A stretch of DNA of 50,803 bases, taken from Oscillospiraceae bacterium. GTDB taxonomy: Bacteria; Bacillota; Clostridia; Oscillospirales; JAGBHD01. Positions 1 through 50,803 of this stretch are shown here, piece by piece. Position 1 is the stretch's first letter, and every line of letters starts with the position of its first letter. A program made the translations under genes and the position numbers. Location: contig JAGBHD010000001.1 in assembly GCA_018110785.1 (NCBI GenBank), forward strand, positions 1 through 50,803, written 5' to 3'. A model generated the notes under the pieces. The model was not told where the DNA came from, did no database searches, and was given only the letters and a program-made list of their open reading frames with translations.

Positions 1-2
1 CG

Positions 3-644
3 CTTATTCCTTCTACATTTATGTTGTTGTTTGCTAAATTAGGAGAAACCGTTATTAAAGAAACCTTATATTCACAAAGCGGGGAATATAGGGCTGAATT
101 TATAGAATATAATGATGGAGCTTTAGGCGGGAGTACTGCAATAAAGGTTTATGAAAATAACGCTGCCATAGATTTGTTTATATTCCGTTTTGCTAAAATA
201 CCGACACTTGTCTATGTAGGTGAGTTTGGTGATTTTGAGGAAATGAAAGCAGCTTGGGTTGATAATGATAGCTTGATGTTTAATTCAACATTCTATGATA
301 TTGATGGTGAAGATGAAATAGAAGTGGGGGATTTTTCATATATCGAAGCTACTAAAAATTATCAATCAGATATCCCAGGTATAAAGACAAGCGGATTTAA
401 AAACACTGAAAAAACACAAATTGAAAATGCAAAACAAGCGATACAGCTTGCTGATAATGAATGTAAGATAGATTATAATCAAATACAAATTCATTATGAT
501 AAAGAAACTTCAATGTGGCGAGTGTGTTTTTACAAGGTAATCATATCAAATGATGATTTATTTTATTTTTACTCAACCTACGGTGATCAAATGGTTTACT
601 TGGATAGTAATGGAATAACACATTATGTAGTTTCAGGCGAATAA
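3..644 (+). CDS. Partial hypothetical protein, DUF5412-like with C-terminal PepSY-like segment
   Basis: The frame is open from base 3 to the stop at 642-644, so the gene probably begins upstream of the window; the first ATG at 21 has no good ribosome binding site. The first residues are hydrophobic and could be the end of a membrane anchor. The next section, with WVDNDSLMF, resembles the DUF5412 family. The C-terminal third, with MWRVCFYK and then a glycine- and tyrosine-rich end, looks like the small domain often found at the end of clostridial lipoproteins. No enzyme motif is visible. It is probably a membrane-anchored extracellular protein of unknown role. The family assignment is from pattern memory only. 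Confidence 0.45.
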   Translation, partial: LIPSTFMLLFAKLGETVIKETLYSQSGEYRAEFIEYNDGALGGSTAIKVYENNAAIDLFIFRFAKIPTLVYVGEFGDFEEMKAAWVDNDSLMFNSTFYDIDGEDEIEVGDFSYIEATKNYQSDIPGIKTSGFKNTEKTQIENAKQAIQLADNECKIDYNQIQIHYDKETSMWRVCFYKVIISNDDLFYFYSTYGDQMVYLDSNGITHYVVSGE

Positions 645-681
645 ATTTTTATAATACATAGTAAAAAAAGGGGCAGTAATT

Positions 682-1971
682 ATGCAAATTTTATTAAGTT
701 TATCGATTGCTTTATTTGCGGGACTTATGCTCTCGCGTTTAGCGAAAAAGCTTAAATTACCGGCGGTAACCGCTTATTTGATAGCAGGAATTTTAATCGG
801 TCCTTACCTATTAGGCGCATTTAATGTTTCAGGGCTAGGATTTATAAATATGGAAGATATAAAATCCTATGGTTTGCTTTCGGATATAGCGTTAGGATTT
901 ATTGCCTTTTCTATCGGTAATGAGTTCAGACTTTCTCAGCTTAAAAAAATAGGTAAGCAGGCAACAGTTATCGGTATAATTCAAGCGGTAGCTGCGACAA
1001 TTTTAGTAGATGCGGCGCTTATAGGACTTCATTTTTTAATTCCCGATAAGCTTCCTTTGTCCTCTGCTATAATTCTTGGAGCAGTAGCATCGGCAACAGC
1101 TCCTGCGGCAACCTTAATGGTTGTTCGTCAGTATAAATCAAAAGGACCTCTTACTGATATACTTCTTCCGATAGTAGCGCTTGATGATGCCGTAGGTCTT
1201 ATATTGTTCGCAATTTCTTTTGGTATAGCAAAAGCTTTGATTTCAGGCCATATTGATATAATTTCGGTTATTTTAGAGCCTGTTTTAGAAGTAATATTAT
1301 CCTTAACATTAGGTCTTGTTATGGGATTTCTATTCAGCTTTTTCGAGAAGTTTTTCCATTCACGCTCAATGCGCCTTTCAATGTCGGTAACCTTTGTTCT
1401 TTTAACGGTCGCTTTATCGATGCTCGAATTTAAGATAGGATCTGTACATATTGCATTTTCTTCCTTGCTTGTATGTATGATGCTTGGAACTGTTTTCTGC
1501 AATGTTTGCGATTTTTCCGAAGAGCTTATGGATAGAATAGATCGTTGGACAGCGCCGATATTTATTTTATTCTTCGTTTTAAGCGGCGCAGAGCTTGAGC
1601 TTTCTGTTTTCAAAGATCCGATAATCGTGTTTATAGGATTAGTATATATAATAGTTCGTTCATTAGGTAAATATTTCGGTGCAAGAGTTAGCGCAAGTGC
1701 TGTTAAGTGCGATAAAAATATTGTAAAGTATTTGGGCATTACACTTCTTCCTCAGGCAGGTGTAGCTCTCGGAATGGCAATAAAAGCCGAAACCTTAGGC
1801 GCAGAAGGCTTAGTAGTTGCCAATATTACCTTGTTCTCAGTTCTTATATATGAATTAGTAGGCCCATACTTAACAAAAATAGCTCTTATGAAGGCAGGCG
1901 AGATAAAGCCCGAAGAAAAGGTAAGCGCAAGAGAAATTGCCCGCCTCGCAAAACAGCAGAAAGAAGCTTAA
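682..1971 (+). CDS. Cation:proton antiporter, CPA2 family
   Basis: A 429-residue polytopic membrane protein that probably exchanges Na+ (or K+) for H+ across the cytoplasmic membrane. It has about 12 hydrophobic segments. The paired aspartates in LPIVALDDAVG (residues 168-169) match the ion-binding DD pair of electrogenic CPA2 antiporters such as NapA. The preceding SATAPAATLMVV segment fits the unwound helix of this fold. There is no C-terminal TrkA-N/RCK domain, so KefB/KefC-type gated potassium efflux is less likely. The start ATG is preceded by AGGGG at normal spacing. The next gene starts 12 bases after the stop, so the two may be cotranscribed. Confidence 0.85.
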   Translation: MQILLSLSIALFAGLMLSRLAKKLKLPAVTAYLIAGILIGPYLLGAFNVSGLGFINMEDIKSYGLLSDIALGFIAFSIGNEFRLSQLKKIGKQATVIGIIQAVAATILVDAALIGLHFLIPDKLPLSSAIILGAVASATAPAATLMVVRQYKSKGPLTDILLPIVALDDAVGLILFAISFGIAKALISGHIDIISVILEPVLEVILSLTLGLVMGFLFSFFEKFFHSRSMRLSMSVTFVLLTVALSMLEFKIGSVHIAFSSLLVCMMLGTVFCNVCDFSEELMDRIDRWTAPIFILFFVLSGAELELSVFKDPIIVFIGLVYIIVRSLGKYFGARVSASAVKCDKNIVKYLGITLLPQAGVALGMAIKAETLGAEGLVVANITLFSVLIYELVGPYLTKIALMKAGEIKPEEKVSAREIARLAKQQKEA

Positions 1972-1983
1972 GGAAGTTTTATT

Positions 1984-2883
1984 ATGAAAAGAAAAACATT
2001 AAAAGTGCTGATTTCTCTGTCTTTAGCTATATTGTTTTTGTTTTCTGCCTGCGCTCCTTCTGTAGCCCCCGAAAATAACAATTCTTCCTCTTTTGAAAAC
2101 GAAGTATCTTTATCTGAAATTCCCGATTATTCAGGGAATGCCTATGTGATTATAAATTCCAATAAGCCTTCTTTTACAGAAGATGAGATAACAACTAAAG
2201 CTTATGAAAAGTATTATGAGCTTGATAATTTAGGTAGATGCAGTTTAACGATAGCTTGTATAGGAAAAGAGCTTATGCCGACAGAGGATAGGGGAAGCAT
2301 AGGTCAGGTAAAGCCAACAGGTTGGCATACTGTTAAATATGATTTCGTTGATGGGAAATATCTTTATAACCGTTGCCATCTGATAGGCTTTCAGCTTACA
2401 GGTGAGAATGCGAATGATCAGAATTTGATAACCGGAACAAGATATTTAAATATAGAGGGAATGCTTCCTTTTGAAAATATGGTTGCCGACTACATAAAGG
2501 AAACCGAAAACCATGTAATGTATAGAGTAACTCCGATATTTGAAGGAGATAATCTTCTTGCGAGCGGTGTTCAAATGGAAGGATATTCGGTTGAGGATAA
2601 TGGCGAAGGAATAAGCTTTAATGTTTATTGCTATAATGTTCAGCCGGGCGTAAATATTGATTATAAAACGGGCGAAAGCTCTCTTGGTGAGATTAATAAT
2701 GAAAACTCTTCTCAAATGAATGATAATGAGAAATATGTTTTAAATACAAATAGCAAAAAAATACATAAACCTTCTTGTTCCTCTGTTTCAAAAATAGCTG
2801 ATAGCAACAAACAAGAAACAACGGAAAATATAGATAATTTATTATCTGCAGGTTATAGCAAATGCGGCAGTTGCTTTAAATAG
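1984..2883 (+). CDS. DNA/RNA non-specific endonuclease lipoprotein with C-terminal Cys/His tail
   Basis: The N terminus is a lysine-rich, hydrophobic lipoprotein signal ending at SAC (Cys23), so the protein should be anchored outside the cell. Residues about 85-220 form an EndA/NucM-type beta-beta-alpha-metal nuclease: DRGSIGQVKPTGWHTV is followed by NRCHLIGFQLTG, whose His132 is the expected general base, and by the asparagine-rich ENANDQN metal-binding helix. The C-terminal 50 residues (His261, Cys265, Cys294, Cys297) match the Ada-like zinc tail found on many clostridial nucleases and lipoproteins. It likely degrades extracellular nucleic acid for nutrients. AAGGAAG lies upstream of the ATG, and a strong terminator follows the stop. 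Confidence 0.85.
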   Translation: MKRKTLKVLISLSLAILFLFSACAPSVAPENNNSSSFENEVSLSEIPDYSGNAYVIINSNKPSFTEDEITTKAYEKYYELDNLGRCSLTIACIGKELMPTEDRGSIGQVKPTGWHTVKYDFVDGKYLYNRCHLIGFQLTGENANDQNLITGTRYLNIEGMLPFENMVADYIKETENHVMYRVTPIFEGDNLLASGVQMEGYSVEDNGEGISFNVYCYNVQPGVNIDYKTGESSLGEINNENSSQMNDNEKYVLNTNSKKIHKPSCSSVSKIADSNKQETTENIDNLLSAGYSKCGSCFK

Positions 2884-2884
2884 A

Positions 2885-2916
2885 AAAAAGCGGGGAAAAC
2901 CTCGCTTTTTCTTGTT
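2885..2916 (+). terminator. Rho-independent terminator after the nuclease gene
   Basis: The arm AAAAAGCGGGG pairs with CCTCGCTTTTT across a four-base A loop (one G-T pair), and a T-rich run follows. It ends the antiporter-nuclease transcript. The downstream promoter overlaps its T tract. Confidence 0.85.
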
Positions 2917-2940
2917 TTTTAACCGCTTAAATGTTATAAT
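2912..2940 (+). promoter_or_regulatory. SigA-type promoter for the TtcA-like gene
   Basis: TTGTTT at 2912-2917 and TATAAT at 2935-2940 are separated by 17 bases. A TG one base before the -10 makes it an extended -10 promoter. The gene begins 30 bases downstream. Confidence 0.7.
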
Positions 2941-2969
2941 GTATAAAGTTAAAATCGGGAGGAAAAATT

Positions 2970-3797
2970 ATGGCAAGAGAACTCGATAGATATGCGCTTA
3001 TTGAGCGAAGCATAACGAAAAAATACAGAAAAGAAATATGGAATTGCTTTGTTAAAGCTGTAAAAGATTATGAGCTTATAAATGAGGGAGATAAAATCGC
3101 CGTTTGCATTTCAGGCGGTAAGGATTCAATGCTTATGGCTCTCCTTTTTAAGCTTTTGCATAAATATAGCGAAGTTCCTTTTGAAATGTGTTTTATTGTT
3201 ATGAATCCCGGTTATAATGAATTAAATCTTAAAAAAATTAAAGAAAATGCAGAAATTCTGCAAATAGATGCTCATATCTTCGAAAGCGATATTTTCTCTG
3301 TTACCGATAAAATAACCGAATCTCCTTGCTATCTTTGCGCGAGAATGAGAAGAGGTTATTTATATAGCGAAGCTAAAAAATTAGGGTGTAATAAAATAGC
3401 GCTCGGACATCATTTCGATGATGTTATTGAAACAACTCTTCTCGGTATGTTTTATGGCTCTCAGCTTCAAGGTATGATGCCAAAGCTTCATAGCACTAAT
3501 TTTGAGGGGATGGAGCTTATCCGTCCGCTTTATTGTATCCATGAAGACGCTATAATTTCTTGGGCTAACTATAACGATCTTCGGTTTATAAGATGCGCCT
3601 GCTCAGTTTCCGAAAAAGACGAAACTATGGAAACCGGCTCAAAACGCAAAGAAGTAAAGGAAATAATAAAGAATTTAAAACAGATAAATCCTGACATAGA
3701 CAGAAATATTTTCAACAGTATCCACGCTGTTTGTTTAGATACTTTTCCAAGATATAAAACAAATGGAAAAGAGCATAATTTCTTAGAGCGTTACTAA
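2970..3797 (+). CDS. TtcA-like tRNA 2-thiolation protein (ATP-pyrophosphatase family)
   Basis: This protein probably inserts sulfur into a tRNA base; TtcA makes 2-thiocytidine at position 32. The PP-loop SGGKDS is at residues 48-53 and adenylates the target base. CYLC (Cys120, Cys123) plus the cysteine pair at 209/211 in IRCAC match the cysteines that hold the iron-sulfur cluster in TtcA/TtuA relatives. GHHFDD near residue 146 is a second conserved nucleotide-site motif. The length of 275 residues is typical. GGGAGGAAAAATT precedes the ATG. It has its own promoter and is followed by a separate promoter for the next gene, so it is probably monocistronic. Closely related PP-loop thiolases of other specificity cannot be excluded. 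Confidence 0.75.
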   Translation: MARELDRYALIERSITKKYRKEIWNCFVKAVKDYELINEGDKIAVCISGGKDSMLMALLFKLLHKYSEVPFEMCFIVMNPGYNELNLKKIKENAEILQIDAHIFESDIFSVTDKITESPCYLCARMRRGYLYSEAKKLGCNKIALGHHFDDVIETTLLGMFYGSQLQGMMPKLHSTNFEGMELIRPLYCIHEDAIISWANYNDLRFIRCACSVSEKDETMETGSKRKEVKEIIKNLKQINPDIDRNIFNSIHAVCLDTFPRYKTNGKEHNFLERY

Positions 3798-3817
3798 AGA
3801 TATTTTTCTTTTTTTAC

Positions 3818-3846
3818 TTGAATGATAGGTCGATTTGGTATATAAT
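3818..3846 (+). promoter_or_regulatory. SigA-type promoter for the ylbF-mutS-mutL-miaA operon
   Basis: TTGAAT at 3818-3823, a 17-base spacer and TATAAT at 3841-3846. Transcription would start near 3853, so the TTG at 3852 cannot be a useful start codon for the following gene. Confidence 0.75.
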
Positions 3847-3881
3847 ATAATTTGAAATATTGTTTAAAGGAAGTGTTTGTC

Positions 3882-4286
3882 ATAGATATTTTAGCTAAGG
3901 CAAGAGAACTCGGTGTTCTTATTCAAAATGATGAGATTTATAAGAATTTAACTGAGGCGAGAGCGAAGAGCGATAATAACGCTGAGCTTCAGGAAAAAAT
4001 CGCAAAATTTAATCTTCTAAGGCTTGATATCGATAATGAGATAATGAAGCCTGAAAGAGATGAAGATCGCCTTAAAAAATTGAATGAAGATTTGCAGGCT
4101 TTATATTCCGAAATTACCGAAAGCGAAGAAATGGTTAATTTTAATAAGGCCAAAAATGAAGCAGATCAGCTTCTTAACAAGGTTTATGCTTTACTTGCGG
4201 CTTCGTTTAACGGTGAAGATCCGAACACATATGATGTCGAATCGGCATGTTCAGGCGATTGCGGTAGCTGCGGCGGTTGTCATTAA
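3882..4286 (+). CDS. YlbF/YmcA (RicA/RicF) family protein with cysteine-rich tail
   Basis: A small all-helical protein of the Com_YlbF family. In Bacillus, RicA (YmcA), RicF (YlbF) and RicT form an iron-sulfur complex that guides RNase Y mRNA maturation and affects sporulation, competence and biofilm. Position directly before mutS-mutL matches the Bacillus ymcA neighbourhood. The C terminus ends in a run of CxxC-type cysteines (ACSGDCGSCGGCH), suited to cluster binding. The start is a problem. The family begins Met-Asp-(Ile/Val)-, and here the codon at that place is ATA (3882), 10 bases after AAAGGA. The in-frame GTG at 3873 is too close to that site and the TTG at 3852 lies at the transcription start. 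Confidence 0.75.
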   Translation: MDILAKARELGVLIQNDEIYKNLTEARAKSDNNAELQEKIAKFNLLRLDIDNEIMKPERDEDRLKKLNEDLQALYSEITESEEMVNFNKAKNEADQLLNKVYALLAASFNGEDPNTYDVESACSGDCGSCGGCH

Positions 4287-4317
4287 GAGATTTTAAGGGG
4301 ATTAAGAGGTACAAAAA

Positions 4318-6921
4318 TTGGAACAGCTTTCAAAAATGATGCGTCAATATTTGGAAATCAAGGAGCAGAACAAAGACTGTATCCTCTTTTTCCGTTTGGG
4401 CGATTTTTATGAAATGTTCTTTGAGGACGCTAAAACTGTTTCAGCAGAATTAGAGCTTACCTTAACAGGCCGCGCATGCGGACTCAAAGAAAAGGCGCCT
4501 ATGTGCGGCGTTCCTTACCATAGCTACGAATCTTATGTAGCAAAGCTTATAAAAAAAGGCTATAAGGTTGCTATCTGTGAGCAGGTAGAGGATCCGAAAA
4601 CCGCTAAGGATATTGTAAAAAGAGAAATTGTTCGAGTTATAACTCCAGGAACTGTTATTGAAGGAAGTATGCTCGATGAATCTAAAAACAATTATATCTG
4701 CTCTGTTTTCTTAAACTCCGATAAGGTCGGACTTTGCTTTGCAGATATTTCAACAGGAGAACTCGCAGTAACAGAGCTTTCTTATGAAAGCAGTATGGCA
4801 AATGTTATCTGCGAGCTTTCTAAATTTACACCAACAGAAATTCTTATAAATAATAAGATTTCGAGCTGTAAAGGGCTATACACTTACATAAAAGATAAGC
4901 TAAAATGCGCCGTTGATGTTGTTGAAGATGAGTTATATTCTCTTGAGAATATGACCGCAAGGGTAGAAGAGGTTTTAAAAAAGCCGCTTTTGGCATTAGG
5001 ATTTAAAAATAATGATTCAGCGGTTTTGTCAGTAGGCGCTTTGTTTTGGTATCTTGAAAAAACTCAAAAAAGCGCTATTGAAAGACTGAAAGATATAAAT
5101 TTTTATAATGATGACCAGTTTATGCTTTTAGATATAGTTGCAAGGGCTAATTTAGAGCTTACCGAAACTATGAGAACTGCTCAGAAAAAGGGAAGTTTAT
5201 TCTGGGTATTAGATGAAACCAAAACCTCGATGGGAAGAAGGCTTTTAAGAAACTACATAGAAAAGCCTCTTATAAACTCGGCTGTTATAACCAAAAGACT
5301 TAATGCTGTTGAGGAATTGTATAACGACAGTATTGCATGCGAAAAAATTCGCGAGGCATTAAAAACAGTTTACGACTTAGAGCGAATTATGACACGTGTT
5401 GTTTGCAAAACAATAGGTCCGAGAGAGCTTCGTTCCCTTTTTGATACATTAAACATTCTCCCTGAAATTAAAGCACTTTGCGAAGGCTTTAAATGCAGAT
5501 ATCTTAACGATATCTATAATGAAATAGATTGCTTGGAAGATGTTGCTAAGCTTATAGATACAGCTATTGATCCTGAACCGTCTGCATTATTAAAAGATGG
5601 AAATGTTATAAGGAAAGGCTACAATGCCGTTCTTGATGATTTCAGAGATATATTGCAGAATGTTCATGATCATTTAACCCGTGTTGAGGAAAGAGAAAAA
5701 GAAAGAACGGGGATTAAAAATTTAAGAACAGGCTATAATCGCATTTTTGGTTATTACATAGAGGTTACAAATTCTTATAAAAATTTAGTTCCTGAAGATT
5801 ATATCCGCAAACAAACCTTAACGGGCGCTGAAAGATATATCAACAGCGAGCTTAAAGAAATAGAAAACAAAATCCTAGATGCAACCGATAAGGTATCAGC
5901 TCTTGAAGCTGAGCTTTATAACGGCGTTCGCGATAGGATAGCAACCGAACTTGAGCGAATTCAAAAAACTGCTTCTGCGCTTTCCCGTTTAGATGTTTTC
6001 TGTTCAATGGCAAATACAGCGAAGAAAAACAACTATGTTTGTCCTACGATCAATTTAAACGGAGTTATCAATATTAAGGACGGTCGCCATCCCGTTGTTG
6101 AAAGACTCTCGGGCGGAGGGTTATTTATCCCTAATGACACATATCTTGATAAAAATGATCGTGTTGCGGTTATAACCGGTCCTAATATGGCAGGTAAATC
6201 GACCTATATGCGCCAAACCGCGCTTATAGTGTTAATGGCGCATATCGGAAGCTTTGTTCCTGCGACAAGTGCAGATATAGCTGTTACCGATGCTATTTTT
6301 ACGCGCGTCGGTGCGTCTGACGACCTTTCAGCAGGTCAATCTACCTTCATGGTTGAAATGACCGAGCTCAGCGATATTTTAAAAAATGCAACAAAAAACA
6401 GTCTTTTGATTTTAGATGAAATCGGAAGAGGAACTTCTACATATGACGGAATGAGCATTGCTCGTTCGGCTCTTGAATATATCGCTGATAAGGACAAGCT
6501 TGGGGCGAAATGTATGTTCGCAACCCATTATCACGAGCTTGCTGTTTTAGAAAACGAAATTTCAGCAATTAAAAACTATAATGTTGCAGTTAAAAAGCAA
6601 AAAGAGGGAATTATTTTCCTAAGAAAAATTATAAAAGGCCATGCAGACCAGAGCTATGGTATAGAAGTTGCAAAGCTTGCTGATTTACCGCCAAAGGTTA
6701 TTGCCCGTGCTTATGAGATTTTAGAAAAGCTTGAAAGCGGAAAACAGCCATTACCTCAAGATTCTTCATATAGCGGGGAAGAGCCTGAATTTTTGCAAAC
6801 AAAATTCGAACTCCCAGCCTACGAAGGTGTTGTAAAAAAACTACAAGATTTATCTATTGATACTATTTCGCCGATTGAGGCGTTAAACATCTTGTTTGAG
6901 CTTAAAAAATTAGCAGAGTAG
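4318..6921 (+). CDS. mutS: DNA mismatch repair protein MutS
   Basis: MutS recognises base mismatches and small loops and recruits MutL. At 867 residues it has the normal length. The N-terminal mismatch-binding domain carries the Phe-x-Glu motif in GDFYEMF (residues 28-34), which stacks on the mispaired base. The connector, lever and clamp regions follow. The C-terminal ATPase has Walker A GPNMAGKST near residue 620, then the DDLSAGQSTF segment, the Walker B LLILDEIGRGTST and the conserved ATHYHEL. The start codon is TTG, supported by AAGAGGT seven bases upstream. mutL follows 10 bases after the stop, so the pair is cotranscribed. Confidence 0.97.
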   Translation: MEQLSKMMRQYLEIKEQNKDCILFFRLGDFYEMFFEDAKTVSAELELTLTGRACGLKEKAPMCGVPYHSYESYVAKLIKKGYKVAICEQVEDPKTAKDIVKREIVRVITPGTVIEGSMLDESKNNYICSVFLNSDKVGLCFADISTGELAVTELSYESSMANVICELSKFTPTEILINNKISSCKGLYTYIKDKLKCAVDVVEDELYSLENMTARVEEVLKKPLLALGFKNNDSAVLSVGALFWYLEKTQKSAIERLKDINFYNDDQFMLLDIVARANLELTETMRTAQKKGSLFWVLDETKTSMGRRLLRNYIEKPLINSAVITKRLNAVEELYNDSIACEKIREALKTVYDLERIMTRVVCKTIGPRELRSLFDTLNILPEIKALCEGFKCRYLNDIYNEIDCLEDVAKLIDTAIDPEPSALLKDGNVIRKGYNAVLDDFRDILQNVHDHLTRVEEREKERTGIKNLRTGYNRIFGYYIEVTNSYKNLVPEDYIRKQTLTGAERYINSELKEIENKILDATDKVSALEAELYNGVRDRIATELERIQKTASALSRLDVFCSMANTAKKNNYVCPTINLNGVINIKDGRHPVVERLSGGGLFIPNDTYLDKNDRVAVITGPNMAGKSTYMRQTALIVLMAHIGSFVPATSADIAVTDAIFTRVGASDDLSAGQSTFMVEMTELSDILKNATKNSLLILDEIGRGTSTYDGMSIARSALEYIADKDKLGAKCMFATHYHELAVLENEISAIKNYNVAVKKQKEGIIFLRKIIKGHADQSYGIEVAKLADLPPKVIARAYEILEKLESGKQPLPQDSSYSGEEPEFLQTKFELPAYEGVVKKLQDLSIDTISPIEALNILFELKKLAE

Positions 6922-6931
6922 AGGTGAGAAT

Positions 6932-8797
6932 ATGCCCGGAATTAATATATTAGACCAAAAAACCGCAGAATTAATAGCTGCCGGAGAGGTTGTTGAAAGA
7001 CCCGCTTCGGTTGTTAAAGAACTGCTTGAAAATGCGCTTGATTCCGGTGCAACCGCCATTACTGTTGAGATAAAAAACGGCGGAAAAACCTATATTCGCG
7101 TTTCGGATAACGGCTGCGGTATCGCGGGCGAAGATTTGCCTAAAGCGATACTTCGCCATGCAACAAGCAAGATAAGTACAGAAGAGGATCTTAATTCTAT
7201 TGGTACTTTGGGATTCAGAGGAGAAGCTTTAGCTTCTATATGCGCAGTTTCCAAGCTTCAAATTCTATCTTGCGAACAAAATGAAGAGATAGGATTTCGC
7301 TTAGAGCAGGAAGGCGAAAAGAGAATATATTTCGGTGAAGCGGGAAGCCCTAAGGGGACAACCGTTGTAGTTAAAGATCTCTTTTTCAATACCCCTGCAA
7401 GAATGAAGTTTTTGAAAAAAGACGGAACAGAGGGCTCTTATATTCAAACTATTTGTGAAAAGGTGTTTTTAAGCCATCCCGACGTTTCTTTCAGATTTAT
7501 TAAAGACGGAGATACCGTTATTTCAACCCCTGGTGATGGAAAACTTATTTCCGCGGTACACGCGATATATGGTGCCGCTTTTTCTGATGCTCTTATAAAT
7601 GCTTCATATTCTGTTCAAGGATTTTCGGTTTCTGGACTTATTTCAAAGCCAACCGCTGCCCGTTCAAACAGAAATATGCAGATGTTTTTTGTTAACGGCA
7701 GATATGTAAAGTCGAAAACATTATATGCCGCAATAGAAGAGGCTTACAAAGGGGCAATTATGATTGGGAAATTCCCGTCTTGTGTTCTATTTTTAGAGAT
7801 GCCTTTTGATTTAGTTGATGTTAATGTTCATCCTGCAAAAACAGAGGTGCGCTTCGCTGATGAAAAACGAGCCTTTGAGGTCGTTTACCGCGCGGCTAAA
7901 GAAGCTATTTTAGCTGCTGCCGAAATCCCCGTTACGCCCTCAGCTAAGGTTATAATCCCTGAAAATCCTATTTCTTTCGAACTTACCGAAAGAAGAGTAT
8001 TTGAGCCTTTGGAAGCGGATTCTCAGATTTGCATTGTTAAGAGTCCATCATATGAAGAAATTAAAATATTTAATGAAGAGAAAAAAGAGCAAATTGAAAC
8101 TAAAATTTCAGAGGAATCTTTCCAATCGCTTTTAACCAGCTTTGGAGAGCTATATAAGGAAAATAAATCTGAGAAACCGGAGAAAGCTCCTATAACAGAA
8201 GTTCCTGTAATAGCTGAGCCTAAAAATAACGAGAATGTTTTTATTTATTTAGGCGAATTGTTTGGAACATATATTTTAGGTCAGTATGGCGAGGATTTAG
8301 TTTTAATTGATAAACATGCTGCTCATGAGCGAATGATATATGAGGATCTAAAGAGAAATACTCCCTCAGAAAACAAGCAACTCCTTTTATCTCCATTAAA
8401 GGTAACATTAGGTGCAGATGAAATGGATGCTTTTGAAAATGAGGTTGCTTGTTTTGACAACCTTGGCTTTACAGCTGAAAATTTCGGCCCCAATGTTGTT
8501 ATTATCAGGGAAGCCCCTGTTAATATTCCTATCGATCAGATTACAACAGCATTCTTAGAAATTTTGAACAAAGTAATGAGAAGTTCTAAAAAATCCGATT
8601 CTGATTTCTATGACGATTTGCTTCATTCAATAGCTTGTCGAAGCGCTATCAAGGCTCATGACCGCTCTACCGATATAGAACTCAGAAGTTTTGCAGAAGA
8701 GATATTGCGTTCAGAAACACGGTATTGTCCTCATGGCAGACCTGTTATAGTTAAAATATCAAAAAGGGAAATTGAAAAGAAATTTTTCAGGATTTAA
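6932..8797 (+). CDS. mutL: DNA mismatch repair endonuclease MutL
   Basis: MutL links mismatch recognition to strand excision. The N-terminal GHKL ATPase shows the catalytic glutamate region (KELLENALDSGA), DNGCGI and GFRGEAL, followed by the FNTPARMKF segment. A low-conservation linker spans roughly residues 340-435. The C-terminal domain carries the metal endonuclease motif DKHAAHERMIYE near residue 460, ACRSAIKAHD, CPHGRP near 598 and the terminal FFRI. This is the nicking form typical of bacteria without MutH, consistent with Firmicutes. GAGGTGAGAAT precedes the ATG. The miaA start lies two bases past the stop. Confidence 0.97.
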   Translation: MPGINILDQKTAELIAAGEVVERPASVVKELLENALDSGATAITVEIKNGGKTYIRVSDNGCGIAGEDLPKAILRHATSKISTEEDLNSIGTLGFRGEALASICAVSKLQILSCEQNEEIGFRLEQEGEKRIYFGEAGSPKGTTVVVKDLFFNTPARMKFLKKDGTEGSYIQTICEKVFLSHPDVSFRFIKDGDTVISTPGDGKLISAVHAIYGAAFSDALINASYSVQGFSVSGLISKPTAARSNRNMQMFFVNGRYVKSKTLYAAIEEAYKGAIMIGKFPSCVLFLEMPFDLVDVNVHPAKTEVRFADEKRAFEVVYRAAKEAILAAAEIPVTPSAKVIIPENPISFELTERRVFEPLEADSQICIVKSPSYEEIKIFNEEKKEQIETKISEESFQSLLTSFGELYKENKSEKPEKAPITEVPVIAEPKNNENVFIYLGELFGTYILGQYGEDLVLIDKHAAHERMIYEDLKRNTPSENKQLLLSPLKVTLGADEMDAFENEVACFDNLGFTAENFGPNVVIIREAPVNIPIDQITTAFLEILNKVMRSSKKSDSDFYDDLLHSIACRSAIKAHDRSTDIELRSFAEEILRSETRYCPHGRPVIVKISKREIEKKFFRI

Positions 8798-8799
8798 GA

Positions 8800-9723
8800 A
8801 TGAAAAAAACACCTTTGATAATAGTTTGCGGTCCTACTGCATCTGGTAAAACCGGATTGTCGATAGAACTTGCTAAAAAAATTAATACAGAAATAATATC
8901 AGCAGATTCAATTCAGATTTATAAAGGAATAGAAGTATTATCTGCTGCTCCGAATGAAAAGGAAAAAGAGGGAATACCTCATCATTTGATCGGTTTTAAA
9001 GATTTATCCGAAGAATATTCGGTGAGTGATTTTATAAGAGATGCTGAAAAAGCTATTTCTGAGATTTCGGAAAAAGGAAAAATTCCGATTATTTGCGGTG
9101 GAACAGGGCTTTATATAAGCTCTCTTATAGATGGAATCGACTTTTCTGTTAATTCTAATAGTGCCGAAGTTCGTGCGAGGCTTGAAGCTATAACTGAAAA
9201 AGAAGGAACAGAAAAACTATATAGTATTCTTTCTGAAAAAGATCCCGAAGCCGCAGTATGGATTCATCCCAACAACAAGGTCAGAATTATAAGAGCTTTG
9301 GAAATTATGGAGATAACAGGGACAACCTTTTCTGAATATCGAAGGAAAGCGGCAGAAAATGAGTCCCAATATGATTCGATTGTTTTTTTCTTAAATAAAA
9401 GAAACCGAGAAAGCCTTTATAGCGATATAGAGCTTCGTGTTGATAAAATGATAGAAGCGGGGATGGAGAAAGAGGCAAAAACCGCTCTTGAAAAATCCCC
9501 CTCAAAAACTGCTCTTGCGGCAATAGGTCTTAAAGAATTTTCTTCCAATGAACCATTAGAAGAGATTGTTTCTAAGATAAAAAAAGGAACAAGGAATTAT
9601 GCTAAGCGTCAGATTTCTTGGTTTTCAAGAATAAAAGAAAGCGTAAAACTTTATAAAGAAGATTTTTCTTCGCCTCAGGAAATGGCAGATTTTTGTTTAA
9701 CTAAAATAAAGGAGAGATTTTAG
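8800..9723 (+). CDS. miaA: tRNA dimethylallyltransferase MiaA
   Basis: MiaA transfers a dimethylallyl group from DMAPP to N6 of A37 in tRNAs that read UNN codons. The P-loop GPTASGKT is at residues 11-18, and SADSIQIYKG (residues 34-43) supplies the catalytic aspartate region. PHHLIGF and CGGTGLY are conserved. The usual GTAKP segment reads LSAAPN here, a modest departure. The 307-residue length is normal. Its substrate DMAPP would come from the MEP pathway partly encoded downstream (dxr, ispG). It is cotranscribed with mutL, as in many bacteria. Confidence 0.95.
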   Translation: MKKTPLIIVCGPTASGKTGLSIELAKKINTEIISADSIQIYKGIEVLSAAPNEKEKEGIPHHLIGFKDLSEEYSVSDFIRDAEKAISEISEKGKIPIICGGTGLYISSLIDGIDFSVNSNSAEVRARLEAITEKEGTEKLYSILSEKDPEAAVWIHPNNKVRIIRALEIMEITGTTFSEYRRKAAENESQYDSIVFFLNKRNRESLYSDIELRVDKMIEAGMEKEAKTALEKSPSKTALAAIGLKEFSSNEPLEEIVSKIKKGTRNYAKRQISWFSRIKESVKLYKEDFSSPQEMADFCLTKIKERF

Positions 9724-9725
9724 CT

Positions 9726-10937
9726 TTGAAGAATAAAAAAGTGTTATTAATAGCTTCTTTTGCTTTAATTGGCTATATTGCTTTTCAGCTTTTTCAATAT
9801 TTCAGCTATGCGTATGAAACGGAAGTTGCGCTCTCCTTTGAGGTTTCGGATAGCATGAGAGTAAACGGTGTTTTTGTCCGTGAAGAGCAAATAATTAACA
9901 CACCATATAGTGGTAATGTTCATTATCTTTTAAACGACGGAAGCAAGGTTTCCAATTATTACGAGGTTGCGGAAGTTTTCCAGAACAGCGCGGATTCTGA
10001 TTTGCAGATGAAAATAAATTATCTTACTGCTCAAAAAAGCGTTTTAACAGAATCTCAGGATGCAGGAGCTTTGGCATCTTATGATGTTGACCTTGTATCA
10101 AAGCAGATAGGCGAATATTTTGGAAATATATATGATATGTCCGTAACCGGTAATTTGAGCGACTTATCAACCGAAAAGGATAACTTACTTATATATTTAA
10201 ACCGAAGAAGAATTTCTTTAGGAATAGATAGTGGTTACAATTCGCGTATTGCAGAAATAGAAAGAGAGATTGCTTCTCTCAGAAATCAAATTAAATACGC
10301 TCCTAAAAAGATTTATTCTCCTTATTCTGGATATTTTGTTTCCGGAACTGACGGATTAGAGAATATGCTTTCTTGTTCGAATTTTACAGATAAAAGCTAT
10401 GAAGACCTATATTCATTAGTAACAGGTGAAGTCAACGGTGAGGAAAAGAATAAATATCTCGGAAAAATAATAACTGATTATACTTGGTATTATGCTTTTC
10501 CTGTAACATCGGCATCGGCAGAACGCTTGAACATAGGAGAAAATATAAAAGTAAAGTTTTCTTTTAACGGCGACGATAGTACCGAAATGACAGTATATGA
10601 AATTATTTATGATTCTACAGAAGAAAATGCAGTTATAGTTTTATCCTGTGATATAATGTCGGAATATATTTCCTCTGCAAGATACTATCAGGCAGATGTA
10701 ATATTTAATAATTTCAGCGGTCTTAAAATAGCAAAAAGCGCCGAAAGAATACTTGATGGAGAACGCGGAGTTTATATAAAACTCGGGAATCAGATAAAAT
10801 TCAAAAAACTGAATGTTTTATATGAAACAGATGAGTATCTCATAACAAAAGTTTCTTCGGATAATTCATATGTTCGCCTTTATGATGAGGTTGTTGTTGA
10901 GGGTAAAGACCTTTATAACGGAAAACACATAAATTAA
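9726..10937 (+). CDS. HlyD-like membrane protein linked to the sepF cluster
   Basis: The protein has one N-terminal membrane segment (about residues 6-25) and a large outer part. The beginning of that part has a split-hairpin, biotinyl-lipoyl-like look (YSGNVHYLLNDGSKV), followed by a helical stretch (about 95-195), the matching YSPYSGYFVSG half and beta-rich C-terminal domains. This is the periplasmic-adaptor (HlyD) arrangement, used in Gram-positives without an outer membrane. No transporter gene is adjacent. Its fixed place before sepF suggests a division- or envelope-related role, which is inference. The start codon is TTG with AAAGGAGA about nine bases upstream. miaA ends two bases earlier. 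Confidence 0.6.
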   Translation: MKNKKVLLIASFALIGYIAFQLFQYFSYAYETEVALSFEVSDSMRVNGVFVREEQIINTPYSGNVHYLLNDGSKVSNYYEVAEVFQNSADSDLQMKINYLTAQKSVLTESQDAGALASYDVDLVSKQIGEYFGNIYDMSVTGNLSDLSTEKDNLLIYLNRRRISLGIDSGYNSRIAEIEREIASLRNQIKYAPKKIYSPYSGYFVSGTDGLENMLSCSNFTDKSYEDLYSLVTGEVNGEEKNKYLGKIITDYTWYYAFPVTSASAERLNIGENIKVKFSFNGDDSTEMTVYEIIYDSTEENAVIVLSCDIMSEYISSARYYQADVIFNNFSGLKIAKSAERILDGERGVYIKLGNQIKFKKLNVLYETDEYLITKVSSDNSYVRLYDEVVVEGKDLYNGKHIN

Positions 10938-10947
10938 TCGGGATAGG

Positions 10948-10976
10948 TTGACAATAACGACTTTTTGTCGCATAAT
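10948..10976 (+). promoter_or_regulatory. SigA-type promoter for sepF-ylmH-divIVA
   Basis: TTGACA at 10948-10953, a 17-base spacer and CATAAT at 10971-10976. The spacer contains a small dyad (CGAC-TTTTT-GTCG, 10958-10970) that could bind a regulator, though it may be chance. Confidence 0.7.
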
Positions 10977-11011
10977 AATAAGAGATGTTTTTTTAGGGAG
11001 GAGCTATATAA

Positions 11012-11449
11012 ATGTCAATGTTTGATACCATTAAAAATTTGATGAAATCCGCTGATGATGAAGAATTTGAAACAAATGAAGTTCTCGAAGAAACCGAAGT
11101 TATCGGTCGCAGTAAAAAAGAATATAAAGAGGAGTCTGAGGGAAAAAACCGTGTTGTAAATATTCATGCAACAGCTCAGTTGCAGGTTGTTTTGGTAAAA
11201 CCCGAAAGATTTGATGATGCAAGTACAGTAGCAGATCATCTTTTATCCAAGCGTACAGTTGTTTTAAATTTGGAATCTACAAATAAAGATGTTTCCAGAC
11301 GCCTTATTGACTTTTTAAGCGGTGTTGCATACGCTAACAACGGTCAGATAAAGCGCGTTGCAAATAGTACATTTATTATAACTCCTTATAATGTAGATTT
11401 TATGGGAGATATTCTCGGCGAGCTTGAAAATAACGGAATGTTTTATTAA
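11012..11449 (+). CDS. sepF: Cell division protein SepF
   Basis: SepF binds the FtsZ C-terminal tail and anchors the Z ring to the membrane through an N-terminal amphipathic helix. Here that helix is MSMFDTIKNLMKS, followed by an acidic linker (about residues 14-45) and the compact SepF fold (about 48-135) with LVKPERFDDA and the KRTVVLNLE strand. The length of 145 residues is typical. The ATG follows GGGAGGAGC. Its stop overlaps the ylmH start (TAATG), which couples the two genes. The context sepF-ylmH-divIVA-ileS-lspA is the classic Gram-positive division cluster, here without ylmE and ylmG. Confidence 0.95.
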   Translation: MSMFDTIKNLMKSADDEEFETNEVLEETEVIGRSKKEYKEESEGKNRVVNIHATAQLQVVLVKPERFDDASTVADHLLSKRTVVLNLESTNKDVSRRLIDFLSGVAYANNGQIKRVANSTFIITPYNVDFMGDILGELENNGMFY

Positions 11450-12189
11450 TGATAGATAAGAATAATCTTTTGCGTTCGCGCTTAGAGGACTATGTAGAGG
11501 ATAGTTATTCAGAAAATGATTATGTAAAATTTACCGATTTTCTTGATGAATTTGAATGTTCGGTTGTAATAGAATTTTTCAAAAGTATTTGTTTTGAAAA
11601 TTATATTTTATTCGGTGGATATGAACAAGCGTCAAGGAAGATGTTAGCTGTCTTTTCAGATGATACTCCGAATAATTTTCCATTCGAAATTTTAAAGCTT
11701 CAGTTTTCAAATAAGGATTATCTTAATCATAGGAATATTCTCGGAGCTTTAATGAATTTAAATATTGCGCGCAGTACAATAGGTGATATTTGTTTGATAG
11801 ATGAACAGGCCTATATTTTTTGTACAACGGCTGCCGCGGTGGTTATAAAAAACGAGCTTGAATATGTAGGCAGGAGCAAGATATTAATCTCAGAAGCCGA
11901 ACCTATGATGGATTATTCGCCCAAAAAAGTTTCAGAGCAATATGTTATATCGTCAGAGCGATTGGATTGTATAATATCGGCGGTAACAAATTGCAGCAGA
12001 AATAAAGCAGAAGAGCTTATTTCATCATCTTTAGTTTTTGTAAACGGAGCTATTGAGAAAAATAGCTCTAAAAAAATAAAAGAGAATTCAAAAATCAGCG
12101 TCAGAGGATTTGGAAAGTTTGAAATAACCGATCTTTCAGAAAGAACCCGACGCGACAAAATTAAGTTAAAAATTTTTAAATTTATATAA
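11449..12189 (+). CDS. ylmH: YlmH, S4-domain RNA-binding protein
   Basis: YlmH is a cytoplasmic RNA-binding protein encoded in the division cluster. In Bacillus it has been linked to division and to ribosome-associated quality control. The N-terminal two thirds carry the family hallmark LNHRNILGALMNL (about residues 90-105). The C-terminal S4 domain (about 178-240) shows RLDCIISAVTNCSRNKA and the turn LVFVNGAIEKNSS. It overlaps sepF by one base and is followed 10 bases later by divIVA, so expression of the three is coupled. Confidence 0.9.
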   Translation: MIDKNNLLRSRLEDYVEDSYSENDYVKFTDFLDEFECSVVIEFFKSICFENYILFGGYEQASRKMLAVFSDDTPNNFPFEILKLQFSNKDYLNHRNILGALMNLNIARSTIGDICLIDEQAYIFCTTAAAVVIKNELEYVGRSKILISEAEPMMDYSPKKVSEQYVISSERLDCIISAVTNCSRNKAEELISSSLVFVNGAIEKNSSKKIKENSKISVRGFGKFEITDLSERTRRDKIKLKIFKFI

Positions 12190-12205
12190 GTGGGGAGCAA
12201 TGTTT

Positions 12206-12961
12206 ATGATTAATGCAGATGCAATCCGTGAGGCAAAATTTGAGAAAACCGCTGTTTTCGGTTATAAAGCTGAAGATGTAGATCAGTTTTTAGCAGAAGT
12301 AGCAAAGGCTTTCGAGCAGCTAGAAGAAGAAAAGGCTGACCTCGAAGAAAAAATTGTTGTTCTCGCAGAAGGAATTGAGAGTTATCGCGAACAGGAAGAA
12401 AGCTTAAAAACAACCCTTTTAGCGGCTCAACGTCTTTCCGATTCTCTTGTTAAAGAGGCAAAAGCAAAGGCCGATGAAATTTTAGAAAATGCTAAAGCTC
12501 AATCTGCTCAGATTGATAAAGATGCAGCTAAAAAGCGAGATGCAGCTGAGCGCGAAATTAATCGCGATATGGATAAGGAGAGAAAGAATCTTCTTCGTAT
12601 TCAAAAAGAAGTTACTTCCTTTAAAGCGAATTTGCTTGACCTCTATAAGCATCATCTTGACCTTATAACAGCCTTGCCCGAGTTTGAAGACGAAGAGGCG
12701 GAAGAGGAAATTGTAACAGAGGTTGTAGAAGAAATTGCAGAGGAAACTGTAGTAGTTTGTGAGCCTGAAAAGGAAACTATAGAAAAAACAGATATTAAAG
12801 AAGATATAATAGAATTTTCATCTGAAATTATCGAGCCTACTATTATTGAGGAAATTTCGGAAAAAGAATATACAGAAGATGATAATAATAATGACGACGA
12901 ACAACCTTCTTTATTTGGCGATATTCGCTTTGGAGAAGATTTTACGGTTTCGGATAAATAA
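12206..12961 (+). CDS. divIVA: DivIVA-family cell division/polarity protein
   Basis: DivIVA binds curved membrane at septa and poles and places division and sporulation partners. The N-terminal lipid-binding domain is clear (IREAKFEKTAVFGYKAEDVD), followed by a long coiled coil (about residues 25-150) rich in Glu, Lys and Ala. The tail, from about residue 165, is extremely acidic (runs of EDEEAEEE type) and of low complexity. An ATG at 12200 is also in frame, but GGGGAG sits only two bases before it. The ATG at 12206 has the proper eight-base spacing and is preferred (251 residues). Confidence 0.93.
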   Translation: MINADAIREAKFEKTAVFGYKAEDVDQFLAEVAKAFEQLEEEKADLEEKIVVLAEGIESYREQEESLKTTLLAAQRLSDSLVKEAKAKADEILENAKAQSAQIDKDAAKKRDAAEREINRDMDKERKNLLRIQKEVTSFKANLLDLYKHHLDLITALPEFEDEEAEEEIVTEVVEEIAEETVVVCEPEKETIEKTDIKEDIIEFSSEIIEPTIIEEISEKEYTEDDNNNDDEQPSLFGDIRFGEDFTVSDK

Positions 12962-12986
12962 ATTTTGAGGAGTTTCAACGATACTT

Positions 12987-15782
12987 ATGGCAATAGATTA
13001 TAATAGCACATTAAACCTACCTTTAACTGATTTTCCGATGCGTGCAGGTTTGCCGCAAAAGGAACCCGAATTTTTAAAGAATTGGGAAGAAGGTTCTCTT
13101 TATGAGAAAATTATAGAGAAGAATAAGAATAAACCTACCTATATTCTTCACGATGGACCTCCTTTTGCAAACGGTGATATCCATCTCGGAACAGCAATGA
13201 ATAAGGTTTTAAAAGACTTTATCGTTAAATATAAAAATATGAATGGGTTTAATTCACCCTTTGTCCCCGGTTGGGATACCCATGGTCTTCCTATCGAGCT
13301 TAAAGCTATGAAGAAGATGAATACAAACAAAGAGAATATGACTCCTTTGGAAATTCGCCGTGTTTGTAACGATTTTGCGCATCTTTATATTGACGGACAG
13401 AAAAAGCAGTTCAAGCGTTTAGGAGTTTTAGGCGATTATAAAGATCCCTATCTTACATTAAAGCCAGAATTCGAAGCAAAAGAAATTCGTATATTCGGAG
13501 ATATGTATAAAAAGGGGTATATCTATAAAGGATTAAAGCCTGTTTATTGGTGTCCTAAATGTGAAACAGCTTTAGCAGAAGCAGAAATTGATTATGCGGA
13601 TATTCCTTGCGATTCTATATATGTTAAATTCCCGCTTTCAAAAGATAACGGAGCTATCAAAAATCTTGGGATTGATGCTTCCAAGGTTAATTTCGTTATC
13701 TGGACAACAACAACATGGACTCTTCCGGGAAACCTTGCAGTTTGCTTAGGTCCTGATTATACCTATGCCTTTGTAGAGGTAAATGGGGAGATATTGGTTA
13801 TTGCTGAAGAACTCATTTCTTCTGTTATGGAAGCGGCTGAAATTTCTGAGTATAAAATTCTTGCTAAGGTTCAGGGTGTAGAGCTTGAGCATTGTGAATG
13901 CGCTCATCCATTTATTGACCGTATTTCCAAGGTTATTGTTGGAAGCCATGTAACCTTAGAAAGTGGTACAGGTTGTGTTCACACTGCCCCTGGTTTCGGT
14001 GTTGACGACTTTGAGGTCTGCAACCATTATGATGATATCGGAATAGTTGTTCCTGTTGACAATAAAGGTCTTCTTACAAAAGAAGCAGGGGAGTTCGAAG
14101 GGCTAACAACTGATAAAGCTAATGTTGTTATCTTAGAAAAATTAAAAGAATTAAATGTTTTATTTGCAGAAAAGAAGATTCAGCATCAGTATCCTCATTG
14201 TTGGAGATGTAAAAACCCGATAATCTTCAGAGCAACAGAACAATGGTTCTGCTCTATTGATGCCTTTAAAAATCAAGCTATAGAAGAAGTTCGCAAAATA
14301 GAATGGATTCCTGAGTGGGGCGAAGACAAAATAGCAGGAATGATAAGTGATAGAAGCGACTGGTGTATTTCCCGTCAGCGTAATTGGGGTGTTCCTTTCC
14401 CGATATTCTTCTGCAAAAACTGCGGAAAAGATTATTTAACTGATGCTTCTATTGATAAGCTTGTCGCTATTTTTGGAAAAGAGGGTAGCGATGCTTGGTG
14501 GAAATATACCGCCGAAGAGCTTATAAGCGAAGGCGCAACTTGTCCTGAATGCGGATGCAAGGAATTTACCAAAGAAACCGATACAATGGATGGTTGGTTC
14601 GATTCAGGTGTTTCTCATGCCGCTGTTTTGATGGAGAGAGAGGACCTTAAATGGCCCGCAGATCTCTATTTAGAAGGAAACGATCAGTATAGAGGTTGGT
14701 TCCAATCTTCTCTTCTTACAAGCGTTGCTTGGACAGGCAAGGCTCCTTATAAAGCCGTTTGTACCCACGGTTGGGTTGTTGACGGTGAAGGTAAAAAAAT
14801 GTCTAAATCTCTTGGAAACGGAATTGTTCCTGAAGAGATCGTTAATCAGTATGGCGCTGATATTCTTCGTTTGTGGGTTGCTTCCAGCAACTACCATTCC
14901 GATGTAAGAATTTCTAAACAGATTCTTGCTCAGCTGTCCGAAGCATACAGAAAAATCAGAAATACAGCTCGTTTTATCTTAGGAAACTTAAATGGTTTTG
15001 ATCCTGAAAACGACCTTGTTTCCAATGATAAGCTTACCGATTTGGATAAATGGGCAATTATTCGTCTTGGCGAAGTTATAGATAAGGTGAAAGCGGCATA
15101 CGATGCTATGGATTTCCATGTTGTATTCCATACTATCCATAATTTCTGTGTTGTTGATCTTTCAAATTTCTATTTGGATATCGCTAAAGATCGCCTTTAT
15201 GTTGAAGCGGCTGACAGCGAAACCAGAAAAGCAGCCCAAACTACTATTTATAAAATCCTTTTAGCTCTTGATAAGCTTTTAGCTCCGATACTCTCTTTTA
15301 CTGCAGACGAAATCTGGCAGTATCTGCCTAAAACGGATGAATGCAAAAATATCGAAAGCGTATTACTTTGCGATATGCCCGAAGCTGAGAATATGAGTGT
15401 CGATGCTTCATTTATAGAAAAATTCAATAAAATACATGAGCTTCACGATGAAGTTAAAAAAGCGCTTGAAAGCGCCCGTTCCGAAAAGGTTATCGGTTCT
15501 TCACTTGAATCTGAAATTATAATTCATACAAAAGATGCCGCTTTGGCAGAGTTTATGAATAATAATGCCAAAGATTTAACTTCTATCTTTATTGCTTCTG
15601 CATTTTCAGTAGATACTGATGCAGAAGGAAGTTATGTATCCTCAGAACTTCCTATATCCGTAACTGTAAAGAAAGCAAACGGCGGAAAATGCTTGCGCTG
15701 TTGGACTTATAGCTCTACAGTAGGAACGGATTCTGAGCATCCTGATCTTTGTGCAAGATGCAAGAAGATTATTGTAGGCTAA
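12987..15782 (+). CDS. ileS: Isoleucyl-tRNA synthetase
   Basis: IleRS charges tRNA-Ile with isoleucine and edits mischarged valine. It is a class I synthetase of 931 residues with the HIGH-type motif GDIHLG (63-68), the editing domain in the middle (WTTTTWTLPGN region), KMSKS near residues 604-608 and a C-terminal zinc site made of CLRC (about 902-905) and CARC. This is the bacterial mupirocin-sensitive-type architecture. GAGGAG lies 14 bases before the ATG, longer than usual; an in-frame ATA at 12981 would have ideal spacing, but ATG remains the better call. There is no T-box leader, because only 25 bases separate it from divIVA. Confidence 0.97.
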   Translation: MAIDYNSTLNLPLTDFPMRAGLPQKEPEFLKNWEEGSLYEKIIEKNKNKPTYILHDGPPFANGDIHLGTAMNKVLKDFIVKYKNMNGFNSPFVPGWDTHGLPIELKAMKKMNTNKENMTPLEIRRVCNDFAHLYIDGQKKQFKRLGVLGDYKDPYLTLKPEFEAKEIRIFGDMYKKGYIYKGLKPVYWCPKCETALAEAEIDYADIPCDSIYVKFPLSKDNGAIKNLGIDASKVNFVIWTTTTWTLPGNLAVCLGPDYTYAFVEVNGEILVIAEELISSVMEAAEISEYKILAKVQGVELEHCECAHPFIDRISKVIVGSHVTLESGTGCVHTAPGFGVDDFEVCNHYDDIGIVVPVDNKGLLTKEAGEFEGLTTDKANVVILEKLKELNVLFAEKKIQHQYPHCWRCKNPIIFRATEQWFCSIDAFKNQAIEEVRKIEWIPEWGEDKIAGMISDRSDWCISRQRNWGVPFPIFFCKNCGKDYLTDASIDKLVAIFGKEGSDAWWKYTAEELISEGATCPECGCKEFTKETDTMDGWFDSGVSHAAVLMEREDLKWPADLYLEGNDQYRGWFQSSLLTSVAWTGKAPYKAVCTHGWVVDGEGKKMSKSLGNGIVPEEIVNQYGADILRLWVASSNYHSDVRISKQILAQLSEAYRKIRNTARFILGNLNGFDPENDLVSNDKLTDLDKWAIIRLGEVIDKVKAAYDAMDFHVVFHTIHNFCVVDLSNFYLDIAKDRLYVEAADSETRKAAQTTIYKILLALDKLLAPILSFTADEIWQYLPKTDECKNIESVLLCDMPEAENMSVDASFIEKFNKIHELHDEVKKALESARSEKVIGSSLESEIIIHTKDAALAEFMNNNAKDLTSIFIASAFSVDTDAEGSYVSSELPISVTVKKANGGKCLRCWTYSSTVGTDSEHPDLCARCKKIIVG

Positions 15783-15790
15783 GATAAATA

Positions 15791-15818
15791 TCGCCGGAAA
15801 CAATTATGCTTCCGGCGA
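15791..15818 (+). other. Hairpin between ileS and lspA
   Basis: A perfect nine-base stem (TCGCCGGAA with TTCCGGCGA) closes a 10-base loop. The following bases are AT-rich but not a clean T run, so it is either a weak or partial terminator or an mRNA-stabilising hairpin inside the operon. Confidence 0.55.
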
Positions 15819-15843
15819 AATTTCTGAATTTATAGGTGAACCA

Positions 15844-16317
15844 ATGAGAAAATTTAAAGACCGTATAGTTGCGTTTTTAGTTATCCTCAGCCTTATAGGA
15901 ATAGACCAGATAACAAAAATACTTGCAACCGATCTTTTAAAACCCGTAGAAGAAATTCCTATTATAGGAGAGCTTTTAGTCTTTCGGTATTGCGTTAATA
16001 CGGGGGCTGCTTTCAGCATGTTTCAAAATAATAAGTTTCTCTTGATAGGATTAACAAGTATTTTGCTTATCGGGGGGCTTGTTCTTATATTTGGCGGATT
16101 TATCAAGAAAAAAGTTCCACTTTATGCAGTTTCTGTTGTTTTAGCGGGCGGAATTGGAAACTTAATTGACCGAATTTTATTAGGTTATGTAACCGATTTT
16201 ATCTATATAAAGGTTATTGATTTTGCAATATTTAACTTTGCCGATATGTGTGTAACTATCGGGGGTGTTTTCTTGGTAGTTTATCTTATCTTTTTCGATA
16301 AGGAAAGCAAAGCATGA
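15844..16317 (+). CDS. lspA: Lipoprotein signal peptidase (signal peptidase II)
   Basis: LspA cleaves the signal peptide from diacylglyceryl-modified prolipoproteins, such as the nuclease, GerAC-type and peptide-binding lipoproteins in this window. It is an integral membrane aspartyl protease with four membrane segments. The catalytic aspartates are Asp109 in GNLIDRI and Asp118 in YVTDF, and the conserved VNTGAAFSM loop is present. The length of 157 residues is typical. AGGTGAACC precedes the ATG. The stop overlaps the next gene's start by four bases (ATGA). Confidence 0.96.
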   Translation: MRKFKDRIVAFLVILSLIGIDQITKILATDLLKPVEEIPIIGELLVFRYCVNTGAAFSMFQNNKFLLIGLTSILLIGGLVLIFGGFIKKKVPLYAVSVVLAGGIGNLIDRILLGYVTDFIYIKVIDFAIFNFADMCVTIGGVFLVVYLIFFDKESKA

Positions 16318-17237
16318 AAGAATATGAATTTATTGTTGAAGAAGATTTTTCAGGAGAAAGAATAGACCGCTATTTATCTGTAAAGCTTTCTAACATTACA
16401 CGTTCAAGAATACAGATAATTGCAGAAAACGGCGGTATTTCAGTTGGTGGAAAAACGGTAGGGAAGAATTATAAGGTCAAATCGGGCGAAACCATTTCTT
16501 TTTTTGAGGACGAGCCCGAAGAAATAGATGTTTCTCCCGAAGACATACCCCTTGATATTGTTTATGAAGATAGTGATGTTATTGTTGTAAACAAGAAAAA
16601 GGGAATGGTTGTTCACCCTGCCAGCGGAAACAAATCCGGAACGCTTGTTAATGCCTTATTATTCCATTGTAAGGGCTCTTTGTCAGGGATAAACGGATAT
16701 CTTCGCCCTGGAATTGTTCATAGAATCGATAAAGATACAAGCGGACTTATTATTGCGGCTAAGAATAATATATCTCATGTATCTTTAGCAGAGCAAATTA
16801 AAGTTCATGCCGTAAAGCGAGTTTATTATGCTATTTGTTACGGTCATCTTAAAGAAAAATCGGGAACGATTGATGCTCCGATAGGCAGAGATAAGAAAGA
16901 TCGTAAAAAAATGGCTGTAACTAAAGAAAACTCAAAAAATGCCATAACCCATTATGAGGTTTTAGCAGAATATGATAAATTTTCTTTAATAAAAGCAAAA
17001 CTTGAAACAGGAAGAACTCATCAAATAAGAGTTCATTTTTCTCATATAGGACATCCTTTGGCAGGAGATGTTGTTTACGGTCCTAAAAAGGTTATAACCG
17101 CTTTAGAGGGACAATGTCTGCATGCAAAAGAAATTGAGTTTCAGCACCCTACAAGCGGAGAAAAGATACATTTAGAAACAGATTTACCCGAATATTTTAG
17201 AAAATTTATCAGTCAACAGAAGGAGAGGATAATATGA
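16314..17237 (+). CDS. RluA/RluD-family ribosomal pseudouridine synthase
   Basis: It isomerises uridine to pseudouridine in rRNA; relatives act on helix 69 of 23S rRNA or on nearby sites. It has an N-terminal S4 RNA-binding domain (about residues 13-75) and a catalytic domain with HRIDKDTSGL (136-145), where Asp139 is the nucleophile. The GRTHQIRVH motif follows. The length of 307 residues fits RluD and the Bacillus YlyB, which also sits directly after lspA, so orthology to YlyB is likely. It overlaps lspA and the transketolase gene by ATGA at both ends. Confidence 0.93.
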   Translation: MKEYEFIVEEDFSGERIDRYLSVKLSNITRSRIQIIAENGGISVGGKTVGKNYKVKSGETISFFEDEPEEIDVSPEDIPLDIVYEDSDVIVVNKKKGMVVHPASGNKSGTLVNALLFHCKGSLSGINGYLRPGIVHRIDKDTSGLIIAAKNNISHVSLAEQIKVHAVKRVYYAICYGHLKEKSGTIDAPIGRDKKDRKKMAVTKENSKNAITHYEVLAEYDKFSLIKAKLETGRTHQIRVHFSHIGHPLAGDVVYGPKKVITALEGQCLHAKEIEFQHPTSGEKIHLETDLPEYFRKFISQQKERII

Positions 17238-18079
17238 ATGAAAAAGAATTAAAATTCCTAACTGCTACAGCAGATAAAATAAGGTTGGGAATTGTTAAAA
17301 GTACTTATGCGGCAAAGTCCGGTCATCCGGGAGGTTCTCTTTCGATTACTGATGTTCTCGCATACCTCTATTTTTATAAGATGAATATCGACCCTAACAA
17401 TGCTTCCGATGAAAATCGCGATAGATTTGTTCTCTCAAAAGGCCATGCAGCCCCTGGTCTTTATTCAACATTAGCAAACCGCGGATATTTTGATATATCA
17501 GAGTTGGAAAAATTAAGAAAGGTTGACGCAATGCTTCAGGGACATCCTGATATGAAGGGAACTCCCGGTGTTGATATGTCAACAGGCTCTTTAGGTCAGG
17601 GTGTTTCCGCTGCTTGCGGTATGGCGTATTTCGGAAAAGCTTTTAATAAAGATTACAAGGTTTATACCATTCTTGGCGATGGTGAGTGTGAAGAAGGTCA
17701 GGTTTGGGAAGCGGCTATGTTTGCAGGACAGAAAAAGCTTTCTAATTTAAGGGTTATTGTTGACCATAACGGTATGCAAATCGACGGAACTTTAGCCGAG
17801 GTAAACTCTCCTGAGCCGTTAGATGAAAAGTTTGCGGCTTTTGGATTTAATGTTATAAAATTAGATGATGCTCATGATTTTAATAAAATAGACGCCGCTT
17901 TTACAGCCGCTGATGAGGAAACCAATAGGCCTACCGCTATTATAATGGAAAGCATTAAAGGAAAAGGTGTTTCCTTTATGGAAAATCAAGTTTCTTGGCA
18001 CGGAAAAGCGCCTAATGAAGAACAATGCGCTATTGCTGTTAAGGAAATAGAAGATCGTTTGGCAAAGGAGGCAGAATAA
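17234..18079 (+). CDS. Transketolase, N-terminal subunit
   Basis: It forms the thiamine-diphosphate-binding half of a split transketolase, which moves two-carbon units between sugar phosphates in the non-oxidative pentose phosphate pathway. The motifs are SGHPGGSLS near residue 29, the GDGE motif opening GDGECEEGQVWEA near residue 148 (Mg/ThDP site), and KGKGVSFME near the end. The length of 281 residues is the usual size of the N-terminal subunit. The C-terminal subunit follows one base after the stop. Split transketolases are common in Clostridia. Confidence 0.93.
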   Translation: MNEKELKFLTATADKIRLGIVKSTYAAKSGHPGGSLSITDVLAYLYFYKMNIDPNNASDENRDRFVLSKGHAAPGLYSTLANRGYFDISELEKLRKVDAMLQGHPDMKGTPGVDMSTGSLGQGVSAACGMAYFGKAFNKDYKVYTILGDGECEEGQVWEAAMFAGQKKLSNLRVIVDHNGMQIDGTLAEVNSPEPLDEKFAAFGFNVIKLDDAHDFNKIDAAFTAADEETNRPTAIIMESIKGKGVSFMENQVSWHGKAPNEEQCAIAVKEIEDRLAKEAE

Positions 18080-18080
18080 T

Positions 18081-19013
18081 ATGAAAAGGGCTACAAGAGA
18101 AAGCTATGGCGCAGCCTTAGCTGAACTTTCTAAAGAAAATGACAAGCTTTTTGTTTTAGACGCAGATCTTGCTGAAGCAACGAAAACAATAACCTTTAAA
18201 AAGGCTTGTCCCGAAAGATTTATCGACTGCGGAATTGCTGAAGGTAATATGATAGGTGTTGCAGCAGGTCTTGCAACCTGCGGAGCAACTGTTTTTGCAA
18301 GTTCATTTGCAATGTTCGCGGCGGGCAGAGCTTTTGAGCAGATCAGAAACTCTGTTTGCTATCCTAAATTAAATGTTAAAATCGGAGCAACTCATGCAGG
18401 TATCTCCGTAGGTGAAGATGGTGCAACCCATCAGTGTTTGGAAGATATCGCGTTAATGCGCTCTATTCCTAATATGGTAATTGTTAATCCTTGCGATGAT
18501 ATTGAAGCTATGCAGGCAGTAAAAGCAGCTGCTGAATATAAAGGGCCTGTGTATCTTCGTTTCGGTCGTTTAGCTGTAGAAGACTTAAATAATGAAGATT
18601 ATGAATTTACTATCGGAAAAGGTGTGCTCCTTCGCGACGGTACTGATGTTACAATTATCGCAACAGGCTTGCCTGTAGGTCGCTCCCTAAAAGCCGCTGA
18701 GCTTTTAGAAAAAGAGGGAATCAGCGCCCGTGTTGTTAACATTCATACAATTAAGCCTATCGACAGAGAAATCATAATCGAATCAGCTAAAAAGACCGGA
18801 CTTATCGTAACGGTTGAAGAGCATAATATAATCGGCGGTCTTGGCTCTGCGGTTTCCGAGGTTCTTTCTGAGGAAGTGCCTACCAAGCTTTGCCGAGTAG
18901 GAATTAATGATACATTCGGATATTCAGGTCCTGCAGAAGAGCTTCTTACCCGATTTGGACTTGATGCCGAGGGAATAAAAACCAAGATTATAAATGCTTT
19001 AAAAACAAAGTAA
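18081..19013 (+). CDS. Transketolase, C-terminal subunit
   Basis: It supplies the pyrimidine-binding and C-terminal domains of the split transketolase. The conserved glutamate that activates thiamine diphosphate lies in DCGIAEGNMIG (about residues 51-61), and FASSFAMFAAGRAFEQ follows. The C-terminal Rossmann-like domain holds VTVEEHNIIGGLGSAV. AAAGGAGG precedes the ATG. It is immediately adjacent to the N-terminal subunit and 23 bases upstream of pyrH. A 1-deoxyxylulose-5-phosphate synthase is excluded by the split layout and short size. Confidence 0.93.
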   Translation: MKRATRESYGAALAELSKENDKLFVLDADLAEATKTITFKKACPERFIDCGIAEGNMIGVAAGLATCGATVFASSFAMFAAGRAFEQIRNSVCYPKLNVKIGATHAGISVGEDGATHQCLEDIALMRSIPNMVIVNPCDDIEAMQAVKAAAEYKGPVYLRFGRLAVEDLNNEDYEFTIGKGVLLRDGTDVTIIATGLPVGRSLKAAELLEKEGISARVVNIHTIKPIDREIIIESAKKTGLIVTVEEHNIIGGLGSAVSEVLSEEVPTKLCRVGINDTFGYSGPAEELLTRFGLDAEGIKTKIINALKTK

Positions 19014-19036
19014 ATTAAAGATAAGGAAGGTTTAAT

Positions 19037-19744
19037 ATGAAGGCTCAATTTAAGCGTGTTTTATTAAAGGTTTCCGGAGAAGCCTTAGCTGGTGAGAAAA
19101 AATTTGGATTAGACTATAATATAGTTGAGAGTATTTGCAAAGCAATCAAGGAAGTTCATGACCTTGGTGTAGAAGTTGCAGTTGTTGTCGGCGGAGGAAA
19201 CTTTTTCCGCGGCAGAAGCAGCGGCAGTATGGATCGTACCAGAGCTGACCATATAGGAATGCTTGCAACCGTTATGAATGCTTTATCCTTGGCAGATGGC
19301 TTAGAAGCTTTAGGTGTTCCCGTTCGCGTTCAAACTGCTATCGCAATGCAACAGATTGCTGAGCCTTATATCAGAAACAAGGCAGTTCGTCATCTTGAAA
19401 AGGGAAGGGTTGTTGTTTTCGGTTGCGGAACAGGAAACCCATTCTTCTCAACTGATACAGCTTCTGCATTAAGAGCTGCTGAAATTGATGCAGATATATT
19501 TATGAAAGCAACAATGGCAGATGGTGTATATGATAAAGATCCAAATGTTTATGATGACGCTGTTAGATACAACGATATTACATTTGCCGCTGTTTTAAAT
19601 CAGGACCTTCATGTTATGGATACAACAGCAACTGCTCTTTGTAAAGAAAATGATCTTCCTATAATGGTATTCAGTATGAAAGACCCTGCAAACATTGTTC
19701 GCGCTATAACCGAAAAAGATTTCGGAACAATTGTACATAATTAA
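19037..19744 (+). CDS. pyrH: UMP kinase
   Basis: PyrH phosphorylates UMP to UDP, the first step towards UTP and CTP, and belongs to the amino-acid kinase fold. KVSGEALAG (residues 9-17) and [10 protein letters not shown] are the nucleotide-binding loops; [16 protein letters not shown] and [15 protein letters not shown] complete the signature. The length of 235 residues is typical. frr follows 14 bases later, the conserved pyrH-frr order, but the usual upstream partners rpsB and tsf are replaced here by the transketolase genes. Confidence 0.97.
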
Positions 19745-19758
19745 AAGGAGAATTACCT

Positions 19759-20304
19759 ATGTTAAAACCTTATGAAGAAAAAATGAATAATACTATTTCA
19801 AATCTCCGTTTGGAGTTGGCATCTATCCGCGCAGGTCGCGCAAATCCTTCCGTTTTAGATAAAATTGTGGTTGAGTATTACGGGGTTCCTACTCCGATTA
19901 ACCAGATGGCGGCTGTAACGGTTGCAGAAGCGCGAATTCTTAATATCCAACCTTGGGATGCCTCAACTCTAAAAGCGATTGAGAAAGCTATTCAGGCTTC
20001 GGATATCGGAATCAATCCTAATAATGATGGAAAATCTATCAGAATAGTTTTCCCGCCTTTAACTGAGGAGAGAAGAAAAGAGCTTGTAAAAAACATTGCC
20101 AAATATCAGGAAGAGGCTAAAGTTGCTATTCGTAATATCAGAAGAGATGCTTTGGATAATTTTAAAAATCTTAAGAAAAACGGTGAATTAACCGAAGATG
20201 ACCTTAAAAATATGGAGAAAAAGACACAGGATTTAACTGATAAATTCTGCAAAAATGTTGATGATATTTCCGCCGCAAAAGAAAAAGAAATTATGGAGAT
20301 ATAA
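19759..20304 (+). CDS. frr: Ribosome recycling factor
   Basis: RRF acts with EF-G to split ribosomes after termination. The 181-residue protein has the three-helix-bundle signature, including ASIRAGRANPSVLD, the hinge segments YYGVPTPINQMA and NPNNDGKSIRI, and the C-terminal KKNGELTEDDLK helix. AAAAGGAGAATTACCT precedes the ATG. It lies in the pyrH-frr-uppS-cdsA run with two bases before uppS. Confidence 0.97.
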   Translation: MLKPYEEKMNNTISNLRLELASIRAGRANPSVLDKIVVEYYGVPTPINQMAAVTVAEARILNIQPWDASTLKAIEKAIQASDIGINPNNDGKSIRIVFPPLTEERRKELVKNIAKYQEEAKVAIRNIRRDALDNFKNLKKNGELTEDDLKNMEKKTQDLTDKFCKNVDDISAAKEKEIMEI

Positions 20305-20306
20305 TA

Positions 20307-21002
20307 ATGTCTTTAGGCGAATCTGAGAGAATAATTCCTAAACATATAGGAATTATTATGGACGGAAACGGCAGATGGGCAAAACTTAGAGGTCTTCCTC
20401 GTTCTGCAGGTCATAGAGCCGGAGCCGTAACCTTTAAAGAAATAACGCGATATGCCAATAAAATCGGAGTAAAATGCTTAACGGTATATGCTTTTTCCTC
20501 TGAAAATTGGCGCCGACCGGAAAAAGAAGTAAAATATATTATGTCTCTTTTTAAATCCTATCTTAAAGACGCTGTTAACTATGCCGATGAGAATATAAAA
20601 ACCCGATTTATAGGCGATAGAAGTGTTCTTGATAAAGATTTGCAGGATTTAATGGAATATAATGAAAATTTAAGTAAAGATGCAACCGGTATGGTTTTAA
20701 ATATTGCTATAAACTATGGCGGAAGACAAGAAATTTTGAGAGCTGCTGAAAGAGTTTTAGAAAAAGGTCTTTCCTTAACTGAAGAAAATCTTACCGCTAA
20801 TATGGATACCGAGAATTTTTCTGAGGTTGATTTAATTATAAGGCCAAGCGGAGAAGAGCGAATTTCTAATTTTCTCCTCTGGCAGTCTGCATATGCAGAA
20901 CTTGTTTTTTCAGATATTCTTTGGCCTGATTTTAAACCCGAAGATTTAGATGCTGCTATTGATGAGTTTTCTCGCCGAAATAGGCGCTTTGGAGGTGTCT
21001 AA
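20307..21002 (+). CDS. uppS: Isoprenyl transferase (undecaprenyl diphosphate synthase)
   Basis: It condenses isopentenyl diphosphates in cis to make the undecaprenyl carrier for peptidoglycan and other wall polymers. GIIMDGNGRWAK carries the catalytic Asp19. The HRAGA motif, AFSSENWRRP and the substrate-site IRPSGEERISNFLLWQ follow; the family usually has Thr where this protein has Pro in RPSGE. The length of 231 residues is normal. Its precursor comes from the MEP pathway (dxr, ispG), and uppP in this window recycles its product. The stop overlaps the cdsA start by one base. Confidence 0.96.
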   Translation: MSLGESERIIPKHIGIIMDGNGRWAKLRGLPRSAGHRAGAVTFKEITRYANKIGVKCLTVYAFSSENWRRPEKEVKYIMSLFKSYLKDAVNYADENIKTRFIGDRSVLDKDLQDLMEYNENLSKDATGMVLNIAINYGGRQEILRAAERVLEKGLSLTEENLTANMDTENFSEVDLIIRPSGEERISNFLLWQSAYAELVFSDILWPDFKPEDLDAAIDEFSRRNRRFGGV

Positions 21003-21823
21003 TGAAAACAAGAATTATTTCTGCAACAGTAGGATTAGTGTTGCTTGCCGCTGCATTTTTGGTTTACGGTACAGTATTTTTTACGATTATTGTAGACATA
21101 ATATCTTTGATTGCTGTCTTTGAGCTTTTAAAATCAACGGGTATATGGAAGCATAAAGTTTTATCTCTTATTTCATTGATTTATGCGGCATATATTCCAT
21201 TTATCTGCTATTCAGAGGCTCAAAATTTTTTTCTCCCGATTACATTTTTATTTGTAGTCGCTTTGTTTATAACTTTCTTAATTAAACATAAAGAGGTTAA
21301 GTTTTCCGACATTTCGGGATCATTCTTTTTTGCATTGTTATATCCTTTTTCGTTCGCATGTCTTAATTTAATAGGCTCGGCTTCACCCAATTTTTCAGTA
21401 TTTTATCTGCTTTTGGCTTTTGCTGCAGCTTGGATAAGCGATACGGGCGCTTATTTTACGGGATTGGCAATCGGCAAGCATAAACTTTGCCCTGAAATTA
21501 GTCCTAAGAAAACTATAGAAGGCGCGGTTGGAGGATTAGTTTCTGCAATAATTTCTTATCTTTTAATAGCAGCCATATTCAGCGCTATTTATCCCGATAT
21601 AAAAGTTAATTACATAATCCTTATTATTATTGCACCTATCGCATCAATTTTAGGTATGATAGGAGATTTAAGCGCCTCGGTTATAAAAAGAGAATATGGA
21701 ATTAAAGATTATGGAAACATAATGCCGGGACACGGCGGAGTTATGGATAGATTTGATAGCATTCTCTTTGTTCTTCCGTTAATATATTTTATAATTACTT
21801 TAGCGCCTATTATTAAAATTTAA
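21002..21823 (+). CDS. cdsA: Phosphatidate cytidylyltransferase
   Basis: CdsA makes CDP-diacylglycerol from phosphatidate and CTP, the branch point of phospholipid synthesis. It is a polytopic membrane protein of 273 residues with about eight hydrophobic segments and the C-terminal family signature (SASVIKREYGIKDYGNIMPG, then HGGVMDRFDS), which contains the metal-binding aspartates. GGAGGTGTCTA precedes the ATG inside the uppS tail. Position between uppS and dxr is the standard Firmicute order. Confidence 0.95.
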   Translation: MKTRIISATVGLVLLAAAFLVYGTVFFTIIVDIISLIAVFELLKSTGIWKHKVLSLISLIYAAYIPFICYSEAQNFFLPITFLFVVALFITFLIKHKEVKFSDISGSFFFALLYPFSFACLNLIGSASPNFSVFYLLLAFAAAWISDTGAYFTGLAIGKHKLCPEISPKKTIEGAVGGLVSAIISYLLIAAIFSAIYPDIKVNYIILIIIAPIASILGMIGDLSASVIKREYGIKDYGNIMPGHGGVMDRFDSILFVLPLIYFIITLAPIIKI

Positions 21824-21830
21824 AAAAATA

Positions 21831-21856
21831 TACGCCATCCGATTTCGGGTGGTGTA
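21831..21856 (+). other. Hairpin between cdsA and dxr
   Basis: TACGCCATCCG pairs with CGGGTGGTGTA (two G-T pairs) across an ATTT loop, and is followed by TTTGTATAAAAAA. It could be a leaky terminator or attenuator that lowers dxr-rseP-ispG-polC expression relative to uppS-cdsA. Confidence 0.55.
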
Positions 21857-21879
21857 TTTGTATAAAAAACGGTGAAAAT

Positions 21880-23019
21880 ATGAAAAAAGTTGCAATTATA
21901 GGCTCAACCGGTTCTATCGGAACTCAAGCTGTTAGCATATGCTTAGAAAAAGGTATTCCTGTTACTGCTTTGGCAACAGGAAATAATATTTCCATGTTAG
22001 CAAAGCAGGCTAAAATACTTTCTGTTAAAAAGGTTTGTATTTATAATACTGAGCTTAAAGCTGATTTAGAAGCCTTGCTTTCAGGAACTAATATAGAAGT
22101 TTTATCGGGAGAAGAAGGATTGCTTTCTGTTGCTGCCGATGGTGAGCACGATATTCTTTTGAATTCTGTTGTTGGTATGGTCGGCTTAAAGCCTACACTT
22201 GCCGCGATTGAAGCAGGTAAGGATATTGCTTTAGCAAACAAAGAAACCCTTGTAGCAGGCGGAAAACTTGTTATGACAGCAGCAGAAGAGAAGGGTGTTA
22301 AAATTCTTCCTGTTGACAGCGAACATTCTGCTATTTTCCAATGCTTAGAGGGCAGAAAAAAAGAAGATGTAAATAAAATAATTTTAACTGCTTCAGGTGG
22401 ACCATTTTTTGGAAAGACCTTTGAAGAACTCGAAAATGTAACTGTTGAAAATGCTCTTAATCATCCTAATTGGAGTATGGGAAATAAAATAACTATAGAT
22501 TCTGCAACCCTTATGAATAAAGGGCTTGAAGTTATCGAAGCGGCTTGGCTTTTTAATATGGATGTATCAAAAATAGATATTGTAGTTCACCGTGAAAGTA
22601 TAGTTCATTCGATGATAGAGCTTTCTGACCACGCAGTTATAGCAGAGCTTGGTGTTCCCGATATGAGAATTCCAATTCAATTAGCATTAACCTATCCAGA
22701 TAGAGAAAACTGCTCTGTTAAGCCTCTTAGTTTTTCGGATTATCCTTCTTTAACCTTCTATAAGCCTGATAGGGAAAGCTTCCCGTGTCTTGATATTTGC
22801 ATAAATGCAATGAAAAAGGGTGGATTATATCCTGCTTTGGTAAACGGTGCTAACGAAGAAGCCGTTGCATCTTTTTTAAGTGGAAAATGCAAATTTACAG
22901 ACATTCCGAAGCTTATTACGGCAGCAGCGGAAAGTTTAAATGTAAACATACCTTACACACTTGATAACATATATTACATAACAGAAGAAGCCAAAAGATT
23001 TGTAAGGGAGAATTTATGA
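21880..23019 (+). CDS. dxr: 1-deoxy-D-xylulose-5-phosphate reductoisomerase
   Basis: Dxr converts DXP to 2-C-methyl-D-erythritol 4-phosphate with NADPH, the committed step of the MEP isoprenoid pathway and the fosmidomycin target. The Rossmann loop GSTGSIG is at residues 8-14. The metal site is PVDSEHSAIFQ (Asp146, Glu148) with NKGLEVIEA downstream, and ALANKET is conserved. The length of 379 residues is typical. It overlaps rseP by ATGA and lies two genes upstream of ispG, another MEP enzyme. Confidence 0.97.
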   Translation: MKKVAIIGSTGSIGTQAVSICLEKGIPVTALATGNNISMLAKQAKILSVKKVCIYNTELKADLEALLSGTNIEVLSGEEGLLSVAADGEHDILLNSVVGMVGLKPTLAAIEAGKDIALANKETLVAGGKLVMTAAEEKGVKILPVDSEHSAIFQCLEGRKKEDVNKIILTASGGPFFGKTFEELENVTVENALNHPNWSMGNKITIDSATLMNKGLEVIEAAWLFNMDVSKIDIVVHRESIVHSMIELSDHAVIAELGVPDMRIPIQLALTYPDRENCSVKPLSFSDYPSLTFYKPDRESFPCLDICINAMKKGGLYPALVNGANEEAVASFLSGKCKFTDIPKLITAAAESLNVNIPYTLDNIYYITEEAKRFVRENL

Positions 23020-24044
23020 ATATAATTGTTACTATTTTAATTGCTTTAGTTTGTTTCGGAGTTATTATTTTTGTCCACGAACTCGGTCATTTCTTAGTTG
23101 CAAAAGCTTTTAAATTCAAAGTAAATCAGTTTGCTATCGGAATGGGACCGAGCATCTTTTCTTTCGGAAAAGGCGAAACTAAATATTCGCTCAAAGCTCT
23201 TCCTATAGGCGGATTTGTAGCTATGGAAGGGGAGGACGAAGAAAGTAGTGATGACAGAGCCTTCTCTAAAAAACCTGCATATCAGCGTTTATTAGTTTGC
23301 TTAGCCGGCTCTGTTATGAATTTGATTTTGGGCTTTATTATACTTGTAGTTCTTACAACGGCTTACTCTAATTTAGTTCCAACTAAAGTCATTGCAACCT
23401 TTTCAGAAGGCTCCGCTTTGGCAGAAAAGCTTCAGGTTGGAGATGAAATAATATCGGTAAACAATCTGAAAATATATTCTATCAACGATGTTGTCTATGA
23501 ATTTTCGCGTGATAGCGATAAAGTCGTTGATATGGTTGTAAAAAGAAATGGGGAAAAACTCGAAATAACTTCTATACCCATAACAACCGTTACAGATGAG
23601 ACTGGAAAAGAAAAGATATCTTTAGATTTCAAGATTTTCGGAGAGAAGAAAACAGTGCTTTCTGTTTTAAAGGAGTCTGTAACCCAAACAGTTTCAAATG
23701 CAAGACTTGTTTTTCTTTCATTAGTTGATTTAATTCGCGGCCATTATAGTATAAACGAGCTTTCGGGACCTATCGGAGTTACAACCGTAATAAGCGAAGC
23801 CGCATCGTATGGCTTCGATAGTCTTTTAAATGTTGTAGCATTTATAACCATAAATGTAGGTGTATTCAATCTCTTACCTTTACCCGCTTTAGATGGTGGC
23901 AAGATATTTATTTTGATAGGCGAAATGATTACAAGAAAACGTTTAAATCAAAAAGCAGAAACAATAATTAACCTTGTAGGTCTTGCATTTTTAATGCTCT
24001 TGATGGTTTTTGCGACCTATAATGATATTTTAAAGCTTTTTTAG
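23016..24044 (+). CDS. rseP: Site-2 (RseP/RasP-type) membrane metalloprotease
   Basis: An intramembrane zinc protease that clips membrane-embedded substrates such as anti-sigma factors and leftover signal peptides. The zinc motif HELGH is at residues 21-25 in the first membrane segment. A single PDZ domain lies at about 110-190, and LLPLPALDGGK near the end gives the third ligand. The length of 342 residues fits the one-PDZ Gram-positive type (RasP). It sits in the conserved dxr-rseP-ispG-polC order. Confidence 0.94.
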   Translation: MNIIVTILIALVCFGVIIFVHELGHFLVAKAFKFKVNQFAIGMGPSIFSFGKGETKYSLKALPIGGFVAMEGEDEESSDDRAFSKKPAYQRLLVCLAGSVMNLILGFIILVVLTTAYSNLVPTKVIATFSEGSALAEKLQVGDEIISVNNLKIYSINDVVYEFSRDSDKVVDMVVKRNGEKLEITSIPITTVTDETGKEKISLDFKIFGEKKTVLSVLKESVTQTVSNARLVFLSLVDLIRGHYSINELSGPIGVTTVISEAASYGFDSLLNVVAFITINVGVFNLLPLPALDGGKIFILIGEMITRKRLNQKAETIINLVGLAFLMLLMVFATYNDILKLF

Positions 24045-24053
24045 GAGAAATAA

Positions 24054-25103
24054 ATGATTAGACGAGAAACAAAGGAAGTTAAAATATGAAAAATTAAGAT
24101 AGGCGGAAGTAATAAAATTGCCGTTCAGTCAATGCTTAATACCGATCCTCATAATATAGAAGCTTGCATAGAGCAAACAGCTCGCTTGAAAAATGCAGGT
24201 TGCGATATCGTGCGCCTTACAATTCCTGACATAGATGCCGTAAAAACTATATATGAAATAAAAAACAGCATTGACATTCCTTTGGTTGCTGATATTCATT
24301 TTGATTATCGCTTAGCTATAGCGTCTGCAGATGCAGGAATAGATAAAATAAGAATTAACCCGGGAAATATAGGGGATAAAGACAGAGTAAAACAGGTAGT
24401 TTCAAAATGCAATGAAAAGAATATTCCTATAAGAATAGGTGTTAACTCTGGTTCTTTAGAAAAAGATATTCTCTCGAAGTATGGCTCTCCTACGCCCGAA
24501 GCCTTAGCAGAAAGTACATATTCCCATATTAGACTTTTAGAAGAATTTGATTTTGATGATATAGTTTTATCCTTAAAATCATCTTCTGTTTCGTTTATGA
24601 TAGACGCCTATCGTATTATAGCCGAGCGCTGCAATTATCCCTTGCATTTAGGAGTTACCGAAGCAGGAACACGCGAGATGGGGATAATTAAATCAGCTAT
24701 AGGAATAGGTTCGCTTTTAAATGATGGTATAGGAGATACTATCCGAGTTTCTTTAACCGAGAATCCCGTAGAAGAGGTAATTGCGGCAAGAAAAATTCTT
24801 AAAGGCTTAGGATTTAAAGGATATGGTCCTCAAATTGTCAGCTGTCCTACCTGCGGAAGAACAAAAATCGATTTAATTTCTTTAGCGAAAAGGGTAGAAG
24901 CGGCTATTGAAAATATTAATAAGGATATTACCGTTGCTATAATGGGATGTGTTGTAAACGGACCTGGAGAGGCTAGAGAGGCTGACATAGGTATAGCAGG
25001 CGGAGATGGTAAGGCTGTAATATTTAAAAAAGATAAAATAGTTAAAACTGTAAATGAATCGGATATAGAGAAAGAATTAATTAAAGAGATTGACAAAATG
25101 TAA
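24054..25103 (+). CDS. ispG: IspG (HMBPP synthase) interrupted by an in-frame TGA near the N terminus
   Basis: IspG reduces methylerythritol cyclodiphosphate to HMBPP in the MEP pathway. The body is intact: NPGNIG, LHLGVTEAG and the cluster ligands CPTC and MGCVVNGPGEA are present. AGGAGA and the ATG at 24054 open the expected N terminus (MIRRETKEVKI), but the next codon, 24087-24089, is TGA. The frame continues as family sequence (KIKIGGSNKIAVQSMLNT). Homologues have Gly at this place, so a single GGA to TGA change explains it. The ATG at 24132 would give a 323-residue protein lacking the first barrel strand, and it has no clear ribosome binding site. MEP genes are otherwise intact, so a fully dead gene is unexpected. 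Confidence 0.85.
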
Positions 25104-25114
25104 CGGAGAAAATT

Positions 25115-28100
25115 ATGTCTAAAAAAATAGGGGAATTGTTTAAACTGAATATATCAGATTTTCCCTCAATTTCAGACGGAGAAATAATGGAGCTGTCTGT
25201 AAATAAAGAGAAATCTGAGCTTCAAATAAAGGCATCTTATAGTAATACTATAAATTTTTTTGAAATTAATAAATTTAAAGAAGATTTTGCACTTGTTTTG
25301 GGTGTAAAGTCCATCTCCTTTTCACCTATTTTCCCCGAAAATCTCTTGAATGAAGCCTTTTTATCGGATTTTATTTTACTGATAAAGCGCGATTTTCCGG
25401 CGATAAATGGATTTCTTGATGATTGTGAAATCTCTATAGATCATAACTCCAAAAAAATATCAATTATATTGCATCGAGGCGGCCTTTCGCTTTTAAAGGG
25501 AATAGGCCTTCCCAATATATTAGCATCAAAAATTAATGAAATGTTCGGAGAAATATATTCTTTTAGCTTTTCCGAAGGAAATATTCAAGAAATAGATTAT
25601 TTGAAAGCTGCAAAAGAAAGTATAGATACAGTTACAGCGGCAGCTCATAAGCAAATCGAACAAACCCGTTCAAAAGAAACTAAAAAGGTAACCTCATCAA
25701 CCACTAAAGATGGCGATATAATTATCGGAAAGGCAATAAAAGCTCCGATTACTAAAATCTCAGAAGTATCTGAGTATTCAGGAAGAGTTGCCGTAGAGGG
25801 TGAAATATTTTTTACCGATTCTAAAGATACGTCATCAGGAAAAACTATTTTTACATTTTACATATATGATGGCTCAATCTCTATTTCCTTAAAGGTGTTT
25901 GCAGATGAGAAAAAAGCCGAAGCCTTATCTCAGCTTAAAAGCGGTAGTTATATATGCGCTTATGGAGAAGCGTCATACGATAAATACGATAAGGAAACTG
26001 TAATCAGAACCTTTGATATTTCTCTTTGCGAAAAACCTAAAATAACCAAAAGGGAAGACAATGCTCCCGAAAAACGTATAGAGCTTCACGCGCATACAAA
26101 AATGTCTGCTATGGATGCAGTATGTACTGCAGAACAATTAATATATCGCGCCCATGAATTCGGACACAGCGCTGTTGCTATAACCGACCATGGTGTTGTT
26201 CAGGCATTTCCTGAAGCTATGAAAACTTGCGGTAAAATCAGAAAAGAAAACCCTGACTTTAAAATTATATATGGAGTTGAGGGTTATTTCTTTGTTGATA
26301 CAATTGATGCCGTCAAGAATGAAACGGATTGTCCTCTTGATGGTGAATTTGTAGTATTTGATTTAGAAACAACCGGACTCTCTTCTGCATATGAAAAAAT
26401 AACCGAGATAGGTGCAGTTAAGATTAAAAACGGTGAAATAGTTGAACGTTTTTCCACCTTTGTTAATCCCGAAAAAACCATTTCAGAAAAAATAACAGAG
26501 CTTACAGGCATAACAAATGAAATGGTAAAAGATGCGCCTTCCGAAAAGCAAGCATTAGAAGCCTTTTTCAGTTTTTGGGATTCTAAAACACCGTTAGTAG
26601 CTCATAATGCTTCTTTTGATATAGGATTTTTATATGAAGCTGCAAAGAGATGTAATGTAGATTTTACCCCTTGCAGTATTGATACTTTTCCTTTAGCAAA
26701 GGCTCTTTATCCTTCTTTAAAAAACTATAAGCTCGATACAGTTGCAGAGCACCTCGAATGTTCTGATTTTAATCATCATAGGGCTTTAGATGATGCAAAT
26801 GTTTTAGCTGAGATATTTTTAAAGATGCTCGATCGTCTTGACTCTGTAGGCGCGAAAAAAGTATCAGATATAAACTATTCATTCAATAAATCGAAAAAAG
26901 ACCAAAAAACATACCATATTATTTTACTTGTAAAGGATAAGACAGGGCTTAAAAACCTTTACAAGCTGGTTTCTTTTGCTCATTTGGACCATTTTTATTC
27001 TAAACCCCGCATCCCTAAAAGTTTGCTTATGAGGCATAGGGAAGGACTTATAGTTGGCTCTGCTTGTGAGGCAGGTCAGCTTTTTAATGCCGTACTTCAG
27101 AAAAAAAACTATCCCGATTTATTATCGATAGCGTCTTTCTATGATTTTCTTGAAATTCAGCCTATTGGTAATAACGCTTATTTAAAGAGAAACGGCGCCG
27201 TTCAGGGTGATGATGGACTTAAGGAACTTAATAAAACAATTGCAGGAATAGCTAAAAAACTGAATAAACCACTTGTTGCAACGGGAGATGTTCATTTTCT
27301 TGATCCGGAAGATGAAATCTATCGTCGTATTTTAATGCATAACTACGCTGATGCTGATAACCAACCGCCGCTTTATTTAAAAACTACGGAGGAAATGCTT
27401 GAAGAATTTTCCTATCTCGGCGAAAAAGAGGCATATGAAGCGGTAATAGCTAATCCAAAGAAAATAGCCGATATGGTATCTCCCGAAATTCTTCCTATTC
27501 CTAAAGGAACATATACGCCTTATATTGAAGGCTCAGAAGAAGATTTAAGAAGAATTACTCACGAAAAAGCTCATGAAGTTTATGGTGATGTTCTTCCTGA
27601 AATAGTAGAAAAAAGACTGAACAGGGAATTGGATTCAATTATAAATAACGGATTTGCGGTTCTTTATATGATAGCCCAAAAGCTTGTTTCAAAATCTGTT
27701 TCTGATGGCTATTTAGTAGGATCTCGTGGATCGGTAGGCTCATCCTTTGTTGCTACAATGGCAGGTATTTCAGAGGTAAATCCGCTTCCGCCGCATTACC
27801 ACTGTCCTGAATGCAGAAATAGTGATTTCGGTCCTTTTGAGGGTTTTAGTTCAGGTTTTGATTTACCATCCAAAACCTGTCCTGTTTGCGGAACCCTATA
27901 TAAACAAGATGGACATGATATCCCGTTTGAAACTTTCTTAGGTTTTAACGGAGATAAAAGTCCCGATATCGATTTAAACTTCTCGGGTGAATATCAATCG
28001 AGAGCCCATCAATATACAGAAGAACTGTTCGGCAGGGAAAATGTTTTTAAAGCAGGAACTATTTCCGGCCTTGCAGATAAAACCTCTTATGCATATGTTT

Positions 28101-29398
28101 CAAAATATTTTGAAGAAAGAGATAAAACTATCCCTAAAGCCGAAATGCTTCGTCTTTCTTTAAAATGTATCGATGTTAAGAAAACAACAGGACAACACCC
28201 GGGAGGAATGGTTGTTATACCGAGTAATTATGAGGTGTATGATTTCACCCCCGTTCAGCATCCTGCGGATTCTAATGAAAAGGGAATAGTAACAACTCAT
28301 TTCGACTTCAACTCTTTACACGATACGATACTAAAACTTGATGAGCTTGGACACGATGTTCCTACAATGTATAAACATTTGGAGGATGCAACAGGTGTTT
28401 CTGTAACAGATATTCCTATGAATGATAGTAAAGTGTTTGACCTTTTCACCGACACAAAGGCTTTAGGAGTTACTTCTGAGCAAATAGACTCTGAATCTGG
28501 AACATTTGCTCTCCCTGAATTCGGAACTAACTTTGTTCGAGGAATGCTGAAAGAAGCAAGACCGAAAACATTTTCCGATTTATTGCAGATATCGGGGCTT
28601 TCTCATGGAACAAATGTATGGAACGGTAACGCAGAAGAATTAATTAAAAATAAAATATGTACGATTTCCGAAGTTATCGGAACTCGTGATGATATTATGG
28701 TATATCTGATTAAAAAGGGTGTACCTAATAAAATGGCATTTGATATTATGGAGATAACCCGTAAGGGTAACGCTAAAAAACTACTTACAGAAGAACATAT
28801 TAAAACGATGAAGAGCTGCGGTGTACCTGATTGGTATATCGATAGCTGCTATAAGATTTCTTATATGTTCCCGAAAGCCCATGCAGCAGCATATGATATA
28901 GCAAGTATCCGATTAGCTTATTTTAAGGTTTATTACCCTAAAGAGTTCTATGCTACTCATTTTACCGTTAAAGGTGGCGAGTATGACTACGATGTTGCGG
29001 TTTCAGGCTCATCGGAAAAGGCTAAGGAACGAATAAAAGAGCTTTCTCAAATACCGTCTTTTCAAGCTACAGCTAAAACTAAGGACGAAATAACAACAAC
29101 TCAGATAATAAACGAAATGTTTTGTCGTGGAATTAAATTTTTACCGGTAAACATCTATAAATCTGATGCAACTAGATATACCCTAGAAGGGGAGAATATC
29201 CGTCTTCCGCTTACTGCTATTAAAGGTCTTGGAGAAAGCGCCGCAAAATCTTTAGCCGCTGCAGCAAAAAATAAAGAATTTTCTTCTATAGAAGAAATGC
29301 AATTAATACCGGGTATTTCAAAAACAATTTTGGAAACTTTAGAATCGGTAGGAGCATTAAGCGATTTACCAAAATCAAATCAAATATCGTTATTTTAA
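25115..29398 (+). CDS. polC: DNA polymerase III alpha subunit, PolC type
   Basis: PolC is the main replicative polymerase of low-GC Gram-positives. The 1427-residue protein has N-terminal domains, an OB fold (about 215-310), and a PHP domain starting ELHAHTKMSAMDAV. A DEDDh proofreading exonuclease is inserted in it (VVFDLETTGLS near 412, then HNASFDIGF and HHRALDD). The polymerase core follows with GSRGSVGSS, a zinc-binding CPEC/CPVC pair and SPDIDLNFSGE, which carries catalytic aspartates. C-terminal helix-hairpin-helix and NQISLF-type clamp-binding ends are visible. The frame is clean over 4.3 kb. It closes the long + strand run. Confidence 0.97.
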   Translation: MSKKIGELFKLNISDFPSISDGEIMELSVNKEKSELQIKASYSNTINFFEINKFKEDFALVLGVKSISFSPIFPENLLNEAFLSDFILLIKRDFPAINGFLDDCEISIDHNSKKISIILHRGGLSLLKGIGLPNILASKINEMFGEIYSFSFSEGNIQEIDYLKAAKESIDTVTAAAHKQIEQTRSKETKKVTSSTTKDGDIIIGKAIKAPITKISEVSEYSGRVAVEGEIFFTDSKDTSSGKTIFTFYIYDGSISISLKVFADEKKAEALSQLKSGSYICAYGEASYDKYDKETVIRTFDISLCEKPKITKREDNAPEKRIELHAHTKMSAMDAVCTAEQLIYRAHEFGHSAVAITDHGVVQAFPEAMKTCGKIRKENPDFKIIYGVEGYFFVDTIDAVKNETDCPLDGEFVVFDLETTGLSSAYEKITEIGAVKIKNGEIVERFSTFVNPEKTISEKITELTGITNEMVKDAPSEKQALEAFFSFWDSKTPLVAHNASFDIGFLYEAAKRCNVDFTPCSIDTFPLAKALYPSLKNYKLDTVAEHLECSDFNHHRALDDANVLAEIFLKMLDRLDSVGAKKVSDINYSFNKSKKDQKTYHIILLVKDKTGLKNLYKLVSFAHLDHFYSKPRIPKSLLMRHREGLIVGSACEAGQLFNAVLQKKNYPDLLSIASFYDFLEIQPIGNNAYLKRNGAVQGDDGLKELNKTIAGIAKKLNKPLVATGDVHFLDPEDEIYRRILMHNYADADNQPPLYLKTTEEMLEEFSYLGEKEAYEAVIANPKKIADMVSPEILPIPKGTYTPYIEGSEEDLRRITHEKAHEVYGDVLPEIVEKRLNRELDSIINNGFAVLYMIAQKLVSKSVSDGYLVGSRGSVGSSFVATMAGISEVNPLPPHYHCPECRNSDFGPFEGFSSGFDLPSKTCPVCGTLYKQDGHDIPFETFLGFNGDKSPDIDLNFSGEYQSRAHQYTEELFGRENVFKAGTISGLADKTSYAYVSKYFEERDKTIPKAEMLRLSLKCIDVKKTTGQHPGGMVVIPSNYEVYDFTPVQHPADSNEKGIVTTHFDFNSLHDTILKLDELGHDVPTMYKHLEDATGVSVTDIPMNDSKVFDLFTDTKALGVTSEQIDSESGTFALPEFGTNFVRGMLKEARPKTFSDLLQISGLSHGTNVWNGNAEELIKNKICTISEVIGTRDDIMVYLIKKGVPNKMAFDIMEITRKGNAKKLLTEEHIKTMKSCGVPDWYIDSCYKISYMFPKAHAAAYDIASIRLAYFKVYYPKEFYATHFTVKGGEYDYDVAVSGSSEKAKERIKELSQIPSFQATAKTKDEITTTQIINEMFCRGIKFLPVNIYKSDATRYTLEGENIRLPLTAIKGLGESAAKSLAAAAKNKEFSSIEEMQLIPGISKTILETLESVGALSDLPKSNQISLF

Positions 29399-29403
29399 AA
29401 GAT

Positions 29404-29447
29404 AAAAAATACCAAAGACTAATAAAAATTAGTTTTTGGTATTTTTT
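29404..29447 (+). terminator. Terminator after polC
   Basis: AAAAAATACCAAA pairs with TTTTTGGTATTTTTT around an inner ACTAAT/ATTAGT stem. The T-rich end faces the + strand. Confidence 0.85.
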
Positions 29448-29501
29448 ATTTAAAGGAGAGCAACGGAAGTACAGCTATTATAACCCCTAATCCAATCACT
29501 C

Positions 29502-29533
29502 CAATTTCGCTAAATTAAAATTTAATGAAATTG
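29502..29533. repeat. AT-rich inverted repeat in the convergent intergenic region
   Basis: Fifteen-base arms (CAATTTCGCTAAATT and AATTTAATGAAATTG) pair with one mismatch and one G-T pair around two bases. It lies between the polC terminator and the next terminator and has no T run, so it is not an ordinary terminator. No gene is seen in 29448-29590. Confidence 0.6.
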
Positions 29534-29590
29534 AGGGGAGGTTTCAAAGCTTTTATAATCAAGGTTTTGGCTATTTTTATATTAATAAGT

Positions 29591-29620
29591 AAACCGACTA
29601 ATTTAATAGTCGGTTTCTTT
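29591..29620. terminator. Terminator hairpin at the convergent gene end
   Basis: AAACCGACTA (29591-29600) pairs with TAGTCGGTTT (29607-29616). T-rich sequence follows on the + strand and a weaker one on the - strand. The stem includes the last codons and stop of the - strand gene. Confidence 0.65.
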
Positions 29621-30322
29621 TAATGGAATTATTCCGCCAATATCTTTAATTTTTCCCCCGCAAATACTTTCTATGTAAACTCCACAGTTTCTGCAAAAAT
29701 GAATTATTTCTTTATTATTGGATAAATATTTTATTTCTCCTGCAATACCTAAGATTGATTTTTCTAGTTTTCCACCGATACCACCTATAAACCCGTTAGG
29801 ATATCCCTTTAAAGAAACTTCTGTTTGATTTACAGTTAAAACGTTTAATCCTGTTTTTTTTGACATTTCTGCTATACCATTATCGGCTGTAATAATAGAT
29901 TCTTCATCTATAACAAGCACAGAGCATTTGCTATAGCCTTGATTTACAGAAATCAGCGTATAATTATCAAATGGTATGTTTTTTGATGCTGTTTTAGGGT
30001 TATATATACAATATTTACCAATTAAAGCGCAGTTCAGTTTTGTTGACTTTTCGTAATTCGGTTTCTCAGGCGTAGATTCCGGAACAAATGTAAATTCTTT
30101 AGGTAAAATCTCCTCATAACCCAAATATTTGCCATTTCCGAGATATAAAATATTCATATCAGCGTGTGATGAGATTTTGTTTTCTATAAAATCGGATTCG
30201 GAAATGGGATAAACTGTTATACCAAGATTTTTAAGACCTTCAATAACATCCAATTCCCTTCCATTAACTGCTACATCGGTAACTTTATTAATCGGAAGAT
30301 TTGGATAGTTTAAAAATGCCAT
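29603..30322 (-). CDS. DUF6873-like protein with GME (guanidino-modifying enzyme) fold
   Basis: A 239-residue soluble protein with no signal or membrane segment. The pattern of short beta/alpha repeats ending in small-residue motifs (SVNQGYSKCSVLVIDE, then ITADNGIAEM, SLKGYPNGFIGGIGG) resembles the pentein fold of arginine deiminases and amidinotransferases. I associate it with the clostridial family DUF6873. CRNCG near the C terminus is a possible metal or redox pair, and Cys at the GYSKC segment could be functional. No substrate is known. It starts directly at the radA stop (TAAATG), so it is translated with radA. The fold call is from memory of the family, not from a search. Confidence 0.5.
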   Translation of the reverse strand: MAFLNYPNLPINKVTDVAVNGRELDVIEGLKNLGITVYPISESDFIENKISSHADMNILYLGNGKYLGYEEILPKEFTFVPESTPEKPNYEKSTKLNCALIGKYCIYNPKTASKNIPFDNYTLISVNQGYSKCSVLVIDEESIITADNGIAEMSKKTGLNVLTVNQTEVSLKGYPNGFIGGIGGKLEKSILGIAGEIKYLSNNKEIIHFCRNCGVYIESICGGKIKDIGGIIPLKETDY

Positions 30323-31675
30323 TTAAAGTTTTATCTCCCTTATATGACGAATTTTTTTAATATCTGATTCATCTTTTGAAGTTATAGCCTGCGAAGGCAT
30401 ATAAATCTTATTAAAGCCCATTCTTTGAGCTTCCTTTATACGCAAATTAATGCCATTTACAGTGCGAACTTCTCCTGAAAGACCAAGTTCGCCAAAAGCA
30501 ACAGCATTATCTGGTATTGTTTTATCAGTAATGGCAGAAATTAAAGCCATAGCAACAGGAAGGTCGGCAGACGGCTCATCTAACCTTAGTCCACCTACTA
30601 CATTTATATAAACATCAAGATTTCCAAAGAAAAATCCTGCTCTTTTTTCTAAAACCGCTAGAATTAAATTCATTCTGTTGTAATCAAATCCGACAGAAAC
30701 TCTTCTGGGTTGACCAAACCCCGATTTGGAAACCAATGCCTGAATTTCAACTAAAATAGGTCTGGAGCCCTCCATAGCGCAAGCTATGCAGCTGCCTGAG
30801 ATGTTTGCCATTCTTCCTTCCAAAAGCGATGCAGACGGGTTTTTAACCTCTACAAGACCTGTATCAGACATCTCAAAAATACCGATTTCGTTTGTTGAGC
30901 CGAAACGATTTTTTGCGGCGCGCAAAATCTTAAATCCAAAGTTTTTGTCGCCCTCAAAATAAATAACAGCATCTACGATATGCTCTAAAACCTTTGGCCC
31001 CGCTATAAGACCATCTTTATTGACATGGCCTATAACGATAGTTGAGATATCCTCGCTCTTGGCTAAATGCATAAAAGCATTAGTTGATTCGCGAACCTGA
31101 GAAACGCTGCCTGCAGATGAATTAACAGTTGACAAATTCATTGTTTGTATGGAATCTATTATCATAATATCAGGTTTTTTAACTGTCGCAGTGTCAATAA
31201 TGGATTCAACATCTGTTTCGGTTAAAACATATAGATTGTCGGTTTTTATTTTAAGTCGGTTAAAACGAAGCTTTAATTGGCTTAAAGATTCTTCTCCTGA
31301 AACATAAAGAATAGTTTTATCCTTTGATAAAGCTTCGCAAATCTGAAGGATTAAGGTTGACTTACCAACACCGGGCTCTCCGCCAAGCAAAATTATGGAG
31401 CCTTTAACTAAACCGCCGCCTAAAATGCGGTCAAATTCGCCTATCCCTGTTTTATATCTTACCTCATCATTAACCTCAATAGAATTAACCGATAAAGGCG
31501 TTTTAGCTTTTGCTCCGGTGAAAGCAGCAGTATTATTTTTTAATGCGGGAGTATCCGATACAACCTCTTCGTTAAAACTGTTCCAGCTTTCGCATTCAGG
31601 ACATTTCCCTGCCCATTTATTAGATTTGTATCCGCATTGAGAACAAACATAAAAGGTTTTAAGTTTTCCTGCCAT
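30323..31675 (-). CDS. radA: DNA repair protein RadA
   Basis: RadA is a RecA-like helicase that extends recombination intermediates. The N-terminal zinc finger CSQCG...CPEC spans residues 11-28. Walker A GGEPGVGKST (98-107), IDSIQTM and the RadA-specific KNRFG motif (255-259) follow. The C-terminal Lon-protease-like domain contains GGLRLDEPSADLPVA. The length of 450 residues is normal. GAGGAGC precedes the ATG, which lies inside the cwlD tail (17-base overlap), so both are on one mRNA with the DUF6873-like gene. Confidence 0.96.
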   Translation of the reverse strand: MAGKLKTFYVCSQCGYKSNKWAGKCPECESWNSFNEEVVSDTPALKNNTAAFTGAKAKTPLSVNSIEVNDEVRYKTGIGEFDRILGGGLVKGSIILLGGEPGVGKSTLILQICEALSKDKTILYVSGEESLSQLKLRFNRLKIKTDNLYVLTETDVESIIDTATVKKPDIMIIDSIQTMNLSTVNSSAGSVSQVRESTNAFMHLAKSEDISTIVIGHVNKDGLIAGPKVLEHIVDAVIYFEGDKNFGFKILRAAKNRFGSTNEIGIFEMSDTGLVEVKNPSASLLEGRMANISGSCIACAMEGSRPILVEIQALVSKSGFGQPRRVSVGFDYNRMNLILAVLEKRAGFFFGNLDVYINVVGGLRLDEPSADLPVAMALISAITDKTIPDNAVAFGELGLSGEVRTVNGINLRIKEAQRMGFNKIYMPSQAITSKDESDIKKIRHIREIKL

Positions 31676-32384
31676 ATCCGTTTTGCTCCTCTATGTATTT
31701 TAATATTCCTACCAATAAAGCGCATGAAAAATCTTTCTGATATGTCTTATCGGTCAGTTTTTTTAATTCCTCTTGATTTGACATAAACCCGCATTCAACC
31801 ATAACTGCGGGAATTTCTGTGTTTTCTAAAATAAAGAGACCATTACCTTTTTTTATTTGCCGTTTATTATCTGCTTGCAAATAATCTACAACTGTTGATT
31901 GTATAAAACCCGCTAAAATTTTACTGTTTTCATTTTTACCATAAAAAACCTGTGTGCCAGAATATTTAGACTCGCCATACATGTTTTGATGAATACTTAT
32001 TAAAACTGCATTATCATATGAATTCGCAGTTTTTACCCGATTTTTGAGATCGGATACCTTTTTGTTGTGAATACCATCAGTTGATTTATCATAAATCGAA
32101 ACATCTTCGCTTCTAATCATTAAGGTTTTATATCCAAAGCATTGGCAAAAATCTCTAAACTTAATCGCAATTTCTAAATTAATATCTTTTTCGAATATTT
32201 CTCCGGAAATAGCTCCTGGGTCAATTCCACCGTGACCTGCATCGATTATAATAAGCGGAAGTTCTGTTTGGGGGTTAACGGAGGAAATTATAAAACTCAA
32301 AGGGAATCCACGACTTAAAAGGAGCGAGAATATAAAGCAAATAAAAACAGTAAGAGATAGCGAAATTTTAAGTTTATATGACAT
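31659..32384 (-). CDS. cwlD: N-acetylmuramoyl-L-alanine amidase, CwlD-like
   Basis: An Amidase_3 zinc hydrolase with an N-terminal membrane anchor (about residues 5-25). Zinc ligands are His51 in IIDAGHGGIDPG, Glu65 in EKDINLE and the His of SIHQN; the catalytic Glu lies in VECGFMSN. In spore formers CwlD removes stem peptides so that cortex muramic-delta-lactam can form, which germination enzymes need. The length and single domain fit CwlD, and the next gene radA and the nearby gerA operon agree. An upstream in-frame GTG (32393) is less likely than the ATG at 32384, which has GGGTGA six bases before it. That ribosome binding site lies in a hairpin. Confidence 0.85.
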   Translation of the reverse strand: MSYKLKISLSLTVFICFIFSLLLSRGFPLSFIISSVNPQTELPLIIIDAGHGGIDPGAISGEIFEKDINLEIAIKFRDFCQCFGYKTLMIRSEDVSIYDKSTDGIHNKKVSDLKNRVKTANSYDNAVLISIHQNMYGESKYSGTQVFYGKNENSKILAGFIQSTVVDYLQADNKRQIKKGNGLFILENTEIPAVMVECGFMSNQEELKKLTDKTYQKDFSCALLVGILKYIEEQNGYGRKT

Positions 32385-32420
32385 AAGCTTCACCCATATA
32401 AATATATGATTGAAGCTTAT
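32383..32420 (-). promoter_or_regulatory. Hairpin covering the cwlD ribosome binding site and start codon
   Basis: On the - strand ATAAGCTTCA pairs perfectly with TGAAGCTTAT, the second arm holding part of the GGGTGAAG ribosome binding site and the first two bases of the ATG. An inner CATATA/TATATG stem extends it. In a read-through mRNA this would hide the start; a transcript starting inside the hairpin would not be affected. Confidence 0.6.
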
Positions 32421-32424
32421 AGTT

Positions 32425-32988
32425 TTATTTGTTTTTATATATTAATTTATCCCCAAATGAAATTTTCTTAGTTCCCAGAATGTATGAAATACCACAAATT
32501 AGAACAAAAATAATAGGAATTACAAATAAAAGTAAGATTTCCCCGTAAGAAACATTTTGAATTTCTGTTTCAATAAAAATGTTTTGAAACATTACGGTAA
32601 AAGGTGCATTCAAAAGGCGAGCTACTTTCAGATAGGAAGAAAACAATTCACTTCCTACTACCTTCATAATTAAAACGGGTAATGAAATTACATAAAATGG
32701 AATTAAAGAAAATAATCCCGCAATAAATCCTCTGCTGTAGTTTATTTTTATTTTACCGAAAGACTGCAGATTGATATCTTTGTTGCCGCTATCGCAAAGA
32801 ATTCCAAATAGCATAACAACAGAAAGCAAAATATTAAATATCTGATTTAAAAGACCTAAATTTCCTGCAATTGTTGCTAAAACACCAAAAGAAACATTCA
32901 TTAAAAGACAGAGAAAAATAGTCGCAATCGTAGTTTTTAAAACCCTAAAACCTAACTTTGCGGTAGAATCCCTAACTATATCATTCAT
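32425..32988 (-). CDS. Hypothetical membrane protein
   Basis: I do not recognise this protein. It has about 187 residues and is mostly hydrophobic, with four to five membrane segments (about 17-43, 47-65, 85-108 and 148-172). No catalytic motif is visible. The ATG at 32988 is preferred over the in-frame GTG at 33006 because GGGGGAG stands nine bases before it. That ATG overlaps the stop region of the upstream DUF624 gene by eight bases, so the two are translationally coupled and may form one membrane assembly. Confidence 0.65.
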   Translation of the reverse strand: MNDIVRDSTAKLGFRVLKTTIATIFLCLLMNVSFGVLATIAGNLGLLNQIFNILLSVVMLFGILCDSGNKDINLQSFGKIKINYSRGFIAGLFSLIPFYVISLPVLIMKVVGSELFSSYLKVARLLNAPFTVMFQNIFIETEIQNVSYGEILLLFVIPIIFVLICGISYILGTKKISFGDKLIYKNK

Positions 32989-33760
32989 TTTCTTCTTCTC
33001 CCCCACCTTTTATAATTCTTTCATCATTAAACAAAGATTCTTCGTTTGAGCTTTCTTTGCGCTCTTCGGGATGATCTTTATAATAAGGCTCAATAATATA
33101 TTTCTCAAGATAAGGATAAACATTAAAATTGATTATAAGACCTATAGTTGAAAGTAATATGGTAGGCAATAAAACAATAATAAATGGGAAAAACCAAAAC
33201 AAAATAAAAAAAGGAACAGTTAAAATAATAATTAAAAGCAAGGTGATAATATTGGTCTTAATACCAATATTCGCAAATATGAAAGCGTTTTTAAAAAGCT
33301 GTTTTAAGTTGAATTTAAAGGTTACCATCATCGGATAAACATAAAGCATCATCATAGAGAAAAGAACGTTTATGCATACTGCAACAACAAAATAAATAAC
33401 AAAGAATGTATCATTTGGATTAAACTGAAGTATTCCGAAAATGAGGCAAACGATAACAAAAAGCTGAATCAAAGATACCGTAAAGGCTTGTTTCCAGTTT
33501 TTACGAGCGCCGTCCCAAAAATCCGACAATAAAAAGGCATGATCATCTCTTGCCCAATTTCTGAGAACATAAGTAAATCCCGCGGTTGCAGGACCAATTG
33601 TTATGATGGGAATACAACATATAAAATAAAGCAAATTAAGCTCAATAAGCTTCCAAAAACGCTTAATATAAATATCAAAAAATGCAAAAAAAGCCTTCTT
33701 TTTAGGAGCATCTTTTCTAACTCCTGGACCATCTTTCATATATCTGTTATATAATGCCAT
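32981..33760 (-). CDS. DUF624 (YesL-like) membrane protein
   Basis: A 259-residue membrane protein of the YesL/DUF624 family. Its mark is the N-terminal FWKLIELNLLYFICCIPIIT followed by GPATAGF and a charged W-containing segment (NWARDDHAFLLSDFW). About five or six membrane segments are visible, and the tail is highly charged. In Bacillus, YesL lies in a polysaccharide-use cluster, but the biochemical role is unknown. It has its own promoter and overlaps the following membrane-protein gene. Confidence 0.8.
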   Translation of the reverse strand: MALYNRYMKDGPGVRKDAPKKKAFFAFFDIYIKRFWKLIELNLLYFICCIPIITIGPATAGFTYVLRNWARDDHAFLLSDFWDGARKNWKQAFTVSLIQLFVIVCLIFGILQFNPNDTFFVIYFVVAVCINVLFSMMMLYVYPMMVTFKFNLKQLFKNAFIFANIGIKTNIITLLLIIILTVPFFILFWFFPFIIVLLPTILLSTIGLIINFNVYPYLEKYIIEPYYKDHPEERKESSNEESLFNDERIIKGGGEEENE

Positions 33761-33794
33761 TAGATTTAGTTACCTTTCAATTTAAGATAACTAT

Positions 33795-33823
33795 ATTTTA
33801 TCATTATTGAGTTAATTATTCAA
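33795..33823 (-). promoter_or_regulatory. SigA-type promoter for the DUF624 gene
   Basis: On the - strand TTGAAT (33823-33818), a 17-base spacer and TAAAAT (33800-33795). The -35 overlaps the end of the upstream SpoIIM-like gene. Confidence 0.6.
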
Positions 33824-34412
33824 TATAAAGTTTAAAAAAATCAAAAAATAAACAATTAATTACAGCGTCAATAGCGGATATAATTAATCCTGCCGCCAGA
33901 AGCAATAATAGTTTAACAAGATATTCCTTAAAGAGACGTTCTTTGTTTTCCGGTAAATTCTCGCCGAAAAGAATATTATAACAATTTTTAGAAAGTTTAT
34001 GTGCTTCTCTTAAAGATAAGGTTACTATGAGAGAAAATAAGATAGAAAACGGTAAAAAAATAATTGAAGCGTATGAAAATCCATTTGTATATACCTTAAA
34101 AAGCATAGTAGCAATAAATCCTATAGCAGTTCCCCAACAAAAAGCGCAGAACCAACGGAGAAAACCGCCTAATACCGAGAACCCGTTAAAAAAACAAAAA
34201 ACAAGAATTAAAAAAGTAGGTAAAAAACCATAGTACATCAGTTCAAAAAAGTTCCCTGTTGCTTTCAAATTTACGAAAGCATAAATTATGGATTTCCCTA
34301 CCGATTCGTCTTCTAAAGCCATAGTAAAGCCCGATATGCTTCCCGTAACCAAACCTGCTAAGATAAAAAGACCTAATTGATATAAAACAGTTATCTTACT
34401 TGTCCATTTCAT
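33816..34412 (-). CDS. SpoIIM-like (DUF95) membrane protein, tentative
   Basis: A membrane protein of about 198 residues with five hydrophobic segments. The central part has the feel of the SpoIIM/DUF95 family: an outer loop, then FLILVFCFFNGFSVLGG, a Gly-rich second helix and a run ending in LSLREAH. SpoIIM helps engulfment during sporulation with SpoIID and SpoIIP, which are not in this window. The ATG at 34412 follows AAGGAAGGG at good spacing; in-frame starts upstream lack a site. The family call is weak and a generic membrane protein remains possible. Confidence 0.45.
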   Translation of the reverse strand: MKWTSKITVLYQLGLFILAGLVTGSISGFTMALEDESVGKSIIYAFVNLKATGNFFELMYYGFLPTFLILVFCFFNGFSVLGGFLRWFCAFCWGTAIGFIATMLFKVYTNGFSYASIIFLPFSILFSLIVTLSLREAHKLSKNCYNILFGENLPENKERLFKEYLVKLLLLLAAGLIISAIDAVINCLFFDFFKLYIE

Positions 34413-34465
34413 TTTGTTCCCTTCCTTTCTTTTCATATATATTGATTCTAAAAGGATAATAGAAC

Positions 34466-34506
34466 AAAAAAATACCGCCACTTTTTATATAGAAAAAGTG
34501 GCGGTA
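34466..34506 (-). terminator. Terminator after rhaD
   Basis: On the - strand TACCGCCACTTTTT pairs with AAAAAGTGGCGGTA across a short loop, followed by seven T residues. It is a strong intrinsic terminator for the rhaB-rhaD operon. Confidence 0.88.
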
Positions 34507-34513
34507 AATTGAT

Positions 34514-35311
34514 TTAGTCGATAAAGTCTCGATTTAATTTAACATTATAAGGTTCTTCTAATTGCAAAAGCTGTTCATCAGAAATTGTCTGAAGAATGGG
34601 TTTGCCTGTATGGAGAATGTCCATATAAATTGCTGCGGATTTTTCTATGGTATGCATAAGGCCAAAGGTTGTATCGAAATTAGTTCCCATGCAGAAAATA
34701 CCATGATGTGCCCAAACAACGGCATCAAACTCTCCTACTAAAGCGCTGGTGGCTTTTGCAATTTCAACTCCACCGGGAACCATCCAAGGAAGAACGGCGA
34801 TGCCGTGAGGGAAAATGATAGGACATTCAGTCATAGTTTTCCAAAGAGCTTTTGTAAATGCCTTAGACTCCAAAGGAAGAACGAATGTTAATGCAATAAG
34901 ATGAATGGGATGCGCGTGATAAATCATTCTGTATTCGGGATTGGCGGCTTTTTTAATAGAGTGGTTTAAAAGATGGGTCGGAAATTCGCTGGTAGGACGA
35001 TCTTTTCCGTTGTTTAATCCCCATACGATGCGGTATGCATTACCTTTTTCGTTAATTTCTGTAATTCCGAGAGAAATCTCAGGCTCTAAGATAACATTGT
35101 TAAAATGTTTTCCCGTTCCGGTTGTAATGAAATACTCTCCTGCTAAATTTTCCATTTCAACATCAAGAGCAATCCAATCCCCGCCTTCTATAAAGAAAGG
35201 ACGGCAAGAATCAACCTCTTCAGGCTTCATTCTGTATGTAGCGTTACCGCCATTTCGCTCGTGCCAACCTTGAGTCCAACCGTCGTTGCATAAGCGAATA
35301 AAACCGCTCAT
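34514..35311 (-). CDS. rhaD: Rhamnulose-1-phosphate aldolase (5' end interrupted)
   Basis: A class II, zinc-dependent aldolase that splits L-rhamnulose 1-phosphate into DHAP and L-lactaldehyde. Glu109 (TSEFPTH), His132 and His134 (YHAHP) and His203 (WAHHG) match the catalytic and zinc residues of E. coli RhaD. WHERNGGN near the N terminus is conserved. The open frame starts at ATG 35311 without a ribosome binding site. In the same frame, ATG 35333-35335 has AAAGGTG seven bases before it and reads six codons to a TAA (35317-35315), two codons before ATG 35311. The original start is probably 35335, so expression now needs reinitiation or readthrough. Confidence 0.88.
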   Translation of the reverse strand: MSGFIRLCNDGWTQGWHERNGGNATYRMKPEEVDSCRPFFIEGGDWIALDVEMENLAGEYFITTGTGKHFNNVILEPEISLGITEINEKGNAYRIVWGLNNGKDRPTSEFPTHLLNHSIKKAANPEYRMIYHAHPIHLIALTFVLPLESKAFTKALWKTMTECPIIFPHGIAVLPWMVPGGVEIAKATSALVGEFDAVVWAHHGIFCMGTNFDTTFGLMHTIEKSAAIYMDILHTGKPILQTISDEQLLQLEEPYNVKLNRDFID

Positions 35312-35314
35312 AAC

Positions 35315-35335
35315 TTATGTGTCTGTAATTTTCAT
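35315..35335 (-). other. Six-codon leader frame before rhaD, ending in in-frame TAA
   Basis: It encodes MKITDT then TAA, in frame with rhaD and behind the only good ribosome binding site of the region. It is either the mutated original 5' end of rhaD or a short upstream ORF that delivers ribosomes to the ATG seven bases beyond the TAA start. Confidence 0.7.
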
Positions 35336-35366
35336 AATAAATCACCTTTCAATATATAAAATAAAT

Positions 35367-36773
35367 TTAAGCTTCGTATTTAATAAGCGTGAAAGTATCT
35401 GCAACAGCCTTTTTAGCCTCCCTAACACCAGAAAATTCGCCAAAAGCGATCATCTGAGCTAAAAGATTTCCCGTTGCAGAGCATTCTGTGGGCCCTGCGA
35501 AAACAGGAACTGAGCATTTTTTAGCGGTAAGTTCATCTAAATAATCGTCTTTGCTACCGCCTCCTACAATGTGGATAGCATTAAAACTGCGATTGGTTAT
35601 GTTTTTAAGTAAATCAAAGCACTTTTTATATTCGTTGGAAAGACCCGCATAAATAGTCTGCATAACCTCTCCAATAGATTCAGGAATTTCCATTCCCTTA
35701 TCTTTGCAGAATGCTTTTATCTCATCTATCATACTTTTGGGCGCAATAAAACGAGGATCCGAAACATCTATTGCAGATGAAAAATCAGCGTTTTCTCTAG
35801 CTAAGTAGGCAAGTTCGCCGAAGGAATATTTTTTACCGAGTTCTCTTCTTACCGACTGAACAAACCAAAGTCCGTTTATATTTTTTAGATAACGGTTTTT
35901 TCCGCCGTAACTGCCCTCGTTTGTAAAACCTGCTTTAAAGCCTTCTTCGGAAATTACAGGAGCTTCAGTTTCAATTCCGAAAATTGACCAAGTACCGCTG
36001 CTTATATAAACGATATCATCGCTCATTGATGGAACGGCAAGAACAGCCGAAGCTGTATCGTGGCTTGCAGCGAGATAAACATCTGCTGAAAAACCAACCT
36101 CTTTTGCTATTTTATCTGTAAAGGGACCAACCTTTTCGCCAGGCATACAAGGTTTTTTAAAGACATCTTCATTAAATCCGAGAATTGAAATAACCTTTTC
36201 GTCCCAATCCCCTGTTTTTATATTTAACATATTTGAGGTTGAGCACTCAGTAAACTCGTTTTTCTTAATGCCCGTAAGCAGGAAATTAAGATATTCGGGA
36301 ACCATTAAGCAAGATTTTGTCGATTTAATATCATTATTTCTGTTAAGGGAAGTTTCATAAAGCTGAAAAAGAGAGTTTATTGAGCTTGCTTGACAGCCTG
36401 TTCTCTCATAAAGCTCTTTTTCACTCATTTTTTCAAAAAATTTAGCAGGTATATCGTTAGTTCTGCTATCTCTGTAAGCGTAGCTTTTTCCGATAATCTT
36501 ATCTTCCTTATCAAGGATTACATGGTCGACACCCCATGTATCTATAGCCATCGATGAGGGAATTTTTCCTATGTCTTTACAATGCTTTAATCCTTCTATT
36601 ATGTGGTTAAATATAGCATCAATATCCCAACATAAGCTTCCCTCTATTTCTGTAATACCGTTTTCGAAACGGTAAACCTCTTCGGTAACGATTTTATTAT
36701 TCTTTTTTTCACCTAAAATAAATCGTCCGCTGGAAGCTCCGAGATCTACTGCTAAATACAGATTTTGACTCAT
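35367..36773 (-). CDS. rhaB: Rhamnulokinase
   Basis: RhaB phosphorylates L-rhamnulose with ATP, the step before the RhaD aldolase. It is a FGGY-family kinase of 468 residues. The N-terminal phosphate loop is AVDLGASSGRF (about 8-18), the substrate region IDTWGVDHV follows, and the ADP-binding loop IHIVGGGSKDDYL lies near the C terminus. The ATG at 36773 has GGGAGAG at good spacing; the longer in-frame extension is excluded. rhaD follows 55 bases after the stop. No rhamnose isomerase or transporter gene is nearby. Confidence 0.93.
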   Translation of the reverse strand: MSQNLYLAVDLGASSGRFILGEKKNNKIVTEEVYRFENGITEIEGSLCWDIDAIFNHIIEGLKHCKDIGKIPSSMAIDTWGVDHVILDKEDKIIGKSYAYRDSRTNDIPAKFFEKMSEKELYERTGCQASSINSLFQLYETSLNRNNDIKSTKSCLMVPEYLNFLLTGIKKNEFTECSTSNMLNIKTGDWDEKVISILGFNEDVFKKPCMPGEKVGPFTDKIAKEVGFSADVYLAASHDTASAVLAVPSMSDDIVYISSGTWSIFGIETEAPVISEEGFKAGFTNEGSYGGKNRYLKNINGLWFVQSVRRELGKKYSFGELAYLARENADFSSAIDVSDPRFIAPKSMIDEIKAFCKDKGMEIPESIGEVMQTIYAGLSNEYKKCFDLLKNITNRSFNAIHIVGGGSKDDYLDELTAKKCSVPVFAGPTECSATGNLLAQMIAFGEFSGVREAKKAVADTFTLIKYEA

Positions 36774-36799
36774 ATAACGCTCTCCCTTCATTTGGTAAT

Positions 36800-36828
36800 A
36801 TAATATCAAAATTTGGAGCTTATATCAA
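36800..36828 (-). promoter_or_regulatory. SigA-type promoter for rhaB-rhaD
   Basis: On the - strand TTGATA (36828-36823), a 17-base spacer and TATTAT (36805-36800), 27 bases before the rhaB start. Confidence 0.7.
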
Positions 36829-36840
36829 GATGTTTTGAAT

Positions 36841-36869
36841 AAAAAAACACCGAATTCTTACGAATTCGG
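36841..36869 (-). terminator. Terminator after the gerA operon
   Basis: CCGAATTC and GAATTCGG pair across a four-base loop, and TGTTTTTTT follows on the - strand. The hairpin includes the last codons of gerAB. Confidence 0.8.
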
Positions 36870-37955
36870 ATTTTTTGTGGTTTTTAGTCGCTTTTTTATA
36901 AGGATTCCTACAATAATTGTAATAGGAATTAATATTTGAATAAAAGGTGCCCACATTTTATAAATTTCTAAATTATTCTTCATTTCCTCATTAGTTGATG
37001 GTAAAGTTAGAGAAACTACCATTGATAAAATTGCAACAGAAAAATAGCATATGCTTTTTTTCTTAAAAACGTTAAAATGATTAAAAAACCCAAGCGCGGC
37101 ATAAAAACATACACAAAGTTTAGTTAAAAGATTTAAGATAAGCGATGCGCTTATAAAAACCTCCATTCTCGAAAAAAAGCTTCCGTTTTTTATTACAGAA
37201 ACCGTAGTATAGAAAGGATAAAACAGATTTTCAAGCGTACCTAACCCTAATACTGATAAGGTAAGAAAAGAAACCGCGCTTATAACTAGAGTTGCTACCG
37301 ACAACCCTATAGCAAAATACCGCAAAGATTTTTTGGGTTTTTGAGATTCCGAATAAATATTATATAATAGAATATTTTCCGCAAAGGGAATAGCAAAAAA
37401 CGAAAAACTATCTGATATAACGGATTCAAAGCTGTTCGGAATTAGTGGTAAAAAATTTTCAGGAGCGATATTTGAAAAGCTCATAATAAATGTTATACCA
37501 ACAGCAAAGAAGGTTACTACAAATGAAAGGATGGAAAGTCTCCCAAAAACAGAAACCCCATACCATAAGGCATATGCACAAATTGCTATTATGAAAAGTT
37601 CTAAAAGGAATTGCGGAGTCTTATTTAGGGCTACATTTGTTATTAAAATTCCGGTATTTTTTAAAATTCTTCCTAATAAATAAATTGCATAACCAGCATA
37701 AATAATACTTAATAATAACGATAGCCAACGGGGAAAAATAGTATCTATGACTTCATAAATATTTTTTCCTTGATATTTGTTAGCTACGGAAAACAAAGAT
37801 ATAGAACATATAAACACAGCTATTGCTGAAATAATTGGTGTTACCCAATTTATATTTCCGCTTTCTGTAAATCCTCTAAAAACTAAAATACTTGAAGTAT
37901 TAAAAAGGGTGGTTATGCAAATAAGATGCAAAGGTTTCAAGGCATCATTCTTCAT
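36858..37955 (-). CDS. Spore germination protein GerAB-type
   Basis: GerAB subunits are ten-helix, amino-acid-transporter-like proteins of the spore inner membrane that bind the germinant. This protein has 365 residues, about ten hydrophobic segments, and the family pattern near the start (LVFRGFTESGNINWV) and around NKTPQFLLELF. It is the last gene of an AA-AC-AB order; the C subunit ends 11 bases inside its start. With cwlD nearby it supports a spore-forming organism. AAGGGAAG precedes the ATG. Confidence 0.85.
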   Translation of the reverse strand: MKNDALKPLHLICITTLFNTSSILVFRGFTESGNINWVTPIISAIAVFICSISLFSVANKYQGKNIYEVIDTIFPRWLSLLLSIIYAGYAIYLLGRILKNTGILITNVALNKTPQFLLELFIIAICAYALWYGVSVFGRLSILSFVVTFFAVGITFIMSFSNIAPENFLPLIPNSFESVISDSFSFFAIPFAENILLYNIYSESQKPKKSLRYFAIGLSVATLVISAVSFLTLSVLGLGTLENLFYPFYTTVSVIKNGSFFSRMEVFISASLILNLLTKLCVCFYAALGFFNHFNVFKKKSICYFSVAILSMVVSLTLPSTNEEMKNNLEIYKMWAPFIQILIPITIIVGILIKKRLKTTKNPNS

Positions 37956-38991
37956 TGATAGTTCCGCTTCCCTTCAGTTTTAATTCAATCTCAGGTTTAA
38001 TTTCAAGTGAATTAAAATATTGGTGTGAGCTTTCTCCTTTTTTGTCAAAAAGGGTAGCTACTTTAAAAACATCTATCTGTTTGTTTTTTTGCATTTTTTC
38101 AATCAATTCTTCTGTTCTTTTATAAAGCTCTTCTTTTATATTATCGAGATTGCTCTTATCTGTTATTTTTTTACCTTCGGTTTCGAAAATTTCGATTCTA
38201 GCTTTAGTTCTTAAAACAATTTTATTTTCTTGTTTTTTTAATGATGTTGAAGCATTATCAATAGTTATTCCCATTTTATTTAAGGTTAACCTTACTTCGT
38301 TTGCATCATTTCTGATAATATTCAAAATTTGTGTTTCTTCCGCTGTAAGAAATCCCGCTAATTTATCGCGGTAAAAATAGCCGCAGCCGTTTAATTTTAA
38401 TCTGCTCTCATCATCACTTTTATCAATTTCGATAACCGACACCAATGCTGCACCTTTTTCACTTAGAATAGCATTTGTAACCTTGTAAAGTGGAGAATAT
38501 ACAGTATTTGATTGGTGTTTATTATCGGCATCAACCGAGTTGTTTATTTCATAACCAACTATCTGACTTTTAACATTAATCCCTTGTAGTATCTCGCTTG
38601 CATTTTCAGTTTTACTTACAAAAATAATCATATTTTTTCTGAATTCATTGTTGCGCATAAAATATTCGAGGATATCATTTATTCCACTTTCGGCAACCTC
38701 TTTGCTCAGTATAACTGATTCGCAATGTCCTAAATAAATATTATTATTTAACATACCTATCATTTTATAAAGAGCGCTATGAATACTCTCCCCTTCTCCG
38801 GATAAAACCTGAGTTTCTGTTTGAGAGTTATCACCCGTTTTTATTATTTCAATTCCAACGCGGTATTTTGATTCATCGCCGAAATCTATGGTAATCGCAG
38901 AAACGGTTACACCGTCTTCTATTTCCTGATAGTTAAAACAACCTGTTAACAAAGGTAGGATTAAAGATAAAAAAAGAAGTTTAATCTTCAC
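37945..38991 (-). CDS. Spore germination lipoprotein GerAC-type
   Basis: GerAC is the lipoprotein subunit of germinant receptors. The N terminus is a short signal with lipobox LLTGCFNYQEIE, a hallmark of the family (Cys then a W/Y-rich ExD/EIE patch). The middle (GHCESVILSKEVAESGI, then FRKNMIIFVSK) matches the Ger(x)C domains. The length of 348 residues is normal. The start is GTG, overlapping the end of gerAA by 11 bases, with GAGAGGG about eight bases before it. It would be matured by LspA in the forespore. Confidence 0.9.
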   Translation of the reverse strand: MKIKLLFLSLILPLLTGCFNYQEIEDGVTVSAITIDFGDESKYRVGIEIIKTGDNSQTETQVLSGEGESIHSALYKMIGMLNNNIYLGHCESVILSKEVAESGINDILEYFMRNNEFRKNMIIFVSKTENASEILQGINVKSQIVGYEINNSVDADNKHQSNTVYSPLYKVTNAILSEKGAALVSVIEIDKSDDESRLKLNGCGYFYRDKLAGFLTAEETQILNIIRNDANEVRLTLNKMGITIDNASTSLKKQENKIVLRTKARIEIFETEGKKITDKSNLDNIKEELYKRTEELIEKMQKNKQIDVFKVATLFDKKGESSHQYFNSLEIKPEIELKLKGSGTINEE

Positions 38992-40450
38992 CTATATCAG
39001 CCCTCTCCCTATCTTTATAAATAAACGAAGGTCTCAGATACAGCTTATCCCAAGGAAATCTCATTATAGAATCCCTTCGGCCGTTCTCCTCGTGAGAAAG
39101 AATATCTTCCATATATCTAACCCCAAAGCTGTTTAAGCTGAGAAGATGTATAGAAATCACAATCCAAGCAAAAAGGAATCCGTAAAATCCAAAAACAGAA
39201 GAAAATACAATAAGAAAAAATCTAAGAATGATTGCGGCGGAATTAATATGAGTATTAACAAGCCCTGTTATTGCAGTAACTCCTATAACAATAACCATAG
39301 GAGCACTTATGATATTCGCTTCAACTGCGGCTTGCCCTACAACTAATGCACCAACTATGCTTACAGCTTGTCCCGATCCGCTTGTTAATCTCTGGCCGCT
39401 CTCTCTGATTACCTCAAAAACCGCAAGCATAAAAATACATTCGCTAAAGGTAGACAACGGAACTTCCTTATGGGCGTTTTGAATATTTAATGCTAAATCC
39501 GGTGGCAACAGCGACCAATGAAAATTAACAAAAGAAATATATGCCGCAGGAACACTAACAGTAAGAAAAAAGCAAATAAATCTTAACAGTCTTATAAAAC
39601 TTCCGAAATAAAAATTCAAATAATAATCTTCGTTAACCTGAAAATTTTCTATAAATAAATAAGGTAGAGAAAGAGCTACCGGAGAACCATCGATAATGAT
39701 AATAACCTTACCTTCTAAAAGTCTTGCGGCGGCTACATCAGGACGCTCTGTTGTACCTACTGTTTTAAAAGGAGATAATCGCCCAGAGCGAATAATTTCC
39801 GATATAATATTGGTATCAACTACCCCATCAATTTCTATTTCTGAGACTTTTTTTCTAACTTCTTTTAAAACCTTGTCATTAACAACACTTTTTAGATAAG
39901 TTATTGCTATTCTTGTTTTAGATCTGTTTCCTATTTTAGAGGTTTCAAATACCAAATCGCTGGTTTGAAGTTTTCTTCGCAAAAGACTTGTATTTGTTAT
40001 AATATTCTCAATAAAGCCCTCTCTTGGACCTCTTACTACAGCTTCGCTGGGCGGTTCTTGCGGACTGCGGCGCATATATCCTTTTGTGTTTATCTTAAGA
40101 GCAATGTCTAAAGAATGAGCAAAAACTATCGTATCCCCTTCTAAAATCCCCGAAACAATATCATCATAATTTTTTATTTCGCGAATTTCTCCGGGATATA
40201 CCAAACTCTCTAAAAAGCTTTTGGAATTAAGATCGCCTTTAAATTCAAGTATAGCTTTGTCAACATTAAGACCTACAAGATTATTATCAACCATACCATC
40301 AAGATAAAAAATGGCGGCAGATATATATTTGCTTGTAACTCTCCTGAAAACAAGAGTTCCCTCATTTTCAAAAATTGATTTAACGGAATTAATATTATCG
40401 TTTAAATGTTTGCTTATCTTATAACTTTCAAAACTAATTCTACCATTCAA
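38981..40450 (-). CDS. Spore germination protein GerAA-type
   Basis: The A subunit of a GerA-type receptor, shown in Bacillus to form a nutrient-gated ion channel. About 490 residues: a hydrophilic N-terminal domain (about 1-260), then a membrane domain with five or six segments. The family stretches DRPEREGF-like PREGFIENI, KSRIAITYL-type RTRIAITYL and EGKVIIIIDGSP followed by RLLRFICFFL are clear. No ATG is usable. TTG at 40450 with GGTGA five bases upstream is the best start; TTG 40462 or GTG 40459 are alternatives. Confidence 0.92.
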   Translation of the reverse strand: MNGRISFESYKISKHLNDNINSVKSIFENEGTLVFRRVTSKYISAAIFYLDGMVDNNLVGLNVDKAILEFKGDLNSKSFLESLVYPGEIREIKNYDDIVSGILEGDTIVFAHSLDIALKINTKGYMRRSPQEPPSEAVVRGPREGFIENIITNTSLLRRKLQTSDLVFETSKIGNRSKTRIAITYLKSVVNDKVLKEVRKKVSEIEIDGVVDTNIISEIIRSGRLSPFKTVGTTERPDVAAARLLEGKVIIIIDGSPVALSLPYLFIENFQVNEDYYLNFYFGSFIRLLRFICFFLTVSVPAAYISFVNFHWSLLPPDLALNIQNAHKEVPLSTFSECIFMLAVFEVIRESGQRLTSGSGQAVSIVGALVVGQAAVEANIISAPMVIVIGVTAITGLVNTHINSAAIILRFFLIVFSSVFGFYGFLFAWIVISIHLLSLNSFGVRYMEDILSHEENGRRDSIMRFPWDKLYLRPSFIYKDRERADIGED

Positions 40451-40463
40451 AATAATCACCAAA

Positions 40464-40496
40464 TATAGTATTTCCGATAAAAAATTAAATACTATA
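40464..40496. promoter_or_regulatory. Dyad upstream of the gerA operon
   Basis: TATAGTATTT and AAATACTATA form a perfect 10-base inverted repeat with a 13-base spacer, 14 bases before the gerAA start codon. On the - strand AATACTA resembles the -10 of forespore sigma factors (SigG CATACTA), with AGTATT 15 bases before it. It may be promoter, operator or both. Confidence 0.5.
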
Positions 40497-40538
40497 AAAA
40501 ATGCGGTAAAATCAAATGATGATTTTACCGCATTTTTT
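40496..40538 (-). terminator. Terminator between the peptide-binding lipoprotein gene and gerAA
   Basis: A perfect 19-base stem including A/T ends: ATGCGGTAAAATCA pairs with TGATTTTACCGCAT around AATGA, with six A residues before and six T residues after. It works on both strands and separates the two - strand operons. Confidence 0.9.
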
Positions 40539-42072
40539 ATTTCTCCGCTTTTCCAAAGTAGAAAATTGAAAATTCAGGATTATAATAAAGATTTTTTATA
40601 TTTTTCTGTTTATAGATATATGAGTAACTTTGATAGGCAGGAATATATATAACCTCGTTTGCCAAATACTCTTTAGCATATTTAAGATATACTGCCGCTT
40701 CGTTTTCAGAATTGCTGGATTTATAATCCAAAAGAGTTGTATCGTATCCTTCATTATTAAAATTAGAATAGTTTAAATTAGAAGAAGAACTGAAGGAGTT
40801 TAAAATTGTTACACCGTTATCCTGCTTAACATCATAAGAAACTATAGCGGCATCATAATCTCCGTTTTTTAATGCTGCATTGTAATCGTTTTCTGATAGT
40901 TCGGTTATTCCAAAAAATACGCCTAAATCTCTTTGCCATACCTGAACAGCATAAGAAATTAGTTCTTTATCATTAGAACCCTCAAGGCTGATAATTTTTA
41001 TTTTATTGGTTTCTTCTTTTTTTATAAACTGTTCTGCTTCAGATAAAGCATCTTTTGCTGAAGCTTGATTGTATAAATATAGCGCGTTTTCCGAAAAGAT
41101 AAACTTATTATCTATTTCAGAATTTATCGGTAACGCTTTTTTATAGCTTTCTCTATCAAATGATAGACTTAAAGCTTTTCTTAAATCTTTGTTTGAGAAA
41201 AAGGGACTTTCGGTATTGAATAGAATGCCCGTATAATTGTTTGGAATTACCCGAATGTTACTGTTTTTATCTGTAAAGTTATTTTGCATTACATCTGTTT
41301 TTAAAGCGTCGTTACTATCCTCTGAAAACCTTGAGGCAGAAAGGTCTTTATCTTCATCAATAACAATACTTAAAGAGGCAGGAACTGTATCTGAAAGATG
41401 GTAATTCTCATTTCTTTTAAGACTAGCTGTGCTATTGTGCGACCAGCTTGTTATATGAAACGGACCATTAGTTAAAACAGCATCATATTCTAAACCATAT
41501 CTACCTTTAGTTGAAAGAAAAAACTCTTCATTACAAGGCATTGCCGCGGGATAGGTTAAATATCTTAAAAAATCTGCATCTTCGGATAATAATGATATTT
41601 TTAAAACATTCTTCCCCTCTGAGGAAACTCCAAGCTCAAACGGCAATTTTTCGCCAGATAGAACCTCTTTAGCATTTTTTATGGAAAAGTATAAATCGGC
41701 ATAAGGAGCCTTTGTTTCGGGGCTTAAAAGTCGTCTGAAAGCAAAAACAAAATCATCAGAGGTAAGCTCTCTGCCGTCAGCCCATAACAGATTATCTTTT
41801 AATAAAAATGTATAAGTGTGTGTTAATTTATCATATGAATAGCTTTCAGCCGCTGCAGGTACTACCTCGCCATCTTCAGTTAAAGAAAGAAGCCCCTCAA
41901 AAAGATTTAAAACCATAAATTCCCCGCTTTTATCTGAAACGGTCTGAGGGTCTAAGGTTATAGGCTCTTTGTCAAGATAATAAATAAATTCGGAGTCATT
42001 TTGCTTTTTGCAAGAGGTTAAAAAACCGAACATTATTAAAAGAGTTAAAGAATATGCGATTAATCGCTTCAT
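40537..42072 (-). CDS. Peptide-type ABC transporter substrate-binding lipoprotein (SBP_bac_5)
   Basis: A family 5 extracellular solute-binding protein of 511 residues, related to OppA/DppA. The signal ends in a lipobox (GFLTSCKKQ, Cys about 21). The mature part has the family segments LYFSIKNA, LLWADGRELTSDDFVFAFRRLL, NGPFHITSW and a C-terminal NxPEF-like end. It likely binds oligopeptides or similar ligands, but no permease or ATPase of this type is adjacent, so it is an orphan. Its ATG overlaps the prfB stop (ATGA), and AGGGGAAG lies within prfB. Confidence 0.88.
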   Translation of the reverse strand: MKRLIAYSLTLLIMFGFLTSCKKQNDSEFIYYLDKEPITLDPQTVSDKSGEFMVLNLFEGLLSLTEDGEVVPAAAESYSYDKLTHTYTFLLKDNLLWADGRELTSDDFVFAFRRLLSPETKAPYADLYFSIKNAKEVLSGEKLPFELGVSSEGKNVLKISLLSEDADFLRYLTYPAAMPCNEEFFLSTKGRYGLEYDAVLTNGPFHITSWSHNSTASLKRNENYHLSDTVPASLSIVIDEDKDLSASRFSEDSNDALKTDVMQNNFTDKNSNIRVIPNNYTGILFNTESPFFSNKDLRKALSLSFDRESYKKALPINSEIDNKFIFSENALYLYNQASAKDALSEAEQFIKKEETNKIKIISLEGSNDKELISYAVQVWQRDLGVFFGITELSENDYNAALKNGDYDAAIVSYDVKQDNGVTILNSFSSSSNLNYSNFNNEGYDTTLLDYKSSNSENEAAVYLKYAKEYLANEVIYIPAYQSYSYIYKQKNIKNLYYNPEFSIFYFGKAEK

Positions 42073-43187
42073 CGTATAATCTTCCCCTGGCTTAATGCCA
42101 CAAGATATGCATTGATAAATCCGTCTAAATCTCCGTCCATAACCGCGCTTACATTTCCGTTTTCAAAAGATGTTCTATGATCTTTAACTAATGTATACGG
42201 CATAAAAACATAAGAGCGGATTTGATTTCCCCAAGCAATTTCTTTCTGAACACCTTTTATATCCTCTATCTTTTCAAGATGCTCTCTTTCTTTTATTTCC
42301 ACAAGCTTTGAACGAAGCATCTTCATAGCAACTTCCCTATTCTGATGCTGACTACGCTCATTCTGACAAGCAACGATAATTCCTGTAGGTAAATGAGTTA
42401 TTCTGATGGCAGATTCGGTTTTATTAACGTGCTGTCCGCCTGCTCCGCTTGAACGATAGGTATCAACCTTTATATCCTCAGGTCTAATATCTATTTCAAC
42501 ATCATCAGGGATTTCAGGCATAACCTCTAAAGAAGCAAAAGATGTATGACGTCTGCCTGATGCATCAAAAGGAGATATTCTGACAAGCCTGTGAACTCCT
42601 ACCTCGGATTTTAAATATCCGTAAGCGTTATAACCCTCAATCAAAATAGAAGCGCTTTTAATACCAGCTTCGTCGCCGTCAAGGTAATCCAAGATTTTAT
42701 ATTTAAATCCGTGTCTTTCTGCCCATCTGGTATACATTCTATAAAGCATAGAAGCCCAATCCTGAGCCTCTGTTCCGCCTGCTCCTGCATGAAATGTTAA
42801 GATAGTATTGTTAGCGTCATATTCTCCGTTTAAAAGGGTTGCTAAACGCTGTTCGGAAATATCTTTTTCTAACTTAGCGATAGATTCCGAAATTTCGGGA
42901 ACATATGATTCATCTTCTTCTCCGTCAGCTATTTCAATCATAGCTTCCGCATCATCGTATTCAGATAGAAGCGAATTAAAAGCAGCGATTTTATCTTTAT
43001 TAGCCTTTATTTCTTGAAGTACCTTTTGGGAATGCTGTAAATCGCTCCAAAAATCTTCCTTTGAAGATTCTTCCTCCAATTTTTTAACTAAGGCTTCTGC
43101 TTCTTTTAAATTAAGAGCCTCGTTTAAATTGTCTATCTGGGGCTTTAATTCTTTTAATTTTTGCAATAATTCTTCGTAAATAAGCAT
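42069..43187 (-). CDS. prfB: Peptide chain release factor 2
   Basis: RF2 ends translation at UGA and UAA. The 372-residue protein has helical domain 1, the anticodon-mimic SPF (ISPFDA) for stop recognition, and the GGQ loop (SGAGGQHVNKTESAIR) that triggers hydrolysis. Most bacterial prfB genes carry a programmed +1 frameshift at a UGA near codon 25, but here the frame is continuous from ATG to stop. It lies between an ABC exporter (11 bases upstream) and the peptide-binding lipoprotein gene, which overlaps it. GGAGAAG precedes the ATG. Confidence 0.96.
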   Translation of the reverse strand: MLIYEELLQKLKELKPQIDNLNEALNLKEAEALVKKLEEESSKEDFWSDLQHSQKVLQEIKANKDKIAAFNSLLSEYDDAEAMIEIADGEEDESYVPEISESIAKLEKDISEQRLATLLNGEYDANNTILTFHAGAGGTEAQDWASMLYRMYTRWAERHGFKYKILDYLDGDEAGIKSASILIEGYNAYGYLKSEVGVHRLVRISPFDASGRRHTSFASLEVMPEIPDDVEIDIRPEDIKVDTYRSSGAGGQHVNKTESAIRITHLPTGIIVACQNERSQHQNREVAMKMLRSKLVEIKEREHLEKIEDIKGVQKEIAWGNQIRSYVFMPYTLVKDHRTSFENGNVSAVMDGDLDGFINAYLVALSQGKIIR

Positions 43188-43198
43188 ATTCTTCTCCG

Positions 43199-45136
43199 TT
43201 AGAAATCTTCTTTGTTAACAGACTCAAAATATCTCTTAGCCTGTGTTGTAAAGAGCTTGTGGTATGTTCCTCTTTTTGCCATAAGTTCGCTATGAGTACC
43301 TTCCTCGGAGATAACTCCTCCGTCGAGAACTACTATCTTAGAAGCTATTGTAGCGCTAGATAAACGATGAGAAACAAATATTGTTGTTTTATCTTTTCTG
43401 AGCGCATCAAATTGAGAAAAAATTTCCTGCTCTGCAATAGCATCTAATGAAGCAGTAGGCTCATCAAGAATAAGAATATCGGATTCACCGTAAAAAGCGC
43501 GGGATATAGCAAGCTTTTGCCATTGTCCGATTGAAAGTTCAGTTCCGTTTTCTTCAAAAATACGCATAAGCGGTGTTTCGTATTTGTCAGGCATTGGATC
43601 AATGAATCTATCAGCTCCGCTTTCCTTTGCCGCCTTTTCTATATTTTGCATATCTATTTCTTTTTCAATATCGCCAAATGCTATATTTTCTTTAACAGAA
43701 ACCGCATATTTTCCAAAATCCTGAAATATAATTCCGAATATTTTATAGAGTTCTTCCGGCTCATAACTTCTGATGTCTTTCCCATCAAGCAAAATAACGC
43801 CCTCTGAGGGGTCATAAAGACGAGTTAAGAGCTTTATAAGGGTTGTTTTACCTGCACCGTTTAAACCAACTAAAACAAGAGTTTCTCCCTCTCTGATGGT
43901 AAGATTAATGTTTTTCAAAACTAAACGTTCAGTCGCAGGATATCTGAAAGATACATTTTTAAATTCAATTATATGCTTTCCATGAGATAATTTTTCGGGA
44001 TTTTTAGGATTAAGAGGAATTACCGATTTTTTTTCTTTCATAAAATCGATCATATTGTTTATAAAGAGAGTTCCTTCATAAACAATAGCCGTTCTTGCAA
44101 TAATTGTAGCAACACTTGTAGCTATTGTAGAAAGAGCTCCTGTATAAAGAGAGGCATCTCCTACCTCAAAGCCGCTTGTTCCAACCTGAGAAGCTATATA
44201 GAAAAATAAAAGCGTATTAATTGCGGTTGAAATTATAGAAAGCCCTATATGCCAAAGCTGTTCATTTATGATACGCTTTTTTAACCCACTGAAATAATGC
44301 TTGAAGATTGCTTTAAATTTATTTATAAGGGTTGTTGAAAGACCAAACAAGCGAATTTCTTTAACCATATCCTTATTTGTGAGAAGATCGCTGAAATAGG
44401 CCATTTCGCGGCGGTCTTTTGAGCGAAAACGCATATAGTTTACATTCTTTTTTCGGTAGATAAAATTAATAATAGCAGAAGGTATAGACATTATTATTAA
44501 AAGAAGCGGTACCAAGGGGCTTATAAACCATAAAATAGCAATAAAGCTAATCAAGCTTATAGCTGTACTTAATATTGTGAAAACAGAATCAATAATCTGA
44601 ATCGGGCGATGATCAGCTTCTCTGCTTGCATTTTCAAATTTTTCATAAAACTCAGGAATATCGAATCTTGCAACATCAATATCCTTAGCTTTATTCATTA
44701 TTTTAAGTTTAATATGATTAACAACAAGCTCGCCTGTTATTCTGGTAACACCAGTATTAACACTTGAAACAACCTTAGTTAAAAGCATTTGTATAAACCT
44801 GAGAATTAAAAGGAAAGCTATTGCCTTTAGAGCTTCAGAAATATCAACACCTTGAGCTCCTAAAACATTTATATTGTAAGCAATAACAAGTTTATTAAGA
44901 ATTTCGCTGTTTATATAAGCACCCCAAACAGGAAGTAAACCAGATAAAAGCGAAAGCAGCATCATAATAAGCAAAATCCAATGATTGGTTTCCCATACAA
45001 GGCGTAAAATATAAATTAAACGGCTGAAAAAGCCAAAAACAACTCTTTTTATGTAATCTGGAACTTCTTTTATATTTTTTGGCAGAGGCTCTTTAAACTT
45101 ATCGTTTAATGCCCCTGGAGGCGGTCCCATTCTCAT
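43199..45136 (-). CDS. ABC transporter, fused permease and ATPase
   Basis: A half-size exporter of 645 residues that would work as a homodimer. After a Pro-rich cytoplasmic start come six membrane segments (about 45-340). The ATPase follows with Walker A VGLNGAGKTT, a Q-loop IFQDFGKYAV, the signature LSIGQWQKLA, Walker B ILILDEPTASLD and the switch His in VSHRLSS. The overall type resembles peptide or lantibiotic exporters, but no peptide precursor gene is adjacent and the substrate is unknown. Only 11 bases separate it from prfB. Confidence 0.88.
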   Translation of the reverse strand: MRMGPPPGALNDKFKEPLPKNIKEVPDYIKRVVFGFFSRLIYILRLVWETNHWILLIMMLLSLLSGLLPVWGAYINSEILNKLVIAYNINVLGAQGVDISEALKAIAFLLILRFIQMLLTKVVSSVNTGVTRITGELVVNHIKLKIMNKAKDIDVARFDIPEFYEKFENASREADHRPIQIIDSVFTILSTAISLISFIAILWFISPLVPLLLIIMSIPSAIINFIYRKKNVNYMRFRSKDRREMAYFSDLLTNKDMVKEIRLFGLSTTLINKFKAIFKHYFSGLKKRIINEQLWHIGLSIISTAINTLLFFYIASQVGTSGFEVGDASLYTGALSTIATSVATIIARTAIVYEGTLFINNMIDFMKEKKSVIPLNPKNPEKLSHGKHIIEFKNVSFRYPATERLVLKNINLTIREGETLVLVGLNGAGKTTLIKLLTRLYDPSEGVILLDGKDIRSYEPEELYKIFGIIFQDFGKYAVSVKENIAFGDIEKEIDMQNIEKAAKESGADRFIDPMPDKYETPLMRIFEENGTELSIGQWQKLAISRAFYGESDILILDEPTASLDAIAEQEIFSQFDALRKDKTTIFVSHRLSSATIASKIVVLDGGVISEEGTHSELMAKRGTYHKLFTTQAKRYFESVNKEDF

Positions 45137-45176
45137 TTTAGTTTTTCCCTTCTTTTATAAAAAGATTTACATTATA

Positions 45177-45205
45177 ATTTAACATAAAAACTACGGTTTT
45201 GTCAA
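45177..45205 (-). promoter_or_regulatory. Promoter for the ABC exporter-prfB operon
   Basis: On the - strand TTGACA (45205-45200), a 17-base spacer and TTAAAT (45182-45177), with TATAAT directly after it. The -35 is inside the last codons of the upstream Gx-transporter gene. Confidence 0.6.
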
Positions 45206-45691
45206 ATCACGCATAATTTTTGTTTTTAAAAGCGAATTAGTTATAAATCCTATTAAAATTCCCGTAATAAGACCTACAGGAATGAGAATAGCAAGATAAG
45301 AGATAACGGCTGATGTTTCTGTTATAATAATACAAAGGACTACCTGCGCTAAATTATGAACGACACCGCCGACAGCCGAAACCGAAACAACAGAAAACAG
45401 TTTAGTGTTTTTTAAAATAAGCATAGCGATTAAAGAAATTATAGCTCCCGAGAACCCAAAAAGAAAGCCTGTTATAGAGCCAAAGAGCAAGTTTATTATT
45501 AGAACTCTCAATATAGCAACAACTGCCGCTCCGCGAGAATGGTCCGAATATAGCAAAAATACTGTAACTATATTGGTAAATCCAATTTTCATTCCCACCG
45601 GAAGCGGTAGAGGAATTAAATGTTCGATATATGAAAGGATTATTGCAACAGCTAAAAAAGAGCCGTAGAATGCAGTTTTCTTGATATTCAT
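45191..45691 (-). CDS. Gx transporter / heptaprenyl diphosphate synthase component I family protein
   Basis: A 166-residue integral membrane protein with five or six segments, rich in Gly, matching the family annotated either as Gx transporter or heptaprenyl diphosphate synthase component I. The N-terminal LIPLPLPVGMKIGFTNI is characteristic. Some members are thought to be ECF-like substrate-binding (S) components. No polyprenyl synthase is adjacent, and the partner upstream is a NusG-domain-II protein one base away, a common pairing in Clostridia. GGTGAT precedes the ATG. Confidence 0.8.
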   Translation of the reverse strand: MNIKKTAFYGSFLAVAIILSYIEHLIPLPLPVGMKIGFTNIVTVFLLYSDHSRGAAVVAILRVLIINLLFGSITGFLFGFSGAIISLIAMLILKNTKLFSVVSVSAVGGVVHNLAQVVLCIIITETSAVISYLAILIPVGLITGILIGFITNSLLKTKIMRDLTKP

Positions 45692-45692
45692 T

Positions 45693-46034
45693 TTATATCA
45701 CCGCATCAAATTCATTTCCCGCAATTTTCAAAACTATCTTTTGCGGAACACAAATGATGGACTCTCCTTTATTTTTTATTGGGGCTGTATTTTCACACAC
45801 CTTATCGGGACAAGCTGCATTAGTAACATACGCTTTTCCGTTTTCAATTATAACCTCGAGTATCTCCATGTCATATTTAGCATCACTATTAAGATTCAAA
45901 GTTGTAATTAAAATTCCGTCTTTATAAATTAATAAGGTCTCCCCTTTTTCTTTAGGTAAAAATAAAAATATAATTGAAGCCAATACAGCTAAAATGCATA
46001 CAAGGATGATATCGTTTCTTGTTTTATATTTCAT
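45693..46034 (-). CDS. NusG domain II-containing membrane-anchored protein
   Basis: A 113-residue protein with one N-terminal membrane segment (about 7-25), then a small beta domain of the NusG-II family (YKDGILITTLNL, then NAACPDKVCENTAPIKN). The CPDKVC pair and following hydrophobic strand are diagnostic. It sits outside the membrane, so it is not a transcription factor. It is usually found with Gx-transporter and FMN-transferase genes. The ATG at 46034 has AAGGATG nine bases upstream; the longer frame from 46058 is unlikely. Confidence 0.8.
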   Translation of the reverse strand: MKYKTRNDIILVCILAVLASIIFLFLPKEKGETLLIYKDGILITTLNLNSDAKYDMEILEVIIENGKAYVTNAACPDKVCENTAPIKNKGESIICVPQKIVLKIAGNEFDAVI

Positions 46035-46051
46035 ATCTTTATCATCCTTTC

Positions 46052-46080
46052 TTGACATTTTTAAAGAGGTAAAATATAAT
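46052..46080 (+). promoter_or_regulatory. Full-consensus SigA promoter for apbE
   Basis: TTGACA at 46052-46057, a 17-base spacer and TATAAT at 46075-46080, predicting a start near 46087, just before the ribosome binding site. Confidence 0.85.
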
Positions 46081-46105
46081 TTTCTATTGAAAGAAGGTGT
46101 TTTTT

Positions 46106-47071
46106 ATTAAGAAAATACTTTTATCTATAATTTTAATAACAAGTCTGTTTCTAAGCTCTTGTGCGCCTCAAAAAGCTCAGCAAATAAGCGGATTTTATTT
46201 AGATACCTTTTGCGAAATAACATTATACGGTGATGATGCAAAGCATCTTTCGGAAGCTATGAATTTAATTCAGAAATACGATACTTCGTTTGATCCTGAT
46301 AATGAAACCAGCGATATTTATAAAATAAATCATTCAAACGGAAATCCCATAAAGGTTTCTAAAGAAACCGCAGAGCTTATTGAAATTTGTTTAGACTTCA
46401 AGAAAATATCACATGGAGAATATGAGCCGACGATATATGGTCTTTCTTCCTTATGGAAGCAAGGTGCGGTTCCTGATGAAAAGGCTTTAAAATCTGCTTT
46501 AGAAGATATAAAAAATTCGGAAATTTCCGTAACTAATGGCTTTGTTACCCTAAAAGGTGAAGCTAAGTTTGACCCCGGCTCTTCCGCCAAAGGATATATA
46601 TCTGAAAAAATTGCAACGCTTTTGTCTGAATTAGGTGTAAAAAGCGGAATTATTAACTTGGGTGGAAATGTTCAGCTTATAGGCTCGAAAGAAAACAAAC
46701 CCTATAAAATTGCTCTTGAAAGCCCTTTTGATGATAATTCCCCTTTTGTTTTGTATGCAGAAAATACTTCGATTTCAACCTGCGGAACCTATGAAAGATT
46801 CTTTGAAGAAAACGGAAAAATATACCATCACATTCTTGATGTAAAAACAGGTTATCCAAAAGAAAGTGAATTATCAGCTGTAACCGTAATCGGACCTAGC
46901 CCAACCGAAGCGGATATTTTAAGTACGGTTTGCTTCCTTTTAGGCGAAATAGACGGAAAAGCCTTAATTGAATCACTTTCAGGGTATGAAGCAATATTTA
47001 TAAGTTCGTCTAAAGATATAACTACAACAAGCGGTATTGAAATATCGGAAAACAATTTTTATATTAAATGA
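46106..47071 (+). CDS. apbE: FAD:protein FMN transferase, ApbE lipoprotein
   Basis: ApbE attaches FMN to Thr/Ser of exported flavoproteins, or binds FAD. The signal peptide and lipobox LFLSSC show it is a lipoprotein. Family features are YLDTFCEITLYG, DPGSSAKGYISEK (flavin and Mg region), INLGGNV, HHILDVKTGYP and the ADILSTVCFLLG segment. The natural N terminus should be Met-Lys-Lys-Ile, but that first codon is ATT (46106-46108), six bases after AAGGTG. The in-frame GTG at 46097 overlaps the ribosome binding site. No FMN acceptor protein is seen nearby. Confidence 0.87.
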   Translation: MKKILLSIILITSLFLSSCAPQKAQQISGFYLDTFCEITLYGDDAKHLSEAMNLIQKYDTSFDPDNETSDIYKINHSNGNPIKVSKETAELIEICLDFKKISHGEYEPTIYGLSSLWKQGAVPDEKALKSALEDIKNSEISVTNGFVTLKGEAKFDPGSSAKGYISEKIATLLSELGVKSGIINLGGNVQLIGSKENKPYKIALESPFDDNSPFVLYAENTSISTCGTYERFFEENGKIYHHILDVKTGYPKESELSAVTVIGPSPTEADILSTVCFLLGEIDGKALIESLSGYEAIFISSSKDITTTSGIEISENNFYIK

Positions 47072-47098
47072 AAAACGGCAGTTCGGGCTGCCGTTTTT
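47071..47098. terminator. Bidirectional terminator between apbE and uppP
   Basis: AAAAACGGCAG pairs with CTGCCGTTTTT across a six-base loop. It begins at the last base of the apbE stop and serves both convergent genes. Confidence 0.9.
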
Positions 47099-47100
47099 CA

Positions 47101-47934
47101 TTATTTAATTATATAAAAATACAATAAAACTGCTATACCAAGAGCTATTCTGTAATAAGCAAAAATTTTGAAATCGTGGCGCTTAACAAAATTCATTAAG
47201 AATTTTATAGCGATAAGGGAAATTATAAACGCTGTTAAAAATCCCGCAAGTAAAATAACTAATTCAGGCGCGGTAAAATCAAACCCGAAATCAAGAAGTT
47301 TTAAAAGACTAGCGCCCGCCATAACAGGAATAGAGAGAACAAATGTAAACTCGGCAGCAGTAACTCTGCTTACTCCTAAAGAAAGTCCGCCGATAATTGT
47401 AGCGCCGGAGCGGGATGTTCCGGGGAAAACAGCTGCAACCAATTGAAATATTCCAATTAAAGCCGCCTGCAAAAAGGTAATATCGTTAAGAGAATCGCTC
47501 TTATCAGCTTTTCCCTTTCTTAAATATTCAACAATTATAAATACAATACCTACAATGATCAGCGCCAAAGCAATGGGGATTGGCTTATAAAAAAGCTGTT
47601 CGCATTTTTCATCAAGACCTAAAAGAACTAAAATTACAGCAGGAACACAAGCAACGATAATCTTTAACCAAAGCATTATTGAATCTTTCTTTATAGTGCT
47701 GCCATTAGTTTTAGTCTGAAAGGGCCATATTTTTTTCCAAAAAAGAATAATAACTGCTAAGATTGCTCCTAACTGAATAACAACATTAAACATTTCCTTG
47801 AATTCTTCGCTAACATTCAAATTTAGAAATTCTTCAACAAGAATTAAATGACCGGTACTACTAACAGGCAACCATTCAGTTATCCCCTCAACAATACCAA
47901 GCACTATAGATTTTATAAGTTCAAAAATAAACAT
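47101..47934 (-). CDS. uppP: Undecaprenyl-diphosphate phosphatase, UppP/BacA
   Basis: UppP removes a phosphate from undecaprenyl diphosphate so the lipid carrier can be reused in wall synthesis, and its overproduction gives bacitracin resistance. The 277-residue membrane protein has the two active-site motifs, LPVSSTGHLIL near residue 22 and PGTSRSGATI near 170, both intact. AAGGAGAATAGCAT precedes the ATG. It is 14 bases after the glycosyltransferase gene and probably cotranscribed. Confidence 0.95.
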   Translation of the reverse strand: MFIFELIKSIVLGIVEGITEWLPVSSTGHLILVEEFLNLNVSEEFKEMFNVVIQLGAILAVIILFWKKIWPFQTKTNGSTIKKDSIMLWLKIIVACVPAVILVLLGLDEKCEQLFYKPIPIALALIIVGIVFIIVEYLRKGKADKSDSLNDITFLQAALIGIFQLVAAVFPGTSRSGATIIGGLSLGVSRVTAAEFTFVLSIPVMAGASLLKLLDFGFDFTAPELVILLAGFLTAFIISLIAIKFLMNFVKRHDFKIFAYYRIALGIAVLLYFYIIK

Positions 47935-47948
47935 ATGCTATTCTCCTT

Positions 47949-48725
47949 TTATGATTTTGCAAAGAACTTTTGAATTAAAATAGCTATCGGTTTCCACCAA
48001 AACCTTTGTAAAACCTCTAAGTCTTCCTTTTTTCTAACATCGCTTTTAATATATTTGCTGGTAGCCGCATCATCGTGTCTGCGGTGAAGCATTAGTATAT
48101 CGTCAATAAAAACAAATCTCCCTTTTATATGAGAGAGTTTTTCCCATGTTAACCAGTCTAAAACAAAAAGATGATCAGTTATAAATGGTTTTTCTCCCGT
48201 ATGTTTTGTTTGTAAGGTTACAGCGGGACAACCTATAGGAGATCCAATAGATAAAAGAAACCGTTTAAACCATTTTTTATCCCCTAAAAAACGGTTATTA
48301 AAACCTAAGCTTATAATTCGCTTAATCTTAAGATTTCGGCGATTTTCTACCATTTTTCCGTTAATAATTTCCGAATAGTTGGTATAAATAAGTATTTGTT
48401 TATCTGAAGCATTATAGGAATGGAGAACGTTTTCTAAATATCCTTCTAAATAAACATCATCTTGATGAGCAATTGTAACAAGATTGGTATTGCATTTTGA
48501 AATAGCAAAATTCCAATCCTCTCCTATTCCTTTAGATTCGGGATTTATAAATATCTTAATATTATAATTTTTACAAAGCTTTTTAATATAATCGCTTGGT
48601 GTAGAAGTTGCAAGAATTATATTGCTTTTTATTGTTTGATTTTTTAAAGATTTAATGCATTCTTCCAAAAAAGGAGAATCGCCATATGCGCAAATGGCAA
48701 AAGTATGATCTTCATAATATGCCAT
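47949..48725 (-). CDS. Family 2 glycosyltransferase
   Basis: A GT-A-fold enzyme of about 258 residues with the GT2 pattern: FAICAYGDSPFLEECIKSL at the start, NQTIKSNIILATS, GIGEDWNFAISKC and HQDDVY (about 92-97), which replaces the usual DxD metal motif with its near relative. It ends with a possible membrane-associated helix (WWKPIAILIQKFF). It may add a sugar to a wall or surface polymer, and operon pairing with uppP fits a lipid-carrier-linked role. The acceptor is unknown. AAAGGGGGG precedes the ATG. Confidence 0.83.
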   Translation of the reverse strand: MAYYEDHTFAICAYGDSPFLEECIKSLKNQTIKSNIILATSTPSDYIKKLCKNYNIKIFINPESKGIGEDWNFAISKCNTNLVTIAHQDDVYLEGYLENVLHSYNASDKQILIYTNYSEIINGKMVENRRNLKIKRIISLGFNNRFLGDKKWFKRFLLSIGSPIGCPAVTLQTKHTGEKPFITDHLFVLDWLTWEKLSHIKGRFVFIDDILMLHRRHDDAATSKYIKSDVRKKEDLEVLQRFWWKPIAILIQKFFAKS

Positions 48726-48754
48726 TTTAATCCCCCCTTTCTTGAATTAGATAA

Positions 48755-48783
48755 ATTATATCACAATGTTGCCATAAAAGCAA
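48755..48783 (-). promoter_or_regulatory. SigA-type promoter for the glycosyltransferase-uppP operon
   Basis: On the - strand TTGCTT (48783-48778), a 17-base spacer and TATAAT (48760-48755). Confidence 0.7.
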
Positions 48784-48819
48784 TAACAAGAGCAGGAAAT
48801 ATGCCTCACTCTTGTTATT
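48782..48819. terminator. Terminator hairpin upstream of the glycosyltransferase gene
   Basis: AATAACAAGAG pairs with CTCTTGTTATT with an inner AGG/CCT pair. T-rich sequence follows on the + strand and a shorter run on the - strand. It would stop - strand transcripts from the remnant gene upstream. Confidence 0.75.
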
Positions 48820-48834
48820 TTTAGTTTTTAAGAA

Positions 48835-49073
48835 TTATTTCGTATATTTATCCACTTCCGCTTTCAACATGCTCTTTTCTTATAAGCAATGCCTTTCATC
48901 GCCTTAACTTCATTTCCGTTTTGAGTTCTTGTATAGGTTAAGTTTTCGTACTTAGTAATTGAAATTTCATCTGGAAGCTTTGAAGTAAAAGCAGTATTTT
49001 CTTTCTCCATTTCGAGGAGATTTGAGATTATTTCTATTTTAGATATGTAAGCCTGCAAATCTATCTTTCGTAA
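48835..49073 (-). pseudogene. Remnant of a gene, probably from a mobile element
   Basis: An open stretch of about 64-70 codons on the - strand (48864-49073) begins right after a terminator without a ribosome binding site and ends TGA at 48864. Removing one base near 48875 lets the frame run on to 48835 with a plausible charged ending (MLKAEVDKYTK). The text contains a helical part (QAYISKIEIISNLLEMEKEN) and a Thr-rich strand (YENLTYTRTQNGNEVKAM). I do not recognise the family. The size, frameshift and lost 5' part indicate a decayed gene fragment. Confidence 0.45.
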
Positions 49074-49118
49074 TTATTTATTTTTAAAATAAAAAAAGCC
49101 CTTATGGGCGAAAAAATA

Positions 49119-49177
49119 GAAATAACCCCTTGACCGATGTTTCTTTACACATCTTTTTATGGTCAAGGGGTCATTTC
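49119..49177 (-). terminator. Long terminator hairpin of the orphan leader
   Basis: Seventeen-base arms at 49119-49135 and 49161-49177 pair with one mismatch, with an inner GATGT/ACATC pairing. T-rich sequence follows on the - strand. Confidence 0.75.
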
Positions 49178-49200
49178 TGATCACTCTTGATATCTAGCAT
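49171..49200 (-). CDS. Nine-residue leader peptide
   Basis: ATG CTA GAT ATC AAG AGT GAT CAG AAA TGA encodes MLDIKSDQK. GAGAGG lies 11 bases upstream, and the stop codon touches the first arm of the terminator. Translation would let a ribosome cover that arm. Confidence 0.4.
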   Translation of the reverse strand: MLDIKSDQK

Positions 49201-49454
49201 CTTTTTATTTACCTCTCTTTCTGCTGTCTTGTCGGTCTTCGTCTGCCAACTTCATTTCCAAACTTTAACACGCATTTCTTACAATAATCTCGTAAGCGAG
49301 ATAACCTCTATGTGTCGGAATTTTCTTCGAAGACCTTTTCTATTCCCTTTCTGTGATTATAATATATCATATTTAAACTAACTAATCAATTCGCAAAAAT
49401 ATATAAAGTTTTTATTTTCAAATTATGCATAATACAGAATTAAATTTTTTCATG

Positions 49455-49484
49455 TTGACAAGTAATTCTATTTTTTGTTAAAAT
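49455..49484 (+). promoter_or_regulatory. Promoter directly upstream of a terminator
   Basis: TTGACA at 49455-49460, an 18-base spacer and TAAAAT at 49479-49484. The predicted start is near 49491, only a few bases before a strong terminator hairpin. Confidence 0.6.
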
Positions 49485-49493
49485 TAATTTGTT

Positions 49494-49520
49494 GGGCTGA
49501 TTTTTATCAGCCCTTTTTTT
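49494..49520 (+). terminator. Terminator immediately after an orphan promoter
   Basis: GGGCTGAT pairs perfectly with ATCAGCCC across TTTT, followed by seven T residues. Confidence 0.88.
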
Positions 49521-49527
49521 AATTTGA

Positions 49528-49550
49528 CGTCGCATTTGCGGCGCTTTTTT
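49528..49550 (+). terminator. Second tandem terminator upstream of the LytTR gene
   Basis: CGTCGC pairs with GCGGCG (one G-T pair) across ATTT, followed by CTTTTTT. Confidence 0.7.
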
Positions 49551-49559
49551 ACCATTTAC

Positions 49560-49587
49560 TTTAAAAATCTAACCGAAAGTTTTTAAA
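49560..49587. promoter_or_regulatory. Candidate operator for the LytTR regulator
   Basis: TTTAAAAA (49560-49567) and TTTTTAAA (49580-49587) form a perfect eight-base dyad with a 12-base spacer, ending three bases before the -35 of the LytTR gene. The position suits an activator of its own promoter. AT-richness makes chance possible. Confidence 0.4.
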
Positions 49588-49590
49588 TTG

Positions 49591-49619
49591 TTGAAATATA
49601 AAAAAACAGAGTATATTAT
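49591..49619 (+). promoter_or_regulatory. SigA-type promoter for the LytTR-DUF3021 operon
   Basis: TTGAAA at 49591-49596, a 17-base spacer and TATTAT at 49614-49619. AAAGGAGG follows within the leader, eight bases or so before the ATG. Confidence 0.75.
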
Positions 49620-49640
49620 GATATTGAAAGGAGGATTTGT

Positions 49641-50072
49641 ATGAATTATAAAGTTATAATTGATTCTGAATTAGAAGAAGATATTTTGGTTTATGCTAAT
49701 AAAAAGACAAAACTAATTAAGGATATCGAAGAACTTATCTTAAACGAAAGAATTGAATTAATCGGATTTAAAGAAAAAGAATCTATTGTTTTAAATTTAA
49801 GTGAAATTTATTGCTTTATAGTAGAAAATAATAAAATTTACGCTTCAACCATAGCAGATAAATTACAGCTTAAATATCGACTCTATCAATTAGAAGAAAA
49901 ACTCCCCGAAAATTTTATTAAGATAAATAAATCTTGTATCGCTAATATAAAATTAATAGAAAAATTTAACTCTTCTTTTTCAGGAACATTGGTAGTTAAA
50001 TTCAAAAACGGTTATACCGATTATGTTTCAAGAAGAAATTTAAAAAATATTAAAGAAAGGTTTGCTCTGTAA
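49641..50072 (+). CDS. LytTR-family DNA-binding regulator (stand-alone)
   Basis: A 143-residue transcription regulator with an N-terminal part (about 1-38) that lacks the receiver domain of two-component regulators, and a C-terminal LytTR domain (about 45-140). The domain is shown by LNLSEIYCFIVENNKIYAST, LEEKLPENFIKINKSCIANI and the basic end GYTDYVSRRNLKNIKE. LytTR domains bind DNA through a ten-strand fold. With the DUF3021 gene two bases downstream this is a LytTR regulatory system like HdrRM and BrsRM of Streptococcus mutans, in which the membrane partner restrains the regulator. It has its own promoter and a very strong ribosome binding site. Confidence 0.9.
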   Translation: MNYKVIIDSELEEDILVYANKKTKLIKDIEELILNERIELIGFKEKESIVLNLSEIYCFIVENNKIYASTIADKLQLKYRLYQLEEKLPENFIKINKSCIANIKLIEKFNSSFSGTLVVKFKNGYTDYVSRRNLKNIKERFAL

Positions 50073-50074
50073 TT

Positions 50075-50491
50075 ATGAATAAATATTTAAAAAGTTTTTT
50101 GATAAGAGGATTTGCTTTTAGCGGATTAGGTCCTGTTGTTTTAGGTATTGTTTATGCGGTGTTATCAAATACGCTAACAAATTTTAGTTTGAGTGGTGAA
50201 CAGGTTTGTTTAGGTATAATATCAACATATATTCTTGCTTTTCTACAAGCAGGTGCAACAATTTTTAATCAAATAGATGAATGGCCTGTTGCAAAATCTT
50301 TATTGTGTCATTTTTTAACTATATATATAGCCTATTTACTCTGTTATCTAATAAACACCTGGATACCTTTCGAGCCTATGATATTGCTTATATTTACAGT
50401 TATTTTCGTAGTATTGTATTTTGTAATATGGCTAGTTGTCTACATTTCCATAAAATCAATTAGTAAAAAAATAAACTCAAAACTATCCTAA
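50075..50491 (+). CDS. DUF3021 membrane protein, partner of the LytTR regulator
   Basis: A 138-residue protein with four membrane segments (about 10-32, 43-65, 75-95 and 100-125) and a lysine-rich C-terminal tail. The N-terminal FLIRGFAFSGLGPVVLGIVY and the DEWPVAKSLLCHFL segment fit DUF3021. In known pairs this membrane protein inhibits its LytTR partner, probably by holding it at the membrane until an unknown signal releases it. The start follows the LytTR stop by two bases. A strong terminator follows. Confidence 0.87.
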   Translation: MNKYLKSFLIRGFAFSGLGPVVLGIVYAVLSNTLTNFSLSGEQVCLGIISTYILAFLQAGATIFNQIDEWPVAKSLLCHFLTIYIAYLLCYLINTWIPFEPMILLIFTVIFVVLYFVIWLVVYISIKSISKKINSKLS

Positions 50492-50492
50492 A

Positions 50493-50527
50493 GTAAGCTC
50501 AGAGAAACCCTCTGAGCTTACTCCTTT
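50493..50527 (+). terminator. Terminator after the LytTR-DUF3021 operon
   Basis: GTAAGCTCAGAG pairs perfectly with CTCTGAGCTTAC across a five-base loop, followed by TCCTTT. Confidence 0.85.
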
Positions 50528-50530
50528 CTA

Positions 50531-50559
50531 TTGACAAAACTTCTTATTTCATATATAAT
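50531..50559 (+). promoter_or_regulatory. Full-consensus promoter upstream of a tRNA-Pro fragment
   Basis: TTGACA at 50531-50536, a 17-base spacer and TATAAT at 50554-50559. This matches both consensus boxes and suits a stable-RNA promoter. The first RNA-like sequence downstream is a broken tRNA-Pro. Confidence 0.85.
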
Positions 50560-50579
50560 ATATAAGTCTTAAAAACAAT

Positions 50580-50622
50580 GCGGTATTTACCGCGCAGTTG
50601 GTAGCGCACTAGTTTTGGGAGC
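50580..50622 (+). pseudogene. tRNA-Pro 5'-half fragment
   Basis: Bases 50592-50622 read as a tRNA-Pro D arm (GCGC, AGTTGGTA, GCGC), the 5' side of the anticodon stem (CTAGT) and an anticodon loop TTTGGGA with anticodon TGG. Homology stops a base or two after the loop: the 3' stem strand should be GCTAG or ACTAG but reads GCACA. The region before the D arm (CGGTATTTACC) is not a clean acceptor stem. No T arm or acceptor 3' strand follows. It is a truncated copy that cannot fold as a tRNA. Confidence 0.6.
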
Positions 50623-50792
50623 ACACAGCAGTTAAAACTCTTAAAATTTAACGCCACCCCCGAAAACCCTTTATTTATGCGGTTTTCCAGGCTTCGCAAA
50701 AATTAAAAAAGCGGTCAAAAATAAATTTGACCACAGTTTGTCCCACAATTGAAAAATTTTTTAGTTTTTGGACGCAAAAAACAACTAAATAT
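50623..50792. other. Non-coding spacer between tRNA-Pro fragment and tRNA-Pro start
   Basis: About 170 bases without a convincing gene. It has two small inverted repeats (GAAAACC/GGTTTTC at about 50662-50688, and GGTCAAA/TTTGACC at about 50713-50733) and a near direct repeat TTTGACCACA / TTTGTCCCACA. It may be the left-over end of an integrated element. Confidence 0.45.
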
Positions 50793-50803
50793 CGAGGTGT
50801 GGC
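50793..50803 (+). tRNA. Probable 5' end of an intact tRNA-Pro gene, cut by the window edge
   Basis: The last 11 bases, CGAGGTGTGGC, match how clostridial tRNA-Pro genes start: C1, a seven-base acceptor strand CGAGGTG, then T8, G9 and the first two bases of a GCGC D stem. The fragment 200 bases upstream is of the same tRNA type, which strengthens the reading. Eleven bases alone are weak proof. Confidence 0.35.

Follow-up and report, generated by a model that had tools for sequence, protein, structure and literature searches.

A premature TAA at codon 7 of rhaD in an Oscillospiraceae genome assembly, most likely a point mutation or a sequence error

The gene for L-rhamnulose-1-phosphate aldolase, rhaD, carries an in-frame TAA at its seventh codon (35317–35315, minus strand) in the Oscillospiraceae assembly studied here. 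We analysed it within a window of 50,803 nucleotides (contig JAGBHD010000001.1, positions 1 to 50,803), and comparison with relatives makes it very probable that the TAA is a single-base nonsense substitution in a gene that ancestrally started at the ATG at 35335. In all likelihood the stop reflects a common point mutation or a sequencing or assembly fault and not a control device, a reading favoured because the position is read through in every distinct relative compared and because similar stops occur elsewhere in the genome. It is an ordinary lesion, a premature stop in one ancestral frame. Between a real variant, either fixed in the organism or confined to a strain, and an error of the assembled sequence, we estimate that the balance tips slightly towards the real variant.

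On the minus strand, the 5′ end of the gene runs from 35350 as G AAAGGTG ATTTATT ATG AAA ATT ACA GAC ACA TAA GTT ATG AGC. A Shine-Dalgarno sequence, AAAGGTG (35343–35349), is followed after 7 nt by the ATG at 35335 (35333–35335), five codons, the TAA (35315–35317), a GTT and a second ATG at 35311 (35309–35311), which is codon 9 of the ancestral rhaD and a possible restart codon. All of these lie in one frame, which runs on from ATG 35311 to a TAA at 34514; the spacings and the codon number are those given in the original prediction. The first start and the stop delimit a six-codon ORF, MKITDT (35315–35335). Upstream on the same strand is rhaB (35367–36773), encoding rhamnulokinase (TIGR02627, 477 bits), which starts at ATG 36773 with a Shine-Dalgarno energy of −8.7 kcal/mol. 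The last base of its stop codon, 35367, lies 31 nt upstream of ATG 35335. Ribosome-binding sites were scored as duplex energies with a generic 16S 3′ end. On this scale the site of ATG 35335 reaches −6.9 kcal/mol, which equals the median over the window's gene starts and is a strength attained by only 4% of all ATGs, whereas ATG 35311, which has no Shine-Dalgarno of its own, scores +0.4 kcal/mol, a value equalled or bettered by 78% of random ATGs. The only good ribosome-binding site does, as had been claimed, precede the upstream ATG.

Beyond codon 7, the remaining 265 codons (34514–35311, minus strand) are uninterrupted and carry no further lesion. The encoded protein scores 286 bits against the NF002963 equivalog model, above the cut-off of 170 and thus within RhaD, 281 bits against the stricter TIGR02624, under its cut-off of 401, and 217 bits against E. 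coli RhaD (1gt7). Residues matching E117, H141, H143 and H212 of the E. coli enzyme, its zinc ligands and catalytic glutamate, are present in the 1gt7 alignment, and E109, H132, H134 and H203 of the rhaD product are invariant in the alignment of relatives. The aldolase body is therefore intact with all its catalytic residues, in agreement with the original prediction. With the stop read through, the profile match begins at position 2 and not at position 13, and its score rises from 286 to 291 bits. Since the match extends through the stop and the relatives align there, the six codons before the stop are a genuine RhaD 5′ end. A structure model of the read-through protein (pLDDT 87) places residues 1–10 confidently and starts helix 1 at residue 7. 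With E. coli RhaD and the NF002963 family, rhaD thus shares the aldolase body over its full length, the catalytic residues and an N-terminus that is homologous as far as the ancestral start. Unlike in the E. coli gene, however, the frame from the native start is broken by a TAA at codon 7, and unless suppression or restart occurs, translation would yield no more than a six-residue peptide.

To place the stop among its relatives, RhaD loci were gathered from the order, the class and GTDB contigs, and duplicates were removed, leaving 129 distinct relatives. The search of GTDB contigs returned 80 loci with an alignment as query and none with the single window protein. The relatives compared all lie outside the family of this genome. 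The frame is open across the stop position in all 129 relatives, and 127 have an ATG, GTG or TTG near the position of ATG 35335. From these two counts it follows that rhaD has an ancestral upstream start with a premature stop behind it. Relatives that start only at the equivalent of 35311 had been named as evidence that would speak against the original prediction; instead, those 127 start upstream. Among the 139 loci scanned, the window included, the window's rhaD is the sole case of a stop at this position. The residue found there varies (P in 36 relatives, K in 31, E in 23, D in 12, and others). In every relative the codon is a sense codon, most commonly AAA (23) or GAA (18), which supports the earlier proposal that a single base change turned a sense codon into the stop.

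The closest relatives align on both sides of the lesion. In the four closest of the order search, 66–68% identical, the segments MSIFDTEVMKGYIRM, MSIFDTNVMQGYIRL, MSIFDTNVMQGYIRL and MATIFDTEVMQGFIRL stand against MKITDT*VMSGFIRL in the window (the asterisk marks the stop). These four proteins start with MSIFDTEV, MSIFDTNV, MSIFDTNV and MATIFDTEV, so that MKITDT aligns with MSIFDT or MATIFDT, and the pattern of the nearest relatives, MSIFDT[E/N]VMxGYIR, corresponds to MKITDT*VMSGFIR. In the DNA alignment, ACA TAA GTT ATG in the window lies opposite ACC GAA GTA ATG in relatives. Opposite the TAA, four of the six close relatives aligned (L026, L029, L106 and L030) have GAA, and the other two have AAT or AAC. 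Both flanks align with these intact genes without gaps, in protein and in DNA, including at the start codon, as a nonsense mutation would require. The exact ancestral codon under the TAA we infer from relatives of which the nearest are 68% identical in protein.

The same comparison bears on whether MKITDT could be a functional leader ORF, selected to control rhaD by termination and reinitiation. The arrangement has the parts that such a device would need, namely a good ribosome-binding site and a stop 3 nt before the restart ATG; in addition, ATG 35311 lies inside a predicted 8-bp stem, which may hinder independent initiation there. However, the stop occurs in none of the 129 relatives, and 104 of them have no methionine at the restart position, which in relatives is an internal residue (V in 64, M in 25, I in 20, L in 15 and A in 5), so that leader, stop and downstream start are not conserved together. 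The peptide is a plain RhaD N-terminus, the fold around the restart ATG is ordinary against shuffled sequences (z = −1.0), and the pattern at 35309–35350 occurs once in the genome in a search that allowed up to three mismatches. We therefore consider a selected leader very unlikely, and the second of the two readings originally offered, a real mini-ORF feeding reinitiation, finds no support as a conserved arrangement.

Comparable lesions occur elsewhere in the genome. We sampled 40 stretches of the genome, 704 kb including the window, to which all counts of stops and frameshifts below refer, and scanned for stops across which a coding frame continues with no ribosome-binding site after them, curating the candidates by eye. 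Six premature stops were retained, in rhaD, ispG, tlyA, a citrate synthase gene, an ABC transporter ATPase gene and a glycosidase-like gene. The ispG gene lies within the window (24054–25103, plus strand) and has a TGA at codon 12 (24087–24089). It starts from a good ribosome-binding site at ATG 24054 and reads MIRRETKEVKI, TGA, KIKIGG, and its TIGR00612 match starts at profile position 1 and crosses the stop, where typical IspG sequences have Gly. The other four are a TGA in tlyA (L207:12568), a TAG at codon 13 of citrate synthase that is confirmed by relatives (L219:19692–19694), a TGA in the ATPase gene (L220:12195–12197) and a TAA in the glycosidase-like gene (L204:179). Among the other window genes with family models, no match ran through a stop.

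These cases lend weight to the possibility that the assembly is wrong at the TAA, through an error arising from sequencing or from the consensus of a strain mixture, while the organism's own rhaD is intact. We regard this as a serious possibility, somewhat short of an even chance. The 704-kb sample holds six premature stops in conserved genes and no frameshifts, the four hits of a frameshift scan of uncalibrated sensitivity being read as normal gene junctions. ispG, which is essential in the MEP pathway, is single-copy in the genome, and its next ATG, codon 27, lies beyond conserved sequence and lacks a ribosome-binding site. That the lesions are substitutions and not frameshifts, and that one of them hits the single copy of ispG, suggests assembly errors. 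Two other genomes of the order each have a single stop of this kind in about 363 kb. Likely premature stops in two genomes of the order lie in a pemK/mazF-like gene (L239:234, genome G018) and in a pyruvate phosphate dikinase-like gene (L281:15291, genome G131), both genes being named from sequence only. We found no useful published work on such stops in genomes assembled from metagenomes.

Random errors should not cluster at the 5′ ends of genes, yet three of the six stops (rhaD codon 7, ispG codon 12 and citrate synthase codon 13) fall in codons 7–13, where simulation puts about 3% of detectable positions. The clustering has P = 5e-4 for all six stops and 0.009 without rhaD, the case that prompted the look; with eye-curated cases and a small sample, we treat it as an indication only. 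It would fit a lineage that tolerates and accumulates early stops near gene starts, with restart supplying enough of a shortened protein, but we think this improbable. Both rhaD and citrate synthase have ATG as the second codon past the stop.

Several conserved genes in which the sequence continues in the same frame past a stop could also suggest readthrough of stops, or their translation into an amino acid, by codon reassignment or by a suppressor tRNA. No single meaning fits, however, because TAA, TGA and TAG fall on different residues. Relatives point to Glu, Asn or Lys in rhaD and to a variable position in citrate synthase, while the surrounding sequence suggests Gly in ispG, Arg in tlyA, Gly in the ATPase and Tyr in the glycosidase. 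Genes in the window end in TAA (34), TGA (7) and TAG (5), release factor 2 is present, and no tRNA with a stop-reading anticodon is among those found, in an incomplete tRNA set. Stop reassignment was rejected because the replaced residues differ and all three stops end genes, and recoding of any kind is extremely improbable here. The release factor 2 gene itself, prfB (42069–43187, minus strand), can be read from its ATG in a single uninterrupted frame and apparently lacks the programmed frameshift that is known in prfB from other bacteria.

Alternatively, rhaD could have become a pseudogene only recently, in a rhamnose pathway that is being lost. The genome contains rhaB and rhaD, but searches for an L-rhamnose or L-fucose isomerase with models for rhaA (TIGR01748), rhaI (TIGR02635) and fucI (TIGR01089) found none in an assembly of 63 contigs that is rated 97.5% complete. 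In close relatives, by contrast, the gene immediately upstream of rhaD encodes an L-rhamnose isomerase, an assignment made by profile in L026. If the isomerase is truly absent, selection on rhaD may be relaxed. Yet the 265 codons after the stop have stayed free of lesions with the catalytic residues kept, rhaB is intact, and the isomerase may sit in an assembly gap or belong to another family. Decay of the pathway is thus a less probable account of the stop, though one that keeps some weight.

A real nonsense mutation in rhaD need not abolish the enzyme. Ribosomes would load at the good site and terminate after six residues, and some would then restart at ATG 35311, 3 nt past the stop. The product would be a 265-residue aldolase, made in reduced amount, that lacks residues 1–8 and with them the beginning of helix 1. 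Such restart, predicted from the sequence, is plausible as an accidental rescue. Bacterial precedents for reinitiation at a nearby internal methionine behind a stop within an ORF are given in PMC6728339, with reference to Karamyshev 2004, where the internal stop was artificial, and to Adhin and van Duin 1990. As described there, these termination-reinitiation systems share with rhaD an ORF-internal stop soon after the normal start and, 3 nt past the stop in rhaD, an in-frame methionine without its own Shine-Dalgarno. They differ in being engineered constructs, whereas rhaD is a natural sequence from an assembly in which restart is a prediction.

For rhaD itself the finding is of little consequence, as it concerns one point lesion, in a gene for catabolism, in a single bacterial genome. 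It does matter for annotation. Gene callers would set the start of rhaD at 35311 and so hide the lesion, and, as the cases of ispG, tlyA and citrate synthase illustrate, starts without a ribosome-binding site can expose premature stops in genome assemblies. Should reads bear out the 5′ clustering, the affected genes would form a naturally occurring collection in which to study how translation restarts behind an early stop, and if the lineage does tolerate such stops, its genome would show in nature, and on a genome-wide scale, that reinitiation can make nonsense codons tolerable.

Follow-up and report, generated by a model that had tools for sequence, protein, structure and literature searches.

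The window, by which we mean the whole 50,803-nucleotide stretch of DNA that was analysed (Oscillospiraceae bacterium, contig JAGBHD010000001.1), carries a compact element on its minus strand; the coordinates of its parts are given as window positions on that strand. It begins with a promoter region with conserved upstream boxes at 49347–49443, which is defined by a match to our promoter model R2 (E = 2.5e-12, with the window copy itself in the R2 alignment) and by a consensus of 40 copies. The hexamers read from the sequence are a −35 box TTGATT (49389–49384) and a −10 box TATATT (49366–49361), separated by a 17 nt spacer. At the predicted 5′ end of the RNA lies an SD1-like sequence, AGAAAGGG (49345–49352), recognised from the sequence and from comparison of homologues. 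This is followed by a middle hairpin, ATCTCG-CTTA-CGAGAT, at 49287–49302, whose arms (49302–49297 and 49292–49287) pair perfectly, and by the Shine-Dalgarno sequence of ORF2, AAAGAGAGGT (49211–49220), which was read from the sequence and is near-invariant in the A1 alignment. ORF2 itself (49171–49200) reads ATG CTA GAT ATC AAG AGT GAT CAG AAA TGA, giving MLDIKSDQK and a TGA stop, and shows coding-type substitutions over 65 copies.

The terminator, supported by folding and covariation, occupies 49118–49178 and consists of an 18 bp helix (arms 49178–49161 and 49135–49118; MFE −34.3 kcal/mol) enclosing an inner hairpin with the loop GUAAAGAA at 49148–49141. A second short terminator, GCCC/GGGC followed by a T-run, was read from the sequence at 49091–49109, and second hairpins of a similar kind can be seen by eye in several homologues. 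Inspection of the sequence thus confirmed the hairpin, ribosome-binding site, MLDIKSDQK ORF and two terminators described in an earlier sequence-only reading of this DNA, each in its place. That reading also had the ORF stop abutting the terminator; the stop codon in fact lies within the 18 bp helix, the 5′ edge of which falls within the last-but-one codon of ORF2. The genome contains one clear copy of the element. Of the intact genes that read in the same direction as the element, the closest is a family-2 glycosyltransferase ORF, which begins 475 nt past the ORF2 start. On the other side, a divergent gene pair encoding a LytTR regulator and a DUF3021 protein adjoins the element at 49641–50491, and such a pair is also found at one homologous locus (L020, positions 2073–2950).

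Homologues were sought with R1, a covariance model of the SD2–ORF2–terminator unit, at a cut-off of E ≤ 0.001. The window copy (49110–49226) matches it with E = 3.4e-16, being itself part of the R1 alignment. The order to which the window genome belongs yielded matches in 45 of 297 genomes and 29 of 146 genera. Each of these genomes has one to four matches, of which a few are the palindromic helix matched again on the reverse strand. In a sample of 398 genomes from the phylum, the same search found no convincing homologue beyond the window genome; two other genomes gave marginal matches, with E near 5e-4. BLASTN matches in 295 genomes of the order centre on the SD–ORF2–terminator part, and the resulting count of 55 genomes is no tally of the family, because some of the matches counted are short and fall in other parts. 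Scanned with a degenerate pattern, GTDB genomes gave at least 117 stretches, in metagenome-assembled genomes titled Oscillospiraceae, Ruminococcaceae, Clostridia and similar, while the degenerate pattern scan of IMG/VR found none. Among plasmids and phages, the one real relative that BLASTN gave is on a plasmid record of Vescimonas; the other matches are short and due to chance.

The window contains no Rfam 15 family at or above its gathering threshold (below threshold, the highest-scoring match is to a microRNA hairpin, with 27 of 90 bits), and the only Rfam matches in 14 loci bearing the element are tRNAs elsewhere in those loci. The peptide string MLDIKSEQK occurs in none of the papers searched. 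The proposal that this is a conserved and undescribed RNA element is therefore upheld by the absence of an Rfam match and by the compensatory changes among homologues: the family is apparently undescribed, and is spread across many gut Oscillospiraceae-type bacteria. The comparisons below use two sets, one of 131 copies, mostly obtained with a pattern that demands L-D-x-K, and one of 65 distinct hits of a covariance model whose training sequences were similar.

A promoter is found 5′ of most copies. Its conservation reaches about −75 and further, and comprises TTGNNN-17-TATATT-like hexamers and the upstream boxes (40-copy consensus); AGAAAGG is the predicted start of the RNA. In 59 of the 131 copies this start is associated with a start–stop mini-ORF of at most four codons (ORF1; for example MYR, MF or MI), and by the same criterion the remainder have none; the window copy, unlike about half of its homologues, lacks an ORF1 start codon. 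The promoter model also matches prophage recombination operons. At nine further loci, promoters of similar make-up (TTTGTGCAATAT...TTG...TATAAT) stand before a small gene of prophage type, akin to phrog_6244 / RecE-like C-termini; in some of them the AGAAAGGGGGAGG start is shared too. We rejected a phage-linked regulon as the meaning of these matches because others stand before a tRNA-like gene and a ribosomal-protein gene. The likely explanation is that strong promoters of this type are in general use in the order.

The conserved part of the family that follows the variable middle is organised as SD – M(L/I)(D/E)x – stop, with the stop codon within the terminator helix. The helix shows changes on both sides at 15 of 17 pairs and a covariation score of 0.605, against 0.252 for shuffled alignments. 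The score favours this structure, since a single member served to draw it; slid versions of it reach at most 0.175. A perfect helix of 8 bp or more opens with the stop codon's own base pairs in 119 of 128 copies, and each of the three stop codons is used (TGA 61, TAA 55, TAG 14). The position of the stop codon, in the A-rich arm opposite the U-tract, could be partly a by-product of terminator composition. In four copies, that at L020 among them, the stop codon is lost (for example to TGG or TGT), and the hairpin is still there.

The start of ORF2 changes in the manner of a coding sequence. Among the 65 hits, 61 could be aligned at the codon ahead of the acidic residue; 56 of these encode Leu there, by five different codons, and the change is synonymous in 13 of the 18 copies in which this codon differs. 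For the Asp/Glu codon, all 10 changes are at the third position. Simple binomial odds for these patterns are 9e-6 (Leu) and 2e-5 (Asp/Glu), figures that are overstated because the copies are related, although treated as independent, and because alignable cases were picked for having D or E at that place. The C-terminal half of the product varies freely and carries no export signal. Divergent products include MIEPNNEER, MLEPNNFIG, MEPTFAAE and the like; EP occurs early in 9 of the 65 copies, and as a rule there is a single early D or E.

The middle region is variable, the distance to ORF2 ranging from about 45 to 400 nt. A middle hairpin of the type CUCGCUUAAGAG is present with compensatory changes in about 28–31 of 131 copies. 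It shows changes on both sides at five of six pairs, and scores 0.367 against 0.193 for shuffled alignments; about half of the copies break its outermost and innermost pairs. Of five measures, the one based on further pair types is not above the shuffles. Folding a global alignment of the variable middle revealed no structure. Two copies have minimal forms with only about 45 nt from ORF1 to ORF2, and the middle domain is therefore missing in some lineages. The eight-base long-range pairing reported earlier does exist in the window copy (GGTCTTCG, 49335–49328, with CGAAGACC, 49241–49234), but the family does not conserve it. Taken alone it is close to chance level: when these 191 nt were shuffled 2000 times with dinucleotides preserved, an 8 bp pairing of this kind arose in 87 of the shuffles. 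Across the family, pairing between the 5′ end and the pre-SD2 region averages 6.27 bp, against 5.95 bp in swapped copies, and reaches at least 8 bp in 7 copies, against about 8 in this control. We therefore rejected 5′–3′ pairing as a family feature.

The element had been taken for a cis-acting leader RNA, probably a relic of a lost mobile-element operon whose downstream gene is degraded. The candidate for that gene, a 64-residue ORF at 48864–49058, has no match in Pfam, NCBIfam, plasmid records or 58 other genomes of the order, and we found no evidence in support of a relic. Nor is there a conserved downstream gene. Where a next ORF could be called (119 copies; crude ORF calls), it is co-directional in 54 and convergent in 65, which is near random, and among 461 flanking ORFs at 123 loci the most recurrent family occurs at only 7. 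With no recurring neighbour, and the next gene so often convergent, the element is a free-standing transcription unit rather than a cis leader or a relic.

At the level of sequence, these comparisons show that the unit is conserved and free-standing, and that helix and ORF alike bear signs of selection. The strong ribosome-binding site and the coding-type substitutions indicate that ORF2 is probably translated. We propose that the element belongs to a family of free-standing, promoter-driven small RNA genes, with a translated micro-ORF near the 3′ end and a 3′ end gated by its translation, and give this statement as a whole a probability of about 0.5. That it is a free-standing gene with a translated ORF2 is very likely; the translation-gated 3′ end is a tentative suggestion. 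A ribosome arriving at the ORF2 stop would cover the 5′ arm of the terminator helix, so that translation would weaken the first terminator and move the 3′ end to the second terminator or beyond, while an untranslated RNA would end at the first. The RNA would then report on, or be shaped by, ORF2 translation, and would act in trans. A still more speculative extension is a class of free-standing RNA genes whose own intrinsic terminator is gated by the translation of a nine-codon ORF, with the length or dose of the trans-acting RNA reporting translation. If the proposal is correct, gut and rumen bacteria of a widespread order have an RNA gene that standard annotation would overlook, in which micro-ORF and terminator make up a single overlapping, co-evolving unit. 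It would be a compact natural system in which a terminating ribosome meets an intrinsic terminator with no downstream gene at stake.

Two other readings, each improbable though less so than those considered after them, accept a free-standing gene. The nine-residue peptide could be the product, as a signal or regulatory peptide, with the RNA merely its mRNA. The coding-type conservation of M-(L/I)-(D/E)-x fits this, whereas the freely varying C-terminal half, the lack of an export signal or a conserved adjoining gene, and the untranslated middle, long and partly structured in many copies, do not. Equally, this could be an ordinary abundant RNA, whose ORFs load ribosomes for stability by protection at a 5′ SD, and whose terminator is not gated. 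The SD at the extreme 5′ end, the frequent start–stop ORF1, and the use of the same promoter type before tRNA-like and ribosomal-protein genes are all consistent with this; it leaves unexplained why the stop codon is placed in a covarying helix.

That placement is the layout of a leader-peptide attenuator. We nevertheless consider ribosome-dependent attenuation of the next gene in cis very improbable, in view of the orientation and non-recurrence of the neighbours and the absence of long-range pairing as a family feature. A mobile or repetitive sequence without function is just as hard to sustain: the distribution is patchy and some copies are paired, but there are only one to four copies per genome, the covariation and coding signals are strong, and IMG/VR has no pattern match.

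The preferred reading, of a small RNA gene with gated 3′ end, has its closest parallels among leader-peptide transcription attenuators of the trp and mgtL type, which likewise have a short ORF with an SD and a stop at or in the terminator hairpin. The RNA gene differs in having no conserved downstream gene, and no conserved antiterminator pairing was found on comparing the 5′ end with the pre-SD2 region. Dual-function small RNAs combine an RNA activity with an encoded small peptide, and resemble our family as free-standing transcripts with an intrinsic terminator and, here, a probably translated small ORF; in our case, however, ORF2 has only about nine codons and ends within the terminator helix. 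MgtL has an EPDP motif early in the peptide (PMC11282234), and some ORF2 variants similarly begin with EP. Unlike destabilising leaders of the MgtL type, ORF2 lacks repeated early acidic residues, and EttA/MgtL-type stalling is a weak lead. A survey of structured RNAs in human microbiomes lists 3161 candidates, and remarks on 99 that overlap possible small genes and on 230 terminator-like palindromes (PMC8040213). Like our family, these are covariation-supported RNAs in gut bacteria, and the family may be among them, unrecognised there.

At seven loci the RNA gene is present twice, the copies separated by anything from a few hundred bases to a few thousand, and the ORF2 and middle sequences of such pairs often differ. 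The terminator loop is GURAAGAA in 29 of 131 copies and GGUGAAAGA in 18. An apical loop of one or other kind (GUAAAGAA-like or GGUGAAAGA) thus caps changing stems in 47 of the 131 copies, and this recurrence suggests that the loop may be recognised by something.
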